From positions 62,001-126,000 of the forward strand of contig NZ_MU078719.1 of assembly GCF_014078545.1 (NCBI RefSeq): a stretch of DNA of 64,000 bases, in the 5' to 3' direction. The position numbers and the translations under genes are program-made. The DNA comes from Nitrosopumilus sp. b1. Its GTDB lineage: Archaea > Thermoproteota > Nitrososphaeria > Nitrososphaerales > Nitrosopumilaceae. A model generated the notes under the pieces. It saw nothing but the letters and a program-made list of their open reading frames with translations. It had not been told where the DNA came from and did no database searches. Of this stretch, positions 1 to 64,000 are shown piece after piece (within the stretch, counting starts at the first letter, position 1; each line of letters begins with the position of its first letter).

Positions 1-2
1 CA

Positions 3-1034
3 CTATCAGAAAAAAACATTCTAAAACAATCTGATATTCAAAATCTAAGACTCGCTGCCCTACTACATGATATAGGCCATGGTCCTTTCTCACATCTTTT
101 TGAAGAGGTAATGAAAGAAAAATCAAAAATCACTCATGAGGAGATAGGGAGAGAAATTATTTTAAAAACGTCAATAGGTGACACATTATCAAAATCTGGT
201 TTTGATAAAAATTTTCTTGCACAATTAGCATTTGGAGATTCTAAATTACAATTCATGAACGAAATAATTTCTGGGGCGTTAAGTGCTGATATGATGGATT
301 ACCTACTACGAGATGGATATTTCACTGGTGCAGAACATGCAAAAATAGATCATAACAGAATAACTCAATCTTTGGATGTATACCAAAAAAAATTGGCACT
401 TGAACGCTCAGCCCTGTATTCATTTGAATCTATGTTACATTCAAGACATCAAATGTTCAAGGCAGTTTATTTTCATAAAACCGTTCGATCTGCGGAAGTT
501 ATGATTGTTGAAGCTCTTCGTCAGGCAGATAATGAACTTGGACTGACTTCATTAAAAATTGATGACTATCTCAAACTTACTGATGAATATATTATATCTA
601 AATTATTATCACTCCCAGAAAAAAACTCTAATCTAAAGCGTGCTAAGAAACTTGCTCAAAATTATCAGGATAGAAAATTACTAAAATGCGTCTTTGAGCG
701 TATTCTGACAAGTAAAAGTAATTTACAAAAAATCAAAATTTCAGAGATTAAACAAAACTTAGCCAGAAAATCCAAAGTAAATGAGGATGAAATATTCGTT
801 GATAGCTCAATCACTCCCTCAATTCCTTTGGCTCCATCAAAGAAAGAATCAAAATCAATTATTCTAATAACTAACGAATCTCAAAACAAAACTGCCACTG
901 AGATACCAATATCAAAAATTCCACTTGTGTCAACAATGTCTGGCTTTATGAATATACTGAGAGTGTATACAGCACCCAATTTTAGAAAAAAAGTTGAAAT
1001 GGCCGCAAATTCAATCCTTGGTAACTTAGAATGA
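3..1034 (+). CDS. HD-superfamily phosphohydrolase, 5' end cut by window edge
   Basis: The reading frame is open from base 3, upstream of the first ATG at 111, so the gene begins outside the window. The visible N-terminus carries [10 protein letters not shown], the HD metal-binding motif of the dGTPase/SAMHD1-like phosphohydrolases. A following segment ([13 protein letters not shown]) also fits that family, which hydrolyses nucleotides or dNTPs using a His/Asp-bound metal. 343 residues are visible. The C-terminal part has low-complexity Ser/Lys stretches. It overlaps the UMP kinase gene by 4 bp (ATGA), suggesting co-translation. The substrate cannot be told from sequence. Confidence 0.85.
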
Positions 1035-1717
1035 AAAAACGAATTGTAATCAAATTGTCTGGTCGCGTATTTGGCATGGACAATGTGAAAATACTGAAAG
1101 ATTATGCTTCATTCCTAGTCAAAATTAGTAAATTTTGTCAGCCCATCATTGTAGCTGGTGGAGGACATATAGCAAGACATTACATTACTCATGCTCGTTC
1201 ATCAGGAGCAGATGAATCTACACTTGATGAATTAGGAATAGAAATTTCTCGATTAAATGCAAAACTGCTAATTTATGCATTAAAACACAAGGCATATCCT
1301 CATCCACCTACTACACTTCAAGAAATTCGTCATGCTGTAGATAGCGAGGCAATTGTTGTCACAGGAGGTCTCCACCCTGGTCAAAGTACTAATGGTACTG
1401 CAGCACTAATTGCCGAAAAAATCAATGCCACTGAATTTCTTAATGCTACAGATGTGGATGGAGTTTATGATTCTGATCCAAATAAGAATAAAAAAGCTAA
1501 AAAATTCAAAAGAATTGAACTAAAGAATCTCCGTAACATGTTAGTCCATGAGGACTCTGTAGCGGGAGGATACGATCTAATGGATATCGTAGCTCTAAAA
1601 ATTATTGAGCGCTCAAAAATTAAAACTAGAATAGTAAAAGCAGATATCAAAACCCTCGAAAAAGCTATTAAGGGAAATTCGGTGGGTACCGAAATAATTT
1701 TGCCATCTAAAAAATAA
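1031..1717 (+). CDS. pyrH: UMP kinase
   Basis: 228-residue amino-acid-kinase-fold protein of the archaeal UMP kinase type, converting UMP to UDP with ATP. Visible signatures are the N-terminal KLSG phosphate-binding strand, the glycine-rich VAGGGHIAR loop, [17 protein letters not shown] and the nucleotide-binding [12 protein letters not shown] motif. Length is normal. The ATG overlaps the stop of the upstream HD gene (ATGA). The 118-residue gene on the other strand converges on it with directly abutting stops. Confidence 0.95.
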
Positions 1718-2074
1718 TCATTTGTCTAAATTATTATGAATAGTAGGATATCTCTCTGTCCAAATCTCTACTTCATTTCCAACAAATTCATCAATTCCTG
1801 CATCTTTCATTTTTTTAAAAATATCTAATGCTTCTTTTTCTTCTAATGGTTTTGATTGGGCTTTTGTGTACCCGTCTTTATCTACTAAAATTGCTACAAA
1901 ACCATCATGTGTCTTTATTACTGCAGCAAAATCTTCTTCTCCGACAGGGAAGAACTTTCCATCAATTTTTTTAGTTGTTAGAGTAAGCATAGCAAATCCC
2001 GCGATTTCAAATAATTTCATCTGTGATTTACTTGCAATGGTTTTTCCTTTTTGCACTGCCTGAAAATACTGCAT
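1718..2074 (-). CDS. Conserved hypothetical protein, 118 aa
   Basis: Soluble 118-residue protein with no family I recognise. It has an alpha/beta pattern, an acidic middle (VGEEDFAAVIKTHDGFVAILVDKDGY) and no signal peptide or membrane segment. A TATA-like element on the minus strand near 2095-2104 sits about 25 nt before the ATG, so the transcript is probably leaderless. It is convergent with pyrH. Confidence 0.6.
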   Translation of the reverse strand: MQYFQAVQKGKTIASKSQMKLFEIAGFAMLTLTTKKIDGKFFPVGEEDFAAVIKTHDGFVAILVDKDGYTKAQSKPLEEKEALDIFKKMKDAGIDEFVGNEVEIWTERYPTIHNNLDK

Positions 2075-2145
2075 TACTCTGAAATGTTAGCATTAGTATA
2101 ATAATTATCTCAACATTTAAGATATGTAAATTATATTTTTAAAAA

Positions 2146-2691
2146 ATGAACCCCAAGATTTTTGTAGGTGCAGCCGTTGGAGTATTTGCAGTTGTAATCG
2201 CAGTTGTAGCATTTTCTGGTCAAAATTTTATAAATGATGTATCTGATGATGGCTTATTTTTTTCCGGGGAAACTAATCGACAAGTCATTCCTATTTCAAT
2301 TGAACTTGATGATATTTCTATTATTGAAGTAAATGAACGAGCAGCCACTATAGAAGTCTCATTTAAGATTACCAATCCAAACTACAAATCTGTTATTCTT
2401 CAGTTGCTAAAATACCAACTTTTTGAAAATGGGACACGAATACATATTGGTGAAATAGGTGAAAGACCGGAGGGAATGGTTACATCTTCAAACTATTTTA
2501 CTCTGTTAAGTGATACTTCACTGATACTTTCAGACAAGGCAACAATAAAAAATTCTGGTAATTCTCCTGAACTATGGGAAGCATTATCAAATAACTCTGC
2601 CAAATGGAAAATTCTAGGAGAAGCCAACTTTAATCTCAGCTCCATGACTAGTGGAGGAGAAAACGAAATAACTTTTGAATTTGAAAAATAA
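2146..2691 (+). CDS. Membrane-anchored LEA14/WHy-like protein, 181 aa
   Basis: One N-terminal membrane segment (about residues 5-25) is followed by an extracytoplasmic beta domain. The pattern of a strand, then ITNPNYKSVILQLLKYQLFENG and a Gly/Glu-rich turn resembles the LEA14/WHy (water-stress) beta-sandwich family, in which N-P and Y-X-hydrophobic positions recur. A CATTTAAGAT element about 26 nt upstream suits a leaderless transcript starting near the ATG. Function unknown; the fold assignment is inferred from pattern only. Confidence 0.6.
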   Translation: MNPKIFVGAAVGVFAVVIAVVAFSGQNFINDVSDDGLFFSGETNRQVIPISIELDDISIIEVNERAATIEVSFKITNPNYKSVILQLLKYQLFENGTRIHIGEIGERPEGMVTSSNYFTLLSDTSLILSDKATIKNSGNSPELWEALSNNSAKWKILGEANFNLSSMTSGGENEITFEFEK

Positions 2692-2700
2692 CCTTTCATA

Positions 2701-2720
2701 GGTTCGTTCACTTTGGACAG
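2701..2720 (+). promoter_or_regulatory. Motility-type dyad upstream of the coiled-coil gene (weak variant)
   Basis: GGTTCG-TTCACTTT-GGACAG matches the archaellin/chemotaxis operator with mismatches in the left half. The next start codon (ATG 2757, a mini-ORF) lies exactly 36 nt after it, the same spacing as in the cheB and cheY promoters. Confidence 0.4.
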
Positions 2721-2756
2721 ACATTAGATTTTCTATCTTTTTTAAGCCAAGAAATA

Positions 2757-2816
2757 ATGGCAAAAAATCATTATTTCAAGGAGCGATATTATGTTAGCGG
2801 GTACTTATTCACTTAG
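2757..2816 (+). CDS. Leaderless mini-ORF (19 aa) overlapping the coiled-coil gene
   Basis: The ATG at 2757 is where transcription should start relative to the upstream dyad. The ORF of 19 codons ends TAG at 2814-2816, past the ATG (2791) of the next gene in another frame, and it contains that gene's AAGGAG ribosome binding site (2778-2783). It may be a leader peptide whose translation feeds initiation at 2791. Its coding status is inferred from position only. Confidence 0.3.
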   Translation: MAKNHYFKERYYVSGYLFT

Positions 2817-3366
2817 AAATTTAATCCAAAACGAAGAATTTCTATTAGAACTTACTCGTACTCTTCGTAAAGAAATCACTGAATTAGAAAAAGAAAGAGA
2901 AGATGTAGAAACTGAACAAAAAGAAGCTCGAAAACAGGGCCTATTTGTAGAAAAAATGACTAATTATATGAGTGATGAACTTGAAAGACTTGAATCTTCT
3001 TCTAATGATGGCAAATCAGAAAATCAAACGATTTCGACAAATTTGAATAAACTATCAGAGACAGAAAAAAAATTAAAAATTCTTAAAACAAGATTAGAAG
3101 AATTCGTTAACACTGAAGATCAAAACCCCTTATCTAATTCATCTTTTTCAAATATACTAAAACAATATGAGGGATTTCTTCTTGAACTAACTAATTCATT
3201 AAACGAAAAGATCGTTAATCTTGAAAAAATAATCAATCGTCTTAAGGCAGAAAAAAGAGAATCACAACAGCAAAAAATATTGCTCAAAGAAATGGTTGAG
3301 TTGTTTAATGAGGAGATAATTGATCTTGAAGCAACCCTTGAGCAATTAAGGTCACAAAATGCATAA
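2791..3366 (+). CDS. Coiled-coil protein, 191 aa, unknown function
   Basis: Almost entirely helical and highly charged, with two related halves: NEEFLLELTRTLRKEITELEKE near the N-terminus and YEGFLLELTNSLNEKIVNLEKI near residue 125. It therefore looks like a duplicated coiled-coil hairpin. No membrane segment or signal peptide. Start supported by AAGGAG 7 nt before the ATG. The upstream region resembles the motility promoters, so a role in motility or cell structure is possible but unproven. Confidence 0.65.
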   Translation: MLAGTYSLRNLIQNEEFLLELTRTLRKEITELEKEREDVETEQKEARKQGLFVEKMTNYMSDELERLESSSNDGKSENQTISTNLNKLSETEKKLKILKTRLEEFVNTEDQNPLSNSSFSNILKQYEGFLLELTNSLNEKIVNLEKIINRLKAEKRESQQQKILLKEMVELFNEEIIDLEATLEQLRSQNA

Positions 3367-3423
3367 TGTATCATAAAAATCAAAAATTATGATTATTTGT
3401 TTATAAGAAAATTTTTTTGGCAA

Positions 3424-3434
3424 AGTTATATATG
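3424..3434 (+). promoter_or_regulatory. TATA box of the 36-aa membrane peptide
   Basis: AGTTATATATG centred about 29 nt before the ATG at 3458, the normal archaeal TATA-to-start spacing for a leaderless transcript. Confidence 0.6.
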
Positions 3435-3457
3435 ATTCGCCAGAGACCTCTCTTCAA

Positions 3458-3568
3458 ATGGCAGAAGCATCAATGGCCGCATTTGGCTCAGCAGTTGGAG
3501 TTGCAATAGCATTAGCAGTAGTGACATTTGCTCTCCGTGGAAAAGGACATCCAGAACCATTAGATTAG
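3458..3568 (+). CDS. Small single-pass membrane protein, 36 aa
   Basis: A 36-codon ORF encodes an Ala/Val-rich helix (AAFGSAVGVAIALAVVTFALRG) with a short charged tail. A strong TATA box sits at the right distance for a leaderless transcript, and it lies between two separate genes with no other explanation for the promoter. It looks like a real small membrane protein, possibly a subunit of a larger complex. I do not recognise the family. Confidence 0.6.
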   Translation: MAEASMAAFGSAVGVAIALAVVTFALRGKGHPEPLD

Positions 3569-3596
3569 AAGGATAATTCCTTTTACAATATTTTTC

Positions 3597-4241
3597 TTAA
3601 TCTTTGTTAAAACCAACTAGATCGGCTATTGTAAACTGTTTAGCAAGTTTCTGCTTTATGTAACATCTTTCATAATATTGGCAAGATGTACAATTTTTAG
3701 AGGGTTCTAAGATTGGAACCTTTTTCTCTTTTAAAAGGTCAGTTAATACTCGAACCCTTCTTACAACCTCTTCGAACATTTTGTTGTTTCTTGTTATCGA
3801 AAATGAGACCTCTTTTCTGTCACCAGTGATGTAAATGATTATTCCGTCCATTTTGTTGTAAATCCACATTAATGCATTCAAGAACAAAATATCCTCACTT
3901 TGGGGATTTTCATACAACTCCTCGGCGGATCTAAATAGGATGATGGCATCATCTACTATCATATCTGCCTGTCCTCGCAGTTTTACCTTGTCAATTTCAA
4001 AATCTTTAGATTCTGCCCCATAATGCAATTTTCTTAAAAGACCACTAGTTAGTTCATTAAAACCAGTCCTTTGTTCAGCTACGGGGTCTATTCTATCATA
4101 GTAAGAACGTCTAAGACACCTAACTACCTCATGAAGATGGATTGTTGTAAAATCCTTAGAATCAATTTTTATCTCAATTTCCTTGCTAATTGATTCTATG
4201 GCATTTGTAATGAAACTTCTGTAATCTCTATCTCCCATCAT
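3597..4241 (-). CDS. Cas4/RecB-like PD-(D/E)XK family protein, probably inactive nuclease
   Basis: Shows the cysteine layout of Cas4-type Fe-S nucleases: one Cys near the N-terminus in HEVVRCLRRSYYDR and three at the C-terminus in NCTSCQYYERC. The metal-binding Asp appears in GQADMIVDD, but the expected E-x-K strand reads IILFRSA, so key catalytic residues seem lost. No cas genes lie nearby. Start: the track's longest ORF begins at 4259, but a TATA box at 4268-4275 places the transcript start near 4245, so the ATG at 4241 (or 4238) is preferred. Confidence 0.6.
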   Translation of the reverse strand: MMGDRDYRSFITNAIESISKEIEIKIDSKDFTTIHLHEVVRCLRRSYYDRIDPVAEQRTGFNELTSGLLRKLHYGAESKDFEIDKVKLRGQADMIVDDAIILFRSAEELYENPQSEDILFLNALMWIYNKMDGIIIYITGDRKEVSFSITRNNKMFEEVVRRVRVLTDLLKEKKVPILEPSKNCTSCQYYERCYIKQKLAKQFTIADLVGFNKD

Positions 4242-4267
4242 GGTAGATCCGCTACACATTTCATGTT

Positions 4268-4275
4268 CTTATAAA
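4268..4275 (-). promoter_or_regulatory. TATA box of the Cas4-like gene
   Basis: TTTATAAG on the minus strand, about 27-31 nt upstream of the ATG at 4241. It overlaps the very end of the upstream 78-aa gene region. Confidence 0.5.
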
Positions 4276-4512
4276 TTAGCTCATTACATCTGTGAGAAAT
4301 TTTGAAATTCTAGAAGAAAAGGCCAAAATTACAAAGTGGACTCCAAATCCGATAATGGCTCCAAGAATGATATTTCCTGTTGTAAAATAAATCCCCAAAA
4401 ACAAACCTAAAGGCGGCAATGCAAAAATTATTGCCATAAAAGCACTCACCCAAATTGTATTGATGACTACATCAGTTGAAATGTCTTTTTTCTTTTTATG
4501 AAATTTAATCAT
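4276..4512 (-). CDS. Two-helix membrane protein, 78 aa
   Basis: Charged N-terminus (KFHKKKKD) followed by two or three hydrophobic stretches (about residues 17-40 and 44-66). It lies 13 nt downstream of ATPase subunit C on the same strand, so it is probably co-transcribed with it. Not a recognised ATPase subunit; could be a conserved thaumarchaeal membrane protein. Confidence 0.6.
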   Translation of the reverse strand: MIKFHKKKKDISTDVVINTIWVSAFMAIIFALPPLGLFLGIYFTTGNIILGAIIGFGVHFVILAFSSRISKFLTDVMS

Positions 4513-4525
4513 TATAATCCTAGAA

Positions 4526-5563
4526 TCAAAGATCTTTTAAAATGAGTTTTGACATGGTGGTTTCTACAGGGATTTTCTGTTCAACTGCATAGGCAATTGC
4601 ACCTAAGTTTCTTACTTCATAAGCAGTTAACTTTGTGATTCCAATAATAGTTGCAAAATTAAACATCTTTGTAAAAGAACTACTAGCTGCCTTACAAATG
4701 GCAATCTCAAAGTTTCTCTCAAATTCAGCAATTGCATCCATCTCATTTTCTGTCTGAGGGATAAGATCTTTGTATCTTGTTGATGATAATTCAGCAAATG
4801 CATCTTTGATGGTAGCTGATGCAATAATCTTGTTTAGCATTTCTTTTGGAATACTTGGAGTATGTGCAGCTAAAAGATCCTGGATTTGTTGCTCTTCTAA
4901 TCCCCAAAACTTTCCCCTGAGTACACTAAGTAAATTGTAAAAGTCTACATCCATTCCAACAAGTCGAATAACATCTCTGTTTCTTGTGTTCTTAATTGCC
5001 CTGCCTAATTGTTGAAACAAAATTTTATCAAAATATGTATCAATTACTTGGAGATTCTTTTTCTCATTATATATTGAGATAGCTTTTGCAATTTCTTCAC
5101 CATGCTGCATTGTATTTAGGCTAGCAACTGTCTCTTCAATGTCTTTAGCTACAAGTGCTTTAATGATGATATCTCGTTGTTTAATCAATTCTTCTGCGTG
5201 AAGATTTAGACGCGGTTCAATCTCCTCTTGAGTCTGACCTAGAATCTTTCCTTTTAGAATAAGCTTTAGATTCCAAATTAGAAATTTTAGATAATAAGCA
5301 TCTAAAATATCAGAATCTCCTGCAGTCTTTGCAATAGAATAATGAGTATCAGCAAGATGACTTCTTAGTGCATTTTCAATTTTTTCAGATGTGAATGGTT
5401 TTGAGACATCAGTTACGGCATCAGCATAAATTGTATTTTTAATTCGTGTGAGTAATTCATCTAAATCTCGTGATTCTGCCAAAGTCTGCAGATCGGGTTT
5501 TGATAAAAGCTTACCTCTTTGGCTGTAAGACTTTACCGAAGCATAGACCTTCTGAGATGCCAT
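4526..5563 (-). CDS. atpC: A-type ATP synthase subunit C
   Basis: 345 residues, the usual size of the V/A-ATPase C (Vma6/NtpC-type) subunit that joins the central rotor stalk to the membrane K ring. It is mostly helical, with repeated three-helix units. Typical elements include ASVKSYSQRGKLLS at the start and YYLKFLIWNLKLILKGK and VDFYNLLSVLRGKFWG further in. It is separated from the other ATPase genes in the window by Amt and other genes. Confidence 0.85.
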   Translation of the reverse strand: MASQKVYASVKSYSQRGKLLSKPDLQTLAESRDLDELLTRIKNTIYADAVTDVSKPFTSEKIENALRSHLADTHYSIAKTAGDSDILDAYYLKFLIWNLKLILKGKILGQTQEEIEPRLNLHAEELIKQRDIIIKALVAKDIEETVASLNTMQHGEEIAKAISIYNEKKNLQVIDTYFDKILFQQLGRAIKNTRNRDVIRLVGMDVDFYNLLSVLRGKFWGLEEQQIQDLLAAHTPSIPKEMLNKIIASATIKDAFAELSSTRYKDLIPQTENEMDAIAEFERNFEIAICKAASSSFTKMFNFATIIGITKLTAYEVRNLGAIAYAVEQKIPVETTMSKLILKDL

Positions 5564-5614
5564 CTTCTGCTTCTCTATGAGTAACTGATTTTAATGTTTG
5601 GTGAAACTTTAGAT

Positions 5615-6280
5615 TCAAGTAAGCTGGTTTAGGAAATTAATCACATCTTCTTTTCCAGACTTTGAAAGTTTCAGGAATCCCTCTAAGAATTCTTTTTGGG
5701 TTAATATTGTCTCATCTGAAGTCTTTTTAAGATTGGAAATCGAAAATGGTACTAATTCCAATTCTCCATTACAAAATCCTCTGACATATTTTTCAATAAA
5801 TGAATAACAAAATCTTGGGGCAAATTTTGAAATTTCTTTGAGCATCATTATTGCTTCCTGTTCTTGCTTGTCAAGAATAGAGAAAAAATGCTCAAACAGT
5901 ACATCTCTGCCGATAATCTCATCTAAGGACAAAGCTACCAACATTCCTTTTTTGGATAATCTGTAGTAAGGAATTCCTTTTTCTTGAAGAGCCTTTGGAC
6001 CACGCTTTAAGGGCAACCTCCCATCTTCTTCTACAATCTCTAATGGCATCAGAATCTCATCTAAATCACGAAATATTCCAGAATAGATATTCTTCCAAAT
6101 AATTCCATTTTCCTGAGCAATCTTTTGAGAGAGTGCAGTCCTCGTCCTATCTGCAGGACTTGGCATTGTTGCTAAGGTTACTATAATTGCCCTTTGCCTG
6201 TTGGCTTCTCCAGTTAGTTCTGTGCTCTTTGTCTTGAATGTATCAAATATGGATAATCTGGGATTTTTCTTCATCTTCAA
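5615..6280 (-). CDS. Conserved hypothetical protein with winged-helix-like features, 221 aa
   Basis: Soluble protein. Residues about 25-60 (RQRAIIVTLATMPSPADRTRTALSQKIA) look like the start of a winged-helix or plasmid-type HTH region, followed by a small basic patch (LPLKRGPKAL) and a helical C-terminus. No recognised family. It lies upstream of and co-directional with atpC, 51 nt away. A DNA-binding role is only a guess. Confidence 0.5.
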   Translation of the reverse strand: MKMKKNPRLSIFDTFKTKSTELTGEANRQRAIIVTLATMPSPADRTRTALSQKIAQENGIIWKNIYSGIFRDLDEILMPLEIVEEDGRLPLKRGPKALQEKGIPYYRLSKKGMLVALSLDEIIGRDVLFEHFFSILDKQEQEAIMMLKEISKFAPRFCYSFIEKYVRGFCNGELELVPFSISNLKKTSDETILTQKEFLEGFLKLSKSGKEDVINFLNQLT

Positions 6281-6373
6281 TCTGTATTATAACATAATTT
6301 TTAAAATTTATGTTAGTATCGCTATTTCCTAAAATATAATAATTTACGCTTTTTGAACTTTACACATCTCAAT

Positions 6374-6385
6374 GCTTATATAATT
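6374..6385 (+). promoter_or_regulatory. TATA box of the ammonium transporter gene
   Basis: GCTTATATAATT centred 27 nt before the ATG at 6406, an excellent archaeal TATA element. The transcript should be leaderless, as expected for a strongly expressed gene. Confidence 0.8.
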
Positions 6386-6405
6386 TTCAAATCCGATGCT
6401 CTTTA

Positions 6406-7968
6406 ATGAATTCTAGGAACCACAAGTATGCTCTATTACTTGTGGCAGCGGTAGCCGTAACTGCAACAGGTGCAATGTCACAGGCATTTGCACAACAAGT
6501 TACAGACGGAATGGATGGCTATGTACTAGGAACTAGTGGAATTTACACTGGAAATCCAAATGAATGCTGGTTTGATGACGGCGAAGGCAACATGTTGCCC
6601 TGTAGAATTGATACAGGTGATACAGCATGGATGCTGATGGCTTCATCAATGGTATTATTCATGACTCCAGGTGTAGCATTCTTCTATGGCGGTCTTGCAA
6701 GATCAAAGAACGCAGTCAATGTTATCGGCATGACTTTTGTTATCATGGGTCTTATGGCATTCCAATGGGTTGTCTTCGGATACTCTTTGGCATTTGGTCC
6801 ATCAGATAGTGATGCAAACATGTTCATGGGTAGCCTAGACTATGCAGGATTAAACATGGTTTCAGCTTATGCACCATTAGGTACTCCTGGACCTTGTACT
6901 GATACATGGTCTGCAGCGTACCAGATGCAAGTATTCCATGAGGACGAGATCTGTAGTCAAGATTGGCCAGGTACTGTTCCACATCAACTATTCATGGCAT
7001 TCCAAGGCACATTCGCAATTATCACCCCAGCACTAATTGTTGGTGGTCTAATTGACAGAATCAAATTCAGTGCTCTAGTCATATTTGTACTCTTATGGGG
7101 TACATTTGTCTACGATCCTATTGCCCACTGGGTATGGGGTGGCGGATACATTGGCGGAGGAGCAATTGACTTAGATCCTGAATTGTCGCCAAGTTACGCA
7201 CTTGACTTTGCAGGTGGTACTGTCGTACACATTTCTTCTGGATTCTCTGCTTTAGCTGGAGCCTTACTACTAGGTCGAAGACTTGGTTATGGTAAAGTTC
7301 CAATGGAACCACACAACGTTCCAATGGTTGTACTTGGTGCATCCATTCTATGGTTCGGATGGTTTGGTTTCAACGCAGGAAGTGAAGTAATGGTAGACGG
7401 AATCACTGTTAGCGCTTGGGTTGTAACAAATACAGCTACAGGTGTTGCAGCAGTCACATGGACATTAATGGCTTGGGCACATACAGGTAAACCAAGCATT
7501 GTCGGTGCAGCTACAGGAGCCGTTGCAGGATTGGTAGCAATTACACCAGCTTCTGGTTGGGTAGGACCAATGGCATCTATTATCATAGGAATTGCCGCAG
7601 GAACTATCTGTTATGGCTGTGTTGCATTCAAGAACTCACGCAAGTGGGATGACGCACTCGATGTATGGGGAGTACACGGAATGGGTGGTCTTACAGGCGC
7701 AATCTTGACAGGAACACTAGCTAGTCCACACATATGGGATACTGGAGACGGTATTGGTGCATGGACAGGTACACCAGAAGGAATGGAACAACAGGCTATC
7801 AGCATTATCGGTGCAGCCATATCAATCGGATATGCATTTGGTGTCACAATTGTGATTCTCAAAGTCATGGACGCAGTATGGCCAGGCGGAATCAGAGTAA
7901 CTCCAAAAGAAGAGGAGATTGGTCTTGATCTTGCCCAGCACGGTGAACGAGCATACGTCAACGAATAA
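6406..7968 (+). CDS. amt: Ammonium transporter Amt
   Basis: 520-residue Amt/Rh family channel that moves ammonium into the cell, feeding ammonia metabolism and assimilation. It begins with a signal peptide ending AFAQQ, then about 11 membrane helices. The twin histidines of the pore are visible in GGTVVHISSGFSALAG and DVWGVHGMGGLTGA, and FYGGLARSKN is the family signature in helix 1. Extracellular loops contain Cys pairs (NECWFDDGEGNMLPC). Strong leaderless promoter. Its PII regulator partner is not adjacent; a PII gene lies at 62104. Confidence 0.96.
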   Translation: MNSRNHKYALLLVAAVAVTATGAMSQAFAQQVTDGMDGYVLGTSGIYTGNPNECWFDDGEGNMLPCRIDTGDTAWMLMASSMVLFMTPGVAFFYGGLARSKNAVNVIGMTFVIMGLMAFQWVVFGYSLAFGPSDSDANMFMGSLDYAGLNMVSAYAPLGTPGPCTDTWSAAYQMQVFHEDEICSQDWPGTVPHQLFMAFQGTFAIITPALIVGGLIDRIKFSALVIFVLLWGTFVYDPIAHWVWGGGYIGGGAIDLDPELSPSYALDFAGGTVVHISSGFSALAGALLLGRRLGYGKVPMEPHNVPMVVLGASILWFGWFGFNAGSEVMVDGITVSAWVVTNTATGVAAVTWTLMAWAHTGKPSIVGAATGAVAGLVAITPASGWVGPMASIIIGIAAGTICYGCVAFKNSRKWDDALDVWGVHGMGGLTGAILTGTLASPHIWDTGDGIGAWTGTPEGMEQQAISIIGAAISIGYAFGVTIVILKVMDAVWPGGIRVTPKEEEIGLDLAQHGERAYVNE

Positions 7969-8018
7969 AATTCCAAACAATTCTTTTTCCTTTTTATTAT
8001 TCAATTACCAAAAACTAG

Positions 8019-8810
8019 ATGTATAGAATTATGTCCATATTCCTAGATACAAAAGAACTTGAAAAAATTATTGACGAAAAAGATCTTTTGATCATTGACG
8101 CTAGATCATTCAAAGAATATTCTGAAGGACATATACCAAATGCTGTTAATCTTGATCTCTTTTCACTTCACTGGCTAGATTCATCAAGAACTGGCATTGA
8201 AGCATTTACATCTCAAATGGAAAAAATTTTTTCTTTTGTTGGAATTACCTATGAGAAAAAAATTGTATTCTATGATGATATTTCAGGAATGCTGGCAGCT
8301 AGGGGAGTTTGGATAATGAACTATTTTTCCCATACTCAAACTTTCATGCTAGATGGAGGATTCAAAAAATGGAAATTAGAGGATCAACCAATTGATACAA
8401 AAATTAATCCATTCAAGCCTTCAAAATTTAAGGCAAAAATAAATCCCGATGTACTAGTGGGATTTGAGTTTCTACAAGAAAACCTGGAAAACTTGACAAT
8501 TATTGATGTGCGCTCCAAAGAAGAATTCGATGGAACATTGATTCGAGCTGCACGAGGAGGCCATATTCCTAATGCAATCAACATTGATTGGAATATGAAT
8601 ATCGACACCAATGGAAAGATGAAAAATTCCAAAGAACTCAGCACTCTTTATGAAATTCCAAAAGATTCAACAATTGTAACATATTGTCAAGGTGCGTACA
8701 GAGCAGCTAATACATTTCTTGCACTAAAACAACTTGGATATCAAAATGTCAAAGTCTACTTGGGATCTTGGGGTGAATGGGGAAATAAACTAGAACTTCC
8801 TATCTGTTAG
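8019..8810 (+). CDS. Two-domain sulfurtransferase (rhodanese)
   Basis: 263 residues with two rhodanese domains. The second (residues about 140-263) carries the catalytic loop CQGAYR. In the first domain the equivalent loop reads DDISGMLAAR, with no Cys, so it is the usual inactive partner. It probably transfers sulfane sulfur from thiosulfate or mercaptopyruvate to an acceptor. The ATG at 8031 is an alternative start. The stop overlaps the convergent atpI stop by 4 bp. Confidence 0.9.
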   Translation: MYRIMSIFLDTKELEKIIDEKDLLIIDARSFKEYSEGHIPNAVNLDLFSLHWLDSSRTGIEAFTSQMEKIFSFVGITYEKKIVFYDDISGMLAARGVWIMNYFSHTQTFMLDGGFKKWKLEDQPIDTKINPFKPSKFKAKINPDVLVGFEFLQENLENLTIIDVRSKEEFDGTLIRAARGGHIPNAINIDWNMNIDTNGKMKNSKELSTLYEIPKDSTIVTYCQGAYRAANTFLALKQLGYQNVKVYLGSWGEWGNKLELPIC

Positions 8811-10981
8811 TGTTTTTTCCAATTAAATTGATTATAGATTAACTCTGGTCTTACTTGTCTGAATGGTTTTGCTCCACCATCATACCACTTTGTAAAGAAT
8901 TCATACAAGTGCAATCTGAGTGACTGTATATACACAATCAATCCCTCAATCATCATGATTCCTAGGTTTCCTCCAATGATCATTGCCCAAGCTCCAGCAG
9001 ATTCTGCTCCTCCAAGTGAGCTAAATGCATTATTCACAGTAAGCAAAAGCGCTGCATGTACAAGTAACATAATTCCAAGTCTTGCATAACTAATTGTGTG
9101 AGCCAAACTTTCGACAGTCTTTCCAAGTAAAACTTCCATTACCACATTTGCTGCACTACCTCCCTCTTCTGGATGATGTTTAGCATGTAAAACTCCACCA
9201 ATCATCATCATAACCATTGAACCAATTACTATGACTACTGCAATTCTGGTAATTATCCAAACTTGCGCCCAATCACCAAGAAACACTGTAACCCAAGGGA
9301 CAGGTTCATCATGAACTTTTGAATACATGTTCATTACATCATATTGGGAACCAATAGCACACATCATAATTACTACAATTCCACCATACAATGCAATGTT
9401 TGGAATTGCTTCCATTGCCATGACAAACTTTTGTCCTTTCTGGGCTAACCTTTTCACTCTAAGTACCATTGCCCATACAAGATGAATGATGCCAAGGAAG
9501 ATTGATACTTTTAGAATATTGATTACTTGGTCAAACGTTAACTCTGCAACGCTAAGAATTCCAACTAGCCATGAAATTGAATGGAGTGGTCCACCTTCTT
9601 CTAACAGCGACTCAAACGGTGTCATATGATCAATATGATAACCAAACATTTCACCAGCTCCTACTCCTGCAATTGCAGCTGATGCACCAGATATTGCAAT
9701 CAACATTCCCCACTTTGAGAGCGTTCCCTGTCCTTTGACTTTGAACAGGAGTCCCATACCCATTAGCAAAAGCCCATGTCCAAGGTCTGCAAACATTATT
9801 CCATAAAAGATTGGCCACATCAAGGCAATCATTGGTGTAGGATCAGACTCACCTTTCTTTGGAATTCCCTGACTTTCTGTAATTACTTCAAAAGTCTTTA
9901 CAAACTTTTTATTATCAAATAATGTTGGCGAATCTTGAATTAATTTTGGATCCTTGACATCTTCTACTATAGATGCCCACTGCTTTGTACTTTCAGTAAA
10001 CTTCTTTTCCATTTTACTTGGAATGTATCCTCTAATCACTGCAAAATTTTTCGTCCCTGCTGGTTTTCGTAAGGTTTCTAACACATCTTTTGCAACAAAT
10101 GCGGCTTCATGTAATGCTAGTAACTCCTGTCTAATGCTCTTCTTGATCTTCATTATTTCTTTGGTGATAGATTTTTGTTTCTCGGTGAGCTCTTTGATCT
10201 TTGATACTGCTAGAGAAAAAGCCTCACTGGGAACTTGAGGCATACCTTCTGGGATTACAAATGGATTTGCGTTAAAACTACGAAATACTTTTAGGACTTT
10301 ATCAGTTTCTTGGGTATCTGCAATTACTAGAACTGCAGATTTCTCTTTACTACCCAAATCATATTTCTGAATTAAAATTCCTTCTAATGTTCTCACTATC
10401 TCATTGTAATCTGCAGAGTTTATCACAAATAGATTGGTGTAAAAATATTTCATTAATCCAAAGCCTGAAAGATCAATCTGGAGCTTTTTTACCATATCAA
10501 GAGTGTCTCTTAATGATGTATACTCTTCTATGGATCTCTTAGTCGTGGATGCTTCTTCCAAAAGTTTTGTTGGTTTGTCAATTACACTTGGAGCTTTTTT
10601 CTCCAAGTCTTCTATCATGGATTCAATTTCGTTAATCTCAAGATCCTTCTTTTTGATTACAGTTCCCTTGAAGAGAATCTCTAAAATGCCAACCCGTAAA
10701 GGAACATCAAGACCTTTTACAACATCATCTACTGACTGGAATAGTTTCTGTGCTTCTAGTAGTAGGTCATCAATTTCTGGAGTTACCAGATCACTTTCTG
10801 AATCAATCTTTTGAAACCACTCAAATTCAGTTAGTCTAGAAATTGCTTGTGGAGATTCTGATCTTGGAAGAATAACAGTACCTAATTTAAGATCGGCAAC
10901 TACCAAGTCATATCTGTGTTTTTTAATAGATTTTAATATCTTTCTGAATCGTAGCGGAATCTTCCAAACATTAAAATCCAT
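8807..10981 (-). CDS. atpI: A-type ATP synthase subunit I (a-type membrane subunit)
   Basis: About 724 residues: a helical cytoplasmic N-terminal half that anchors the peripheral stalks, then about seven membrane helices from residue 390 (MWPIFYGIMFADLGHGLLLMGMGLLF) forming the ion half-channels. Late-helix family segments include ESLAHTISYARLGIMLL (channel Arg) and LIVYIQSLRLHLYEFFTKWY. An in-frame ATG at 11008 would add nine residues and run into atpE. I prefer 10981, where homologous sequence (DFNVWKIP) begins. Confidence 0.92.
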   Translation of the reverse strand: MDFNVWKIPLRFRKILKSIKKHRYDLVVADLKLGTVILPRSESPQAISRLTEFEWFQKIDSESDLVTPEIDDLLLEAQKLFQSVDDVVKGLDVPLRVGILEILFKGTVIKKKDLEINEIESMIEDLEKKAPSVIDKPTKLLEEASTTKRSIEEYTSLRDTLDMVKKLQIDLSGFGLMKYFYTNLFVINSADYNEIVRTLEGILIQKYDLGSKEKSAVLVIADTQETDKVLKVFRSFNANPFVIPEGMPQVPSEAFSLAVSKIKELTEKQKSITKEIMKIKKSIRQELLALHEAAFVAKDVLETLRKPAGTKNFAVIRGYIPSKMEKKFTESTKQWASIVEDVKDPKLIQDSPTLFDNKKFVKTFEVITESQGIPKKGESDPTPMIALMWPIFYGIMFADLGHGLLLMGMGLLFKVKGQGTLSKWGMLIAISGASAAIAGVGAGEMFGYHIDHMTPFESLLEEGGPLHSISWLVGILSVAELTFDQVINILKVSIFLGIIHLVWAMVLRVKRLAQKGQKFVMAMEAIPNIALYGGIVVIMMCAIGSQYDVMNMYSKVHDEPVPWVTVFLGDWAQVWIITRIAVVIVIGSMVMMMIGGVLHAKHHPEEGGSAANVVMEVLLGKTVESLAHTISYARLGIMLLVHAALLLTVNNAFSSLGGAESAGAWAMIIGGNLGIMMIEGLIVYIQSLRLHLYEFFTKWYDGGAKPFRQVRPELIYNQFNWKKH

Positions 10982-11601
10982 TGAGGAACGACCGCACTTC
11001 GTTGGCATTAGCTTCTTCCCTAGAACGAACTATTGACAAAATCCTTGATCGTACAGAAAATGATGCCATAACTGGGCTCAAAGAATCACTAGAATCCTCA
11101 AAGAAAACCCTTGACGACTCTGTACCAAAATTACAGCAAGAGTATGATAAGATTATCAATGACGGCAAAAAAGAGGCAGAAAAATTAGAAAAACAGATCG
11201 TAGGAAGCTCTGATCTAGAAATGAGAAACAAGCAAATCGTCCTTGTCGAGGAAGCCATTGAAAGAGCCTTTGCTAAAGCCACAGATCAAATTAAAAACAC
11301 AAAGAGAGATGAAAATTATACTCAGTTAATCACAAAATTAATCGAAGAATCAACCAAAATTCTTGGAACTTCTGAAATTACAGTTTACTCAAATTCAACA
11401 GATAAAGAGATCATACAAAAAATTCTGCCAAAATTTTCAGGGGCACAATTAGCTCCAGAATCTATCAGCTGTCTTGGAGGAATTAAAGTCAAATCCAAAA
11501 ATGGAGCTATGACATTTGATAATACACTAAACGCAAGACTTGAACGTATGAAGCCTTTAATAAGGAAAGAAATTGCAACCCAATTTGGATTAGGTAATTA
11601 A
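10981..11601 (+). CDS. atpE: A-type ATP synthase subunit E (peripheral stalk)
   Basis: About 200 residues: a long N-terminal helix (residues 15-100) and a C-terminal alpha/beta domain, as in the E subunit that ties the A3B3 head to subunit I. The start is uncertain: TTG at 10981 overlaps the ATG of divergent atpI, and a second in-frame TTG lies at 11011. First gene of the E-A-B-D-K cluster; the next gene follows after one base. No clear TATA box is visible in the overlap with atpI. Confidence 0.85.
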
Positions 11602-11602
11602 T

Positions 11603-13381
11603 TTGGTAGCAAAAGGTAGAATTGTTTGGGTTAGTGGACCGGCAGTAAAAGCAGATGGAATGTCTGATGCAAAAATGTATGAGACTGTATCTGTTGGAAA
11701 TTCAAAACTAATCGGTGAAGTTATTCGTTTAACAGGCGATGTTGCATTTATTCAAGTATACGAATCTACTAGTGGACTAAAACCAGGAGAACCTGTAGTT
11801 GGTACAGGTAACCCATTAAGCGTTTTACTGGGACCGGGAATCATAGGACAAATCTATGATGGAATCCAGCGACCACTAAAAGAATTATCAAAAAAATCAG
11901 GCTCATTCATTGGACGTGGAATCACTACTACACCAGTAGATATGACAAAGAAATATCATTTTGTTCCAAGTGTCAAAGTAGGGGATGAAGTTGAACCTGG
12001 AAATATCATTGGTGTTGTAAAAGAAACTGATCTTATCGATCATAGTATAATGGTTCCACCAAATCATTCTGGTGGAAAGATTACAAATATCGTAAGTGAA
12101 GGTGATTATGATCTAGAGACAGAAATAGCAACTGCAGAAAAAGATGGTAGTTCGTCTCCAATCAAAATGTATCATAAATGGCCTGTACGACAACCACGTC
12201 CTTACAAAGTACGATATGATCCTACAGTTCCATTACTTACCGGTCAAAGAGTTATTGATACATTCTTCCCTATTGCAAAAGGAGGAACAGGTTCAATTCC
12301 AGGAGCATTTGGAACTGGAAAGACAGTTACATTACACCAAATAGCAAAATGGGCTGATTCTCAAGTTGTAGTTTACATTGGATGCGGTGAACGTGGAAAC
12401 GAAATGACCGAAGTTCTTGTTGAATTCCCACACCTAAAAGATCCTCGAACTGGAAAACCATTAATGGATAGAACTGTTCTTGTTGCAAACACCAGTAACA
12501 TGCCAGTAGCAGCAAGAGAAGCAAGCATCTACACTGGTGTCACCATTGCAGAGTACTATAGAGATATGGGAAAAGATGTTGTACTTGTAGCAGATTCAAC
12601 TAGTAGATGGGCCGAAGCTCTCCGTGAGATGAGTGGTAGATTAGAAGAGATGCCTGCAGAAGAAGGCTATCCATCATATCTTGCATCAAGATTAGCAGAA
12701 TTTTATGAAAGAGCTGGTAGAGTAAGAGCAAAAGGCAGTCCTGATAGAGATGGCTCAGTAACTCTTGTTGGCGCAGTATCTCCTTCCGGTGGTGACTTTA
12801 CAGAACCAGTTACCACTCACACCATGAGATTTATCAAAACTTTCTGGGCTCTTGATGCTAAACTTGCATACTCTAGACACTACCCATCAATTAACTGGAT
12901 GAACAGCTACTCTGGATATCTGGCTGACATTGCCAAATGGTGGGGACAAAATGTTAGTGATGAATGGCTTAGTCTTAGAAGTGAAGCCTATGGCGTTTTA
13001 CAAAGAGAGGATACACTAAAAGAAATTGTAAGATTACTTGGTCCAGAGGCCTTACCAGATGAGGAAAAATTAATTTTAGAAGTTGCAAGGATGATCAAGA
13101 TTGGAATCCTCCAACAGAACTCTTTTGATGATGTTGACACTTACTGTAGTCCTGAGAAACAAGTAAAGTTACTCAAATTACTAGTAGACTTTTACAAACA
13201 TGGTCAACAGGCACTCAAGGAAGGAGCATCACTAGCTGATATTCGTTCAATGCCAATTATTTCATCAATGCTTAAAGCTAGAATGGAAATCAAAGATGAT
13301 GAAATTCCAAAACTAGATCAGCTTTTCCAATCAATGGATGAACAATTCAAAAGTATTTCAGGAGTGAAGGTTACAAATTGA
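11603..13381 (+). CDS. atpA: A-type ATP synthase catalytic subunit A
   Basis: 592 residues, the normal length for the catalytic subunit with its extra non-homologous domain (about 115-190). P-loop GAFGTGKT at about 234-241, and [12 protein letters not shown] and [14 protein letters not shown] are family hallmarks. TTG start one base after the atpE stop. Its stop overlaps the atpB start (TTGA). Synthesises or hydrolyses ATP at the A/B interface. Confidence 0.97.
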
Positions 13382-14763
13382 CAGTCGAAGGCGGAGTTCA
13401 ATACAGCAAAATTGCTGAAATCAAAGGTCCACTAGTAATTGTTGATGATGTAGAAAACGCTGCTTTTGATGAACTAGTAGAAATTGAAACCAGTGAAGGG
13501 GAACGAAGATTGGGTAAGGTATTAGAAGTTGGAAATCATCAAGCAATAGTTCAAGTCTTTGAAGGCACTACAGGATTATCAGTTTCAGGTACTAATGCAA
13601 AGTTTGTTGGCAAAGTCATGGAGATGCCAGTATCAAAAGAAGTACTTGGTAGAGTATTTGATGGATTAGGCAGACCAAAAGACGGTCTTCCAGAACCAAT
13701 TGCTGACAAGTTCATTGACGTAAATGGCGAACCAATGAACCCAGAACAAAGAGAATATCCTAAGGACTTTATCCAAACTGGTGTTTCAGTAATTGATGGA
13801 ATGATTACTCTTGTCAGAGGACAAAAACTTCCAATCTTTTCAGGCTCTGGTATGTCACATAATATTTTAGCAGCTCAAATTGCACGTCAAGCATCTGTTG
13901 TTGGAACAGAAGAAGACTTTGCAGTAGTCTTTGCAGCAATTGGAGTGCAGTATAGTGAAGCAGAATATTTCAAACGAAGTTTAGAAGAATCAGGTGCACT
14001 CAAACGAAGTGTTCTATTCCTTAATCTTGCAGATGATCCAGCTATTGAAAGGATTATCACTCCTCGTGTAGCACTTACCGTTGCAGAATATCTAGCATTT
14101 GATCTAGGAATGCATGTACTTGTCATTCTTACTGACATGACAAACTATGCAGAGGCATTAAGAGAAATTAGTGCAGCAAGAGAAGAAGTTCCTGGTAGAA
14201 AAGGATACCCAGGATATCTATACACTGACCTATCTACAATCTATGAACGAGCAGGAAGACTAGTAGGAAGAAAAGGCAGTGTGACACAAGTTCCAATCTT
14301 ATCAATGCCATCTGATGATATTACTCATCCAATTCCAGATCTTACTGGTTATATCACTGAAGGCCAAATTGTATTAGGTAGAGATCTTTTCCGTCAAGGA
14401 GTTTATCCTCCAGTCAACATTTTGATGAGCCTCAGTAGATTAATGAAAGACGGAATTGGTGAAGGTAGAACTAGAGATGATCACCAAGAAATTTCTAACC
14501 AAAACTATGATGCATATTCCAGAGCACAAGAGGTGCGAGCATTAGCTGGTATTGTAGGAAAAGCAGGTCTTACTGAGATTGACTTAAAGTATATGGATGT
14601 AGGTGATGTTTTTGAAAAAGAATTCTTATCTCAAGATATTGATGAGAATAGAACTATTGAAGAGACACTGGGAATTCTCTGGAAAGTTGTTTCCAATCTT
14701 CCAAAGAACGAACTTACAAAAGTAAAAGACAAATTTGTAGAACAGCATTACAAGGGTAGCTAA
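13378..14763 (+). CDS. atpB: A-type ATP synthase regulatory subunit B
   Basis: 461 residues. The P-loop position is the degenerate SGSGMSHN of non-catalytic B subunits. Other family segments are [45 protein letters not shown] and the proline-rich [27 protein letters not shown] start in a 4-bp TTGA overlap with atpA, so translation is coupled. Confidence 0.97.
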
Positions 14764-14765
14764 GA

Positions 14766-15398
14766 ATGTCATTTGGGCAGAACGTAGCTGCAACAAAAAT
14801 CGAGTTACTAAAATACAAACGCTCAAGCCAAGTTGCCACTATGGTGCAGAAAATTCTTGACGACAAGCGTAAAGTTTTGCTAAAAAATATCGAAGAGATG
14901 ATTGTTGAGGCCTCAAAGGCTCGAGGAGGAATTTGGGATCCATTACAAGACATTTACAAATCTGTGAACGAGGCATATCTTTCTCTAGGTACATCCACTG
15001 TAGATTCAGTTGCACAATCAACTCCTGCAGTAATGGAAGTTGAAGTAAATATCAGACGAGTTGTAGATGTAAAAATTCCTGCTCTCACTGTAACTGAAAA
15101 AGATACAAAATCAGTACCTTATGGATTTGCCGATACAAACTCTTCAATAGATCGAGCATCAAAACAAATCAAAGTTTTGCTCCCTAAGATTTGCAAGGCT
15201 GCCGAATATGAGAACTCTATCTTTAGCTTGGCAAAGGCACTTGAAAAGACCCAAAAACTGCTTAACGCCTTAGAAAACGTAATTATTCCACAATATCACC
15301 AAAGAATCAAATTCATTTTGGCAACATTAGAAGAGAGAGAAAGGGAAGAATTCGCAAAGTTAAAAAAAGTAAAGGCTGCCATGGAGAAGAGAAAATAA
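14766..15398 (+). CDS. atpD: A-type ATP synthase subunit D (central stalk)
   Basis: 210 residues with two long antiparallel helices, the rotor-shaft subunit that turns inside the A3B3 head. N-terminal ATKIELLKYKRSSQVATMVQKILDDKRKVLL and C-terminal NALENVIIPQYHQRIKFILATLEEREREEF are the conserved helix pair. It starts 2 nt after atpB, and its TAA overlaps the ATG of the next small ORF (TAATG). Confidence 0.95.
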   Translation: MSFGQNVAATKIELLKYKRSSQVATMVQKILDDKRKVLLKNIEEMIVEASKARGGIWDPLQDIYKSVNEAYLSLGTSTVDSVAQSTPAVMEVEVNIRRVVDVKIPALTVTEKDTKSVPYGFADTNSSIDRASKQIKVLLPKICKAAEYENSIFSLAKALEKTQKLLNALENVIIPQYHQRIKFILATLEEREREEFAKLKKVKAAMEKRK

Positions 15399-15529
15399 TG
15401 GCAAAAGAAGAAATTAAATCACTAGTCGAAAATTCTAAAAAAATTCTAGAGCAAGATTTTGAACAACATTCAAAGAATGTAAAAAGCGAATTAAACTCTT
15501 TCAAAAAAAAGACACTAGATCGGGTTTGA
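15398..15529 (+). CDS. Small charged helical protein in the ATPase operon, 43 aa
   Basis: A 43-codon ORF whose ATG overlaps the atpD stop by one base, the tight coupling used elsewhere in this operon. The product is a single charged amphipathic helix (Lys/Glu-rich, heptad-like). By position and character it could be a reduced peripheral-stalk H/G-type subunit that pairs with E, but it is shorter than the usual H subunit of about 100 residues. No other H or F subunit is seen in the window. Confidence 0.6.
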   Translation: MAKEEIKSLVENSKKILEQDFEQHSKNVKSELNSFKKKTLDRV

Positions 15530-15546
15530 TTAGAAAACATTATCAT

Positions 15547-15558
15547 GATTTAAATATG
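15547..15558 (+). promoter_or_regulatory. TATA box of atpK
   Basis: GATTTAAATATG centred about 29 nt upstream of the ATG at 15582. It suggests that the proteolipid gene has its own promoter in addition to read-through, which would help make the extra copies needed for the ring. Confidence 0.6.
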
Positions 15559-15581
15559 GAAATTTTGGAGCAGAGTCATAA

Positions 15582-15893
15582 ATGAAACAAATTGCAACTC
15601 TTCTTATAGCATCTCTTGCATTGTCAGCAGTAGGTTTTACTGGATTGGCATATGCAGCAGAAGGCGAGACTGCAAGTGGAAGTTCTGACTCATTAAAAAT
15701 TCTAGGTGCAGGTCTAGCATTTGGTCTTGCAGCATTTGGTGCAGGAATTGGTTTGGGTCAAGTAGGTGCAGCAGGTCTTGCTGTAATCAGTGAAAATCCA
15801 GCTCTACAATCTAAAGTATTCATCTTTGTAGGTATGGTAGAATCCATTGCAATCTACGGTATAGTAATGATGTTCATTATTCTCGGTCAATAG
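15582..15893 (+). CDS. atpK: A-type ATP synthase proteolipid subunit K
   Basis: 103 residues: a cleavable-looking leader (to AYAAEGE), then the two-helix hairpin of the c/K ring. The helix-2 ion carboxylate is E87 in GMVESIAIYG. Helix 1 has GIGLGQVGAAG with Q60. The Q60/E87/S88/Y92 set matches the sodium-binding signature of Na+-type c rings, so sodium coupling is possible. A hairpin with a T run follows the stop. Confidence 0.93.
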   Translation: MKQIATLLIASLALSAVGFTGLAYAAEGETASGSSDSLKILGAGLAFGLAAFGAGIGLGQVGAAGLAVISENPALQSKVFIFVGMVESIAIYGIVMMFIILGQ

Positions 15894-15902
15894 ACCAGAA
15901 AC

Positions 15903-15921
15903 ATTCTAAAAAGAATTTTTT
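15903..15921 (+). terminator. Terminator after atpK
   Basis: A short stem ATTCT/AGAAT with an A-rich loop followed by six T. It lies between the convergent atpK and pyrI genes. Confidence 0.5.
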
Positions 15922-15925
15922 AAAA

Positions 15926-16387
15926 TTAATTATATTTTAGTTTATTCACATCTAAAATTCTACTACAGTATCTGCATTTTAGAACCAAACCATCTCTATC
16001 AATTACCTGCATTACTGATTCTATGTGCTCAGTACTGTTTGTGATGCAATCTGGATTTGAGCATCGGAAAATTCTACCTATCTCATTTGGTAGTGAGACT
16101 CTTCGTTTTTCAACCAGCTTGAAATTTTTAATGATGTTTACAGTTGCTTTAGGGGCAATAACAGCTAGCTTGTTTGTATCATCGTCTCGAAGAAATCGGT
16201 TTTCAACTTTGATTATGTCTTTTTTCTTAAATTTTCCACTTGGAACATTTAATGCAATGGTAATTAGACTTCCATCTTTTCCATCTATGTCTAGGGCGTT
16301 TAAAACACGAAGGCCTTTACCTTCGTCAATATGATCTATTACTGTACCTTCACGTATTCTTCTTACGATCAGTTCAGACTCTTGCAT
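15926..16387 (-). CDS. pyrI: Aspartate carbamoyltransferase regulatory chain
   Basis: About 153 residues. The N-terminal nucleotide-binding domain begins ESELIVRRIREGTVIDHI. The C-terminal zinc domain holds four Cys in CSNPDC and CRYC. It binds PyrB trimers and passes allosteric nucleotide signals in pyrimidine synthesis. I choose the ATG at 16387 rather than 16408, because a TATA box at 16411-16418 would place the transcript start just before 16387. It is divergent from pyrB, whereas these genes are usually a same-strand operon in archaea. Confidence 0.93.
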   Translation of the reverse strand: MQESELIVRRIREGTVIDHIDEGKGLRVLNALDIDGKDGSLITIALNVPSGKFKKKDIIKVENRFLRDDDTNKLAVIAPKATVNIIKNFKLVEKRRVSLPNEIGRIFRCSNPDCITNSTEHIESVMQVIDRDGLVLKCRYCSRILDVNKLKYN

Positions 16388-16393
16388 CAGAAT

Positions 16394-16418
16394 ACTTTGT
16401 ATAGTCACCTGTATATAT
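16394..16418. promoter_or_regulatory. Compact divergent pyrI/pyrB promoters
   Basis: Minus strand: ATATATAC at 16411-16418, about 27 nt before the pyrI ATG (16387). Plus strand: CTTTGTATAG near 16395-16402, about 27-30 nt before the pyrB ATG at 16429. The two TATA elements lie only about 15 bp apart on opposite strands, so the two genes probably compete for or share one regulatory event. Confidence 0.5.
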
Positions 16419-17358
16419 GATTGAAAGAATGAATGATTTTTTTCAAAAAGACATCATTTCAATTCGCGATCTAGATAAACAAAAATTAGAGACTATCTTC
16501 AAGGCAACGGATAAAGTCATTAATTTAGATCCAAATCAAAGACGGGAAATCGCCCGTGGTAAAACTTTGGGATATTTGTTTTTTGAACCAAGTACTAGAA
16601 CTAGACTGAGTTTTGAAGCAGCTATGGCCTCAGTAGGCGGGACATCACTTGGAATAGCAGATGTTACATCATCTTCTACACAAAAAGGTGAAAGTCTTGC
16701 AGATACGGTAAAAATAATGTCAATCTATTCCGATGTTTTGGTCTTGAGACATTCCTTGGATGGCTCCAGCCGTTTTGCAGCTGAAATTTCATCAGAACCA
16801 ATAATCAATGCTGGAAGTGGAACAGAAGAGCATCCTACTCAAGCTATACAGGATTTGTATACGATAAAAAACATAAAGAAAAAGATCGATGGTCTAAAAA
16901 TTGGAATAGTTGGAGATCTAAAATATGGAAGAACTGTTTACTCTTTACTACAAGGTTTAGGAAATTACGATGTAAACGTGAGTCTTATCTCACCAGAACC
17001 GCTCAAAATTCGTTCCGACTCTGTATATGAAATAAAGAAACGATTGGATTTCTCTGAAACAACAAACCTTGAGGATGTAATTGATGAACTTGATGTGGTA
17101 TATGTTACTAGAATCCAAAAAGAACGATTCCCTGATGAAGAAGAATACATCAAAGTCAAGGGAAGTTATGTAATAGGATTAGACCTTCTCAAGAAAATGA
17201 AGGATGATGCAATAATCATGCATCCTCTACCAAGATTAGATGAAATCTCTACTGAGGTTGACAAGACGCCTCAAGCAAAATATTTCCAGCAGGCCAAATT
17301 TGGTAAATACACCAGAGCTGCATTACTGGGACTAATCCTAAATGAAAATGGTTTTTAG
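16417..17358 (+). CDS. pyrB: Aspartate carbamoyltransferase catalytic chain
   Basis: About 310 residues catalysing carbamoyl phosphate + aspartate to carbamoyl-aspartate. Carbamoyl-phosphate motif FEPSTRTRLSFEAAM, then HPTQAIQDLYTI and the aspartate-loop region HPLPRLDEI are all present. The ATG at 16429 (fifth residue) fits the promoter spacing better than 16417. Confidence 0.96.
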   Translation: MIERMNDFFQKDIISIRDLDKQKLETIFKATDKVINLDPNQRREIARGKTLGYLFFEPSTRTRLSFEAAMASVGGTSLGIADVTSSSTQKGESLADTVKIMSIYSDVLVLRHSLDGSSRFAAEISSEPIINAGSGTEEHPTQAIQDLYTIKNIKKKIDGLKIGIVGDLKYGRTVYSLLQGLGNYDVNVSLISPEPLKIRSDSVYEIKKRLDFSETTNLEDVIDELDVVYVTRIQKERFPDEEEYIKVKGSYVIGLDLLKKMKDDAIIMHPLPRLDEISTEVDKTPQAKYFQQAKFGKYTRAALLGLILNENGF

Positions 17359-17359
17359 A

Positions 17360-18367
17360 TTATTTTTCACAAACAACCTGAGTATCCTGACCTCCATTGT
17401 ACAATTCTACTAAAGCTGCAGCATTGCATTCAGAGATATATGGATAAGTCATATCGATAGTTGGCGCCATTAGATCTTCAGGTGCTGTTGAGTGACCTAA
17501 TCCAAGTGCATGACCAAATTCATGTCTAGTAATAGTGGATAATTCCTCTTCGTCGAGATTACCAGTATCATAAATTGTTATGAAAGATTTTAGAATTTCA
17601 TTTCCCTCTACAATTGATTTAGTGTATCCAGAGTATCCGTCGACATCTCGTAAACTTGACAATGTAATCACAATGTCACCCTCTCCACCATTTGACCCCA
17701 TTACGTTAAAGTCAAGAGGAATTTGATACTCTGTAGATACTATTTGATTTTGAATGTCATTTAATGCGCCTTTCCAACCAACATAATACTTGGAATAGCT
17801 ACCTTTTGGTCCTTTATGCGTCAAGGAATCATCAATCTCTATTGCTTCCATGGAATTAATTGCATTCTTTACAATCTCTACTTTTTCTTGGGGAATATTA
17901 CTAGGAGCTATTATGTTGACATTCATAGTAGTGCCAATTAACCTCCATGACTTCCATGTATCCAGGGTGTCTCCTCGTAAATTTTCCACGAAGTATCTTG
18001 ATTTGAATGAATTACTTTCTTGTAGTGTATTGTTTACTAAATCAGGACCAACTCCAGAAATTATCAATAGCAAAAACACAACAGGAAGAATCGATACTTC
18101 GGTTAGTAAGAGAACCTTAGAACGAGATTTTATTTCTTTTTTTGTTGCATTAATTTCTTTTGTGAGCTTTTCTTCGTATTGCTTTAAGTCACTAATTGAT
18201 TTACCATTGACATGATCAATTTTTTCCCAGTCAGAAATTTCATTTGATTTTTTCAGAGTAGAAATTTGTTTGTGTGTATCATCAAGCTCTTTTTTCATTA
18301 ATTCTAGATGATTTTTTAGTTTACCAATTGAATCTGATTTTTTGTTTTGGAAAATTTTTGTTGACAT
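17360..18367 (-). CDS. Membrane-anchored metzincin-type zinc metalloprotease
   Basis: 335 residues. The N-terminal third is a coiled coil (about 10-85), followed by a membrane helix (about 88-108) and an exposed protease domain. HEFGHALGLGH is a full HExxHxxGxxH zinc site, followed by a Met-turn candidate (LMAP), which places it with matrixin-like metzincins. The coiled coil should be cytoplasmic and the protease outside. It overlaps the upstream CBS gene by one base and is probably translated with it. Confidence 0.8.
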   Translation of the reverse strand: MSTKIFQNKKSDSIGKLKNHLELMKKELDDTHKQISTLKKSNEISDWEKIDHVNGKSISDLKQYEEKLTKEINATKKEIKSRSKVLLLTEVSILPVVFLLLIISGVGPDLVNNTLQESNSFKSRYFVENLRGDTLDTWKSWRLIGTTMNVNIIAPSNIPQEKVEIVKNAINSMEAIEIDDSLTHKGPKGSYSKYYVGWKGALNDIQNQIVSTEYQIPLDFNVMGSNGGEGDIVITLSSLRDVDGYSGYTKSIVEGNEILKSFITIYDTGNLDEEELSTITRHEFGHALGLGHSTAPEDLMAPTIDMTYPYISECNAAALVELYNGGQDTQVVCEK

Positions 18368-19269
18368 TATTTTTCGATTCCTTTTGTTAAAACATCTAGA
18401 ACGTCAGCAGGAGTCCAAATTCGATTTTTTGTAGCAAGATATGGGTACCGCATATCAAGCATTACTTTACAAAGTTCAGCAAATGATAATTTTTCGGGAA
18501 TTAATTTTGGAGTGTGGAATTGAAAAATACTCGCATTCAAATTTAGAAAGTTATCTTCATCCTCAAGGAAGTTTAGATCCGTTGTAATCTTTTCTAGGAT
18601 GGTTCTTGCATCAAGAATTAACGAATCATTATCTAATATTACAAATTCTACTTCGTTTTTTGAGAGTAAATCTAAAACTTCTTTTACAGAATTATCTCTA
18701 GATATTTTTACTAATCTTCTAGATGGTTCCTCTGATGCTATGATTTCAGAATTACACATTGAACCAATTTCAAGAATTTCTCGAATGGATACTGCAGAGA
18801 AGTCATATTGTGAATTTTGAATGATCGAAAAAGTTTTTGTTGTCTTATTCATCTGATGTAAAATTGTTTTTAATTTTACTTTCCTATTATCCAAATAAAA
18901 TTCTCGATTCATAATTTTTTTAGCAGTTGTATGATTGAATACATCATTTGTAGGATTCTTCAAAATTGATCTGATGATCTCTTTGTATCCGATTATACCA
19001 ACAGGAAATTCTTTTTCCATGACTACGATATTATTTGCAGTATCTGATATTCTCGATAGCATTGATGCTGCTATCCACAAATTGTCATCTCCCATTAAGA
19101 TGGATACTGGAGATGAATTTAGCTCATATGGAAGCAGATCATTATACAAACAATCATTGAATTCAATTGGTTTGCCAGTGTATGATGAATTAAATGCTAA
19201 GAGAGAGCTAGTATCTTGTTTTGATAGAATACTTCCAAAGTTTGATTTCCAAATCCTTTTTTCCTTCAC
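18367..19269 (-). CDS. CBS-domain-like protein, 300 aa
   Basis: Soluble protein with up to four degenerate CBS-like units: strand-helix repeats such as VVMEKEFPVGIIGYKEIIRSIL, EFVILDNDSLILDARTILEKI and the C-terminal YLATKNRIWTPADVLDVLTKG. CBS pairs usually bind adenine nucleotides. GTG start, with an in-frame stop just upstream, so the start is secure. First gene of a pair with the metalloprotease. A motility-type dyad with a perfect GGATAT box lies upstream. Confidence 0.6.
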   Translation of the reverse strand: MKEKRIWKSNFGSILSKQDTSSLLAFNSSYTGKPIEFNDCLYNDLLPYELNSSPVSILMGDDNLWIAASMLSRISDTANNIVVMEKEFPVGIIGYKEIIRSILKNPTNDVFNHTTAKKIMNREFYLDNRKVKLKTILHQMNKTTKTFSIIQNSQYDFSAVSIREILEIGSMCNSEIIASEEPSRRLVKISRDNSVKEVLDLLSKNEVEFVILDNDSLILDARTILEKITTDLNFLEDEDNFLNLNASIFQFHTPKLIPEKLSFAELCKVMLDMRYPYLATKNRIWTPADVLDVLTKGIEK

Positions 19270-19318
19270 AGCTCTTTAACCCAAATTTACTGTTGAAATA
19301 TTGTTGATATCCAATTTG

Positions 19319-19338
19319 GTGTTCAGTGTGGACACACG
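19319..19338 (-). promoter_or_regulatory. Motility-type dyad upstream of the CBS/metzincin pair
   Basis: Read on the minus strand: CGTGTG-TCCACACT-GAACAC, then 6 nt, then GGATAT (19307-19312). The right half, spacing and box are identical to the archaellin promoters. The GTG at 19269 lies 49 nt beyond, implying a leader of about 12 nt. Confidence 0.5.
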
Positions 19339-19422
19339 ATTTTTTCATTTTGATAAATTAATCTTTCAAATGATTTTTTTATTTTCTTTGTTTAAAACAA
19401 ACGATCAATTTTTTTGTTTTAA

Positions 19423-21792
19423 CTATTGTCTAATCTGTAACATGCCTTTCTTTTTTAGCATAAATCCACCAATTCCGATTGCAGCTGGAACTAAAATTAA
19501 TACTGGATCAAAACCAAATACTTCAAATTGAGTATATTCTGATGATTCTGATTCTTCACCAAAGGCCATAAACTCTGAATCATTAGTTGAATTCACTTTG
19601 ACGGTTTTTGTAATACTTACTGGAGAGTACCATGAACCAGATACATCAGCTGAAATCTTGATGTTTGTCTTTGATTGCCCTAAAACAAATAACAACGCCT
19701 CACCTGTAGAACCTGTTGTAGGGGAAGCATTTGTAACTAAACCCCCCTCTACATTCCATTTTACACTCATATCTGATAATGGATTATCATCATGAGTCAC
19801 TTTCAATGTTGCAGAAAATGATTCTTCGCCTTCAATAATACCAGGTACTGCTAATTCTAATGTTGGTTCTAGTGATGTAATCTCAATATCATATGTTTCA
19901 ATTGGTAATCCGTCTGTAAGAACTGATAATTCGGTTTCTCCACTAGCTTTTGCTGCAACATCAAATAGGCTATAATATTCTCCTTTCTTGATAGTAACAG
20001 AGTCTGGAATCTCTAGTAATGATTCATCTTTCAATACAAATTGAATCTCTACATCCTTGCTTGCAAATACTGGAGAGCCAGCATCATTTAGAATCTGGAC
20101 TGAAAACACATCATTTGTACCAGAAAATATTACATCAGAATGTACAAGCTCTACTTCTGATATACTACTTGAAACACTATCGATGTTAATTGTTTCTGCA
20201 TAATTTTTAATCTTAAATTGTATATCGTCATCTCCTTCTTTCAAAGATTCTCCATTAATGATTGCAATTTTTTCTCCTTTGTTAATTGTTCTTTTTTCCA
20301 CTGATACATATTCACTTGGTGAAACAAACAATTCTGAGTTTTCTGGGAATCCTGGAACATCATCACCATCTACTAAGTACAATGCGATAGGGAATTTACT
20401 ACCGGAAATTATTTTATCAACCAGTGGCTCTACTTTCAAATCTAGCGATTTCTTATTTGGGCCAAAAACTGTTGGAGAAATGATATCTGCTTCTTCAATT
20501 CTAGGGAAAATTTCAATTTTTTCTGGAACGCTTGTTCCTACCTTTGCATAAATTGGAACTGATCCATCTCCTTTACGTAATACTACGCTTTCAACTTGAA
20601 GAAAAGTCTCATCAGCTGAATCAATCAAAACATGAATATCCTTACTTGCTTTGATAGGATTTCCGCCTTCATCCTCTAGATACATAATTCCAATTAATTC
20701 TCTTTCTCCAGTAGCCAAAATTGGTAATGTTTCAATTTTTACTATTTTTTCATCAAACAATTCAAGATTTTTTGTATCAAATGTCTCTGTCTTGACTACT
20801 AGTGGCTTTTTTGCAGAGATTGAAATATCGTATGTATCTTCAATTCCACTAAGAGTTGTAAATGTAGTATATCCCCAATACATTCCCTTTTTTATCTCAA
20901 AATATCCGACTGTCTTAATCGAATTGTAAAGATCATCACTTAGGTTTGTCTTTGTGGTGTAATCATCATTTGTAATTCGTAAATCCACCCTGATATTCTC
21001 TTTAGCAATAACTGGTTGGCCTCCTCTCTCTAATTGCGCAATAATGTGTCCCTTTGATGCTGTATGGGTGTTGATTGTTTTAGGAAATACATGCAGAGCA
21101 ATATCTAAATCCTCTTCATCATCAATGTTAATTTCAATACTTTTTGGTTTCATTCCAAGAGATGAAGCATAAATGTCTGCATCTCCAGAACCAATAATCT
21201 CAAACTGTGTAATCACATGATTCTGCCCTTCTTTAATTATTACTTCGGGTTGTAAAATCGAAATTATGTTGTTATCCGATGAGCTAAGTGATACTATCGT
21301 ATCTTGTTTTGCTAGCACAGGAAATCCATCCTCATCTGCAAGTTGTACTGAAACGTATCCTTTGGTTAGTCCATCTAATGAATATTCTTCTGGAGTTGTT
21401 TTAATCAAAAGCTGCGTTTGACTAAATTTATTTCCAAAAATTTCTATTGGGACTTCAATGGGAGAAAAACCTGGCGCAACAAGTGTGATGGTTGTTTTTC
21501 CAGCCTTGTATGCTTTAACAGTGATCTCTGAAACAAAACTTCCAGTATCTGAATTTACATCAGTCACTTTTACTATGGATGCATCAAGACTCACCGCTCG
21601 CAAATTTTCTATTTTTTTTGGAAATACACTACCATCCTGTGTTGTATAAACTAGAATCTTTGCTTCTGAACCTTCAACAATTTTAGGTGGAATAAATCTT
21701 GTATCAAATTCCATTTCTGCAGCTAAAGCATACTCCAGTGTAGAAATTATACTAATTACAATAGCAAATACTAGTACTAATCCTGCCTTCAA
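19423..21792 (-). CDS. Large surface protein with Ig-like repeats, 789 aa
   Basis: Signal peptide (ending ALA before AEMEF), then about seven to eight beta-sandwich repeats with the recurring pattern of a Gly-Lys-Gly-x-hydrophobic turn and a GxTxITL strand, as in invasin/Big-type Ig domains. The protein ends in a membrane helix (VLILVPAAIGIGGFMLKK), so it stands on the cell surface. Many repeats contain a segment like PVxASKDIxVxI. Likely structural or adhesive. It is divergent from the TPR gene and shares its upstream region, including a dyad. Confidence 0.7.
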   Translation of the reverse strand: MKAGLVLVFAIVISIISTLEYALAAEMEFDTRFIPPKIVEGSEAKILVYTTQDGSVFPKKIENLRAVSLDASIVKVTDVNSDTGSFVSEITVKAYKAGKTTITLVAPGFSPIEVPIEIFGNKFSQTQLLIKTTPEEYSLDGLTKGYVSVQLADEDGFPVLAKQDTIVSLSSSDNNIISILQPEVIIKEGQNHVITQFEIIGSGDADIYASSLGMKPKSIEINIDDEEDLDIALHVFPKTINTHTASKGHIIAQLERGGQPVIAKENIRVDLRITNDDYTTKTNLSDDLYNSIKTVGYFEIKKGMYWGYTTFTTLSGIEDTYDISISAKKPLVVKTETFDTKNLELFDEKIVKIETLPILATGERELIGIMYLEDEGGNPIKASKDIHVLIDSADETFLQVESVVLRKGDGSVPIYAKVGTSVPEKIEIFPRIEEADIISPTVFGPNKKSLDLKVEPLVDKIISGSKFPIALYLVDGDDVPGFPENSELFVSPSEYVSVEKRTINKGEKIAIINGESLKEGDDDIQFKIKNYAETINIDSVSSSISEVELVHSDVIFSGTNDVFSVQILNDAGSPVFASKDVEIQFVLKDESLLEIPDSVTIKKGEYYSLFDVAAKASGETELSVLTDGLPIETYDIEITSLEPTLELAVPGIIEGEESFSATLKVTHDDNPLSDMSVKWNVEGGLVTNASPTTGSTGEALLFVLGQSKTNIKISADVSGSWYSPVSITKTVKVNSTNDSEFMAFGEESESSEYTQFEVFGFDPVLILVPAAIGIGGFMLKKKGMLQIRQ

Positions 21793-21827
21793 ACATATTT
21801 TAGGGATAAATTACTCATATAACACAG

Positions 21828-21847
21828 TGTTTGGATTTTCTGAACAG
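21828..21847 (+). promoter_or_regulatory. Motility-type dyad upstream of the TPR gene
   Basis: TGTTTG-GATTTTCT-GAACAG, then 6 nt and CGATAT (21854-21859). The TPR ATG lies 44 nt after the dyad. TGTT and AACA form a symmetric pair, so it could also serve the divergent surface-protein gene. Confidence 0.6.
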
Positions 21848-21891
21848 ATACTACGATATTAGAAATTTTCTTATGAATTAAACTGGATGTA

Positions 21892-24800
21892 ATGGTTTCA
21901 GACACAGGGGTAATTGAAAATCAGCTTCAATTAATGAATGGAGTTCTTGAACGATTGTTAGAAGAACAGGAAATTTCTCTAGAATTAATTCCAGATGATT
22001 CTTTTACATTAGCAACAGACAAAAAAATAAAAATTGATAGCATGATAAAAATCCGAGAAAACTTACTTGGCAAAAACCCAAAATTAAGAAATAAAACAGT
22101 TTCAAATAAAAAACTAGAAACTTTACTTGGAAATTATCATTATTATTCAGGTTCCCATGATAAAGCACTTTCATTTTATCAGTCTGCACAAAAATTTGAT
22201 TCAAAATTCTTAGAACCACTATTCAATGAAGGTCTTACTCTTGCTAAATTAGGAAAACATGATAAAGCTATCTCTTGTTATGATAAGGTATTAGCTATTA
22301 ATCCAAAATACTTTGAGGCAATTTATTGTAAAGGTAATTCGCTTACCACAGTTTCAAAACACGAAGAAGCTATCTCTTGTTATGATCAAACACTCAAAAT
22401 TGATCCTAACAATTTTGATTTACTATTTAACAAGGGTATGGCACTCAAAGAGCTTGGAAAATTCACCGAGGCTCTCTCATTTTTTGATCAAGGCCTAAGC
22501 CTTCAACCATCCAACTTTCAAACAATATTCCAAAAAGGCTTATGTTTATTGGAATTGGATAAAAACCAAAACGCACTTGTCTGCTTTGAAAAAGTACTAG
22601 AAATTGAACCAAATTATTTTGATGCAATTTTTAACAAAGGCATTGTACTTAGAAAGCTAGAGAAATTTAACGATTCAATAACTCAATTTGACAAAACACT
22701 TGCTATAGATTCTAACCATTTTGGATCTTTATTCAACAAAGGACTGTGTTTGTATAATCTTGGAAAAACTCAACTTGCTTTATCTTTCATGGAAAAATCA
22801 TTAAAATTTAATCCAGAATATGCATTGTCTTATTACTATAAAGGAAAATGTCTATCAAAGATAGGCAACTTTTCAGAAGCCCTGACTCAATTCAACACTG
22901 CAATAGATCTTGAATTTACCCTAACTGATGCATATCTTGCAAAAGGCGACTTATGCTTCAACTTAGGTGACTATGAGAGTTCATTGAAAGCATACGATCA
23001 TGTCTTACAACAAAATCCAATTCACATAGAAGCCTTATTTGGAAAGGGTAGAACACTCTCATTTCTTGAAAGGTATGAAGAATCAATTGTGAACTATGAT
23101 CAAATTCTGGAGCAAATACCAAATCATTTTGATACTTTGTGGTGTAAAGCCAAATCACTACAAAAATTAGGAAAATACCAAGATTCTGTAAATTTTGCCG
23201 ATAAGGCACTCAAGATTAAATCAAATCATTATGAGAGCCTTGTGATAAAAGCCCAATCACTAAGTAACCTTCATAATTATTCTCAAGCCCTTGAATCCTT
23301 TGAAAAGGCATTAGCACAGAATCCGAAGAAGTTCAAAATAATTCTTGATACTGCAAAAATCTTTTTGCATATACAAGATTTAGAAAAATCATTATTCTAT
23401 ATCGACAAGTCACTAGCAATTAACCCAACAAATTTTGATTCTTTGCTATACAAAGGAATTGTCCTTGCATCACTTGAAAAACACAAAGAAGCCATAGAAT
23501 ACTTTGATAAGGCAATTCTCAATAACTGCAAAAGTGCCGAGGTTTTCTATAAAAGAGGATTATCTTTTGCATTCTCAAATAATCATTCTGATGCAATATC
23601 TTCCTTAAACAAAGCACTGGAAATTAATCCAAATTACTTTGACGCACTACTTCAAAAGGGAATGCTTCTGTTATCAATGGAGAATTTCCAGCAGGCATAT
23701 TCTTCATTTATGCGTGCCTTGGAAATTATGCCTGATAATTCTCTCTTATTGTATAATGTTGGATTATGTTATTCTGGGTTAAATCAGAATTCTGATGCAA
23801 TATCTTCCTTAAACAAAGCACTGGAAATTAATCCAAATTACTTTGACGCACTACTTCAAAAAGGAAAATTGCTATCAAAGCTTGGTACTCATGCAGATGC
23901 TCTATCAATATTTGATAAGGCACTAAAAATTAAACCAAATCATATCGAAGCCTTATACCAAAAAGGAAATTCATTATCATCTTTGGGGAAATTTAATGAG
24001 GCACTTGTATTTTATGAGAATGTATTAGAAATTAATCCAAATTACTTTGATGCATTACTTCAAAAAGGAAAAATCATGTTACTCACTGAAAGGTATAAGG
24101 ATGCACTTCAATGTTATAATTCAGTATTAGAAATTAATCCAAATTACTTTGACGCACTACTTCAAAAAGGAAAATTGCTATCAAAGCTTGGTACTCATGC
24201 AGATGCTATATCAATATTTGATAAGGCACTCAAAATTAAACCAAATCATATTGAAGCTCTATACCAAAAAGGAAATTCATACTACTTACTTTCAGATTAC
24301 CAAAATGCATTAAGCACTTTTGATAGAATTATTTTAATAAATTCTGACAATGTAGGTGCATTATATCATAAGGGTCTAATTTTTGAAAAATTGGCTAATC
24401 ATAATAGTGCGTTAATTTATTTTGATAAAGTTCTATTTCTTGATAAAAAATATACACCTGCATTATTCCATAAAGGAGTAATCTTACTAAAGCAAAAAAA
24501 GTTTGAAGATTCAATATCCTGTTTTGATAAAATATTAGAGATTAAACCAAATGACATTGAAACTTTATGCAAAAAATCACTTGCCTTGATGAATCTTGGT
24601 CTTATCTCAGAATCTATTTCATATGCAGACAAAGTACTATCTACAAAGCCTCAAAATATCAATGCATTATACCAAAAAGGATTATGCCTAGAACAAATAT
24701 CAAAACTATTTCAAGCAGTATCCCTATTTGATAAAGTATTAGAAATAATTCCAAATCATTATGATGCATTATTTCACAAAGGATGTTCATTAAAGAATCT

Positions 24801-25551
24801 TGGAAAAAATATAGAAGCACTTTCCTGCTTTGATAAAATTCTTGATAAAATACCCCAGGATGAAAAATCCCTACTTCAAAAGGGAATATGCCTTACAAAA
24901 TTAGAAAAGTATCATGAAGGGCTATTCTGTTATGAACAAATTTTAAAACAAAATCCATCATATACACCTGCACTTCTTCAAAAAGGCATTACAATTTTAG
25001 AGACTGGTCAGTATGAAGAATCTATAGAAATATTCCAAAACGTGCTCAAAATTGAACCATTTAATCAAGAGGCGTTGCTTTTCATGGGAAAGACGCTATC
25101 GATACTAGGGAAATATGACTCTGCAAATGCATTCTTAGAAAAAATACTAATTTCAAATCCTAATCATTCAAAGGCATTATTTACCAAGGGACAAATTTGC
25201 ATAAGAACTGGAAAGACATTAGAATCTATAACTTTCTATGATAAGGCGTTACTAACCAATCCAAAAAGTATTGAAATTTTATCATCAAAAGCTAGAGCAT
25301 TATCTTCATTATGCAAGTATGAAAAATCTATAGAGTGCTTTGATAAAATTCTAAATGTAGAACCAACAAACATTCCTGCAATGTATGAAAAATCTAAACT
25401 ATTGGTAAAACTTGGAAATATTGTAGACTCTATAACTCTACTCAAAAAGATCATCACCATAGATCCCATCTACAAAGAAATTATTATGAAAGAATCAGAC
25501 TTTGCAGAATTACAAAGTAATTATCAATTCAAAAATATACTAAAAATTTAA
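21892..25551 (+). CDS. Giant tetratricopeptide-repeat protein, 1219 aa
   Basis: Residues 1-80 are a helical head. Nearly all the rest is about 33 TPR units of 34 residues with the pattern ALFxKGxxLxxLGKxxEALxxFDKxLxIxPN. No signal peptide or membrane segment, so it is a cytoplasmic superhelical scaffold for protein assembly. Some repeats are almost identical in DNA. The upstream dyad and the position next to the archaellum cluster suggest a role linked to motility or chemotaxis, which is inference. Confidence 0.85.
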   Translation: MVSDTGVIENQLQLMNGVLERLLEEQEISLELIPDDSFTLATDKKIKIDSMIKIRENLLGKNPKLRNKTVSNKKLETLLGNYHYYSGSHDKALSFYQSAQKFDSKFLEPLFNEGLTLAKLGKHDKAISCYDKVLAINPKYFEAIYCKGNSLTTVSKHEEAISCYDQTLKIDPNNFDLLFNKGMALKELGKFTEALSFFDQGLSLQPSNFQTIFQKGLCLLELDKNQNALVCFEKVLEIEPNYFDAIFNKGIVLRKLEKFNDSITQFDKTLAIDSNHFGSLFNKGLCLYNLGKTQLALSFMEKSLKFNPEYALSYYYKGKCLSKIGNFSEALTQFNTAIDLEFTLTDAYLAKGDLCFNLGDYESSLKAYDHVLQQNPIHIEALFGKGRTLSFLERYEESIVNYDQILEQIPNHFDTLWCKAKSLQKLGKYQDSVNFADKALKIKSNHYESLVIKAQSLSNLHNYSQALESFEKALAQNPKKFKIILDTAKIFLHIQDLEKSLFYIDKSLAINPTNFDSLLYKGIVLASLEKHKEAIEYFDKAILNNCKSAEVFYKRGLSFAFSNNHSDAISSLNKALEINPNYFDALLQKGMLLLSMENFQQAYSSFMRALEIMPDNSLLLYNVGLCYSGLNQNSDAISSLNKALEINPNYFDALLQKGKLLSKLGTHADALSIFDKALKIKPNHIEALYQKGNSLSSLGKFNEALVFYENVLEINPNYFDALLQKGKIMLLTERYKDALQCYNSVLEINPNYFDALLQKGKLLSKLGTHADAISIFDKALKIKPNHIEALYQKGNSYYLLSDYQNALSTFDRIILINSDNVGALYHKGLIFEKLANHNSALIYFDKVLFLDKKYTPALFHKGVILLKQKKFEDSISCFDKILEIKPNDIETLCKKSLALMNLGLISESISYADKVLSTKPQNINALYQKGLCLEQISKLFQAVSLFDKVLEIIPNHYDALFHKGCSLKNLGKNIEALSCFDKILDKIPQDEKSLLQKGICLTKLEKYHEGLFCYEQILKQNPSYTPALLQKGITILETGQYEESIEIFQNVLKIEPFNQEALLFMGKTLSILGKYDSANAFLEKILISNPNHSKALFTKGQICIRTGKTLESITFYDKALLTNPKSIEILSSKARALSSLCKYEKSIECFDKILNVEPTNIPAMYEKSKLLVKLGNIVDSITLLKKIITIDPIYKEIIMKESDFAELQSNYQFKNILKI
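23585..23657 (+). repeat. 73-bp exact repeat within the TPR gene, copy 1
   Basis: Identical to 23789-23861, two TPR-periods away (204 bp). Indicates recent unit duplication or conversion. Confidence 0.85.
23789..23861 (+). repeat. 73-bp exact repeat within the TPR gene, copy 2
   Basis: Second copy of 23585-23657, in phase with the TPR frame. Confidence 0.85.
23824..23901 (+). repeat. 78-bp exact repeat within the TPR gene, copy 1
   Basis: Identical to 24130-24207 (306 bp, three 34-residue units apart). Similarity continues beyond with scattered third-position changes. Confidence 0.85.
24130..24207 (+). repeat. 78-bp exact repeat within the TPR gene, copy 2
   Basis: Second copy of 23824-23901. 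Confidence 0.85.
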
Positions 25552-25554
25552 TTT

Positions 25555-26364
25555 TTATTTCTTCATTAATACTTCTAAAGGCTTTGATTTCTTCCAGAGA
25601 TGATTGCACAAACTATGCATGTTACTTACCATCTCTGATGAATTTGTATACAGTATGGAATCACTTTCATCATTCAAATCCATTGATTCTTTAATTGAGC
25701 CTGACATGATTAGTTGAGTGTCTTTTTCAACAATTATTCTACTCTTTGATGGAAGTTTACCAACTCTTGTCTCAGTAGCATTCAATCTGGCAATTAAAGG
25801 TAGTAAATTATCACTTTTAGTATCTGTTAGCAGTTTCACCTCGATTCCTTTGTTTTTACACAAGGCAATTTTTTCAGGAATTGATGTATGATACATTCGT
25901 AAAACATCTTCCACAGTTGTTACGATAAACAATGAATTAGTAGAAACCTGAATTAATTTTCCAATCCTTGCATAGATATTTGATCTGCCTTGTATGATTG
26001 AAAATGATGATACCTCATTAGTTGAATTTTCCTTTGATACATGTTTCAAATCGTTTGCAATTTTTTTTGCCAGTTTTTGCATCGTTGTGATCTCATCTTC
26101 TCTTTTTTGGATCATGATACTTAGTGCGTCTTCTGGATTTACTGCCTGACATATTGTAGGATTAGAAAATGTAGTAGATACTAATCCTAAGTTACGGAGT
26201 CTATTAAGAGCACGATAAGCCTTACCTCTATCAATTTCTAATTTTGATGACATACTTCCTACTGTAACTGAACCCATTTGAAGTAGTCCTAGATACATCA
26301 CTGCATCTGGTTCTTCTAGCCCAAAATTTGATAATGAATTTACTAATTCTTCATTAACATTCAT
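25555..26364 (-). CDS. TrmB-family transcription regulator
   Basis: 269 residues. The N-terminal winged helix (about 8-75: LSNFGLEEPDAVMYLGLLQMG, RGKAYRALNRLRNLGLV) is followed by a helical linker. A phospholipase-D-like middle domain follows (SIIQGRSNIYARIGKLIQ, IPEKIALCKNKGIEVKLLTD), typical of TrmB proteins. It converges on the TPR gene and is divergent from the archaellin genes, whose promoters share a dyad, so it is a natural candidate for their regulator. The ligand is unknown; the sugar-binding end domain of classical TrmB is not present. Confidence 0.85.
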   Translation of the reverse strand: MNVNEELVNSLSNFGLEEPDAVMYLGLLQMGSVTVGSMSSKLEIDRGKAYRALNRLRNLGLVSTTFSNPTICQAVNPEDALSIMIQKREDEITTMQKLAKKIANDLKHVSKENSTNEVSSFSIIQGRSNIYARIGKLIQVSTNSLFIVTTVEDVLRMYHTSIPEKIALCKNKGIEVKLLTDTKSDNLLPLIARLNATETRVGKLPSKSRIIVEKDTQLIMSGSIKESMDLNDESDSILYTNSSEMVSNMHSLCNHLWKKSKPLEVLMKK

Positions 26365-26472
26365 TGTGTGTATTCACCTAAGACAACTTTGATGTATTTA
26401 TGTAGGATCATTTTGTTTAATCGTAAAATTTCCATATAGATTCCATTGTGTAAAATAATTTGAGCTCTTGTC

Positions 26473-26492
26473 TGTATGGACTAAACGAACAT
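26473..26492. promoter_or_regulatory. Orphan motility-type dyad between the TrmB gene and archaellin 1
   Basis: TGTATG-GACTAAAC-GAACAT, a good match to both half sites. It lies 109 bp upstream of the TrmB ATG and 121 bp before the archaellin ATG, with no GGATAT box at the usual distance. It may be a second operator for either gene. The rest of the 249-bp gap holds the archaellin 1 promoter and AT-rich DNA. Confidence 0.4.
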
Positions 26493-26556
26493 CTGACTAT
26501 GTGATTTTTTGATTTTTAATTAATTTGTATTTTTATTATTAGAAAAATCATGTCAA

Positions 26557-26576
26557 TGTCCGATCATCTCGAACAC
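26557..26576 (+). promoter_or_regulatory. Motility dyad, archaellin 1 promoter
   Basis: TGTCCG-ATCATCTC-GAACAC, 6 nt, GGATAT (26583-26588), 25 nt, ATG. Identical in archaellins 2 and 4. Confidence 0.75.
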
Positions 26577-26742
26577 ACTCTAGGATATACCCTGACACCA
26601 TTAATACATTTCAATGAACCTTATTAGAAAAGGACACGGACATACCCACAGAGGAGTCATTGGTGTAGAGTCTGCAATAGTTATGATTGCATTTGTGATT
26701 GTAGCAGCAGCTTTGGCCTTTGTAGTTCTCAACATGGGTTTC
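26557..26742 (+). repeat. Archaellin cassette repeat, copy 1 (promoter + N-terminus)
   Basis: 186 bp from the operator to codon 43. It differs from copy 2 (27412-27597) at only three positions, while the rest of the genes is diverged. Confidence 0.85.
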
Positions 26743-27309
26743 GCTACAACACAAAAAGCAAAAACATCCATCATTTCAGGACTAAATGAAGCATCTAGCA
26801 GCTTGGAAATTGCTGGTAAAGTTACTGGTATAGGTAACGTTGTAACAGGACAACTGGAAGTAATTTCTGTACCATTAAAAATCGCTTCTGGTGGTGATTC
26901 AGTTAACTTGCAAAATACAACTGCCAGTGTAAAGTATCTAAGTAATACTGTAGAATATGATAACATATTAGTAGGTACTGCAAGCACATCTACAAACGCT
27001 GCAAATGTCACCGAAGGATGGGAATTAGCTTTGAGACATTTCGGAACAGTTGTACCAGATAATCCAGTCAACGGCACTTGGTCAGGTGCTACAAAAGCAA
27101 TATTCTACTGGACTGTCGGTGCAGGTAATCAAATCTTAGATGAAGGTGAACATGCAGTTTTATCGATTGCATTTGATCAGGCTGGTCCAGATGACAGACC
27201 ATCTGCATTAGATCGAATAAGAGCAGAAATTCTCCTACCAACAGGAGCACCTCTCACAATTGAAAGAGATGTTCCAAGCATTACCAACACTGTTGTAGAT
27301 CTAGGATAG
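26614..27309 (+). CDS. Archaellin 1
   Basis: 231-residue archaellum filament subunit. Class III signal: basic, His-rich pre-sequence ending HRG, probable cleavage G/VIGVESAI by the prepilin peptidase (gene not in window). The hydrophobic helix IVMIAFVIVAAALAFVVLNMG forms the filament core, and residues after about 45 are the exposed beta domain. The ILDEGEHAVLSI motif and C-terminal VVDLG recur in all four paralogues. Leaderless promoter with the motility dyad. Symbol left blank because arlA/arlB numbering cannot be fixed here. Confidence 0.93.
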   Translation: MNLIRKGHGHTHRGVIGVESAIVMIAFVIVAAALAFVVLNMGFATTQKAKTSIISGLNEASSSLEIAGKVTGIGNVVTGQLEVISVPLKIASGGDSVNLQNTTASVKYLSNTVEYDNILVGTASTSTNAANVTEGWELALRHFGTVVPDNPVNGTWSGATKAIFYWTVGAGNQILDEGEHAVLSIAFDQAGPDDRPSALDRIRAEILLPTGAPLTIERDVPSITNTVVDLG

Positions 27310-27315
27310 AAAACC

Positions 27316-27351
27316 GTGATTATGTAAATAATCACTAAATACTATCTTTTT
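27316..27351 (+). terminator. Terminator after archaellin 1
   Basis: Perfect 8-bp stem GTGATTAT/ATAATCAC with loop GTAA, then a six-T tract at 27346-27351. Suggests that archaellin 1 is a one-gene transcript. Confidence 0.65.
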
Positions 27352-27411
27352 TATTTATTCTAAATTCTAAAAAATTCTTTTCACAACTATTGTAACAATA
27401 GAAAACACAAA

Positions 27412-27431
27412 TGTCCGATCATCTCGAACAC
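27412..27431 (+). promoter_or_regulatory. Motility dyad, archaellin 2 promoter
   Basis: TGTCCG-ATCATCTC-GAACAC, 6 nt, GGATAT, 25 nt, ATG at 27469. Confidence 0.75.
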
Positions 27432-27597
27432 ACTCTAGGATATACCCTGATACCATCAATACATTTCAATGAACCTTATTAGAAAAGGACACGGACATAC
27501 CCACAGAGGAGTCATTGGTGTAGAGTCTGCAATAGTTATGATTGCATTTGTAATTGTAGCAGCAGCTTTGGCCTTTGTAGTTCTCAACATGGGTTTC
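27412..27597 (+). repeat. Archaellin cassette repeat, copy 2
   Basis: Differs from copy 4 (29862-30047) at a single position; identity with copy 4 continues about 35 bp further into the gene. Confidence 0.85.
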
Positions 27598-28191
27598 TCC
27601 ACAACACAAAAAGCCAAAACCACAATCATATCTGGTTTAAGTGAAGCATCTAGCAGCTTAGAAGTTGCAGGTAAAGTAATGGGAATAGCTTGTACAGAAA
27701 CAGCACAAGGTTGCTCAACTCCCTATCTTAATGCAACAGGAATTCCCCTTAGAATTGCTTCCGGTGGTGATGCAGTAAATCTTGAGGAATCTTACACTCA
27801 GGTAAAATATCTCAGTAACTCTATTGAGTATGATGATATCTATATTGGAGCAATAACAACTGCTACTGCCTCAAGTTTAGAAGGTGGTTTTGATGCTGGT
27901 ATTACAGCATTATCAGAATTGGTTGCAGGACAAAATCCAGTTGATGGTGGATTAACCACTGGAACATACGCTTTCACATACTGGAGTGTTTCTAGAGGAA
28001 CTCAAAATGCAATCCTAGATGAGGGTGAACATGCAGTTTTGGCAATTGGATGGGACAGTGATGAATCAACTGAAGAACGACCAACCTCTCTTGATAAAAT
28101 GAGAGTAGAAGTTATTCTTGCAACTGGTGCATCTCTAACTGTTGAAAGAGATATTCCAACACTGACACACCTAGTAACCGATCTTGGTTAG
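27469..28191 (+). CDS. Archaellin 2
   Basis: 240-residue paralogue with the same His-rich class III signal and core helix. The exposed domain is diverged and has a Cys pair (IACTETAQGCS) that could form a disulfide in the filament surface. Own promoter and own terminator-like hairpin, so transcription is probably independent of its neighbours. Confidence 0.93.
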   Translation: MNLIRKGHGHTHRGVIGVESAIVMIAFVIVAAALAFVVLNMGFSTTQKAKTTIISGLSEASSSLEVAGKVMGIACTETAQGCSTPYLNATGIPLRIASGGDAVNLEESYTQVKYLSNSIEYDDIYIGAITTATASSLEGGFDAGITALSELVAGQNPVDGGLTTGTYAFTYWSVSRGTQNAILDEGEHAVLAIGWDSDESTEERPTSLDKMRVEVILATGASLTVERDIPTLTHLVTDLG

Positions 28192-28212
28192 GTAATTCAA
28201 TTACCTTTTTTT
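28191..28212 (+). terminator. Terminator after archaellin 2
   Basis: Inverted repeat GGTAA/TTACC starting at the stop codon, followed by seven T. Confidence 0.6.
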
Positions 28213-28274
28213 ATTTTTCTTATACGCATTCTATATTATTTTGATTTATTTTACACTCTCGATTTTTTCAAAAA

Positions 28275-28294
28275 TGTCTGTTCAAGTAGTACAT
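28275..28294 (+). promoter_or_regulatory. Motility dyad, archaellin 3 promoter
   Basis: TGTCTG-TTCAAGTA-GTACAT, 6 nt, GGATAT (28301-28306), 25 nt, ATG. The flanking DNA is unlike the other archaellin promoters, so the matching bases are conserved by function rather than by recent copying. Confidence 0.75.
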
Positions 28295-28331
28295 ACAACA
28301 GGATATACTCATACTTGATAATTATATTTCA

Positions 28332-28460
28332 ATGAAACTTGTTAGAAAAGGACACGGACATACCCACAGAGGAGTCATTGGTGTAGAGTCTGCAATAGTT
28401 ATGATTGCATTTGTAATTGTAGCAGCAGCTTTGGCCTTTGTAGTTCTCAACATGGGTTTC
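28332..28460 (+). repeat. Archaellin cassette repeat, copy 3 (coding part only)
   Basis: The first 43 codons match the other copies almost base for base, but the promoter DNA does not. Confidence 0.8.
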
Positions 28461-29015
28461 TCAACTACTCAACGAGCAAAGACTGCAATCATTGCAAGTC
28501 TTGAAGAGGCATCCAGCAGCTTAGAAATTGCAGGTAAAGTTACTGGTTCTGGAGACGTTACTGCTTCATTGATGAATGTTACTGCAGTACCTCTAAAAAT
28601 TGCTTCAGGTGGTGATTCTGTAAATATGAATCTACAATTAACAGCTGTAAAGTATCTAAGTAATTCCATTGAATATGATAATATATACAATGGAACATTA
28701 CAAACAGGTAACTACGTTAACCTAACACAAGCTATGCAAGTTGCTGTAAGCCAAAGTTTACTACGAAGCAATCCTGTCAATGATACTGCTAATCCAGGAC
28801 AAACAACTTCAATCTTATACTGGGCTGTCAACAGAAATAATAATTTCATCATTGATCAAGGTGAACATGCTATAATGGCTATAGTCCATGGTGCTGACGA
28901 AAGACCAGGACCTCTTGATACCATAAGAGCAGAGATTATTGTCCCAACAGGTGCTCCATTGACAATTGAGAGATTAGTTCCAAATGTAACACATGATGTT
29001 GTAGACCTAGGATAG
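28332..29015 (+). CDS. Archaellin 3
   Basis: 227-residue paralogue beginning MKLVRKGHGHTHRG. Same processing site and core helix; diverged exposed domain without Cys. Ends in VVDLG. Followed by a hairpin and T run. Confidence 0.93.
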   Translation: MKLVRKGHGHTHRGVIGVESAIVMIAFVIVAAALAFVVLNMGFSTTQRAKTAIIASLEEASSSLEIAGKVTGSGDVTASLMNVTAVPLKIASGGDSVNMNLQLTAVKYLSNSIEYDNIYNGTLQTGNYVNLTQAMQVAVSQSLLRSNPVNDTANPGQTTSILYWAVNRNNNFIIDQGEHAIMAIVHGADERPGPLDTIRAEIIVPTGAPLTIERLVPNVTHDVVDLG

Positions 29016-29034
29016 GAGCAACACTCCTTTTTCT
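29015..29034 (+). terminator. Terminator after archaellin 3
   Basis: Stem AGGAG/CTCCT with loop CAACA directly after the stop, then a T-rich tract. Confidence 0.6.
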
Positions 29035-29097
29035 TGCTTTTTCAAAATTTCAAACTGAACATAACTTTGTTTTTATTATGAAATACCAAAGCTAATT

Positions 29098-29847
29098 ATG
29101 AATTCACACCTAAATGCCATAATTCTTAGTATTACTATTACCATGTTTATTGGAATTATTTTCATTAGCATAAACTCTGAAAATAAAGTGGTATCGTACT
29201 CTGAGAATTCAAAAAAAGATGTAATGTTTGAGACTAAATATCATAAAAATTATGAGGAATTAAAGGCCAGTGAAAATACTGTCGTTATCTACCCAATTTT
29301 CACCCAAAGTGCCTATGAATGGGGAGGAATTCATGATTTTTACCAAAACAGATGTGCCGAATGTACTAGTACAGAAATTCAGCCATTCTTTGAGAAGCGT
29401 TATGCATCAAGCGGTACTGCATTTTCAGTCTTGGAATTTCTGGGATATAACATAATAAATGACATTGATCTTGATAAAAATCCTGATATTCTAAGCCAAT
29501 TTGAGAAGGTTATCTTACTCCATAATGAGTACGTCACTGAAAATGAGTTTAATGCAATTACTACTCATCCAAATGTTATCTATCTCTATCCAAATTCACT
29601 AAGTTCTCGAATATCAGTTGATTATGAATCTAATGTCATGACTCTTCAACAAGGACCTGGTTTCCCTGATAGTAACATAAAAAATGGATTTGATTGGGAG
29701 TTTGATAACTCTCAATTCATGAGTGATTGGGACTGTAATGGTTATGAGTTTTACAAAATTGATAATGGATACATGTTGAATTGCTATCCAGAAAAAATTC
29801 TGCAAAATAATGGAATTGAAATTTTAAAAAGAATTAAAGAACTATAG
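29098..29847 (+). CDS. Membrane-anchored protein of unknown function inside the archaellin cluster, 249 aa
   Basis: N-terminal membrane helix (about 8-27), then an extracytoplasmic domain with strands such as VVIYPIFTQSAYEW and VILLHNEYVTENEFNAITTHPNVIYLYPN, and Cys residues (RCAECTS; DWDC, LNCYP). The pattern weakly recalls N,N-dimethylformamidase-like/thaumarchaeal surface proteins, but I do not assign a function. It separates archaellins 3 and 4. Only a half dyad (GAACAT, 29057-29062) is visible upstream. Confidence 0.65.
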   Translation: MNSHLNAIILSITITMFIGIIFISINSENKVVSYSENSKKDVMFETKYHKNYEELKASENTVVIYPIFTQSAYEWGGIHDFYQNRCAECTSTEIQPFFEKRYASSGTAFSVLEFLGYNIINDIDLDKNPDILSQFEKVILLHNEYVTENEFNAITTHPNVIYLYPNSLSSRISVDYESNVMTLQQGPGFPDSNIKNGFDWEFDNSQFMSDWDCNGYEFYKIDNGYMLNCYPEKILQNNGIEILKRIKEL

Positions 29848-29861
29848 GTTCAAATTTTTCA

Positions 29862-29881
29862 TGTCCGATCATCTCGAACAC
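29862..29881 (+). promoter_or_regulatory. Motility dyad, archaellin 4 promoter
   Basis: TGTCCG-ATCATCTC-GAACAC, 6 nt, GGATAT, 25 nt, ATG at 29919. Drives archaellin 4 and probably the downstream motor genes. Confidence 0.75.
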
Positions 29882-30047
29882 ACTCTAGGATATACCCTGA
29901 TACCATCAATACATTTCAATGAACCTTATTAGAAAAGGACACGGACATACCCACAGAGGAGTCATTGGTGTAGAGTCTGCAATAGTTATGATTGCATTTG
30001 TAATTGTCGCAGCAGCTTTGGCCTTTGTAGTTCTCAACATGGGTTTC
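29862..30047 (+). repeat. Archaellin cassette repeat, copy 4
   Basis: One mismatch to copy 2 over 186 bp. Confidence 0.85.
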
Positions 30048-30638
30048 TCCACAACACAAAAAGCCAAAACCACAATCATATCAAGTCTTGGTGAAGCATC
30101 TAGCAGCTTAGAAGTTGCAGGTAAAGTAATTGGATCAGGACATATAACTGATGCAAAACTAAACGTCACTGCTGTACCTCTAAAAATAGCTAGTGGTGGT
30201 GAATCAGTTAATCTGGCACCAGGAACTGCATCAGTAAAGTATCTTAGTAACTCTATCACATATGATGATATCTACCAAGATACATTAACTGTCAACACAG
30301 ACGGAGATGGCGATCCAAACGACAATGGTGAATGGTATCAATTACGTGAAGCAGTTGATGATGCTGCAACCGCAGGATATTGTACAAATGATCCATATGA
30401 CACTGCTGGTGATAATCCAAATGAGACATGTGCATTCATCTATTGGACTGTAAACAGTAACAATAACGACATCTTAGATCAAGGTGAACATGCAGTATTG
30501 GCAATCGTATATGCAAAGAATGATAGACCATCTGCATTAGATACTATCAGAGCAGAAATCATCTTGCCAACTGGTGCATCATTGACCATAGAACGACAAG
30601 TACCATCAATTACAACTTCAGTGGTGGATCTCGGATAG
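29919..30638 (+). CDS. Archaellin 4
   Basis: 239-residue paralogue. Its exposed domain has an Asp/Asn-rich loop (DGDGDPNDNGE, about residue 127) like a calcium-binding EF-hand/dockerin loop, and two Cys about 18 residues apart (GYCTN, ETCAF). The N-terminus and promoter are nearly identical to archaellin 2. It is closest to the motor genes and has no terminator of its own, so it is probably the head of the arlX-G-F transcript. Confidence 0.93.
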   Translation: MNLIRKGHGHTHRGVIGVESAIVMIAFVIVAAALAFVVLNMGFSTTQKAKTTIISSLGEASSSLEVAGKVIGSGHITDAKLNVTAVPLKIASGGESVNLAPGTASVKYLSNSITYDDIYQDTLTVNTDGDGDPNDNGEWYQLREAVDDAATAGYCTNDPYDTAGDNPNETCAFIYWTVNSNNNDILDQGEHAVLAIVYAKNDRPSALDTIRAEIILPTGASLTIERQVPSITTSVVDLG

Positions 30639-30644
30639 AAATAA

Positions 30645-30666
30645 GGAGTGATAAAATGCACACTCC
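30645..30666 (+). promoter_or_regulatory. Hairpin masking the arlX ribosome binding site, followed by a U-rich tract
   Basis: GGAGTG (30645-30650) pairs with CACTCC (30661-30666). The stem contains the Shine-Dalgarno sequence and the ten-base loop contains the ATG of the next gene. A T-rich run follows within its first codons. Likely limits read-through or translation of motor genes relative to archaellin. Confidence 0.5.
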
Positions 30667-31954
30667 AAGCATTTCTTTTTCTTTTTCTTTTCTAAACAAC
30701 CTAACGCAAAGTTTTAGAATTTTTCTTGTAACAAGTATAGCCGGAACTTATACTCTAGTTCTCTATGAGCTATTTCCAGAATTTTTGTTTAACCCAAATT
30801 ATTCCCTGACATACTTTGTTGCACCTGTTGCAGCAATAGCTGGTGTACTGATTGGATTACCAAAGTTCATGAATCGTGGAATGAAAACAGCTAAACCAAA
30901 GGCAAAAAAGACTGAGAACAAGTCAGGTGAGGACTTGCTTAATGAAATTATTGGCGGAGACGATTCCGGTGAATCAACCCAACAAGGAGTGCAGCAGGAT
31001 TCTACAGGCGTGATGGCTGGAAACTCTGAAGGCGTAACACTAGAGCCTGCATCAGTCGGCGGACCAAATGCTGAACTTGATGCCTTGCTAGGAGGCGGAG
31101 AATCAAATTCAAGTACTGTATCTGCAGATATAGTCACCTCAGGTGGCTCCATCTCTGGATTAAACGAGGATACCATACGAGACATGATTGACCAAAAATT
31201 CGAGCCAGTCGAAAAGGATCTCTCTTCCTTCAAAAAAGACCTAAACAAGATCAAAGAAGACATGAAGATTACTAAAGAAAACGTTGATAGCTTGACTGAA
31301 TCCTTTGAGGGAACACTAACTGACATGAAGGCATTTCAGGCCGAAATTGCAAATCCTCTAAACTTTATGAGAAAATACTTTGAATCAATCGATCTCAAGA
31401 ATCTATCAGACCCATCCTTGCCGTTACGACAACAAAACCGAGCGCCAGAACAAACAGTATCACAAGCCCCTATACCACAACCTGCATCTCAGGCACCAGT
31501 ATCTGTACCCCAACCTGCACCTGTTCCTGCACCAGTTACAGAACAAGCATCACAGATTTCCCCACAGGTAAAACCAAAGACAACTGAGATGGAGAGTATC
31601 GAAAAAGGAACAGACCTTGATAACCCTATGGACTCTGTCATGAAGCCACTATTTTCTGGTACACTTAGCGTTAGCAATCTAATGTCAATAGTGGAGCTAG
31701 CTGGTGAGATGCTAAAAGAAAACGGTGATGACTGTATTGATCTATTAATTGAGCAGTGCAAGCTCATGGGACTAAAAGACGAAGACGAAAATACAATTTA
31801 TAATATAATCGACATGCTCAAAAAATCTGGCATGAATGTAGAGGATACCCTAATTCAGCTATACAAGTTTGCAAAAATAGTTGGAATCAATGACAAACAG
31901 GCAGATGCTCATTACAAAAAATTACTAGAATCAAGAGACGAGGAGGATGATTAA
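30656..31954 (+). CDS. Putative archaellum cytosolic-ring/scaffold protein (ArlX/ArlCDE-like)
   Basis: 432 residues: two N-terminal membrane helices (about 20-36 and 50-68), a low-complexity linker, a coiled coil (about 180-230, ending AEIANPLNFMRKYFES), a Pro/Gln-rich linker (about 260-305) and a helical C-terminal domain (about 320-432). By position between archaellins and arlG-F, and by its membrane plus coiled-coil layout, it corresponds to crenarchaeal ArlX or euryarchaeal ArlC/D/E, the ring around ArlH/ArlI. The C-terminal domain may be the docking site for chemotaxis proteins. Family membership is inferred, not certain. Confidence 0.55.
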   Translation: MHTPSISFSFSFLNNLTQSFRIFLVTSIAGTYTLVLYELFPEFLFNPNYSLTYFVAPVAAIAGVLIGLPKFMNRGMKTAKPKAKKTENKSGEDLLNEIIGGDDSGESTQQGVQQDSTGVMAGNSEGVTLEPASVGGPNAELDALLGGGESNSSTVSADIVTSGGSISGLNEDTIRDMIDQKFEPVEKDLSSFKKDLNKIKEDMKITKENVDSLTESFEGTLTDMKAFQAEIANPLNFMRKYFESIDLKNLSDPSLPLRQQNRAPEQTVSQAPIPQPASQAPVSVPQPAPVPAPVTEQASQISPQVKPKTTEMESIEKGTDLDNPMDSVMKPLFSGTLSVSNLMSIVELAGEMLKENGDDCIDLLIEQCKLMGLKDEDENTIYNIIDMLKKSGMNVEDTLIQLYKFAKIVGINDKQADAHYKKLLESRDEEDD

Positions 31955-32434
31955 ATGGCATCAGGACTAATTGGTGAGGCAATTCTAATTATCGCATCAG
32001 TTATTGTTGCAGGCTCTGTTGCAGGGGTGGTACTGTCCCAGATTGGTGTCTTTGAGTCTTCCATCACACAAACATCAGAAGCTCAAAAGGATAAGTTATT
32101 AACAAAAATCAAGATTATCTATGTTGCAAACTCTACAGATAATGATGCTGAAGTCTGGGTGAAAAACATTGGTAAAAACCCTATCACTAGTCTTGATAAA
32201 ATTGATGTATACTTTGGTCCAGTGAATGCAGTACAAAGATTTGCATACACCGTTGGTGATGTTGATGAAACTTGGGAGATCAACGGTGGAATTCCAAGTC
32301 CTGCAGTATGGCAACAGATGGATACCTTGGAGCTACAACTAGATGAGGACAGCTTGGCAAAATCCACAACATATGAGGTACGAGTGATTACTCCACAGGG
32401 CGTTTCTGATGAGTATATTTTTTCAATTCCTTAA
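31955..32434 (+). CDS. arlG: Archaellum stator protein ArlG
   Basis: 159 residues: N-terminal membrane helix (ILIIASVIVAGSVAGVVLSQIG) and an extracytoplasmic beta-sandwich (IKIIYVANSTDNDAEVWVKNIGKNPI, ... YEVRVITPQGVSDEYIFSIP), as in ArlG (FlaG). With ArlF it forms the stator that binds the S-layer. It begins one base after the arlX stop, with GAGGAGG as ribosome binding site. Confidence 0.85.
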   Translation: MASGLIGEAILIIASVIVAGSVAGVVLSQIGVFESSITQTSEAQKDKLLTKIKIIYVANSTDNDAEVWVKNIGKNPITSLDKIDVYFGPVNAVQRFAYTVGDVDETWEINGGIPSPAVWQQMDTLELQLDEDSLAKSTTYEVRVITPQGVSDEYIFSIP

Positions 32435-32452
32435 TGGATTGGTGATAATCAA

Positions 32453-32968
32453 TTGGGACTAAGTAATGCAATATCAGGTGGAATTATCATGGTTGCACTA
32501 ATCGCAGTCTTATTGACCGTACCAGGGATAGTGGGTACTACTTCAGTAGTACAGGATGCATCTACAGATATTTCTGAGATTGAAACAAAAATTTACAATA
32601 CTGGAATAGCTGTATCCTCACTTTCTAGCTCAGCCGATTCTGCACTTGTCACTTTCACTGTAAGCAACCCTGGCAGTGAGAAACTATGGGATTTTGCAAA
32701 TTTTGATCTATTCATTACGTACAATGGTACATCATCAGGTTTACGAACCGAACAGCTAACATACTCTGGAACGTGTTCAGGTGATCCATCTGCTGGAAAC
32801 TGGTGTATCAATTCGTTTACAAATGATCTGCTTGATCCAAGCATACTGAATCAGGGTGAGGCTATGAATTTGCGTAGTACTTTATCTGAGAATACCGATA
32901 CTGGTTTGGTTGCTGTAATTATCTCTACAAATAACGGTGTATCAACATCAAAGTCCACAACAAACTAA
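32453..32968 (+). CDS. arlF: Archaellum stator protein ArlF
   Basis: 171 residues: N-terminal helix (SGGIIMVALIAVLLTVPGIVG) and beta-sandwich with the typical ALVTFTVSNPGSEKLWDFANFDLFITY strand pair and LDPSILNQGEA. ArlF (FlaF) binds the S-layer and caps ArlG. TTG start. One Cys pair (GTCSG, NWCIN). It converges with a giant relative on the other strand. Confidence 0.85.
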   Translation: MGLSNAISGGIIMVALIAVLLTVPGIVGTTSVVQDASTDISEIETKIYNTGIAVSSLSSSADSALVTFTVSNPGSEKLWDFANFDLFITYNGTSSGLRTEQLTYSGTCSGDPSAGNWCINSFTNDLLDPSILNQGEAMNLRSTLSENTDTGLVAVIISTNNGVSTSKSTTN

Positions 32969-32991
32969 ATTTGTTTAATTTTTAAAATGTT

Positions 32992-35193
32992 TTAGACCGT
33001 GATTGAATCACTTGTAACTTTTCCACTATCACTTATCACTGTAGCTTGGAAAAATCCACCTGTAACTGGTGGGTATGGGAGTCTACCAATCACTTCAGCA
33101 GATTCTCCAGGGTTTAGTATTCTTGGATCCAAACCGTCATCTCCAATGCCCCTGATTCCCCATTCGTTTGCATCACCAGTGAATAATGTAATTACAAATT
33201 CTGCCCATGACCAATCTATTTGGTTTCCGGTAACCACATACCTGACTCTCAAATCTGTATAGTTTGTAATAGAGTCCGCCTGGGTTGTAGAAAGAGTTCT
33301 TGTCTTTTGAACAAAGGGTTCTGTTCCAATGACGTTTTCTTCGTTCCATGAGGCTATAACGGTCTCCCCTTGTCTTAGCTGCACCGTTAGCGTTGTAATG
33401 GGAACCTCATGCCAAGCAAACATGAATGGTTCTCTATCATTAGATGATGATAGGGAATTCTCTAATGCGGTGCCTAGGGCTGACCAACTCGAACCATTCC
33501 AAACCCTGTGAAACAGATCACTGTTGGAGTCTGAATATAGCGCCATCATCCTATTAGATAATGGATCTGCCCTCAACTGGAGAAATCTAATATCGTTAGT
33601 ACTTCCAGTCTCAGTTGTTACCGAGCTAAAACCGCTGGCATCAGACCAAGTTCTCCACGATAATTGCTGCTTGTTTGCATCCGTTGCAAATGAAAACAAT
33701 GCATCCCCAGTACTTTTCTCAAAATCCACGCTAATTCCCCTATTGTCACTAACCCCTGCTATACTTGCAGGGCGAGTTTCCCATACGCTTCCATCCCAAG
33801 CACCAAATTCCAACTCATTATCACGCTGAAGCATTCCTACTGCAATCTCTGATGAGTCAGATTCCGGATTGTATCCTGCTGAAACCCATCTTACATCATC
33901 ATTTAGTAATGTATACGCTATAGCTTCTGTGTTCCAGCTCGTGGTAAATTCCTGATAGTAGAGTTGTTTATTATTATCTCCCCATATCAAAAATGCATCA
34001 CCTGATGCCCTCTCAAATGCAATGTCAAAACATTGATAATCTCTATCATGAGGTGCCGTTGCAGTAGTAGTTTGATTGTCCCAAGCATTTGAAGAATTCC
34101 ATCGCATTGCATGAAGTAGTGTATCATCTGTTAGTATCCCAACAAAAATCTCATTAGAATCTGGTTTGCTTTTAGCAACAACCCACTTGGGTAATTCACC
34201 AACAGCAAAAACAGTACCTGCATTTCCGTTTGAAGCATCCCAGATTCCACTGACTCTCTTCCTAAACTTTAACTGGTTTGAGCCGTCACCAAACACTACT
34301 ATGACATCATTTGATTGATCCTCGTAAGCAATATCAAATACCCTGGTGTCACTAGCTGCTAGGTTTGTAGTCCAATTTGTAGTCCAAACTGCACCATTCC
34401 ATGTCTGTACGGTTAGCAAATTTGTTGTAACAGAAATTGTTGCCATTACTTTCTCAGTAGTTGCTGGAGATGCCTTTACAACTGCCCACTGAATGTTATT
34501 GATTATTGGCGCACTCGAATCTGCCTCAGAACCAAAACTACTACCATCATATTCACGATACTTTGGGAATAAGGCTGCCAGCTCCCCATACCCCAAAATC
34601 CCTTTGTTATCGTCAAGTGGAGGGGCTTGGTACGTATAACGAAGAAGGTGCCCATAACCAGATTCGGGGTCTGTTATACCGCTTAGCTCAACTTCAACGT
34701 CGTTGGTAGGTGTTCCTGTCGAACCAGGTGATGAGATATAATCTGCATCACTTCTCGTGGATTCATCTATCTTTTGATACAGGGGTGTTGCAGTCCAACC
34801 TCCAGTTCTGTTATCTGCTATTGGTCTTGCGACATCCGGATCTGAATCCCCATAAAAGGAATCTGGTTCTGAAAATGTAAAGACCTCACTTAATCTTGTT
34901 GTAGTGCCACCAACGTCAGCATCATACGTAATTATAAAACTAAAATCTTCATAATTCCAGATCCTCTCTGAACCCCCATTTGTAAGATAAAATGTGAACA
35001 GATCATTCCCTGCCTCTGCTGTAAGACTAGAAATCTGCAGAAGAGTCTTTCCAAAAATGTTTTGAGCTTTATTGATGTCAGTTTTTGCATCACTAATTTC
35101 GATTATTTCTTCACCATTACCAACTATTACTATAATTGCAAAAAAAGCAACGGTAACAGATATGCTACCAGCTATGGCAATTCCTAAACCCAT
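32992..35193 (-). CDS. Giant ArlF-like protein with an inserted beta-propeller, 733 aa
   Basis: The N-terminus matches ArlF: membrane helix (about 4-27), then DLFTFYLTNGGSERIWNYEDFSFIITY. The C-terminus also matches ArlF: LDPRILNPGESAEV and a final strand ending SKVTSD-like. Between them lie about 550 extra residues, including four to five repeats (about 215-590) of a WxVAKxxPxSNEIxVGIL / FDIAYExxSGDAxxxWGD / W-N-G-S-x-W pattern, i.e. propeller-like blades. It sits opposite to the motor genes between arlF and arlH. Probably a surface protein anchored like ArlF; role in the stator or in S-layer binding is inferred. Confidence 0.7.
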   Translation of the reverse strand: MGLGIAIAGSISVTVAFFAIIVIVGNGEEIIEISDAKTDINKAQNIFGKTLLQISSLTAEAGNDLFTFYLTNGGSERIWNYEDFSFIITYDADVGGTTTRLSEVFTFSEPDSFYGDSDPDVARPIADNRTGGWTATPLYQKIDESTRSDADYISSPGSTGTPTNDVEVELSGITDPESGYGHLLRYTYQAPPLDDNKGILGYGELAALFPKYREYDGSSFGSEADSSAPIINNIQWAVVKASPATTEKVMATISVTTNLLTVQTWNGAVWTTNWTTNLAASDTRVFDIAYEDQSNDVIVVFGDGSNQLKFRKRVSGIWDASNGNAGTVFAVGELPKWVVAKSKPDSNEIFVGILTDDTLLHAMRWNSSNAWDNQTTTATAPHDRDYQCFDIAFERASGDAFLIWGDNNKQLYYQEFTTSWNTEAIAYTLLNDDVRWVSAGYNPESDSSEIAVGMLQRDNELEFGAWDGSVWETRPASIAGVSDNRGISVDFEKSTGDALFSFATDANKQQLSWRTWSDASGFSSVTTETGSTNDIRFLQLRADPLSNRMMALYSDSNSDLFHRVWNGSSWSALGTALENSLSSSNDREPFMFAWHEVPITTLTVQLRQGETVIASWNEENVIGTEPFVQKTRTLSTTQADSITNYTDLRVRYVVTGNQIDWSWAEFVITLFTGDANEWGIRGIGDDGLDPRILNPGESAEVIGRLPYPPVTGGFFQATVISDSGKVTSDSITV

Positions 35194-35302
35194 TTGATAT
35201 CATTATACCTTGAATTAACAAATCAAATCACATCGCCTGTCCGATTCGTACAAGCTTAGAATGACACAACCCTAAAGATTCGTTCAAAAAAGCCAAACAG
35301 TA

Positions 35303-35312
35303 TCTTATATCG
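35303..35312 (+). promoter_or_regulatory. TATA box for the arlH leader ORF
   Basis: TCTTATATCG centred about 27 nt before GTG 35334. A weak right half site (AAACAG, 35295-35300) of the motility dyad lies just before it. The 199-bp gap also contains a partial TGTCCGATTCG element near 35239. Confidence 0.4.
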
Positions 35313-35333
35313 ATTTTCCCACTCAATCCTGTT

Positions 35334-35396
35334 GTGATAGTAATGGATCTAGATTGTATAATTTGTAATTTAAAGAATGGATGTGACGATACATGA
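35334..35396 (+). CDS. Leaderless mini-ORF (20 aa, CxxC) overlapping arlH
   Basis: Begins GTG at the expected transcription start (internal ATG at 35343) and ends in TGA sharing bases with the arlH ATG (ATGA). The product contains DCIICNLKNGCDD, three Cys including a CxxC. It may be a leader peptide coupling translation to arlH. Coding is not proven. Confidence 0.35.
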   Translation: MIVMDLDCIICNLKNGCDDT

Positions 35397-36094
35397 CGCA
35401 GATTATTCCATGTGGAAACGAAGAAGTAGATAGGGCCATAGGCGGTGGAGTGCCATTTCCTTGTTTGATGATTCTTGAGGGTGGACATGGAACAGGAAAG
35501 AGTGCAATGACTGCACAATTCATGAAAGGAATTTTAGATGCCAAAAAAAATGTTTTGTGTATCACAGAAAACACTGTCAAAGAATACATCGAGAACATGA
35601 AGTCTATTACATTTAATTTCTCTAATGCATTTTTACAAAACAGACTAACCATTCTTCCTCTTCACATGTATGGTGTAAAATGGACAAAGGAGCAATCCGC
35701 ATTTCTTTTACCAGTTATAGGAAAATACATTGGAAACAGCTTTAAGGAAACAAACTGTGTTGTAATTGATTCACTAACTTTACTTACTGTCTTTGCAGAT
35801 GCCAGCCAGATCCTAGACTTTTTCACACAATGCAAGTATCTCGTTGCAAATGGAATGTCCGTTATTATCACAACTCATCCCGATGATATTCCAGCTGATA
35901 TTGCACAAAGGGTCAAGGGAAGTGTCGACTGTTACTTGCAGCTAGGCTCAACAAACGTTGCAGGAAAGGACGTCAAGACTCTAAAAGTTATCAAGCTAAT
36001 AGGTTCAAAAGACGCATCAGAATCCGGCTTTGCCTTTGAGGTTGATATGACATTTGGAATAAAGATCGTACCAATCTCAATGGCAAACGCTTGA
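35393..36094 (+). CDS. arlH: Archaellum motor regulator ArlH
   Basis: 233-residue RecA/KaiC-like ATP-binding protein that sits on ArlI and switches assembly to rotation. P-loop GGHGTGKS at about 30-37, Walker B NCVVIDSLTLL near 122. The ATG overlaps the stop of the leader ORF. Start of the arlH-I-J run; own promoter, separate from the archaellin/arlX transcript. Confidence 0.93.
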   Translation: MTQIIPCGNEEVDRAIGGGVPFPCLMILEGGHGTGKSAMTAQFMKGILDAKKNVLCITENTVKEYIENMKSITFNFSNAFLQNRLTILPLHMYGVKWTKEQSAFLLPVIGKYIGNSFKETNCVVIDSLTLLTVFADASQILDFFTQCKYLVANGMSVIITTHPDDIPADIAQRVKGSVDCYLQLGSTNVAGKDVKTLKVIKLIGSKDASESGFAFEVDMTFGIKIVPISMANA

Positions 36095-36126
36095 GGTGTG
36101 CTTGCAAAATTATGGAGGAGTAAGAG

Positions 36127-37800
36127 ATGGCATTTGATTTCTCTCAAGTTAAGGACAAAAATTTCTCTGAAGTTCTAAAAAAGACGCCACATCTTTTGGA
36201 TTACATCGACAGCTACTCTGCTAGGGGAAACCCACTACCACTCTTTACAGATACACTAAAGCCTGAACACAAAAAACTGAAAGAGCCAAACCTGATGTAT
36301 CCAATATCAGAGCAGGCATTTATTCACATTAATCCACATACTACTTCAGATGATGGATACCTCGAGTATGTCATAATAGAGCCTCCGCCACCAGAAAGAA
36401 AACTAATGGAGATGGCAGACAAGCTGTTTGCAGTCCAATCCGGTTCCTTGGATCCCCCAGTTGAGATTACAGAGCGATTCAACATGGTTGAAAATTACCT
36501 TGACAAGGCAGTATCTGTCCAAGATGGTCCAGTAGATTATGAAAAAGTCGGTGATGTTTACAAGCTAAAGACACTACCAGTTGAAAAGAGCAAGTGGAAT
36601 TCTCTAAAGTATCACTTTTTACAAAAACGTGCGGGAACTGGTCTATTAGATCCGTTTCTCTCTGATCCAAACCTTGAAGATATCTCAATTATTGGTGCAG
36701 GAAACGTTTACGTCATTCACAAGTCCTTTGGAGCACTAAAGTCTCCATTATTCTTAGGTGTTGAAGAAATTGATGAGCTTATCATCAGCATGTCAGAGCA
36801 ATTTGGAAAGACCGTGTCCCATGCAAAACCTGTTGTAGACTCTGTGTTGCCTGATGGCTCCAGAATTAACATTGTGTTTGGAAAAGACATCAGCAGAAAG
36901 GGAACAAATGCCACAATCAGAAAGTTTGCAAGTACGCCACTATCCATTATTCAAGTACTTACATCAAAGGCACTTGACTTTAGAGAGGCAGCATACATGT
37001 GGATGATGCTCAGTGAAGGAATGAGTGTCTTTATCAACGGAGAAACTGCATCAGGTAAAACTACGACTCTGATGGCACTTACTGCATTTATCCCATCAAA
37101 CTGGAAAGTAGTAACAATTGAAGATACACCAGAACTTACACTGCCACATTCTAACTGGATTACAGAAGCTACCCGTGACACTGGTAGTCCTTCATCCAGT
37201 GTGACAATGTTTGACTTGTTAAAGGCTGCCTTGAGACAGAGGCCTAACTATATCCTGGTCGGAGAAATTAGAGGCGCAGAAGGCAACATTGCGTTTCAAG
37301 CCATGCAGACAGGTCACCCTGTAATCAGTACATTCCACGCAGCAAACATGGTTGCACTGATTCAAAGACTTTCAAATGATCCAATCAACATTCCAAAGAC
37401 TCACATGGAGAACCTAAACATTGCACTGTTCCAAGGTGCAGTGCAGGGACCAGGTGGCAAAAGAGTAAGACGTGTTCTATCAATTAATGAGATCCTTGGG
37501 TATAATCCCGATGGTGGAAACATCATGTTCATTCCTTCATTCTCATGGGATCCTGGAACAGACGAGGTAAAATTCAAGGGAAAAGGAAGCAGTGCACTAT
37601 TCATATCTCATGTTTTGCACAAACGAGGAATGTCAAGAAAAGATGAGGGAAAACTTTACGATGAGCTAGAACTTCGAGCAAAAATTTTGGAGCGAATGAT
37701 GGAAAAGAAGATCTTCAACTATTATGACGTCTTTGATTCTATTTCACACTGTAGAGAAATCGGACTTGAAGCATTCTACAAGGAGCTTGACACTCTATAA
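36127..37800 (+). CDS. arlI: Archaellum motor ATPase ArlI
   Basis: 557-residue type IV secretion ATPase driving filament assembly and rotation. Walker A GETASGKTTT at about 305-314, Asp box and Walker B ILVGEIRG near 377, His box TGHPVISTFHA. A long N-terminal domain precedes the core, as is normal for ArlI. Good ribosome binding site (GGAGGAG) ahead of the ATG. Its stop overlaps the arlJ ATG by one base. Confidence 0.95.
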   Translation: MAFDFSQVKDKNFSEVLKKTPHLLDYIDSYSARGNPLPLFTDTLKPEHKKLKEPNLMYPISEQAFIHINPHTTSDDGYLEYVIIEPPPPERKLMEMADKLFAVQSGSLDPPVEITERFNMVENYLDKAVSVQDGPVDYEKVGDVYKLKTLPVEKSKWNSLKYHFLQKRAGTGLLDPFLSDPNLEDISIIGAGNVYVIHKSFGALKSPLFLGVEEIDELIISMSEQFGKTVSHAKPVVDSVLPDGSRINIVFGKDISRKGTNATIRKFASTPLSIIQVLTSKALDFREAAYMWMMLSEGMSVFINGETASGKTTTLMALTAFIPSNWKVVTIEDTPELTLPHSNWITEATRDTGSPSSSVTMFDLLKAALRQRPNYILVGEIRGAEGNIAFQAMQTGHPVISTFHAANMVALIQRLSNDPINIPKTHMENLNIALFQGAVQGPGGKRVRRVLSINEILGYNPDGGNIMFIPSFSWDPGTDEVKFKGKGSSALFISHVLHKRGMSRKDEGKLYDELELRAKILERMMEKKIFNYYDVFDSISHCREIGLEAFYKELDTL

Positions 37801-39296
37801 TGGAGCTAGCAAAATTTCCCCTGATTAACAAACTTGCAACAGGTGGTGGCGCAGAAGCAATTGATGAAAAGTTTGTCTACTTTATGGCGTTTCTCTACTC
37901 CATCTCAACTGGTGAGGTAGAATCTGTAGATATGATAAAGACTGCATCAAAGAGTGGATACGGAAAGTTCTCTCAAGCATTCATGGACACGTTTCGTCTT
38001 GGTGTGGGGTGGTCATACGGCTTATCAAAATCCCTTGAGATGATTGCAAACAAGGTTGCACAAAATAATGAGATTCAATTAAAGCAAATCCTAGTCAAAC
38101 TTGCACAGGTAGTAAGGCTAGGTGATGATCTAAAGACATTCTTTCATGCTGAAGTAAAGTCAGCCATTATGAACTTTGAAATAATTTATGAACGAAAGCT
38201 AGAGACTCAGAAACTCTTCTTGGAGATGTTCTATACCTTAATGTCTACTGCAGCCTTTATGGTATCTGCAAACTCTATCATGACAATGTTGATGGGCTCA
38301 AATGATGCCGAAGACATTCTGTTATCGTCATTAATTGGAGTATCTATCAGCATGACTGTCTTTGTATTTTTGATGTACATGATGTTCCCTAGAGACAAGC
38401 TTGCATATGCAACAGCAGATGATGATCTAAAGTTTAGACTACGTGTATACATGATGGCAGGAGTCGGTGCAGGAATTGGGATTGTCTTATTCATGATTCC
38501 TGATTTTCCTAATACTCTGGCGGTAGGTGCTGCAGTTGCACCACTAATCATTCCGGGATTAAAGGCAAAGAAGATGGAGTCTCAGATAAAGGAGCTAAAC
38601 CAAGCCTATCCGGAATTTATAAGACACTTTGGAGAAATTTATGCTACAGTAGGTTCAATGGGTCAGGCACTTGATGCTGTACTACGAAGTGACTTTGGAC
38701 CACTACAAAAACATGTAATCGGATTTAAGAACAGAATCAAAAACAGAATTGATCAAAAGTTAGGCTTTGAGTTATTGTCCAGAGATGCGGGAAGCGAAAT
38801 CATTGCCAATGGAAACCAAGTGATATCCACTGCAATGGATAAGGGTGGTGACATGAATGAGACAGGAAACGTTGTTGCAGATATCACACTAAAGATGAAT
38901 GAGCTTCGTGCAAAGAGATCTCAGACTGCTAAAACATTTGAGACAGTTGTAGTGGTACTTCATATCTTGACACTTGCAGTATTTGGACTCATGAACAAAT
39001 TAACTGAGATATTCTTTGAGCTAATCAACACAGTTGATGTATCAAACAGCACATTCCAATTAACCCCAATTGATCCAGAATTTATGGCAGCAATGATGCC
39101 TGTAATGATTATCATGACATCAGTTCTAAGCGCAGTAGCAATCAAAGTTGCACAAGGAGGATTGTACAAGACAGTATTTTACAACATTGCAATACTTGCA
39201 GTACTTGGTGCCATAGTATCATTTGTGATGAACTTTATGCTGGCTGACTTTCTTGAGACCCACATTCTTGACTTTGTGGATGAGACTGTCCCGTAA
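37800..39296 (+). CDS. arlJ: Archaellum membrane platform protein ArlJ
   Basis: 498 residues, two GspF-like cytoplasmic domains and about seven to nine membrane helices (first pair near 147-200, then 220-260, last group 385-490). It is the integral platform on which ArlI acts. The TAATG overlap with arlI indicates coupled translation. Last structural archaellum gene; the prepilin peptidase gene is not in the window. Confidence 0.93.
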   Translation: MELAKFPLINKLATGGGAEAIDEKFVYFMAFLYSISTGEVESVDMIKTASKSGYGKFSQAFMDTFRLGVGWSYGLSKSLEMIANKVAQNNEIQLKQILVKLAQVVRLGDDLKTFFHAEVKSAIMNFEIIYERKLETQKLFLEMFYTLMSTAAFMVSANSIMTMLMGSNDAEDILLSSLIGVSISMTVFVFLMYMMFPRDKLAYATADDDLKFRLRVYMMAGVGAGIGIVLFMIPDFPNTLAVGAAVAPLIIPGLKAKKMESQIKELNQAYPEFIRHFGEIYATVGSMGQALDAVLRSDFGPLQKHVIGFKNRIKNRIDQKLGFELLSRDAGSEIIANGNQVISTAMDKGGDMNETGNVVADITLKMNELRAKRSQTAKTFETVVVVLHILTLAVFGLMNKLTEIFFELINTVDVSNSTFQLTPIDPEFMAAMMPVMIIMTSVLSAVAIKVAQGGLYKTVFYNIAILAVLGAIVSFVMNFMLADFLETHILDFVDETVP

Positions 39297-39310
39297 GAGA
39301 ATTCATAATA

Positions 39311-39330
39311 TGATCGTATGATATGAACAC
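39311..39330 (+). promoter_or_regulatory. Motility dyad, soluble receptor 1 promoter
   Basis: TGATCG-TATGATAT-GAACAC; the GTG start lies exactly 37 nt later. The left half is degenerate. Confidence 0.5.
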
Positions 39331-39367
39331 CCACATGTACGAATAGTAATTTCTTTGTATAAAAAAC

Positions 39368-40501
39368 GTGGATTCTATACAGAAAACTACCACTGAAGAA
39401 AAAATCACTATAGACTCACTGGATGAGAATATTGATGAGAGTCCAAATTCTGAGACAAAGAATACATCACTTGATAGAGTTATTGAGATTACAAAGCTGA
39501 TGAGTCATGATACTGAAAAGGCACTTGACACAATAAACACCATAAACAAAAAAACAGAATTTTTAGCAATTAATGCATTAATTGAAGCAAGCAGAACAGG
39601 TGATGCTGGAAAAGGATTTCAAGTCGTTGCTGAATCAATTGATGTTTTAGCTACAAAAACAAAAGAGGCAGTAGAAAAGATGCGAAAAGAGACAATCTCA
39701 AAGATGAGTGAGCTTGGAAAAATTATTGAAGAGCAATCAGTAAACATTACAGGAAATAGATTAGCAGATCTTGCATTAACAAACATTGATTTAATTGATA
39801 GAAATCTCTATGAAAGAACAGCCGATGTTAGGTGGTGGGCTACAGATAACATCTTTGGAATTGCATTGCTGAGTAAAACCAAAGAATCCATTCAAGAAGC
39901 GCAACATAGACTGGGTACAATTCTAAAATCCTATACTGTATACTATGATCTTGTTCTAGTTGATCTTGAAGGAAATGTTATTACAAATGCCCAAGCCGAC
40001 AAATTTGATATCTCAAACCAAAACTTTGCCTCAAAACAATGGTTTCAAACTGCATTAAAGACTTCAAATGGTAGTGAATACGGATTCCAATCTGTTCATA
40101 GATCATCAACTAGTGGATCCCACACCATGACATTTTCCTGCAAGGTACATGAAAATGGTGATCCAAACAGGCCAGCAATAGGTGTGTTGGCCGCCGTATT
40201 CAACTGGGATGGTTTGGCCCAGCAAGTAGTAAATGGAACTCCAATTAACCAAGATGAAAAGGAAAAAACCCGTGTTTGTATAGTTGATGAAAATGGTACA
40301 ATTCTTGCAGATACCCAAAATAGAATCCTTGATAAATTTAGCATTCCTAAAATGAATGATTTATTCGCTAAAAAACAGGGATTCGTAAAAATATCCCAAA
40401 GGGGAGAAGAACAACTAGTCTGCCATGGGTTATCTCATGGATATGAGACGTATGCCTCTGGATGGCATTCTGTAATAATACAGGATATATCAAATAACTA
40501 A
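39368..40501 (+). CDS. Soluble chemoreceptor with short MCP hairpin and C-terminal Cache domain (1)
   Basis: 377 residues, no membrane segment. Residues about 30-125 are a short version of the MCP signalling hairpin (FLAINALIEASRTGDAGKGFQVVAE), followed by a linker ([28 protein letters not shown]) and a Cache-type sensor domain (about 155-375). The domain order is inverted compared with a normal MCP, and the sensor would be in the cytoplasm. It probably senses an internal signal through CheA/CheW. GTG start at the regulon spacing. Confidence 0.75.
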   Translation: MDSIQKTTTEEKITIDSLDENIDESPNSETKNTSLDRVIEITKLMSHDTEKALDTINTINKKTEFLAINALIEASRTGDAGKGFQVVAESIDVLATKTKEAVEKMRKETISKMSELGKIIEEQSVNITGNRLADLALTNIDLIDRNLYERTADVRWWATDNIFGIALLSKTKESIQEAQHRLGTILKSYTVYYDLVLVDLEGNVITNAQADKFDISNQNFASKQWFQTALKTSNGSEYGFQSVHRSSTSGSHTMTFSCKVHENGDPNRPAIGVLAAVFNWDGLAQQVVNGTPINQDEKEKTRVCIVDENGTILADTQNRILDKFSIPKMNDLFAKKQGFVKISQRGEEQLVCHGLSHGYETYASGWHSVIIQDISNN

Positions 40502-40529
40502 TCAGAATTTAGTCATATTTTATGAAATC

Positions 40530-40549
40530 AATCTGTTCATCATAAACGC
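40530..40549 (+). promoter_or_regulatory. Motility dyad, soluble receptor 2 promoter (weak right half)
   Basis: AATCTG-TTCATCAT-AAACGC; GTG start 36 nt later. Shares the YTG-TTCA core of archaellin 3 and the MCP gene. Confidence 0.45.
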
Positions 40550-40585
40550 ACACAAGCAAATTACTTAATTTAGAGTTGAAAAATT

Positions 40586-41653
40586 GTGCAAAAATCAGTA
40601 TATGAAAACTCTAAGAATGTTACTTTGGAAAGCATATCCAAGCTTGTAAACACAATGTCAAGCGAGATGGATAATGCTATTAAAAAAATTCAAGACATTA
40701 ATGAAGAGACACACATTTTGGCACTTAATGCAGCAATTGAAGCAAGCAGTGCTGGTGATGCAGGAAAAGGATTTGGTGTTGTAGCAGAACACATGGGTGA
40801 GCTATCAAATGAAACTGCAAGAATCACAAAAAAAATGAATAACAACAGTCAAACAAATATTGTAGAGCTTGAAGAAATTCTTACAACTCAAGCAGCTAGT
40901 GTACGAGGCAATAGACTTGCAAATCTTGCATTAACAAACATTGATCTAATTGATAGAAATCTCTATGAGCGAACAGCCGATGTTAGGTGGTGGGCTACAG
41001 AAAAAAGTGTAGTTAATGCACTAACTGATAAAACTCCTGAAGCAATAAATTTTGTATCAGGACGTCTAAATACAATTTTAAAGTATTATTCAATTTATCA
41101 TGACTTAATTCTAGCAGATGCAGATGGAAACATTATCGCAAATGGCAATCCACAGTTTAATCTAAAGGGACGAAATATTTCTGAAAGACCATGGTTCAAA
41201 AATGCAATAAAGACTAAAAATGGTGATGAATTTGGCTTTGAATCTGTTCATAACTCGCCTCCAATAAATAATCAAAATATTATTACTTTCTCTTGTAAAG
41301 TTCACTCAAATGGAGATACCAATCAACCATTCATTGGAGTGCTGGGAACTGTCTTTAACTGGACAGGATTGGCTCAAAAAATTGTCAATGATACGACAAT
41401 CAATGAAGATGATAAACCACGTACACGTGTGTGTATAGTCAATAAGGAAGGAATAGTTTTTGCTGATACTCAAAATAAAATTCTTGAAGATCGAATACAA
41501 TTTGATGGATTAGACGAAGTCTTTAAGATGAAAAAAAATTTTATCACTAAAAAAATTGATGGTAAAACATTCTGTATGGGTCATGCCATCTCTCCTGGAT
41601 TTGAGGGATATTCAACAGGCTGGCATTCTTTAATTATTCAAGAGATGGCTTAA
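40586..41653 (+). CDS. Soluble chemoreceptor with short MCP hairpin and C-terminal Cache domain (2)
   Basis: 355-residue paralogue of the preceding gene with a more canonical hairpin tip ([25 protein letters not shown]). The linker [15 protein letters not shown] is conserved almost at DNA level between the two, while the ligand regions of the Cache domains differ, so they probably sense different molecules. No membrane helix. GTG start. Confidence 0.75.
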
Positions 41654-41681
41654 AGTAGTAAATTAATAATTTTTTTCAAAA

Positions 41682-41701
41682 TGTTTGTTCAATGCAAACA
41701 T
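41682..41701 (+). promoter_or_regulatory. Motility dyad, MCP promoter
   Basis: TGTTTG-TTCAATGC-AAACAT, a perfect 6-bp inverted repeat (TGTTTG/CAAACA), then 6 nt and GGTTAT; the TTG start lies 39 nt after the dyad. Confidence 0.7.
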
Positions 41702-41740
41702 CTCTAGGGTTATTGGCACGAAAAAAAATCTAAAATTACG

Positions 41741-43108
41741 TTGGCTAAAGGAAGTACCAAGTTTAGTGTTAAAAAGAAACTATTCATCATAAACTGTATT
41801 TTACTTACCGCTGCACTATTGGCAAGCGGTTTTGCAATTTCTCAATTCATAAACTTGGGACAGCAACTACATGACGGTGCAATCACTCAAATTCAAATTG
41901 AGCAGACAATTCAAAGTGTAATAATTATACAAATTAGTCTTGCATCAATTGCAGTAGGAGTAAATGGATACTCATTTTTGTTTGCTAGAAAACTGACTAA
42001 TCCAATCATAGAAGCTGCTAATGCTGTCAAAAAGATTAGTGAAGGAGATCTTACAGTAATGATTTCACAATCAAAATCCAAAGATGAGCTTGGTGAATTA
42101 ACAAATGCTTTACACTCAATGTCTGAGAACTTGAGAAATCTTGTTACAGACGTACGTGAAACTGCAATCAAGGTTGCTTCTGATTCTAGAGAATCTGCTG
42201 CTGCCACTGAGGAGCTAAATTCCAGTGTTGAAGAAGTCGCAGCTACTGTACAGCAAATTGCAAGTGGTTCACAAACACAAGCACTTGAATTAGCAAGCGC
42301 TAAAGCAATTGTAGAGAATGTTAGAAATACAAATTCAGCAGATGGTTCTTCTGCAGCAGATAAAATGTCAAGAATTATAGAACTAACAAATCAATCTTCT
42401 GAAAAAGTAAAAAGTCTGGCTGATAAGAGTGCAAAAATTACTACAGTCGTAGAAACAATTCGTGACATTGCAGAGAAAACCAACCTTCTTGCATTAAATG
42501 CAGCAATTGAAGCTGCCAGAGCAGGTGAGTCTGGACGTGGATTTGCAGTAGTCGCAGATGAAGTAAGAAGACTAGCAGAAGGATCTGCAAAATCCTCAGA
42601 AGAGATTGATAACCTAATTAGAGAAATTCAAGAACAAATACAGCATACTGTTAAAGGAATTGATTCCAGTGCTCAAGAAATTGAGGAAGGAAGGGAAGTA
42701 GTTGATATGTCACTAAAGGCACTTGTAGAGATTGGAAATAAGGTAGCAGAAGTTGCTGCAGTTGCTGAAGAGAATGCATCTGCCACAGATCAGGCTTCCG
42801 CTGCTGTTGATCAGCAAACTACTGCCACTGCAGAGATATCACACTCTAGTCAGAGTACAGCCACACTAGCAGAAGAGCTAGAAAATAAAGTAAGTAAATT
42901 CAAGCTGTCTGGTAATTTTGAGGAATCCCCATCTGACTTACCAATTCACGAGTTAGAAAAATCACAAAATCTTGCTCCTCAAGAGCAAATTATTGAGACT
43001 AAAAATGGTTTGATGACAAAACTCTTCTCAAAGAAAAAAGACAAGACAAACACAAAAAGTGAATTTGATCAACTTGCAAGTGATACATTAGGAGACGATG
43101 AGAATTGA
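41741..43108 (+). CDS. Methyl-accepting chemotaxis protein, membrane-bound
   Basis: 455 residues: TM1 (about 13-32), a very short outer loop, TM2 (about 50-72), HAMP (about 73-125), then a long signalling coiled coil with the tip [39 protein letters not shown]. There is essentially no external sensor domain, so it may sense through the membrane or through partner proteins. Methylation-type Gln/Glu pairs flank the hairpin. Stop overlaps cheW (TTGA). Confidence 0.93.
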
Positions 43109-43824
43109 CCCAGCAAATCACTACTGATTCCATTCAAGTAGTAACATTTTCTCTAATCAATAGCACTAATAATAAAAAAGAAGATTATGCAATTCCAATT
43201 GAACAAGTAAAAGAAATTCGTACCTTAGAAGAAATCACAAAGATTCCAAAGGCCAAATCCTATGTAAGAGGAATAATGAATTTACGTGGTTTGATAATTC
43301 CAGTTATTGATGTAAAAAATAAACTAGGCTTTGGAACAACTGAAATCTTATCATCATCCAAACAAAGAATTTTGGTAGCTGATGTGCATGATTCGCTTTA
43401 TGGACTGCTTGTTGATGACGTAGATCAAGTTCTAAGAATTTCATCAAATGATATAGGTGCACCACCCCCAGGAGCATTTGATTCGTATAACTATGTGAAA
43501 GGAATTGCAAAAACCAATCAGAAATTACTCGTATTAATTGACGTTATACCTCTAATTCGGGATGCGGCTGATGTAGAAATACCAAAAAGTGAGCCTAAAG
43601 AGCCAAAACTCGAAGTAAAAAAGGAAATCATTCAAAATGAAACTAAAACTGAAGAGATCGCTGACGATATACCAGATGAGTTAAAATCTGTTTTTGAGGA
43701 AGATGCCAGTGGAACACCTCCTGCTGAAATTATCCGTAATGAAGAAGCTGATACAACCGCTGATTTTCAGACACGAGTTGACCAAGAATCAGAAAAAATC
43801 TTTTCTGGCACATTGCGTTCCTAG
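43105..43824 (+). CDS. cheW: Chemotaxis coupling protein CheW with acidic tail
   Basis: 239 residues. Residues 8-155 form the CheW fold ([48 protein letters not shown]), linking receptors to CheA. The extra 80-residue acidic C-terminal tail is unusual; the core alone is normal CheW length. TTG start in a 4-bp overlap with the MCP gene. Confidence 0.93.
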
Positions 43825-43866
43825 ACATTTCCCAAAACATTCTATACATTAAGAATTTTTTTAAAA

Positions 43867-43886
43867 TGTATGATCACGGCGAACAT
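43867..43886 (+). promoter_or_regulatory. Motility dyad, cheB operon promoter
   Basis: TGTATG-ATCACGGC-GAACAT, 6 nt, CAATAT; the next start codon (mini-ORF ATG 43923) is 36 nt after the dyad, while cheB itself is about 85 nt further. Confidence 0.7.
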
Positions 43887-43922
43887 ACTTGACAATATAT
43901 CAAAATATTCAAAAGATAATTG

Positions 43923-44012
43923 ATGTTAGGCGTTCACGTAGAACTGCATACTAGATTCTATCTATTGAACAAATCCTATGGATTACCAACTTGGGGGATA
44001 ATGATATCATGA
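43923..44012 (+). CDS. Leaderless mini-ORF (29 aa) overlapping cheB
   Basis: ATG at the predicted transcription start. 29 codons, TGA at 44010-44012 overlapping the ATGATG of cheB. No similarity recognised; the product has aromatic residues (FYLLNKSYGLPTWG). Position and overlap suggest a leader peptide or small coupling protein. Confidence 0.4.
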   Translation: MLGVHVELHTRFYLLNKSYGLPTWGIMIS

Positions 44013-45073
44013 TGACAAAGTCTGTTGAAAACCAGATCAACGTATGGGTTGTCAATGATTCACGATACATGACGCAACTTCTTATTGATTTAATATCTCA
44101 TGAAAAAATTAAAGTTACAAATACTTCCAAAGATGGCGCAGAAGCACTACGAAGACTTGATTCATCCAAACCAGATGTAATCTTATTAGATTTGGAAATG
44201 CCAAAAATGGATGGTCTTACCTTCATCGAAGAAGTTGTTAAGCAAAACAAATTGGTTCCAATAATCATTGTTAGCAGTTTTTCACAGGATGGAGCAAAGG
44301 TAGTTTTAGATGCACTTGAAAACGGGGCACTGGATTTTGTTCCCATTCCACAAACCCCATCACTAAACATGAATGAGCTAAAATCTTCTTTGATCTCTAA
44401 GATAGAGATTGCTTCAAAGTCTGATCCAATTCAATTAATCTCTCAAAATATTACTAAACTCAAACCAAAACAAAAAGCAATTATCACTGCAGACGCTGCT
44501 GAAAGGGTTATAGTAATTGGCTCTTCTACGGGAGGTCCAAAAGTAGTCCAATCAATCATCAGTGCACTGCCTGAGGATATCAATGCAGGAATTCTTGTTG
44601 TTCAACACATGCCCAAGGGATTCACTACTCAATTTGCAAAGCGACTGGATGATTGCTCCTCTCTATCTGTATATGAAGCAAAAGATGATGACTTGATTAG
44701 AAATGGAGTAGTTTTGGTTGCACCTGGCGACTATCACATGATTGTTGAACCAAGCAGGAGAGTAAAGCTCATCACGGGACCAAAGAGGTTTGGCGTTCGA
44801 CCTTCGGTGAATATGACTATGGTCTCAGCATCTGAAGTATTTGGTACAAACACCCTTGGAGTCTTACTGACAGGAATGGGACACGATGGAGGTTTTGGGA
44901 TGAAGGCGATAAAGAAACGTGGGGGAAACACTATCGCACAAAATAGTACTTCTGCTGTAGTCTATGGAATGCCCAAAGCAGCAGCTGATCTTAATGCAGT
45001 TGATCAATCACTCTCTACTGAAAAAATACCTAACGCAATTTGTCAAGGAGTGGAAAAACTTGTCAGAAAATAA
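44009..45073 (+). CDS. cheB: Chemotaxis protein-glutamate methylesterase CheB
   Basis: About 354 residues: receiver domain (to about 120) and methylesterase domain with the catalytic Ser in GSSTGGP, His in VQHMP and Asp in GMGHDGG. Removes methyl groups from MCP glutamates. The receiver keeps the phospho-acceptor DLEMPKMDG, but the acidic pair reads VVNDS and the conserved Lys is replaced (DFVPIP), so control may differ. ATG at 44009 (or 44012) is preferred over the upstream TTG 43991; a G-rich SD-like stretch precedes it. Confidence 0.92.
   Translation: MMTKSVENQINVWVVNDSRYMTQLLIDLISHEKIKVTNTSKDGAEALRRLDSSKPDVILLDLEMPKMDGLTFIEEVVKQNKLVPIIIVSSFSQDGAKVVLDALENGALDFVPIPQTPSLNMNELKSSLISKIEIASKSDPIQLISQNITKLKPKQKAIITADAAERVIVIGSSTGGPKVVQSIISALPEDINAGILVVQHMPKGFTTQFAKRLDDCSSLSVYEAKDDDLIRNGVVLVAPGDYHMIVEPSRRVKLITGPKRFGVRPSVNMTMVSASEVFGTNTLGVLLTGMGHDGGFGMKAIKKRGGNTIAQNSTSAVVYGMPKAAADLNAVDQSLSTEKIPNAICQGVEKLVRK
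45045..45050 (+). promoter_or_regulatory. Ribosome binding site of cheA
   Basis: AAGGAG, 9 nt before the TTG at 45060. Decides the cheA start inside the end of cheB. Confidence 0.7.
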
Positions 45074-46607
45074 CTATCGTGAAATGTATGTATCTGAAGC
45101 ACTAGAGCATGTGGAAATTATCAATGATGCCTTGCTAAAGCTTGAAGAAGAACCTAACGTTAGAGAGCATTTAGATCTAATTTTTCGCTCAGCGCATACT
45201 ATCAAAGGAATGGCAGCTACTATGGGGTATGATCAAACTCGTGAACTATGCAAAAACATTGAAAATATTTTTGATAATATTAGAAAAGGAAAATCAAAAC
45301 TCACTCAAAATCTTGCTAGTGCACTCTTCAAATGTGTTGATTTGCTTCAACAATTCATCTCTGATGAGAACAAAAAGGCAGATCTTGCTCCATATCTTAA
45401 CATGCTTGAAAATCCTGACTCTGCACAAAACATAGCATCAACAGATTCTGTATCAAGCAAATCCCCTACAATTCGTGTCAAAATGTCAGATCTTGATTCG
45501 CTGGTAAATCTAGTTGGTGAACTAGTCATATCAAAAATGCGTATGGAGAAAATTGTAAACCAAAATCACTCAGAAGAATCGCGACAGATAATGATGGAGC
45601 TTGATAGGCTCATCACTGATTTACAATATCAATCGATGAAGATTAGATTAGTACCAATTGATCAAATCTTTAGTCGTTTTACTAGACTTGTCCGTGACAC
45701 CTCAAAATCTCTAGGCAAAGAAATTGAGCTAGACATGAAAAGTGGAGGCATTGAGCTTGATAGAACAATTTTGGATTCAATTACTGATCCACTATTGCAC
45801 ATACTTCGAAACTGCGTCGATCACGGACTTGAAACCCCATCTGAAAGAACCGCAGCTGGCAAACCCCCTTCCGGGACTATCTCATTGACTGCATCCAGAG
45901 TAGGTGATCAGATTGAGATTAAGATACAAGATGACGGTAGAGGAATTAATCTTGAGCGTCTCAAAAATAAGGCCATAGAGAATGGTCTGATTTCTGCTAA
46001 AGATGCAAAATCCATGAGTAAGGAGGAGGCAATTGCGTTACTAGGAACACCTGGACTATCAACTGCAAAAGAAGTCACCGATATCTCAGGCAGGGGCGTT
46101 GGCATGGATGTTGTGATTAGGCAGGTAGAAGAGGTTGGAGGCAGTGTGAAAATTACGACAGAGGAGGGAAAGGGCACATGCATGACACTCACCATTCCAC
46201 TGAGCGTATCAATAATGGGAGGATTACTTGTAAATGTCTCAAATCAAAAATATGTTCTACCACTATCTAGCATTACAACCACTGTCAAAATTCCACGTGA
46301 GAAAATTCAAAGCGTTCATGGAATGAATGTCTTCCAGCTACGAGATGATGTGGTACCATTGGTTAACGTTGCAACATTATTAGGAATTCAAAATGATGAA
46401 AACACGACTAAAGAAACTCTTACTGTTGTTATAATAAACAAAAATGGAAAGCCATACGGCTTGGTAGTTGACTCCTTTGATAAAAAGCAAGAGATAGTTG
46501 TAAAGCGCTTAACTGATACTTCTAGTTCTTCTGATTCATTTACTAATGCTACCATATTGCCTGATGGACGTGTTGCACTAATTTTAGATCCAGCATTATT
46601 AGTATAG
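45060..46607 (+). CDS. cheA: Chemotaxis histidine kinase CheA
   Basis: 515 residues: Hpt domain with phospho-His 46 (RSAHTIKG), short linker without a P2 CheY-docking domain, dimerisation helices (about 137-205), ATPase domain (HILRNCVDHGLETPSERTAAGKP, DDGRGI, GRGVGMDVV) and CheW-like end domain. TTG start 14 bp inside cheB, chosen because of the strong AAGGAG; the longer frame from 44964 only reads through cheB in another frame. Confidence 0.94.
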   Translation: MSENNYREMYVSEALEHVEIINDALLKLEEEPNVREHLDLIFRSAHTIKGMAATMGYDQTRELCKNIENIFDNIRKGKSKLTQNLASALFKCVDLLQQFISDENKKADLAPYLNMLENPDSAQNIASTDSVSSKSPTIRVKMSDLDSLVNLVGELVISKMRMEKIVNQNHSEESRQIMMELDRLITDLQYQSMKIRLVPIDQIFSRFTRLVRDTSKSLGKEIELDMKSGGIELDRTILDSITDPLLHILRNCVDHGLETPSERTAAGKPPSGTISLTASRVGDQIEIKIQDDGRGINLERLKNKAIENGLISAKDAKSMSKEEAIALLGTPGLSTAKEVTDISGRGVGMDVVIRQVEEVGGSVKITTEEGKGTCMTLTIPLSVSIMGGLLVNVSNQKYVLPLSSITTTVKIPREKIQSVHGMNVFQLRDDVVPLVNVATLLGIQNDENTTKETLTVVIINKNGKPYGLVVDSFDKKQEIVVKRLTDTSSSSDSFTNATILPDGRVALILDPALLV

Positions 46608-46617
46608 GAGCTTTTTC

Positions 46618-47325
46618 TTGACGCAGTTAACAAAACTAGAGCCAGATGAAATTACAAAACTAGAAAATACATTCAATGAATACATCACAGCAAAGACCTC
46701 TTCTGCATTATCCACCTTATTTTCAGAATCAATTTTTCACAAAGTGAAGATACTTGATGATGGAATTTGTAACATAAAAGAGACTAAAATTCCTGGTGAT
46801 GAGATAAAGATGTGCGGAATTAGCCTCAACGGAAAGGGCGACACACACATTGAAATTTGTTATACAATCAAGATAAAACATGCAAAAAAAATTGCCGCAA
46901 AACTCCTTGATCAGCCAATCGATGAGCTAGATGACCTAAGTACGTCTGCAATACAAGAGGTGGCAAACATCATGACTGGCTCATTTTTTAATGCAATGTC
47001 AAGTTGCACAGGATTTAGAGTAGAGTTATCCACACCTGATTTTGCAAAAGGAGAACTTCCATCATTGGTGAGCGTCTGTGCAAAAAACATCGCAAACCAA
47101 ATTGATACTGTAGTGATTACCGATGCAGAGTTTGTGGGAGAAGAAAGCGGAATAAAAATTCACATGATGATCTTGCAGGATATTCTTCATATACGGGAAT
47201 TACTAAAACACCAAAATTCTAAAAATTCTGTAGAAAAACACGAGGAAGAATATTTTATTGGAGGCCAAAACTCTGAGCTTGATTCACTTGTAGAGGATGC
47301 CTTAAAGGAGGAAAAATCATGTTAG
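46618..47325 (+). CDS. cheC: CheY-P phosphatase CheC
   Basis: 235 residues. The second active-site motif AIQEVANIMTGSFFNAM (ExxN) is intact; the first, expected in the N-terminal helix, is not recognisable (FNEYITAKTSSALS). CheC-type proteins dephosphorylate CheY-P. TTG start with weak SD. It overlaps cheR by 7 bp. Confidence 0.85.
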   Translation: MTQLTKLEPDEITKLENTFNEYITAKTSSALSTLFSESIFHKVKILDDGICNIKETKIPGDEIKMCGISLNGKGDTHIEICYTIKIKHAKKIAAKLLDQPIDELDDLSTSAIQEVANIMTGSFFNAMSSCTGFRVELSTPDFAKGELPSLVSVCAKNIANQIDTVVITDAEFVGEESGIKIHMMILQDILHIRELLKHQNSKNSVEKHEEEYFIGGQNSELDSLVEDALKEEKSC

Positions 47326-48152
47326 CTAATGTCACTTTTTCTGAAAAAGAGATCTCTCTGATCAGGAATATCATGAAGGATAATGTGGGCATTGATCTCT
47401 CTGATTTCAAAATACCCTTCATATCAAGGAGAATTAATGCAAGAATGCAGCTCAAGGGAGTTAGAGAAGGCTCAGAATATGCCAGACTGTTAGATGAGGA
47501 TCCTCTAGAGCCACTTAACCTATACAACTCCTTATCAATCAATGTAACAAAATGCTTCAGAGATCCAAACGTATGGGAAACTTTTCGCGCAAACATTCTT
47601 CCATCAATGATTCAAAAAATTGGTGTCAACGAAACCATTCGAGTTTGGAGTGCAGGATGTGCAACAGGTCAAGAACCATACAGCCTTGCAATAATGCTCA
47701 ATGAAGCAATTGGAGCCAAAAAAATTCATTTCAAAATTACCTCTACTGATATGAATAGGGTCTCAATTAGTATTGCAGAGACTGGAAAATATGATCCAAA
47801 AAGTCTTAGTAACATTCCGACTGAACTATTTCCTAAATACTTTCAAAAATTAGATGATGAACTCTACCAAGTAAGAGATGTTATAAAACAAAATGTTGAT
47901 TTTATTGTAGGGGATGTAAGTTCCGTTGACATTGATTCAATGGATCTTATTATGTGTAGAAATTTACTAATCTACTATAGTCGCGACGCTCAAGAATTAT
48001 TATTCAAAAAATTCCATAAATCATTGAAACAAGATGGGCATTTGATTTTAGGAATGGATGAATCTATGCTAGGGACCATCGGTACTAGTCTATTTCTTCC
48101 ATTATATCCAAGGGAGCGAATTTACACCAAAGCAAAGGAGGATTTATCTTGA
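47319..48152 (+). CDS. cheR: Chemotaxis protein methyltransferase CheR
   Basis: 277 residues: helical N-terminal domain, then the SAM-binding domain (RVWSAGCATGQEPYSLAIML) and LIMCRNLLIYY, as in CheR. Methylates MCP glutamates, opposing CheB. Strong GGAGG before the ATG, inside the end of cheC. Confidence 0.94.
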   Translation: MLANVTFSEKEISLIRNIMKDNVGIDLSDFKIPFISRRINARMQLKGVREGSEYARLLDEDPLEPLNLYNSLSINVTKCFRDPNVWETFRANILPSMIQKIGVNETIRVWSAGCATGQEPYSLAIMLNEAIGAKKIHFKITSTDMNRVSISIAETGKYDPKSLSNIPTELFPKYFQKLDDELYQVRDVIKQNVDFIVGDVSSVDIDSMDLIMCRNLLIYYSRDAQELLFKKFHKSLKQDGHLILGMDESMLGTIGTSLFLPLYPRERIYTKAKEDLS

Positions 48153-48206
48153 ACTTGACTATGTTTTCAAAAATTCCAAAAAATTCGTTTATGAATTTTT
48201 TCAAAA

Positions 48207-48226
48207 TGTATGTTCGCTCTGGACAT
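48207..48226 (+). promoter_or_regulatory. Motility dyad, cheY promoter
   Basis: TGTATG-TTCGCTCT-GGACAT, 6 nt, GGATAT (48233-48238). The next ATG (48263) is 36 nt after the dyad and belongs to a mini-ORF. Confidence 0.7.
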
Positions 48227-48262
48227 ACTCAGGGATATTACTTTAATTCAGGAACAAAAGTA

Positions 48263-48286
48263 ATGCGAGGATTGTACCATGAGTAG
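48263..48286 (+). CDS. Leaderless 7-codon mini-ORF overlapping cheY
   Basis: MRGLYHE then TAG. The start sits at the predicted transcription start, and the stop lies inside cheY (ATG 48279). Same arrangement as at cheB, but very short. Confidence 0.3.
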   Translation: MRGLYHE

Positions 48287-48659
48287 CCGTGCTCCTAAGT
48301 TTCTCATAGTTGATGACGCATCATTTATGCGAACATTACTCAAAGATATTGTAAAAAAGAACGGTTTGGCAGGGGAGATCTTAGAAGCAGGTGATGGAGT
48401 TGAAGGTGTCAAAGCATACCAACAACACAAACCTGATCTTGTTACAATGGATGTAAACATGCCAAGAGCAGACGGCATTCAAGCTTTGCGTGCAATAATG
48501 AAGATAAATCCAGCAGCAAAAATAGTCATGGTGACCTCTGTTGAACAAAAAGACATTGTCCAGGATGCTATGCGTCTTGGGGCAAGGGATTATGTTGTAA
48601 AACCATTTGATCGTTCTGCAGTACCATTGGTTCTAAACAAAGTTCTAAGACAGAGATAA
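48279..48659 (+). CDS. cheY: Chemotaxis response regulator CheY
   Basis: 126-residue receiver: acidic pair VDDASFM, phospho-Asp in VTMDVNMPRADG, Thr/Ser in MVTS, Lys in VVKPF. Complete active site. It carries the signal from CheA to the archaellum motor. The archaeal adaptor CheF is not seen in the window. Confidence 0.94.
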   Translation: MSSRAPKFLIVDDASFMRTLLKDIVKKNGLAGEILEAGDGVEGVKAYQQHKPDLVTMDVNMPRADGIQALRAIMKINPAAKIVMVTSVEQKDIVQDAMRLGARDYVVKPFDRSAVPLVLNKVLRQR

Positions 48660-48767
48660 TCAATACCAAAAGGACCCTTGAATCCTTTGTATGTGCCAAA
48701 TTGGATCTAAAAACTTGGTAAATATGCCTGATATTTTATAGAATAAGCCCGTTCAGGGCAATTGGGC

Positions 48768-48893
48768 ATGATGGAGGGGTACTCTATTTATCGAGAAGGC
48801 AGTATGGAATTGACACATTATTGTGTCTTAGAATTTCTAATCACTGTAAAACTTTCTTCCAGCGTGCACTGGAGGAAAGTTTTTGGCCAGTAA
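48768..48893 (+). CDS. Leaderless upstream ORF (41 aa) overlapping the YVTN propeller gene
   Basis: ATG (also ATG at 48771) about 30 nt after a TATA-like ATATTTTATA (48731-48740). 41 codons, TAA at 48891-48893, past the TTG of the next gene in another frame. Ribosomes translating it would melt the hairpin that hides the next gene's SD. Coding not proven. The 223-bp gap also has small stems GCCC/GGGC (48747-48759) and GACACA/TGTGTC (48812-48827). Confidence 0.4.
   Translation: MMEGYSIYREGSMELTHYCVLEFLITVKLSSSVHWRKVFGQ
48848..48883 (+). promoter_or_regulatory. Long hairpin sequestering the SD of the YVTN propeller gene
   Basis: 15-bp stem: 48848-48862 pairs with 48869-48883 with a single G-T pair, loop CGTGCA. 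The SD GGAGG (48871-48875) is fully inside the stem, and the TTG start (48883) is at its foot. A likely translational switch. Confidence 0.65.
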
Positions 48894-50730
48894 TACTAGT
48901 GGCTTTTCTGAAAGAACTGTAATTCTTTTAGTTATCGCTGGAATCACTGCAACAATTTCTGGTTCTTACTTTGTATTCATGGATGCATCTGGTGAGAATG
49001 CTGGAGTAAATGTTGGTGAAGGACCGCGTGGTCTTGGAATCAACCATTACACAAATACAGTTTATGTTGCAAATTATGTTTCAGATACAATTTCAGTAAT
49101 TGATGGGCAAACAAACACTGTTCAAGATACAGTTGAATTAGATGGAGGACTACTTACAGGAGGAGCCGCAAGAGTAGCGGTAAACCCATACAACAATCTA
49201 GTCTATGTAACACAAAGATTTACCGATTCTGTATCAGTAATTGATGGCCTAACAAACAATGTTGTGGCAACCATTCCAGTACAAAGTGGCCCGTGGGCAA
49301 TTACGATTAATCCTAACACAAACTTTGTTTACACAACAAACCTCTTCTCAAACACTGTCTCGGTAATTGATGCAAGTACAAATCAAGTTGTAAAAACAAT
49401 TCCAGTTGGTAGTGGTTCATGGGGAATTACAGTCAATACTAATACCAACATTGTATATGTTGCAAACAGTTTGTCCAATACTATGACAGTCATTGATGGA
49501 AATACAAATACAAAAATTCAAGAAATAACGGTTAACACGGGACCATGGGGAGTTGATGTAAACTCATTTACAAACAAAGTTTACGTTACCGGATGGGATT
49601 CCGATAAAGTTACCATAATCGATGGAAACCTCAATAAAATTGAGAATTCTATTGTAGTTGGCTCAGGCATATGGGGAATTGCTGTAAATCCACTGACAGA
49701 TTCCATATTTGTTGCAAATGAGAATACTGGCACAATTTCAGTCATTGATGGTCAAACAAATAAGATATCCAATGTAATTCAGACAGATATTGCTCCTAGA
49801 GGAATTGCCGTAAACCCATTTACAAATCAGGTCTACATGACTAATCTCTTTTCAAATTCAATATCGATGGTAGAAGGACCTTCAACCTCAATTGATGTTG
49901 ATGCCTTGCTTCGAATCTTAAACCAAATACAATCAAACCATAATCTTGATTCAGATATACTGTATCAGATTCTTGAAAATACTGCCTTACATTATGACAC
50001 AGATGACCAAACTCTGGTATCAATAGTACGGGGAGTAACAAATGGATTTGGTAACATTGACTCTCAGACGTTATCACGTATCATTGAAAAACGTGATTTT
50101 GGTATTGAAATTGATGCAGAGGCATTTGAGGAAATCTTTGATAATCTTGATTCTCAAAATGTCATCAATACTGAAAAAATTGACGCAATATTACAAAATC
50201 TATCTAATAATGAAAACATCGACTCTGAGGCAATCTTTTCTTCATTAGAGGAGATCCTACTTAGCTATGAAAAAATTGATCCTGTTACACTTGGAGTGAT
50301 CTTGGAAAAAGTTGACATTAACAATCAAATCAAACCTGATACAATAAAAAATATTCTAGATAATCTTGAGCTGAATCAAAGCGTTGATTCCTTGGTGTTG
50401 GCGGATGTACTAAACGGCTTGATCTATAATGATGAGATGTTCAATGGTGCAGAACTAGACATTGATGCAGTGGCTATAGCGCTATTCAATGAGTTTGAAG
50501 AAAATGATTCAGGAGGACAGCTCAACCCTGATGAGGTGCCGCTCTGGCCAAAGATAATTGCCGTTCACTATTCAGGTGGAGACATTGCAGAGTCTGATCT
50601 AAAAGATGTCTCAATTGATTGCAGCCTTGATGCATTTAAGAAGAATTTAGACTTTAACAACATGGATAACCTCTTTAATCTCTGGGCGTCTTCACTGCCA
50701 CTGTGTGCCATGGGGTATCCTGGCTCCTAA
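48883..50730 (+). CDS. Surface YVTN beta-propeller protein, 615 aa
   Basis: N-terminal membrane helix (about 10-28), then seven YVTN-type blades (about 40-335) with the repeat NPxTNxVYVTNxxSNTVSVIDGxTN, and a helical C-terminal half (about 340-560) rich in DSxxLxxILExL units. Probably an outward-facing, membrane-anchored binding protein. TTG start behind an SD hidden in a hairpin. It follows cheY but shows no motility dyad. Confidence 0.8.
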   Translation: MASNTSGFSERTVILLVIAGITATISGSYFVFMDASGENAGVNVGEGPRGLGINHYTNTVYVANYVSDTISVIDGQTNTVQDTVELDGGLLTGGAARVAVNPYNNLVYVTQRFTDSVSVIDGLTNNVVATIPVQSGPWAITINPNTNFVYTTNLFSNTVSVIDASTNQVVKTIPVGSGSWGITVNTNTNIVYVANSLSNTMTVIDGNTNTKIQEITVNTGPWGVDVNSFTNKVYVTGWDSDKVTIIDGNLNKIENSIVVGSGIWGIAVNPLTDSIFVANENTGTISVIDGQTNKISNVIQTDIAPRGIAVNPFTNQVYMTNLFSNSISMVEGPSTSIDVDALLRILNQIQSNHNLDSDILYQILENTALHYDTDDQTLVSIVRGVTNGFGNIDSQTLSRIIEKRDFGIEIDAEAFEEIFDNLDSQNVINTEKIDAILQNLSNNENIDSEAIFSSLEEILLSYEKIDPVTLGVILEKVDINNQIKPDTIKNILDNLELNQSVDSLVLADVLNGLIYNDEMFNGAELDIDAVAIALFNEFEENDSGGQLNPDEVPLWPKIIAVHYSGGDIAESDLKDVSIDCSLDAFKKNLDFNNMDNLFNLWASSLPLCAMGYPGS

Positions 50731-50770
50731 AACTGACAGTCATATATCCAATGAATTGATAATGTGAGTA

Positions 50771-51478
50771 TTGAGCATCAAGACTATTCCGATATTTCCA
50801 TTAGATCTAGTACTATTTCCTGGTCAGGAATTACCGCTTAGAATTTTTGAGCCGCGATACAAGCAGCTAGTAGATGACTGCATGCTAGGCGATGGTCAAT
50901 TTGGCGTATGCTTGATTGATGACTCTGCAAAAATTCAGGGATGGCAGGCACCACATAGCATTGGAACCATAGCAAAGATCACAAAATGCCAAGACATTGA
51001 CATTGCAGGAAGACATCTTTCCATAGAGACAGTAGGAAGGGGCAAGTTCAAGATTAGAAAGATAATCGAGCCTGCAGTATCACTACCATATGACTATGAT
51101 CCAAACTCCGAAGAAGGATTAGAGAGAATGGGACAATTACATGAAAAAATTGGAATCAATGAAAAACTCTACATCCGCGCTGAGATCCAAATGATTCCAG
51201 AGATAACTGAAACGATAAAGCTTGATCAGTGGAAGGAACTAGTGGAGTTGTGGAAAGAAAAGATCATCTTGCAAGCACTGCCACGTGTTCTAAACCCGTT
51301 TGATCTTGATCAAATTTTGGTAAAATACAGTTTGATATCTGAAATACCGACAATTGATTATGTATACTCACTTGCCGCATTGGGTGCTGCAAGTCCCAAC
51401 GAATTACAACCGCTTCTTGAGACAGACAATCTGAATGATTTAATACAAAAGGTAAAAGAGCTATTCCAGAGGCGATAG
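50771..51478 (+). CDS. Lon N-terminal (substrate-binding) domain protein
   Basis: 235 residues starting IPIFPLDLVLFPGQELPLRIFEPRYKQLVDDC, the hallmark of the LON substrate-binding domain, without the ATPase or protease parts. Such stand-alone proteins may bind unfolded proteins. TTG start. Its stop lies one base before the TTG of the next gene. Confidence 0.85.
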   Translation: MSIKTIPIFPLDLVLFPGQELPLRIFEPRYKQLVDDCMLGDGQFGVCLIDDSAKIQGWQAPHSIGTIAKITKCQDIDIAGRHLSIETVGRGKFKIRKIIEPAVSLPYDYDPNSEEGLERMGQLHEKIGINEKLYIRAEIQMIPEITETIKLDQWKELVELWKEKIILQALPRVLNPFDLDQILVKYSLISEIPTIDYVYSLAALGAASPNELQPLLETDNLNDLIQKVKELFQRR

Positions 51479-51479
51479 C

Positions 51480-52835
51480 TTGAATCAATTCATTACTCTT
51501 TTAGCAGTGTCAATAGTACTTTTTCCACTAGTACCACAAGTGTTTGGTCATGGATTTGGACTAGATACAATCTCTGATGTGACAATTGCTGACAAGAAAT
51601 TATCAATTACTATAGAAATGCCAACTGATTTTGATCCTGAGAAAGATGCACAACTAACAATCACTGCAATCGATCAAAAAAGTAAGGAACCTGCTCAAAA
51701 TGTTACGTTTCTCGTAGGACTATTTCATGACGATGAAATGATTTTTCGAAATTATTTCTTTGCACCAAATGGTGTGTCAACTATAATTCTAAATCCTACA
51801 GATGATGAAAATATCAAAATTACTGGAAACCAGGATTCTCTTTTGGGTGCATGGCATGGTACAGACTCACAGCCTGTCACCATTAGCGGTCCAGTATTCG
51901 AGTCAGGAGGATTATACCAATTTGAGATTGAGATTAGAACAATTGATGAGCCAACAAATATCATTGAAAATGAAAAGACCTATTCTGCAGATGTTAGTGT
52001 CATAGAAGTAAGTACTCATCCACAAAAGGACAGTAACGGTAATGACGTAAATTTTAGGATGAAATCATACTTTGATAGCATCACTGAATTCAGATACGAG
52101 CCTGAAAACGACCTAGTAGAGTTTGAGATGCCCTTTGACTGGAGTGATAGTGCCATCTCACACATTCCTGTAGTTCATGAAGAAGTTCACTTTCCAAAGG
52201 ATTTTGTCGAATTTTGGAGTCCCAGCTATGTCGGTAAAGTAAACGATGTTGAGCTATTCAAATCATCAATTACCATTGATGACTATACAGAGGAGGATGA
52301 GAGAATTGTTCATTTTGTCTTACTTGGGGATCATTTGAAATACGTAAAAAATGAAATGCAAAAAAACAAGCAAGAGATTCCTGACAAGATGATCTTTTCC
52401 TTAACGAAAAGTGAAAAGTCTGCATTCCCTATGATAGCAATGACAAAAAATGAAGAGCTGCAAGTTGATCTATCCTGGGATCCTCCTGAGATAAGCCCCG
52501 ATCAAAAAACAAAATTTGTGTTTACCATACGTGATGGAAGAACTGGTGAGCCAATGAGACAATCAACATATGATTTTGTAATTATTCAAAATGGAAACGA
52601 AATTCATAGAAACAGCGGAAATGCAGCTGTTGGAGGTGCATTTGAAGACTATACATTCTCAGAAGACCAGACAGGTCCAACCATAATTCGATTTGAAAAC
52701 ATTAGAAACACTGGATATGAAACAGAATTTGGAGTCGTTGTCGTTCCAGAGTTTGGAGCTTTTGCAGGATTAGTTTTGTTAGCATCTTTGTTGCCAATTC
52801 TAGTAATTAGTCGAAGGTTGAAACGTTTATTCTGA
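51480..52835 (+). CDS. Secreted surface protein with PEFG sorting signal, 451 aa
   Basis: Signal peptide predicted to end VFG/HGFG. A beta-rich body, then VVPEFGAFAGLVLLASLLPILVISRRLKRLF, a PEFG-type C-terminal sorting signal (thaumarchaeal archaeosortase substrate: PEFG, helix, basic tail). The middle (FDSITEFRYEPENDLVEFEMPFDW) resembles the protein at 58246, and the last domain resembles the cupredoxin protein at 60962. The end overlaps the convergent CopC/CopD gene by 9 bp. Confidence 0.75.
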   Translation: MNQFITLLAVSIVLFPLVPQVFGHGFGLDTISDVTIADKKLSITIEMPTDFDPEKDAQLTITAIDQKSKEPAQNVTFLVGLFHDDEMIFRNYFFAPNGVSTIILNPTDDENIKITGNQDSLLGAWHGTDSQPVTISGPVFESGGLYQFEIEIRTIDEPTNIIENEKTYSADVSVIEVSTHPQKDSNGNDVNFRMKSYFDSITEFRYEPENDLVEFEMPFDWSDSAISHIPVVHEEVHFPKDFVEFWSPSYVGKVNDVELFKSSITIDDYTEEDERIVHFVLLGDHLKYVKNEMQKNKQEIPDKMIFSLTKSEKSAFPMIAMTKNEELQVDLSWDPPEISPDQKTKFVFTIRDGRTGEPMRQSTYDFVIIQNGNEIHRNSGNAAVGGAFEDYTFSEDQTGPTIIRFENIRNTGYETEFGVVVVPEFGAFAGLVLLASLLPILVISRRLKRLF

Positions 52836-55610
52836 ATCAACAAGTGAGTTTATTCTTCTCTTATCGTATACATTTTTTACAAAGAAGAGTGATGTTGCAA
52901 TTACTCCCATCGCGATTAGTGGTGAAGCAATTTCAGAATATCTTAATGAAAATTCTGATTCATCAATTCGTACTGTACTGGTGTTTGGCAGCTCAGTCAA
53001 CTCTACTTTTCCAAGCTTGTATGGCTTTTGTTCTACAAACCAGATGTCTTGGTTATTATCAGATGTAGTAAACTGTACCCAAGACTCTGTTGTTGGAATG
53101 GGAATCTCGATGAATTGTTTGGTATCTGGATTAAACACTCCTAGCTTGTCTACTGTATGTTCTGCAAACCAAGCGTTTTGATATCTATCAAATACGACAC
53201 CATTTGGAAATGCATCGACATCTGGAACCGAATATTTTGAAAACGTCTCTAGTTCTGGGTTAAACTTTGTAATAAAACCTCCAGCCTGGTGTTCTGCAAT
53301 CCAGATGTTTCCTTGTGCATCAAATGTCAATGTTTCAGGCGTAGAGAGAGGTGTTCTTGGCTTTATCTCTCTAATCTCACCAGTCTCTGGAATGATGTAT
53401 CCTATCTGACCTGAAACCTGCTGTGAGAACCACATCTTTCCCTTGGAATCCGATACTAGAGCAAAGGGTGCAGAGTCTGCTGTCGGAAGGATAAACTCTT
53501 CAAAGTTTTTTGTTTCCTGATCATATCGTAACAAGACATTCTTGTTTACAATTGATATCCAAATGTCATTATCCAAATCTGCAGCCAAAGAAATTGGAAA
53601 TGAATCCTGTGTAAGTGGTTTTAATTTTGGCAGCTCAACTAGTGTTACTTGTTGTGATTTTGGTTCAATAAAACCAATTTGACTTCCCGGAATGTCTGTA
53701 AACCAAATCTTTCCATCGTTATCCACTGCTAATGTAATTGATGACTTGCCATCAAATTCAAACTTTTCAAACTCCTGAGTTTCTATTGCAAACTTCCAAA
53801 CTCTTGGCGCTGATGAATCACTAATCCAAATGTTTCCTATCCCATCAAACACTGGATACAACGGAGCCCCTGGCTCTGGAAATTGATATTCTATGATATC
53901 TGCTTTGAGATCAGCTAATCTTGGTTTCACAAATAGACTCATGATTACACTTTCGTTAGCACTTTCAGTACGTTTTGCTTCAATCTCAACCTGCCAAGTG
54001 CCTGAGAATCCAAACGTGATGTCTCCTCTGAATTTTTCTCCAGAATTATTTTCACTAATCTTTTTTGTAGGAATCTCAATTGGTGACACTCCACGGTGGG
54101 GATTGGACACTTTGATCTTTACTTCATCAAGATCAGCAACAGCTTTTCCTGAAACATCTGATATTGTGACCCATATTGTATTGGAGCCTGTAACAAATGG
54201 CAAAATCTCCACATCAAATCTTATCGTATCAGAAAACTCTGATAAGATTAAACCAAAATTAATCTTCTCTGCAGAAACAGTTTGAATTTCACCTGCAGGT
54301 AGAGTTCCATTGGTAAGTAAAGCAACAACTCCTAAAAGTGCAATGCCTAAGACAGCTTCTGCCTTTAGATACTTGCTTAGTTTTTTGTGAACCTTGACAG
54401 TTTTTGATTTAATCTTAGACTCTGCATCCTTCATTACTCCAAATTGGTAATAACCACCCATGGCAATCATGGCTGCTGCAAGCAGTATCTTTGCCATGAT
54501 TAGCTTACCATAGGTTGATTCTGTAATGATTCCAATGTTGCTCTCAAGTAACCACAGCAAGGTGGGACCTGAAATAATCACTATTCCAACTGAAATTACA
54601 ATCATTATTGAGAATCTTGGTATGGCAAGAACTGACATTATCTCTCGTTTCGTTTCCTCTAATCTTGCAAAAGTTGGAAGCAGAACAAAGACAAAGAAGA
54701 TTATTCCTCCAATCCATGCGGCTGAAACCAAATTGTGTACATAGTCTAAAACAACAGCAGGCATCTGCTCACTTGCCATTCCATGTCCAAGCATTGTCGT
54801 AGTTGCAATCAGTGCCAAGGACATTATCAAAAGCGGTATCTGCTTTTTGAAAGAAAGCGCTCCCATCCTATCCATTGCAAACCAAATTCCAAGTAGGATA
54901 ACTGTGATGCCCATTCTAATCATCCATGTAAAACCAAATGATGTCTCCAATACATCAAATGCTGAAGCCTCAAGCCTTAGCGACTGGACAATTAACATCA
55001 AAATGTTTGATGCAAAAACTATGGCAAGACCAAAACCCGTAACTGATAAAAATTTCCCATGAAAAAACTCTTGTACTTTGTTCATGTCGTCTTTAATCAA
55101 ATCTTTTCTTTGTGTTCCCCACACAAACATTGATGCTATTGCAGCTCCTAAGACAATTGTTTGCCCAACTAATCCTGGAAACCTAGCACCTGCTTCGGGA
55201 AAGAAAATTAATTCAGCTGGTGACGGTGCACCTGCTGACTCGTCAATAACTACATCACCTACTCCAAAGATTATGGCATCAGAAACAAGATGTCCATCAA
55301 CCTTTGATAGAACTTTACTGGTTACCGTGTATGTGCCATCCTCAAGGGGAGGAGTTGTAACAATTAATGAATAATCTCCCTCAAAATACTTTGTATCCTT
55401 GTTATCTATTTGATTTCCATTACTGTCTAACACTTTTAGTACGCTAAAGTTTAGCTCTACTCCTTCTGAATAGTAAACAATGACTTCAGATGTTCCTGCC
55501 GCAACATTAGAAAATCTTGCCGGATTTGTTTCCTCTGTGAATGGATGAGCATATGCTAGTGGAAGACTAGTTACTGAAATTAGTAAGAGAATCATCAAAA
55601 ACTTGTTCAT
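52827..55610 (-). CDS. CopC-CopD copper protein fused to a Vgb-like beta-propeller, 927 aa
   Basis: Signal peptide ending AYA, so the mature chain would start with His (HPFTEE), as in CopC proteins where His-1 and the later DGH bind Cu. CopC domain to about 120, then about eight CopD-type membrane helices (145-430), an outer beta domain (about 455-565) and a six-bladed propeller of the virginiamycin-B-lyase type (about 580-870; GNIWISDSSAPRVWKF, GKMWFSQQ, QNAWFAEHTVDKLG), and a last membrane helix. Likely copper uptake or sensing at the membrane. Confidence 0.85.
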   Translation of the reverse strand: MNKFLMILLLISVTSLPLAYAHPFTEETNPARFSNVAAGTSEVIVYYSEGVELNFSVLKVLDSNGNQIDNKDTKYFEGDYSLIVTTPPLEDGTYTVTSKVLSKVDGHLVSDAIIFGVGDVVIDESAGAPSPAELIFFPEAGARFPGLVGQTIVLGAAIASMFVWGTQRKDLIKDDMNKVQEFFHGKFLSVTGFGLAIVFASNILMLIVQSLRLEASAFDVLETSFGFTWMIRMGITVILLGIWFAMDRMGALSFKKQIPLLIMSLALIATTTMLGHGMASEQMPAVVLDYVHNLVSAAWIGGIIFFVFVLLPTFARLEETKREIMSVLAIPRFSIMIVISVGIVIISGPTLLWLLESNIGIITESTYGKLIMAKILLAAAMIAMGGYYQFGVMKDAESKIKSKTVKVHKKLSKYLKAEAVLGIALLGVVALLTNGTLPAGEIQTVSAEKINFGLILSEFSDTIRFDVEILPFVTGSNTIWVTISDVSGKAVADLDEVKIKVSNPHRGVSPIEIPTKKISENNSGEKFRGDITFGFSGTWQVEIEAKRTESANESVIMSLFVKPRLADLKADIIEYQFPEPGAPLYPVFDGIGNIWISDSSAPRVWKFAIETQEFEKFEFDGKSSITLAVDNDGKIWFTDIPGSQIGFIEPKSQQVTLVELPKLKPLTQDSFPISLAADLDNDIWISIVNKNVLLRYDQETKNFEEFILPTADSAPFALVSDSKGKMWFSQQVSGQIGYIIPETGEIREIKPRTPLSTPETLTFDAQGNIWIAEHQAGGFITKFNPELETFSKYSVPDVDAFPNGVVFDRYQNAWFAEHTVDKLGVFNPDTKQFIEIPIPTTESWVQFTTSDNNQDIWFVEQKPYKLGKVELTELPNTSTVRIDESEFSLRYSEIASPLIAMGVIATSLFFVKNVYDKRRINSLVDSE

Positions 55611-55714
55611 TTATTATTCAATTGGCTGCTGCTAATTTAAACAATTTACATGATCTTCGATATTTGTACCAAGATACGGGAAATCTTAAAATCGATTAAA
55701 CATCAAATTAAAGT

Positions 55715-56341
55715 ATGAATCATCTTGTTTTGCTATTTGCAATTCTAATTATAGGCATGGGAGTTCCACCTGCTTTTGCCCATACTACAGTTCATGTGGA
55801 ACAATTTGAAATTGAAGTTGGATGGGGCATTGAACCACCAGTAGTAGGAATAAGAAATGACTTTGTCTTTGAGATTTCAGAGCCAGGCCCAAATGAAGGA
55901 GTAAAATCTGGTGTAATCAATGCGTTTAGAAATCTAGAGGCAACTGCAAAGTTTGGCGGCATAACCAAAGTTCTTGATATCAATTCTGATCCAAGACCAG
56001 GTCATTACTACTCTTCAGTTATTCCAACAAAGACGGGTTCCATCTTAATTGACATAAAGGGAGAAATCAATGGCGTACCAATTGATGTTGAAATTCCCGT
56101 AGAGGATGTGGAAACTACAGCTGTTCTTGACTTTCCACCGTCTACTGGTTCATCTAATCAAGACATTACATCAATGAAAAATGCAATATCATCTCTGCAA
56201 AAAGAAATTAACTCTTTGAAAACTGGCTCTGGAGCTAACTTGGATAATGTTGGACCTGCATATGACTTTGCAATATTTGGATTATCACTTGGAGCTGCCG
56301 GTGTAGTACTAGCCGTAGTAGCAATGATAAAAAGAAAATAA
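55715..56341 (+). CDS. Membrane-anchored surface protein, 208 aa
   Basis: Signal peptide ending AFA/HTTVHVEQFEIE, so the mature N-terminus is predicted to be His with a second His at position 5. A beta-sandwich domain, a coiled coil (about 145-165) and a C-terminal membrane helix (about 180-203) follow. Divergent from the CopC/CopD gene, so possibly related to copper handling. No family recognised with certainty. Confidence 0.65.
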   Translation: MNHLVLLFAILIIGMGVPPAFAHTTVHVEQFEIEVGWGIEPPVVGIRNDFVFEISEPGPNEGVKSGVINAFRNLEATAKFGGITKVLDINSDPRPGHYYSSVIPTKTGSILIDIKGEINGVPIDVEIPVEDVETTAVLDFPPSTGSSNQDITSMKNAISSLQKEINSLKTGSGANLDNVGPAYDFAIFGLSLGAAGVVLAVVAMIKRK

Positions 56342-56355
56342 GAAAGAGAAAATTC

Positions 56356-57258
56356 CTATAGTCTTGGAATAACTCTAGATTTTGCAGTTACTGCGATGAT
56401 GCTGATTATGGCAACACTGAGTATCAACATTGTAATTGCACCAAACTCTGGAACAACTTTTGTAAATACTACTTTTTCACCGATTGGGCCAGTTCTTGTA
56501 CTAAGCTCACCTACTCCAAGTCCTTGTAGTGTAATTTCAACATCTACTGGATCTGCAGTTTTTAATGCTGCTGTAGTGTGAGAACCTGTTCCTTCGTGGT
56601 GATGTGCACCCATATCATCGAGTACAACTTCACCATTTTGTGTTACTTTGATATCATGGTTTAGATGTTCTACTGTCATACCATTAGGATCTTTTACCTC
56701 AAGAGAAATTTCTAGTCCTGCACCTGCTGCTGGTTTGTCAGCCCAGATCATTACTGAATATCCGCTTGCGGTCATTCCCATAGCTGAGGCATCTCCTTCC
56801 ATGTGCATCATTCCGTCACCGTGATCATCACCGTGATGATCATCTTCCATTTCTTCGGCTTGTACGTGTACAATGCCTACCATCCATGGATGTACTTGAC
56901 AAAAGTATGGGTAATCACCTGCAACTTCAAACTTGTGAGAGAATGAATTGCCTGCTGTAAAGAAGCCACTGTCAAATCCATTTGGATAATCAACTCCAAC
57001 TAGATCCTTGTCTTCATTTAGATCTCCAGCAGTTACTGTGTGACCTGCGTCATCATTTACCCATGTTACTTCGCCACCAACATCGATGGTTACTTCATAT
57101 GGAATGTAACATTCGTTTGTTTCTTCACAACCTGGTACACTAGAACCCATACCCATTTCAACTGTAGCAGTTGCATGGTCAGCAAATGCTGATGGGACTA
57201 TTGCGCCAGCCATTATTGCAAAGAGAACGAAGATTGAGCTAATAGCTATTGTCTTCAT
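56356..57258 (-). CDS. Cupredoxin (plastocyanin-like) with PEFG sorting signal
   Basis: Signal peptide (ending AFA/DHATA), then a blue-copper domain with the ligand set His (DDAGHTVTAGD), Cys, His and Met (YFCQVHPWM). A His/Asp/Met-rich linker (HHGDDHGDGMMHME) could bind extra metal; a second beta domain and VVPEFGAITMLILSVAIISI plus a basic tail form a PEFG signal. It is anchored on the outer membrane face and probably carries electrons or copper in ammonia oxidation. Confidence 0.9.
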   Translation of the reverse strand: MKTIAISSIFVLFAIMAGAIVPSAFADHATATVEMGMGSSVPGCEETNECYIPYEVTIDVGGEVTWVNDDAGHTVTAGDLNEDKDLVGVDYPNGFDSGFFTAGNSFSHKFEVAGDYPYFCQVHPWMVGIVHVQAEEMEDDHHGDDHGDGMMHMEGDASAMGMTASGYSVMIWADKPAAGAGLEISLEVKDPNGMTVEHLNHDIKVTQNGEVVLDDMGAHHHEGTGSHTTAALKTADPVDVEITLQGLGVGELSTRTGPIGEKVVFTKVVPEFGAITMLILSVAIISIIAVTAKSRVIPRL

Positions 57259-57317
57259 TGCTTCAATACCCCTTCCAGTAACATAAAAACCTCTCCTAGG
57301 ATTATTACAAGTGACGG

Positions 57318-58139
57318 CTATTTTCTTCTAAATTGGTACACTTTTAGAACTGCAAAAGTTGGTAAGCCTATATAGATTCCAGCATTTAGCATAATGATAC
57401 CAATTCCATAACCTAACATCTCTTCTTCAGAATCAACATCGACATGATTCAAAATTGATAGTGTGGATAACATTGGAGTAATTGCAAGCTTTACTGTTTC
57501 TTTGAATATGGGATTTTCTCGCTCATAGTCAGCTATTGTTGGTGAAAATGAATAGTACAACTGGTTGAATCCTGTCATAAATGCAGTACCTGAATGAGTA
57601 GATAATACTACATTATCTCTAATATCTCGTAGCTGTTGCACCTGTGGTGCAAGCTCAGATCCAAATGCTGCAGTAGCGATAAGACACCCTCCACCTTCTT
57701 TTCCATCAGATATTGGTGGCATAGATTGTGATGCTTCTTCACCAACGGCAACTGCAAAAGTTACAGTCTCTAATGGAATTGGCTGAAACAAAATTCCTTC
57801 AACTTCGATCACTGCGTCATAAGTTCCCTTTTGTCCAAATTCCACTGGGATTGTTACGGAACCAGTAGAAGTATGTGTTAGTGGTATTGGCCCAAACATG
57901 GTAACGCCATCTTTGAGAACTGTTAATCTGTAATCAATATGCTCCTGAACGGTATTTGTAGTTGGATTTAGGAAATCAATGCTTAGCTTTGTGATATCTC
58001 CTGGATTAGGACTTGCAGGAGAAGTTGAAAAATCAACATTTAACGTTCCTTGATCGGTTGGAAGTACCTGCGAGTTTAATTGTGCAAATGCTGGAGATAT
58101 AAGAAAAGATGCAAACAAAATTGCTAGTAGAATTTTCAC
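57318..58139 (-). CDS. Secreted protein with CFI-box-type C-terminal domain, 273 aa
   Basis: Signal peptide (to AFAQ), a beta-sandwich (about 25-135), then GGGCLIATAAFGSELAPQVQQLRDIRDNVVL and FNQLYYSFSPTIADYERENP, the pattern of CFI-box-CTERM domains on secreted proteins, and a final membrane helix (about 245-265). Function unknown. Minus strand, downstream of and co-directional with nothing obvious; its promoter faces the 58246 gene. Confidence 0.7.
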   Translation of the reverse strand: MKILLAILFASFLISPAFAQLNSQVLPTDQGTLNVDFSTSPASPNPGDITKLSIDFLNPTTNTVQEHIDYRLTVLKDGVTMFGPIPLTHTSTGSVTIPVEFGQKGTYDAVIEVEGILFQPIPLETVTFAVAVGEEASQSMPPISDGKEGGGCLIATAAFGSELAPQVQQLRDIRDNVVLSTHSGTAFMTGFNQLYYSFSPTIADYERENPIFKETVKLAITPMLSTLSILNHVDVDSEEEMLGYGIGIIMLNAGIYIGLPTFAVLKVYQFRRK

Positions 58140-58211
58140 AAGTCATTTTACTCTATACCAGATATAATAATTTGCCATGATGTCAGTGTTAAAAGTGATA
58201 AATTCGTCGTA

Positions 58212-58224
58212 TACTTAAATAAGG
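58212..58224 (+). promoter_or_regulatory. TATA box of the 58246 gene
   Basis: TACTTAAATAAGG centred about 28 nt before the TTG start, fitting a leaderless TTG-started transcript. Confidence 0.6.
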
Positions 58225-58245
58225 AATTTTGACTATTTACTTTAG

Positions 58246-59910
58246 TTGTCATCAAAATTACCAATGCTTATTGCACTAGCTGCAATTATCGCAGTTCCAT
58301 ACATCGTAGATAATGCATTTGCACATGGACTAGGAGGAGACATGGCTCCACCAATAAGCTTTGGTGGAATGGAAGTGACAGTTAGCACTGAACTTAGTCC
58401 TTCAGATATTACTGTCGGTGAAGTCAATGAGGCTAACATGAAAGTTCGTTTCTTTGACACCCTTACTGATACTACATTTGAAAAAGTCACATACCGTGTA
58501 GAAGTCTGGCGTAGTGGTGATCTGTTAGCACGAAACCTGTTTTATGATCTTGATGGAATTCTAAATATCAAGATTCAACCAGTTTTAGGATGCACTGAAA
58601 ATGACCTTTGGAGATGTACATCTTACTTTGGTTCACAACACGTTAGTGCACCTGGAGCACTGTTTGTAGAAAATGAAGGAAGACCCACCGTAAAGGGACC
58701 GATTTTTGATAAAGGTGGATTGTATAACATTAGAGTCGACATTGAAGGTGCAACCAGTCCAAAAACACAACTAGCACAGATTCTCAGTTATGATACCTTT
58801 GTTAGTGTTGCACAGGAGCAGGACTTTATGATTAATGCATATGCACAAGAAGTACCTGTGATTGTAAAAACATACTATGATCACGTTGATAATTTCTCAT
58901 ATGATACCAAAGATGATTCCATTTCATTTGATATGCCATTTGACTGGGATCCAGAATATGTCAGCCTAGTGCAAGTCGTTCACGAGGAAATCAGAGTTCC
59001 AAAGAGTTTTGCTCCTTATTCAGAAGGCAAACAATTCAAAGGATTTGTCAATGGCGTAGAAGTCGATAATCGCGTATTATTGTTAGATCCCTATTCCTAT
59101 GAAGATTCAAACGTTGTTCATTTTCTTGTAACTGGCGCTGAACTTGAACGAATCAACAACGAATTAGGACCTGCAAATCAAAAAAGCGACATCATGAAAT
59201 TTGAACTAGTCCCTCAAAGTGAAGTACAAAAAAATTCAATTGAGTTTTATCTAGTCAAACAAGACTCTGGAGCTAAATCTGGAACCAACGTTAACATCTC
59301 TTGGGATAGTCGATATGGAGTCAACGATGAAATTCCATTTGAGTTTACATTCTTTGATGAAAAAGGAAATCTCCTAAAGGATGTTCGTTATGCATACTAT
59401 GTAATTGATTCTAAAAATAAAATTGTAACATCTGGAGGAACTGATCTCCAACAAGCTGATGGCATTGTAGCCTCTGAGGGAATCGATATCCAAAAAATCA
59501 AGCTCCCAAAACAGGACAGCTACAGAATTGATGTTGCTCTGTTAGGTCTGGGAATAAACTTTGAACAAAAATATGCTGGAATTGGCTCTGGACTAATTGA
59601 AGTAGGTCCTAGCACTGGAATGTCTGCCCCAAAAACATCTGCAGTGTCCATTCCTAACTGGGTTAGAAACAATGCTGGATGGTGGGCTGATGGACAAATT
59701 GGGGATTCTGATTTTGCATCAGGCATTGAATACATGATCAAAGAAAAAATCATCAAGGTCCCCCAAACTCAAAGTAAGGGAACTGGAGAATCCGTGATTC
59801 CTGATTGGGTTAGAAACAATGCGGGCTGGTGGTCAGAAGGTCTAATTTCTGATGAAGATTTTGCAAACGGTCTACAATTCTTGATTGCAAACGGTATAAT
59901 TTCAGTTTAG
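58246..59910 (+). CDS. Secreted surface protein with two C-terminal WVRNNAGWW repeats, 554 aa
   Basis: Signal peptide ending [10 protein letters not shown], so again a predicted mature N-terminal His. A long beta-rich body resembles the protein at 51480 (FDMPFDW, VVHEE). Two C-terminal repeats, [17 protein letters not shown] and [17 protein letters not shown], belong to a repeat common on thaumarchaeal surface proteins. No membrane tail, so it is probably held by other surface proteins. TTG start with good TATA spacing. Confidence 0.75.
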
Positions 59911-59925
59911 AAAAAAGGTGATACT

Positions 59926-60132
59926 ATGCGAGACATTAATGATATCATGCCAAAGATTCCCAACATGAAATGGGGCGCTTTACTCAACAAAGCTCCTACA
60001 AATGACAAAGTCGAGCAGATGAACAAAATCTTTCCTCACAACGGAAAATGGCATACAGTGTTTGAGGAAGAGGATCAGGTAGTAATTGATGGAAAACGAA
60101 TCTGGAAAAAAGAGCCTGAAAAGTGGACATAA
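59926..60132 (+). CDS. Small conserved hypothetical protein, 68 aa
   Basis: Soluble, basic and Trp-rich (MKWGALLNK, GKWHTVFEEEDQVVIDGKRIWKKEPEKW). It follows the surface-protein gene by 15 nt, with an AAGGTGAT ribosome binding site, so probably co-transcribed. Family not recognised. Confidence 0.6.
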   Translation: MRDINDIMPKIPNMKWGALLNKAPTNDKVEQMNKIFPHNGKWHTVFEEEDQVVIDGKRIWKKEPEKWT

Positions 60133-60149
60133 TAGACTGATCGGTTGCT

Positions 60150-60169
60150 AGCCTGTTCGAAACTGACAA
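60150..60169 (+). promoter_or_regulatory. Possible motility-type dyad, second CheY-like gene
   Basis: AGCCTG-TTCGAAAC-TGACAA keeps only part of the consensus (TG-TTCG and GACA), but the TTG at 60208 lies 38 nt later. An AT-rich TATA-like run (60178-60189) overlaps. Confidence 0.25.
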
Positions 60170-60207
60170 ATATTTTGTTAATAATATAGAATTGTGATGA
60201 TTCTCAC

Positions 60208-60558
60208 TTGGCCAAAGTAATGGTAGCTGATGATTCAGAATCAATTCGAGTATTGCTCCGAGATGTTATTGCTATGGGAAAACACGAGCTGGTTGCAGAA
60301 GCAATAGACGGTCAAGATACAATTGACAAATTTAACAAATTCAAACCCGATGTCTTGCTTTTAGATCTGGCCATGCCAAAAAAAGATGGTATTACAATTT
60401 TGCGTGAGCTAATGCCAAAAAACCCCAATCTTAAAGTGATTATTGTCACTGCAAATGGAACTGAAAAAATTATTTCAGAATGTATGGATGCTGGCGCAAC
60501 AGATTATGTAGCAAAACCATTTCAGCCAAAGGAAATATTAGAAAAAATTACAAATTAA
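60208..60558 (+). CDS. CheY-like response regulator
   Basis: 116-residue stand-alone receiver: ADDSESI acidic pair, phospho-Asp in LLLDLAMPKKDG, Thr in IVTANG, Lys in VAKPF. Complete active site. No output domain, so it acts by protein contact. Not next to a kinase; may work with the chemotaxis system. TTG start. Confidence 0.88.
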   Translation: MAKVMVADDSESIRVLLRDVIAMGKHELVAEAIDGQDTIDKFNKFKPDVLLLDLAMPKKDGITILRELMPKNPNLKVIIVTANGTEKIISECMDAGATDYVAKPFQPKEILEKITN

Positions 60559-60957
60559 TTATCTGTGCTCAAATCTGTCCCACGGAAAAACAATGTACTC
60601 ATCTCCATCTGTCATCTTTGCATAAACTAGTTGCTTTGGAAGTTTTTTTCCTCTTCTCGCAAAAATGGTAGCATAAATCATATCCTCTAGACTCTCAGCC
60701 TTTGGCGAAATCTTTTCAAAAGTATTTCCTGTATCATAGATATCATCAACAAATAAGGAATCTTTTGGAATGACATTTCTATCAACAAGAATTTTTTTAA
60801 TTCCTAGTCTGTCGGCAAGTAATCTTGCTGGAACCAAACCTCCCCTGCTGATAGTCGAAATACTCTGAAAACTAATTCCTAAACTCTTGATTGAATTTTC
60901 TAGTACAGAGCAATACGATTCAATTTCTTCCCATGTGACATTCTTTTTTGGTGGCAT
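60559..60957 (-). CDS. Phosphoribosyltransferase (xanthine/guanine type)
   Basis: About 132 residues with the PRPP loop SLFVDDIYDTGNT and ISRGGLVPARLLADRLG, typical of type I PRTases of the xanthine-guanine group. Salvages a purine base to its nucleotide. The longer frame (to 61011) would overlap the upstream gene; the ATG at 60957 lies 5 bases after its end and is preferred. Confidence 0.85.
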   Translation of the reverse strand: MPPKKNVTWEEIESYCSVLENSIKSLGISFQSISTISRGGLVPARLLADRLGIKKILVDRNVIPKDSLFVDDIYDTGNTFEKISPKAESLEDMIYATIFARRGKKLPKQLVYAKMTDGDEYIVFPWDRFEHR

Positions 60958-60961
60958 TTGA

Positions 60962-61969
60962 CTAGATCTTGACTGCACCTGGCTTTCTAAATGATCTTTT
61001 TCCTTTTCCATACATCATGTATAGAACTGCAATAATTGCCAAGGCACCAGGAATGGTAATTATTAAAATCAATATCTCATATTGCAATTCAACTCTTTTT
61101 GCAGGCTGAACAACAATCTCATGATGCTCTTGTTTTTGCGTATTGTCATAAACCATAGCAGTAAAAACTATGGTTCTCATGGACAGATCAGCTGCTGGCC
61201 CCCTTGCAGCGCTTTCAATACCTGAGCTTCCAGCACTTTCTATGTTTTCAAATCTTATCTCAATTGGACCTGGCTTGTCAAAAATATAATTTCTGTAATC
61301 ACCTCCAACTGAGGTCAATCCCTCGTCACGAAATATCTCTACGTCACTTTGAAGTAAAATGAAATTATATTTCATCTTATCAAGATTAGAATTTGTTGCT
61401 GGATCATAGGTGTGATAAATGAAGGCAACTTTTTCATGTGTTAGAATTACATCAGGTTCCCAAGTAAGATCAAGCTCTACTAGACCATCATGAGTATACC
61501 CAATTATAGGAAATTCGTCAATCTTTTGACCATTTGCATCATGAGGATAATTTGGAATAGACTCTCCAACAAAGACAACTCCTTCCATCCAAGGATGGAT
61601 TGTACAATAATAATTGAATAATCCTGTATTCAAAAAAGTAAAAGACCATGATTCATCTTTTAGAAATCTTCCACTATCAAATACTCCAGATGGCTCACCA
61701 AACTTTGTTCCGCTCATCCACCCAAACCTTCCAGTCCCTTGACCACTTGTTACAGTATGGCCTTCTCTATCATCATTAATCCAAGTTACAGTATCGCCAG
61801 CATTGATTGCAACTACTGGTGGCTCAAACCAATTATCTACAGGTGTATCAAATGTTGGATCATATGCACCAAAAGGAATACTAACAAAATATTCTTCTGC
61901 TGATGCAAAGCTTACTAGATTAACTACGGCAAAAGAGGAAACTAAAATTATAAACAAGAACGTCTTCAT
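60962..61969 (-). CDS. Membrane-anchored cupredoxin with extra beta domain
   Basis: Signal peptide (SFASA/EEYF), a blue-copper domain with His (EGHTVTSGQG) and Cys-His-Met (YYCTIHPWM), a second beta domain (about 175-285) resembling the last domain of the 51480 protein, and a C-terminal membrane helix (about 308-328) with a basic tail. Outer-surface electron or copper carrier. Start at 61969 rather than 61984: the TATA-like TTTATGTA near 61993-62000 fits a leaderless ATG there. Confidence 0.85.
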   Translation of the reverse strand: MKTFLFIILVSSFAVVNLVSFASAEEYFVSIPFGAYDPTFDTPVDNWFEPPVVAINAGDTVTWINDDREGHTVTSGQGTGRFGWMSGTKFGEPSGVFDSGRFLKDESWSFTFLNTGLFNYYCTIHPWMEGVVFVGESIPNYPHDANGQKIDEFPIIGYTHDGLVELDLTWEPDVILTHEKVAFIYHTYDPATNSNLDKMKYNFILLQSDVEIFRDEGLTSVGGDYRNYIFDKPGPIEIRFENIESAGSSGIESAARGPAADLSMRTIVFTAMVYDNTQKQEHHEIVVQPAKRVELQYEILILIITIPGALAIIAVLYMMYGKGKRSFRKPGAVKI

Positions 61970-62031
61970 TATCGAAAATCTCACTTTTTCTTTACATAAA
62001 TCATGCTCATGATTTTAGTTCTGATTATTAG

Positions 62032-62049
62032 TATTGATAATTATCAATA
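62032..62049. promoter_or_regulatory. 18-bp perfect palindrome between cupredoxin and PII genes
   Basis: TATTGATAATTATCAATA, flanked by a second inverted pair TGATTAT (62022-62028) and ATAATCA (62059-62065). It lies between two divergent promoters, so it is a likely operator for one or both genes. Confidence 0.6.
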
Positions 62050-62103
62050 TCAGATTCGATAATCAAATGTTCACTTTAAAGAAGATTAATCTCTAAACTC
62101 CTT

Positions 62104-62427
62104 ATGAAAAAGATTGAAGCCATTGTTCGCAGCGAGGTTGCAAAAAATGTTGCTAACGAACTACACAGAAATAACATTGATGGAGTAACCTTGATTCAAT
62201 CCTTGGGAAAGGGGTCTGGAGAGCGTCCTTGGATAGGAGGAGAACATGGTCACAGAATTGAATTTAATGCAGTTGATGTGATTATTACCATAGTGGATGA
62301 CACCAAAGTATCTTCTACGATAGCTCTTATCTCTAAAATAGCACACACTGGAGAAAGAGGTGATGGAGTAATTTTTGTATCTAACATAGAGGATGCTTAT
62401 AGCATAACTACAAACAAGAAAATTTAG
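62104..62427 (+). CDS. PII-family nitrogen regulator
   Basis: 107 residues with the PII ferredoxin-like fold and the signature THTGERGDGVIFV-like loop (IAHTGERGDGVIFV). The T-loop is unusual: KGSGERPWIGGEHGHRIEF, without the modified Tyr of bacterial GlnB and with a Trp and His pair. It probably binds ATP/2-oxoglutarate and acts on an ammonium transporter or enzyme, possibly the Amt in this window. Divergent from the cupredoxin gene. Confidence 0.88.
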   Translation: MKKIEAIVRSEVAKNVANELHRNNIDGVTLIQSLGKGSGERPWIGGEHGHRIEFNAVDVIITIVDDTKVSSTIALISKIAHTGERGDGVIFVSNIEDAYSITTNKKI

Positions 62428-64000
62428 TTATTTCTCGCTAACTATGTATGCAATAAACCCATACTCTTCATCCATTAAACCGCCACTTACTTTCTTAAAC
62501 GAATATTCTTCAAGGGATTTTGCATTATCATAAAAGTCATCTCCAACGATTAATCCATTTGCAGGTGCTGCTCTGTTTATTTTTGCACAACGATTAACAG
62601 TTGAACCAAAAATGTCATTAACCGAGGATGTTGATATCTTTGCAATTCGTACAGGACCAAATGTGGCACTAATTCTATAGTCAAACGTAGGCAGATCTGC
62701 ATTTTTCATGTCTTCTTTGATTTTATCACTTGATTTTCCCAAAGATAAGCAGCATTCTATGGTCTGTTTGAATACGTTTTTCTTATCATTTGGAAGTTTT
62801 GGGAAATAAAATAACAATGCATCTCCAATATTTTTTACAACGATGCCACCAAAATTCCTAACAATTGTTGCAGTTGAATTTAGAAATATTCTGTAAAATT
62901 CACTTGTATCTTCATCTGATAGCTTTGAAGTTATTTTTGTTGAATTCATTATGTCTACCATACATACACAATAATTTTCGCTATAATCAGAAAATTGTAA
63001 AAGAATGTCTTCCTGTTGTCTGATTACACTTTCCTTATCTTTAATCTCCAAGAGGGAATCTTGAAGTTTTTTTGCCATTGCATCAAATGTAACAGAGAGA
63101 TTTCCAATCTCATCATTTGTCTTTATGTTGGTCCTTACTCCAAAATTACCTTCTGCAATTTCATTTGCAGCATTTTGCAATTTCTTTAATGGTCTTGAGA
63201 TCCCTTTTGATAAGACAAAAGCAACACCTGCCATTATCACTGTAATTACTATTCCAGTTAGGAAAATTCTGTCTTGAAGAATTAAAATCGGTTCTATTAC
63301 CTCTTCGGAGTCAATTTCTGCAAGTAATACGAATCCTAAATCCTTTGCACAATAAGATGAGCCGTAAATGTCTACTCCACGATAGTCCTTGTAAAGTCCG
63401 ACTGTATTTTTACCATTTTCAAAACAATCCTTTACCGGTAGTGTCTCAACTTTTTGATTGAATATCGCATTCTCGATAAATCTTGATTCTGAAAGCATCA
63501 CGTACTCATCATTTACTAGGTAGGTCTCACCAGTAACGCCTAATCCACCTCTGTTAAGTAAAATTTCATCAATTTGTGTAGTGCGCATTTTTGTAACCAA
63601 AACACCTATGGGTTCAGAAATACTTGTTGTTCCTGCTACGTAGATTGGAACAGAGACAATCATTTTTTTATCATTATTTGATGTTGCTTCAAAATCTACA
63701 AAGGATTGAGTTCTTCCATTGAGGAATGATTCTTCATTTGAAAAATCATCTGATGGTAATTTTGTAGTTGAAAAATACACAATTCCATTCTTTCCAATAA
63801 TTTTTACATCCTCAAGACCAATTGAAAACCCTACAATATTTTGGAATTCTTTAATCTCTCCAAGGAATAACTCTTCACTTTGTTTAATTTTTTGCTTATA
63901 ATTTGCATTATCATTATTGATCTCTTGAACTAAATTCTGAATCAGCCTGTCTCTTGATAAGACTTTGATCTCCTTAACTCTGGTATCAAGGATATCAGCT
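62428..64000 (-). CDS. Cache-HAMP-adenylate/guanylate cyclase, 5' end cut by window edge
   Basis: The frame is open to the right edge (beyond the GTG at 63780), so the gene starts outside the window. In order: an extracytoplasmic Cache domain, a membrane helix, HAMP (LKKLQNAANEIAEGNFGVRT), a short coiled coil and a class III cyclase domain with the two metal Asp (VDIMNST; KNIGDALLFYF) and GSTVNRCAKINRAAP. Makes cAMP or cGMP in response to an outside signal. Stop codon is adjacent to the PII stop (convergent). Confidence 0.9.
   Translation of the reverse strand, partial: ADILDTRVKEIKVLSRDRLIQNLVQEINNDNANYKQKIKQSEELFLGEIKEFQNIVGFSIGLEDVKIIGKNGIVYFSTTKLPSDDFSNEESFLNGRTQSFVDFEATSNNDKKMIVSVPIYVAGTTSISEPIGVLVTKMRTTQIDEILLNRGGLGVTGETYLVNDEYVMLSESRFIENAIFNQKVETLPVKDCFENGKNTVGLYKDYRGVDIYGSSYCAKDLGFVLLAEIDSEEVIEPILILQDRIFLTGIVITVIMAGVAFVLSKGISRPLKKLQNAANEIAEGNFGVRTNIKTNDEIGNLSVTFDAMAKKLQDSLLEIKDKESVIRQQEDILLQFSDYSENYCVCMVDIMNSTKITSKLSDEDTSEFYRIFLNSTATIVRNFGGIVVKNIGDALLFYFPKLPNDKKNVFKQTIECCLSLGKSSDKIKEDMKNADLPTFDYRISATFGPVRIAKISTSSVNDIFGSTVNRCAKINRAAPANGLIVGDDFYDNAKSLEEYSFKKVSGGLMDEEYGFIAYIVSEK

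Follow-up and report, generated by a model that had tools for sequence, protein, structure and literature searches.

The window, by which we mean the whole 64,000-nucleotide stretch of Nitrosopumilus sp. b1 that was analyzed, carries an archaellum (arl) gene cluster. Its forward-strand genes include a fused arlCDE-like gene (30656-31954, +; named by synteny, from its conserved position in arl clusters), arlG (31955-32434, +; NCBIfam ArlG, E 5e-13; PF01917, 62.5 bits), and a canonical arlF with a TTG start and a product of 171 aa (32453-32968, +), and further on arlH (35393-36094, +; KaiC-like, PF06745, 63.2 bits), arlI (36127-37800, +; recognized by synteny and conservation), and arlJ (37800-39296, +; recognized by arl synteny and an ArlJ search), the last of which was used as the archaellum marker in the genome census described below. 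The canonical arlF product matches PF22201 at 31.2 bits and the NCBIfam ArlF model at E 2e-7, below the cut-off of the latter, and a profile of thaumarchaeal ArlF matches the FlaF structure PDB 4p94 (E 5.9e-11). Upstream lie four archaellin genes (26614-30638) whose 5' ends are near-identical over some 300-400 bp, both within and between the two species compared here, while their 3' parts have diverged in a pattern that looks like gene conversion. The archaellin gene cluster also holds a gene (29098-29847, +) whose 249-aa product has a hydrophobic segment at its N-terminus and draws just one weak, sub-threshold match from Pfam; in other Nitrosopumilaceae (loci L049, L050, L062, and L074), its relatives are likewise located within archaellin clusters or close by. 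Downstream of arlJ, two adjoining genes (39368-40501 and 40586-41653, both +) encode proteins with an N-terminal partial MCP signaling hairpin followed by dCache_1; both proteins lack a hydrophobic segment (maximum 19-residue hydropathy 1.2) and appear to be soluble and chemoreceptor-like, with their domains in the reverse order.

The subject of this analysis is the gene that separates arlF from arlH, a complete open reading frame of 733 codons (P0001; 32992-35193, -) for a modular protein of the ArlF family, recognized by its reading frame, a Pfam match, and shuffle tests. An open frame of this length would arise by chance with a log10 P of about -23 given the base composition of the window. 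The gene runs on the strand opposite to the arl operon: it converges with arlF, the two stops being 23 bp apart, and diverges from arlH, from which 199 bp separate it. It thus splits the cluster into arlB(x4)-arlCDE-arlG-arlF and arlH-arlI-arlJ, in exact agreement with the first-pass annotation, which had placed it opposite to and between arlF and arlH. The intergenic region common to this divergent gene and arlH (35194-35392) is about 98% conserved in a sister species and presumably has a promoter role. An assembly artefact was ruled out by the single uninterrupted reading frame and by the presence of an equivalent gene at the same place in the sister species; a decaying copy of ArlF was likewise dismissed, as both halves are conserved and inserted forms are intact in several species.

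The two ends of the 733-aa protein jointly span the neighboring ArlF from end to end and in order. The first half of the core (residues 1-108; 34870-35193, -) aligns with ArlF at a Smith-Waterman score of 153 (z 20) and the second half (residues 673-733 plus stop; 32992-33177, -) at a score of 70 over residues 674-733 (z 10), with none of 300 shuffled sequences scoring as high in either case, while in the same kind of test the propeller described below showed no similarity to ArlF (z 1.3). PF22201 (FlaF_Ig-like) matches residues 62-114 at 31.5 bits (cut-off 28.4). W79, F84, and Y90 are conserved in the first half and W678, D686, P690, N694, and E697 in the second, and aligning 16 ArlF-type proteins shows the same conserved W, Y, D, and E columns to both sides of the insert. 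These scores uphold the initial proposals that both ends align with the adjacent ArlF and that a single ArlF-like sequence has been split by a propeller. The N-terminal hydrophobic helix (residues 1-25; 35119-35193, -) is also of ArlF type: hydropathy reaches 2.6, the structural model places a helix at residues 3-23, and the region aligns with the ArlF segment MGLSxAISGGI. The N-terminus (MGLGIAIAGSIS...) lacks a charged leader, and judged by eye it has no obvious class III signal-peptide site of the kind cut by prepilin peptidase.

In several respects, the protein departs from an ordinary ArlF. Its core is interrupted at residue ~108 by 565 residues and does not form the single domain of ~110 residues in a protein of ~170 aa; its gene is not co-directional with the operon and is the second ArlF-type gene in the genome. 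The NCBIfam ArlF equivalog (cut-off 110 bits) gives no match to the 733-aa protein, a result to be read beside the mere 31.3 bits that the same model gives to the neighboring canonical ArlF. With a canonical ArlF intact next to it, the 733-aa protein is a paralog and not a substitute for the stator protein.

The insert of ~565 residues consists of two nested pieces, a propeller of ~405 residues and a beta-rich domain on both of its flanks, so that the order along the protein is helix, ArlF half, spacer half, propeller, rest of the spacer, ArlF half. The beta-rich spacer comprises residues 109-195 (34609-34869, -; pLDDT 29-57) and 603-672 (33178-33387, -), both delimited by alignment with proteins of the Nitrosotenuis genus. 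Six such proteins, of 356 to 358 aa, align with residues 1-190 and 600-733 and are missing just the propeller; as carrier and spacer occur together there without it, the propeller is most readily understood as a payload that was added. It extends over approximately residues 196-602 (33388-34608, -), as defined by blade z-scores, the model, and Foldseek and VIA comparisons, and contains seven clear blades of ~50 residues each (residues 236-589). The blades alternate between type A, with the pattern WVxxKxxPxSxEIxVGI...WNGSxW (236-285, 337-388, 436-486, and 537-589), and type B, with FDIAYExxSGDAxxxWGD...QLxY (286-336, 389-435, and 487-536). Pairs of the same type align at z 5-11, save three diverged pairs (0.4, 2.3, and 2.3), and pairs of unlike type score mostly near background, two of them reaching z 3.3 and 3.8. 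The two ends of the propeller may contribute strands that close an eighth blade. The initial reading of a propeller-like insert of ~550 residues with four to five repeats is supported as to the fold, and the repeats are real, but it needs correction on their extent and number: part of the insert is a second domain, and the unit noted was a double repeat of two blades.

Structure prediction of the 733-aa protein with AlphaFold2 was based on an alignment of 12 sequences in which the propeller part had no relatives, and the resulting model has a mean pLDDT of 57. It is best at the ArlF halves (pLDDT 71-90 for residues 51-110 and 73-93 for 691-733), middling over the propeller (46-69 for most 10-residue blocks), and poor over the first part of the spacer; folding the propeller by itself without an alignment gave a worse result (mean pLDDT 41.6). 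Since both ends are its best-predicted part, the model agrees indirectly with the single ArlF-like sandwich that the initial annotation had asked of a structure prediction. The top Foldseek rows against the PDB are PLL2, FleA, PLL5, AOL, PLL4, and PHL (E from 4.5e-8, target TM 0.51-0.64), all of them propellers that bind sugars; the PLL and PHL proteins come from Photorhabdus, and FleA and AOL are fucose lectins of fungi. VIA likewise favored the PLL family (Z 20.7-21.7 over 301-309 residues; other propellers listed, 18-19.8), the best match being to a PLL lectin (Z 21.7, rmsd 4.3 over 306 residues, in a region of the model where pLDDT is mostly 46-69). The absence of ArlF from the rows shown for the whole model results from propellers filling that list and says nothing against an ArlF-type core. 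By sequence, a profile of the propeller retrieved no PLL chain from all PDB sequences at E up to 1. The PLL/PHL lectins of Photorhabdus are seven-bladed propellers built of W-motifs (PMC6943638), with four strands to a blade; they resemble the predicted propeller of about seven blades in their WNGSxW-like repeats and as its best structural match, and differ in sequence (~10-15% identity, no profile match), whereas the 733-aa protein is membrane-anchored and has two alternating blade types. With a model of modest confidence and a fold as widespread as the propeller, "lectin-like" is a lead and not a result; the propeller is probably sugar-binding.

Within the genus, the payload was compared between two genomes, one per species. 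DNA of the window and of the sister species (G051) matches in one block at 89.7% up to base 32968, the stop of arlF, and the match resumes at 35167, 27 bases inside the 5' end of the modular gene, at 95.5%; between these two points no DNA similarity was detectable. In bins of 150 bases, identity is 86-99% to the left of arlF and 93-100% to the right of the modular gene, drops within arlF, and lies at 37-49%, the level of alignment noise, across most of the modular gene. The sister genome encodes at the same position a 793-aa protein in which the ArlF core is kept (36% identity over residues 1-123 and 51% over 33 C-terminal residues) and the insert is unrelated to the propeller insert of the window. 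Residues 257-452 of that insert (gene at L049 8623-11004, -) match the phage minor tail protein family PHROG 2106 (E 7.8e-12). Modules of the sister insert recur in frames of 2218 and 2559 aa in the two genomes compared and in one of 4736 aa outside them, giant surface proteins that carry SLTENLG-type repeats, and giant proteins of a similar kind in other genera contain the window propeller; with payload modules present in both ArlF carriers and giant surface proteins, the modules appear to move between them. One further protein (L063 1-1464, -) joins the same type of propeller to a pilin-like N-terminus, with a basic leader and then a hydrophobic stretch, and has no ArlF core, representing a second filament-type carrier for the propeller. 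The idea that the gene is cargo of a mobile element was rejected, since the ends of the replacement coincide with gene boundaries (the matches sought were to phage and viral sequences).

Such a sharp allelic replacement in an otherwise conserved cluster might be expected of a variable decoy or receptor that is exchanged since viruses or competitors target it, and the phage tail protein match in the sister insert points the same way. However, adhesins are equally expected to show exchange, the propeller has no match among phage records or IMG/VR contigs, and a comparison of two genomes of the genus gives no within-population view of diversity; we consider a virus-driven origin of the variation highly improbable. 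The unrelated insert in the sister species fits a role in variable adhesion or recognition better than a conserved part of the stator, and it is toward such surface recognition at the archaellum or S-layer that we lean.

The distribution of modular ArlF proteins was surveyed in 400 genomes of the order, with ArlJ as the archaellum marker. ArlJ was found in 66 of these and the ArlF profile in 60. ArlF-core proteins with inserted or appended domains occur in 13 genomes, every one of which has ArlJ (hypergeometric P 2e-11, a value that overstates the co-occurrence because the genomes concerned are related, and so not independent, and because an archaellum gene served as the query). The link to the archaellum is thus partly built in, as the search asks for an ArlF core among related genomes. 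Inserts are present in the window genome, in the sister genome, and in seven genomes of the Nitrosotenuis genus, the copy in G251 being split into two frames. Nitrosopumilus sp. LS_AOA encodes an ArlF-core protein of 864 aa with two DUF2341 and two Laminin_G_3 domains; its operon (L050 4990-9143) has three arlF-type genes, one canonical, one for the 864-aa protein, and one for a 126-aa protein without the N-terminal helix, with the 864-aa gene lying between two arlF copies. ArlF is joined to a PKD domain in two genomes (G108 and G120), away from arl, and the sole ArlF of G110 is a 317-aa protein with an extra C-terminal domain, showing that ArlF tolerates added domains. A match in G126 was rejected and left out of the census, being to the spacer domain alone (residues 122-195 and 601-652). 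Nitrosopumilus sp. HM_N (G153; loci L101 and L102) gave no ArlI or ArlJ match and has a solitary arlF. Stop codons and shifts of frame interrupt the modular gene in this genome, as would be seen if it had decayed once the archaellum was lost, or if the assembly were faulty. The initial annotation had named wide occurrence in genomes without an archaellum as an argument against its proposal, and the distribution runs the other way: ArlJ in 13/13 genomes against 66/400 overall, with the copy in the ArlI/ArlJ-less genome broken.

Beyond the order, a phylum-wide Pfam search found ArlF matches nearly all in frames of 163-212 aa, the exceptions being two open frames of 263 and 301, with a model that is weak for the group. 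Searched against GTDB genome contigs, the whole protein gave no close relatives as a single sequence, and an alignment recovered them; viral contigs held no match to either the carrier or the propeller. Tree building from the ArlF cores placed the inserted forms and the LS_AOA protein outside the canonical ArlF group (94/95 support) and the PKD and G110 forms inside it; the window protein sits on a long branch, its exact neighbor unsure, and the long branches also leave the inner order unsure. The tree suggests an old line of insert-bearing paralogs, with other additions made later and separately.

The genomic setting invites the view that the protein is a reinforced anchor, joining the ArlG/ArlF stator and gripping the S-layer glycans of its own cell through the propeller, such that the motor is held more firmly. 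Capping of ArlG filaments and binding of the S-layer are both ascribed to ArlF (PMC8667602), the gene lies between arlF and arlH, the modular ArlF of LS_AOA is flanked by arlF copies inside the arl operon, and the single 317-aa ArlF of G110 functions as a precedent for a tolerated extra domain. Nevertheless, canonical ArlF is present beside the inserted forms, most archaellated relatives have no modular form, and an unrelated insert in a sister with nearly identical arl machinery is unexpected unless the S-layer glycans differ too; we regard a reinforced anchor as unlikely. Conversely, the protein might be an envelope adhesin that borrowed the ArlF anchor, is separately regulated, and retains no tie to the archaellum. 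Its strand is opposite to that of the arl operon, the 357-aa Nitrosotenuis genes lie outside the arl cluster, the tree sets inserted forms apart from canonical ArlF, and the propeller also occurs on non-ArlF proteins. Against this, all 13 cases are in archaellated genomes, the only copy in an ArlI/ArlJ-less genome is broken, and the gene is inside the arl cluster in both species of the window genus, so that an adhesin wholly unlinked from the archaellum ranks just after the anchor as an improbable account. In three Nitrosotenuis-genus genomes (L042, L044, and L046), the 357-aa modular gene and a lone archaellin gene adjoin each other at a distance from the arl cluster. The placement of the 357-aa genes outside that cluster weighs against a role at the archaellum, with which the carrier may have parted.

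Exchangeable surface recognition, the explanation we favor as somewhat the more probable, would work as follows. The ArlF-type N-terminal membrane helix and beta-sandwich would serve as a carrier in the cell envelope, either next to the archaellum base or as part of it; the spacer domain would sit in a loop of the sandwich and hold the lectin-like propeller outward, at or through the S-layer; and the propeller would most likely bind glycans, on surfaces, on other cells, or on the S-layer, providing adhesion or recognition at the archaellum and S-layer. The payload would be exchangeable, as in the sister species, where a carrier of this kind bears a different one at the corresponding locus. An ArlF-type carrier would place the payload at the envelope, the payload types (lectin-like propeller, laminin-G, DUF2341, and PKD) and their sharing with giant surface proteins speak for binding and adhesion, and replacement between close relatives speaks for a changing partner. 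Together, these three lines lead us to prefer surface recognition over the reinforced anchor, the unlinked adhesin, and the viral decoy. The original suggestion of a new stator, S-layer, or adhesion element is thus supported in part: adhesion accords better with the payload swap than a conserved stator part does, and the suggestion is qualified by the canonical ArlF intact alongside and by a propeller module that is not archaellum-specific. More tentatively, and with less conviction than for the reading above, it can be proposed that in ammonia-oxidizing archaea ArlF has been turned into a display scaffold, with paralogs bearing interchangeable and locally hypervariable adhesin or lectin payloads in the sandwich, such that the envelope anchor of the rotary motor would also serve in surface sensing or adhesion, with a specificity that changes from species to species through gene exchange.

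ArlF has so far been treated as a plain S-layer anchor. If the favored reading is correct, motor-anchor proteins have been reused to display changeable surface-binding domains, as the payload swap in the sister species suggests, and modular ArlF would offer both a natural tool for locating ArlF in the envelope and a suggestion of how ammonia-oxidizing archaea couple motility genes to surface recognition. No description of a modular ArlF was found in the literature searched, which most subscription papers lay outside; within that literature the set of modular ArlF paralogs is previously unreported, while the modular-pilin principle itself is known from bacteria.

Compared with known systems, the 733-aa protein is closest to ArlF itself (FlaF; PDB 4p94 family, PF22201), with which it shares the N-terminal hydrophobic helix, the location in the arl cluster, and a soluble core whose halves are both present and keep the conserved W, F, Y, D, P, N, and E positions; it differs in having 733 instead of ~170 aa, a 565-residue insert in the core, a gene on the opposite strand, and a canonical ArlF to which it is extra. 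ArlF is held to bind the S-layer and to cap ArlG filaments, as described for Sulfolobus, and is stated to be secreted at full length (PMC8667602); an earlier archaeal census counted a single copy each of FlaF (ArlF) and FlaG for every archaellum (PMC4858521). PilY1-type and DUF2341 pilus adhesins likewise place an adhesive payload on a type IV filament machine, DUF2341 having been named as a domain of pilus adhesins (PMC4858521), and the LS_AOA relative combines DUF2341 with laminin-G; here, however, the carrier is ArlF itself, and by Pfam the 733-aa protein has neither DUF2341 nor a PilY1-type propeller. Bacterial modular type IV pilins such as PilB and PilC of Streptococcus sanguinis share with it the combination of a small carrier and a bulky grafted module. 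They are well described and bear a great variety of modules, lectin modules included (PMC8179133, PMC9934059), and in GspK the module is inserted into the pilin sheet itself (cited in PMC8179133). Unlike these, the carrier here belongs to the ArlF stator family of the archaellum and is not a class III pilin, and the insert is doubly nested. If the favored reading holds, the archaellum too would follow the modular-pilin principle, with ArlF paralogs as carriers of exchangeable, adhesin-like payloads.

Follow-up and report, generated by a model that had tools for sequence, protein, structure and literature searches.

Short open reading frames at the expected 5′ ends of Nitrosopumilaceae motility messages as probable carriers of ribosomes to chemotaxis genes

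In the promoter region of cheB in Nitrosopumilus sp. b1, an ATG is located where transcription from an upstream dyad is predicted to start, and it opens a frame of 29 codons whose TGA overlaps the cheB start (ATGA within ATGATGA). The locus raises the question of what such a mini-ORF does at the head of a message. An earlier note on the window, i.e. the whole analyzed stretch of 64,000 nucleotides, had described the cheB mini-ORF in these terms and had regarded it as one case of a repeated design, in which leaderless initiation on a mini-ORF hands ribosomes to an SD-led main gene and thereby gives translational control. The motility region of the window comprises archaellin genes, arlH/flaH with its operon, receptors, cheW, cheB, cheA, cheC, cheR and cheY; the names archaellin, arlH, cheA and cheY were assigned partly by sequence and position. 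The coordinates of the relevant features are collected in Table 1.

Table 1. Promoter elements, mini-ORFs, genes and hairpin considered in the analysis (positions in the window, except for the L-numbered loci)
Feature	Positions	Strand	Details
Dyad-like element 5′ of gene 2791	2702..2722	+	GTTCGTTC...GGACAGAC
Mini-ORF of gene 2791	2757..2816	+	ATG, 19 codons; TAG 2814-2816, 26 nt inside the gene; GTG at the equivalent place in G232
Promoter of arlH/flaH, dyad-like element	35279..35299	+	TTCGTTC...GCCAAACA
Mini-ORF of arlH/flaH	35334..35396	+	GTG, 20 codons; TGA overlaps ATG 35393 by 4 nt
Promoter dyad of cheB	43867..43888	+	TGTATGATCACGGCGAACATAC; kept in G232 and genus g17 with equal spacing to the ATG
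TATA-like element ATATATC of the cheB promoter	43895..43901	+	22-28 nt 5′ of the mini-ORF start
Mini-ORF of cheB	43923..44012	+	ATG, 29 codons; TGA 44010-44012; 4-nt overlap with cheB ATG 44009
cheB	44009..45073	+	ORF and orthologues
Promoter dyad of cheY	48207..48228	+	TGTATGTTCGCTCTGGACATAC
Mini-ORF of cheY	48263..48286	+	ATG, 7 codons; 8-nt overlap with cheY ATG 48279
cheY	48279..48659	+	ORF
Mini-ORF of beta-propeller gene 48883	48768..48893	+	ATG, 41 codons; 11-nt overlap with TTG 48883; promoter layout different
Hairpin of 15 bp inside mini-ORF 48768	48848..48883	+	Pairs the SD (GGAGG) of gene 48883; fold z -5.5
Relay mini-ORFs ahead of cheB	L125 10145-10310, L128 7539-7704, L130 8236-8401		

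The mini-ORF of cheY at 48263 was found with the 7 codons given in the earlier note; it opens with ATG and overlaps the gene by 8 nt. The 20 codons at arlH/flaH (35334) were found as well, with an ATGA overlap, but the start codon is GTG rather than ATG. At 2757 the ATG and the 19 codons stand, but the claimed end across the gene start does not, the TAG being located well inside the gene. At 48768 the ATG, the 41 codons and the overlap with gene 48883 likewise stand, but the shared promoter design does not, there being no start at +34 from a dyad. The description of the main genes as SD-led is only partly right: gene 2791 (AGGAG) and gene 48883 (GGAGG) have good SD sequences, cheY has GAGG, and cheB and arlH have weak matches of only 4 nt. 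Gene 2791-3366 encodes a protein of 191 aa without a Pfam match, has a dyad promoter and is kept in genera g1, g2 and g17; its product is a candidate new motility protein.

In motility promoters of the Nitrosopumilaceae type, a dyad is followed by a TATA-like element and, about 34 nt past the right arm of the dyad, by a start codon. In the alignment of 43 cluster representatives on the mini-ORF start, the dyad fell at approximately -55 to -35, and positions -27 to -25 were exclusively A/T, in the register where the promoter model sets TATA ahead of leaderless starts. This generic model, for which genes of G223 and G177 were the training set, did not pick out the mini-ORF start (8 of 45 vs 5.5 expected), which speaks against transcription beginning there. 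The archaellin genes at 26614, 27469, 28332 and 29919 and the receptor genes at 39368, 40586 and 41741 start by themselves some 34-37 nt past a dyad-like element and, as the earlier note had stated, carry no mini-ORF. We infer that transcription from the dyad promoters would begin at the start codon or within a few bases of it. The dyads are of the type TATGTTC N5 GAACATA (at 43867-43888 and elsewhere; weaker at some genes), and the dyad looks like a putative operator for a motility regulator common to all these promoters. Three archaellin promoters of 62 nt (26552-26613, 27407-27468 and 29857-29918) are near-identical, each with the dyad, the TATA-like element and the gene's own ATG about 35 nt past the dyad. 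Moreover, in several g15/g11-type genomes a gene of 121-122 aa starts itself at +32 of a dyad (minus strand: L137 2797, L142 1987 and L143 2584; plus strand: L140 15418 and L141 10197).

Relatives in the family fall into the genera g1 (own genus, with G232), g2, g11, g15, g16 and g17. The conservation of the layout was analyzed in 34 stretches around cheB from 34 genomes, and distances were counted from the 3′ end of the right arm of the dyad. Each of the 23 cheB promoters had an ATG at +34 to +39, and 18 of 19 cheY promoters had one at +33 to +35 (two misplaced anchors allowed for), while a GTG or TTG was present at +33 to +35 in 12 of 12 arlH leaders of g1, g2 and g17, all of them open to the gene. 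Additionally, two promoters of cheW paralogues in g17, absent from the earlier note, were located by a blind scan for dyad and TATA-like sequence. In all 15 cheW promoters a start codon at +34 or +35 opens a mini-ORF of 7-19 codons, whose end falls in the range from 10 nt ahead of the cheW start to 4 nt past it, usually in the form TGATG, TAATG or ATGA (for one paralogue, two adjacent ATGs make the gene start ambiguous by 3 nt). For gene 2791, the ATG of the window is a GTG in G232, in G003 the gene is immediately preceded by the end of a GTG ORF of about 26 codons, and the g17 gene starts itself at about +37. Taken together, the mini-ORFs of cheB, cheY, arlH/flaH, the two cheW paralogues and gene 2791 have 7-31 codons and end at or near the gene start. 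Judged from this comparison, the mini-ORFs are real and their layout is conserved across the genera having these promoters.

Exceptions were found as well: cheY of G003 is without a start codon at the expected place, the cheB mini-ORF of G218 stops 30 nt early, and the first cheB ORF of G223, G216 and G224 stops 43 nt early. In the latter three genomes a relay of two mini-ORFs is located ahead of cheB, the first stopping at TGATG, where the second starts and leads to TAATG at cheB; in G220 and G229, whose leaders are 2 and 11 nt shorter, the first ORF reaches cheB unaided. Short leaders with no clear mini-ORF were observed for arlH of g15/g11 and for gene 2791 of G001 and G002. At L157 (G223:C1 near 97239, minus strand) a dyad gene with a short leader has its TTG start about 20 nt past the expected transcript start and no start codon at the expected transcript start itself.

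In comparison with dinucleotide-shuffled leaders, 19 of 23 cheB mini-ORFs end at most 15 nt from the gene start (5.6 expected) and 18 of 18 cheY mini-ORFs do so (7.7 expected). When 75 promoters were pooled, 68 had a mini-ORF frame running as far as the gene start, compared with 9 and 14 for the two remaining frames. After clustering of similar leaders, 42 of 45 mini-ORF frames come within 15 nt of the gene start, compared with 12 of 90 alternative frames (p about 2e-20); for leaders of at least 40 nt, the counts are 37 of 39 vs 7 of 78 (p 6e-21). The clusters are not fully independent phylogenetically and include three promoters of the 48883 type, and the 15-nt limit was chosen after a first inspection, but the margin is wide. 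The distances from stop to start cluster at -8/-7, -4, -1 and +1, with a full range of -26 to +12. They fit the coupling range of termination-reinitiation pairs (overlap to about +13 nt); in Haloferax, where this distance dependence was determined, reinitiation is possible at spacings of this kind and is lost when the gap grows to about 20 nt (PMC10666635).

The start at a fixed distance from the dyad, the frame and shuffle controls, the end distances, the neutral drift of the peptides described below, the TATA-like stretch and the dyad genes that start themselves at the equivalent spot lead, against the outcome of the generic promoter model, the listed exceptions and the end of the 2757 mini-ORF inside its gene, to the reading that the mini-ORF probably serves as a stand-in first cistron, delivering ribosomes to cheB, cheY, arlH, cheW and gene 2791 by leaderless initiation and reinitiation. 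Transcription from the dyad promoter would start at or near a start codon, which in leadered motility messages would open a short ORF whose sole kept features are the start, the open frame and the end at the start of the real gene. Ribosomes would enter the message in the leaderless mode at its 5′ end, read through the leader, stop where the gene begins and reinitiate on the main gene, with the SD assisting where present. What the comparison shows in the sampled genomes is the start position, the open frame, the end position, an unconserved peptide and the restriction to the regulon. The hand-over of leaderless ribosomes proposed in the earlier note is thus retained as the best reading, but for its translational control, if taken as regulation, no evidence was found; plain ribosome delivery suffices.

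If the mini-ORF acted as an attenuating uORF, ribosomes would be captured at the 5′ start codon and less of the regulators would be made, while a stop at the gene start would serve only to contain the damage or to keep the dose low. The GTG or TTG of the arlH mini-ORFs throughout would suit such a role, leaderless GUG messages being weak in Haloferax (PMC4983044), but attenuation appears unlikely, as a repressive uORF needs no coupling-competent end distances, yet these are seen across 45 clusters, and the identical fixed start codon directly serves archaellin and receptor genes. Somewhat less likely again is a protective role, in which ribosomes moving along the entire leader would guard the message against decay or transcription termination and hand-over would be secondary. 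An open frame without peptide conservation that covers the leader fully at any length would fit this protection; alone, it does not account for the preferred overlaps of 8/7, 4 and 1 nt.

The peptides of the mini-ORFs differ between genera in length and sequence. Six close cheB pairs, some of which share branches, show 3 synonymous vs 24 amino-acid-changing differences, near the site-based expectation, which indicates that the codons drift without amino-acid constraint. The earlier note had proposed that start, length and overlap should be conserved while codons drift; start and end positions are indeed kept and the codons drift, but the length of 7-31 codons varies because it follows the length of the leader. 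The divergence between genera and these counts make functional small proteins at the head of motility operons very improbable, although some similarity exists within genera, e.g. among the arlH mini-ORFs of g17. Likewise, the conserved or residue-rich peptide of a leader-peptide attenuator was not found, the peptides drifting neutrally between genera, and in the window the leaders of cheB, cheY, arlH and gene 2791 showed no more structure than their shuffled versions; 48768-48910 was the one stretch that did.

The distribution beyond the regulon was analyzed in 400 kb each of G223 and G177, with simple gene calls and a weak promoter model. In these stretches, the frequency of such ORFs in SD-led leaders is close to that after shuffling (11 vs 8.2 and 13 vs 11.2), promoter-scored ATGs are no better than control triplets, and the predicted start shows no clear enrichment of ATG (2 vs 2.5 and 6 vs 3.8). 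A general leader feature of these genomes was therefore not supported, and since the sampled leaders elsewhere show no clear excess, the design looks regulon-specific. A loose genome-wide scan for the dyad returned mostly noise. That the mini-ORFs are chance frames in short AT-rich leaders, picked by eye, is hardly credible, for although the shortest leaders give ends near the gene anyway (the 16-nt cheY leader of the window alone has a null of 1.0) and sampled leaders elsewhere hold such ORFs at about the chance rate, it is contradicted by the blind cheW test and by the comparisons, made for many leaders, with other frames and shuffled sequence.

In Nitrososphaeraceae- and Nitrosocaldaceae-like genomes, cheB and cheY are mostly located directly behind another gene, and so is cheB in genera g2 and g16. 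This arrangement suggests that the mini-ORF may have taken the place of a lost upstream cistron once operons had been split. Whether one rule holds for the whole regulon of the Nitrosopumilaceae is more doubtful; it is possible that all dyad messages open with a start codon, that a disposable ORF replaces the lost cistron wherever the gene starts later, and that the output of motility proteins thus hinges on leaderless initiation, so that whatever alters this mode could switch them all together.

Among known designs, the leaderless 'coupled' small ORF of mycobacteria comes closest; in it, the leaderless start and the linkage are conserved and the peptide diverges (Shell et al. 2015, PMC4633059). 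The present mini-ORFs share the conserved linkage and the divergent peptide, and the Nitrosopumilaceae case is an archaeal, regulon-linked variant. The mycobacterial ORFs are bacterial, genome-wide and backed by ribosome profiling, whereas the mini-ORFs described here are archaeal, confined in the sample to one dyad-controlled motility regulon, fixed in their start to a regulator-like dyad and wider in their ends (-26 to +12). Termination-reinitiation has been shown experimentally for overlapping gene pairs of Haloferax volcanii (Huber et al. 2019, PMC6728339; PMC10666635), whose stop/start distances equal those of the mini-ORFs; those pairs are made of two genes, whereas in the messages described here the first partner is a disposable ORF located at the very 5′ end. 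Short ORFs 5′ of genes likewise occur among archaeal uORFs of Haloferax (dRNA-seq, PMC4983044) and Methanosarcina (Ribo-seq, PMC11456600), for which a conserved layout, a regulon link and end coupling are not described in the passages concerned. In the open-access literature searched, no report of the mini-ORF layout in Nitrosopumilaceae and no transcription-start or ribosome data for this group were found. The comparison provides strong evidence, in archaea, for a 5′ mini-ORF selected for frame and end alone, as a ribosome carrier, and opens a major environmental archaeal group to tests of leaderless initiation coupled to reinitiation. The +34 rule is also of practical use as a marker, since it predicts where motility operons have their 5′ ends and could help to correct gene starts.

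The mini-ORF at 48768 should be held apart from the others, its promoter being different and its hairpin pairing the SD of the following gene. Translation through the hairpin would open the SD of gene 48883, a classical form of coupling. The hairpin at 48848-48883 is followed by T's and may, together with these, act as a terminator.
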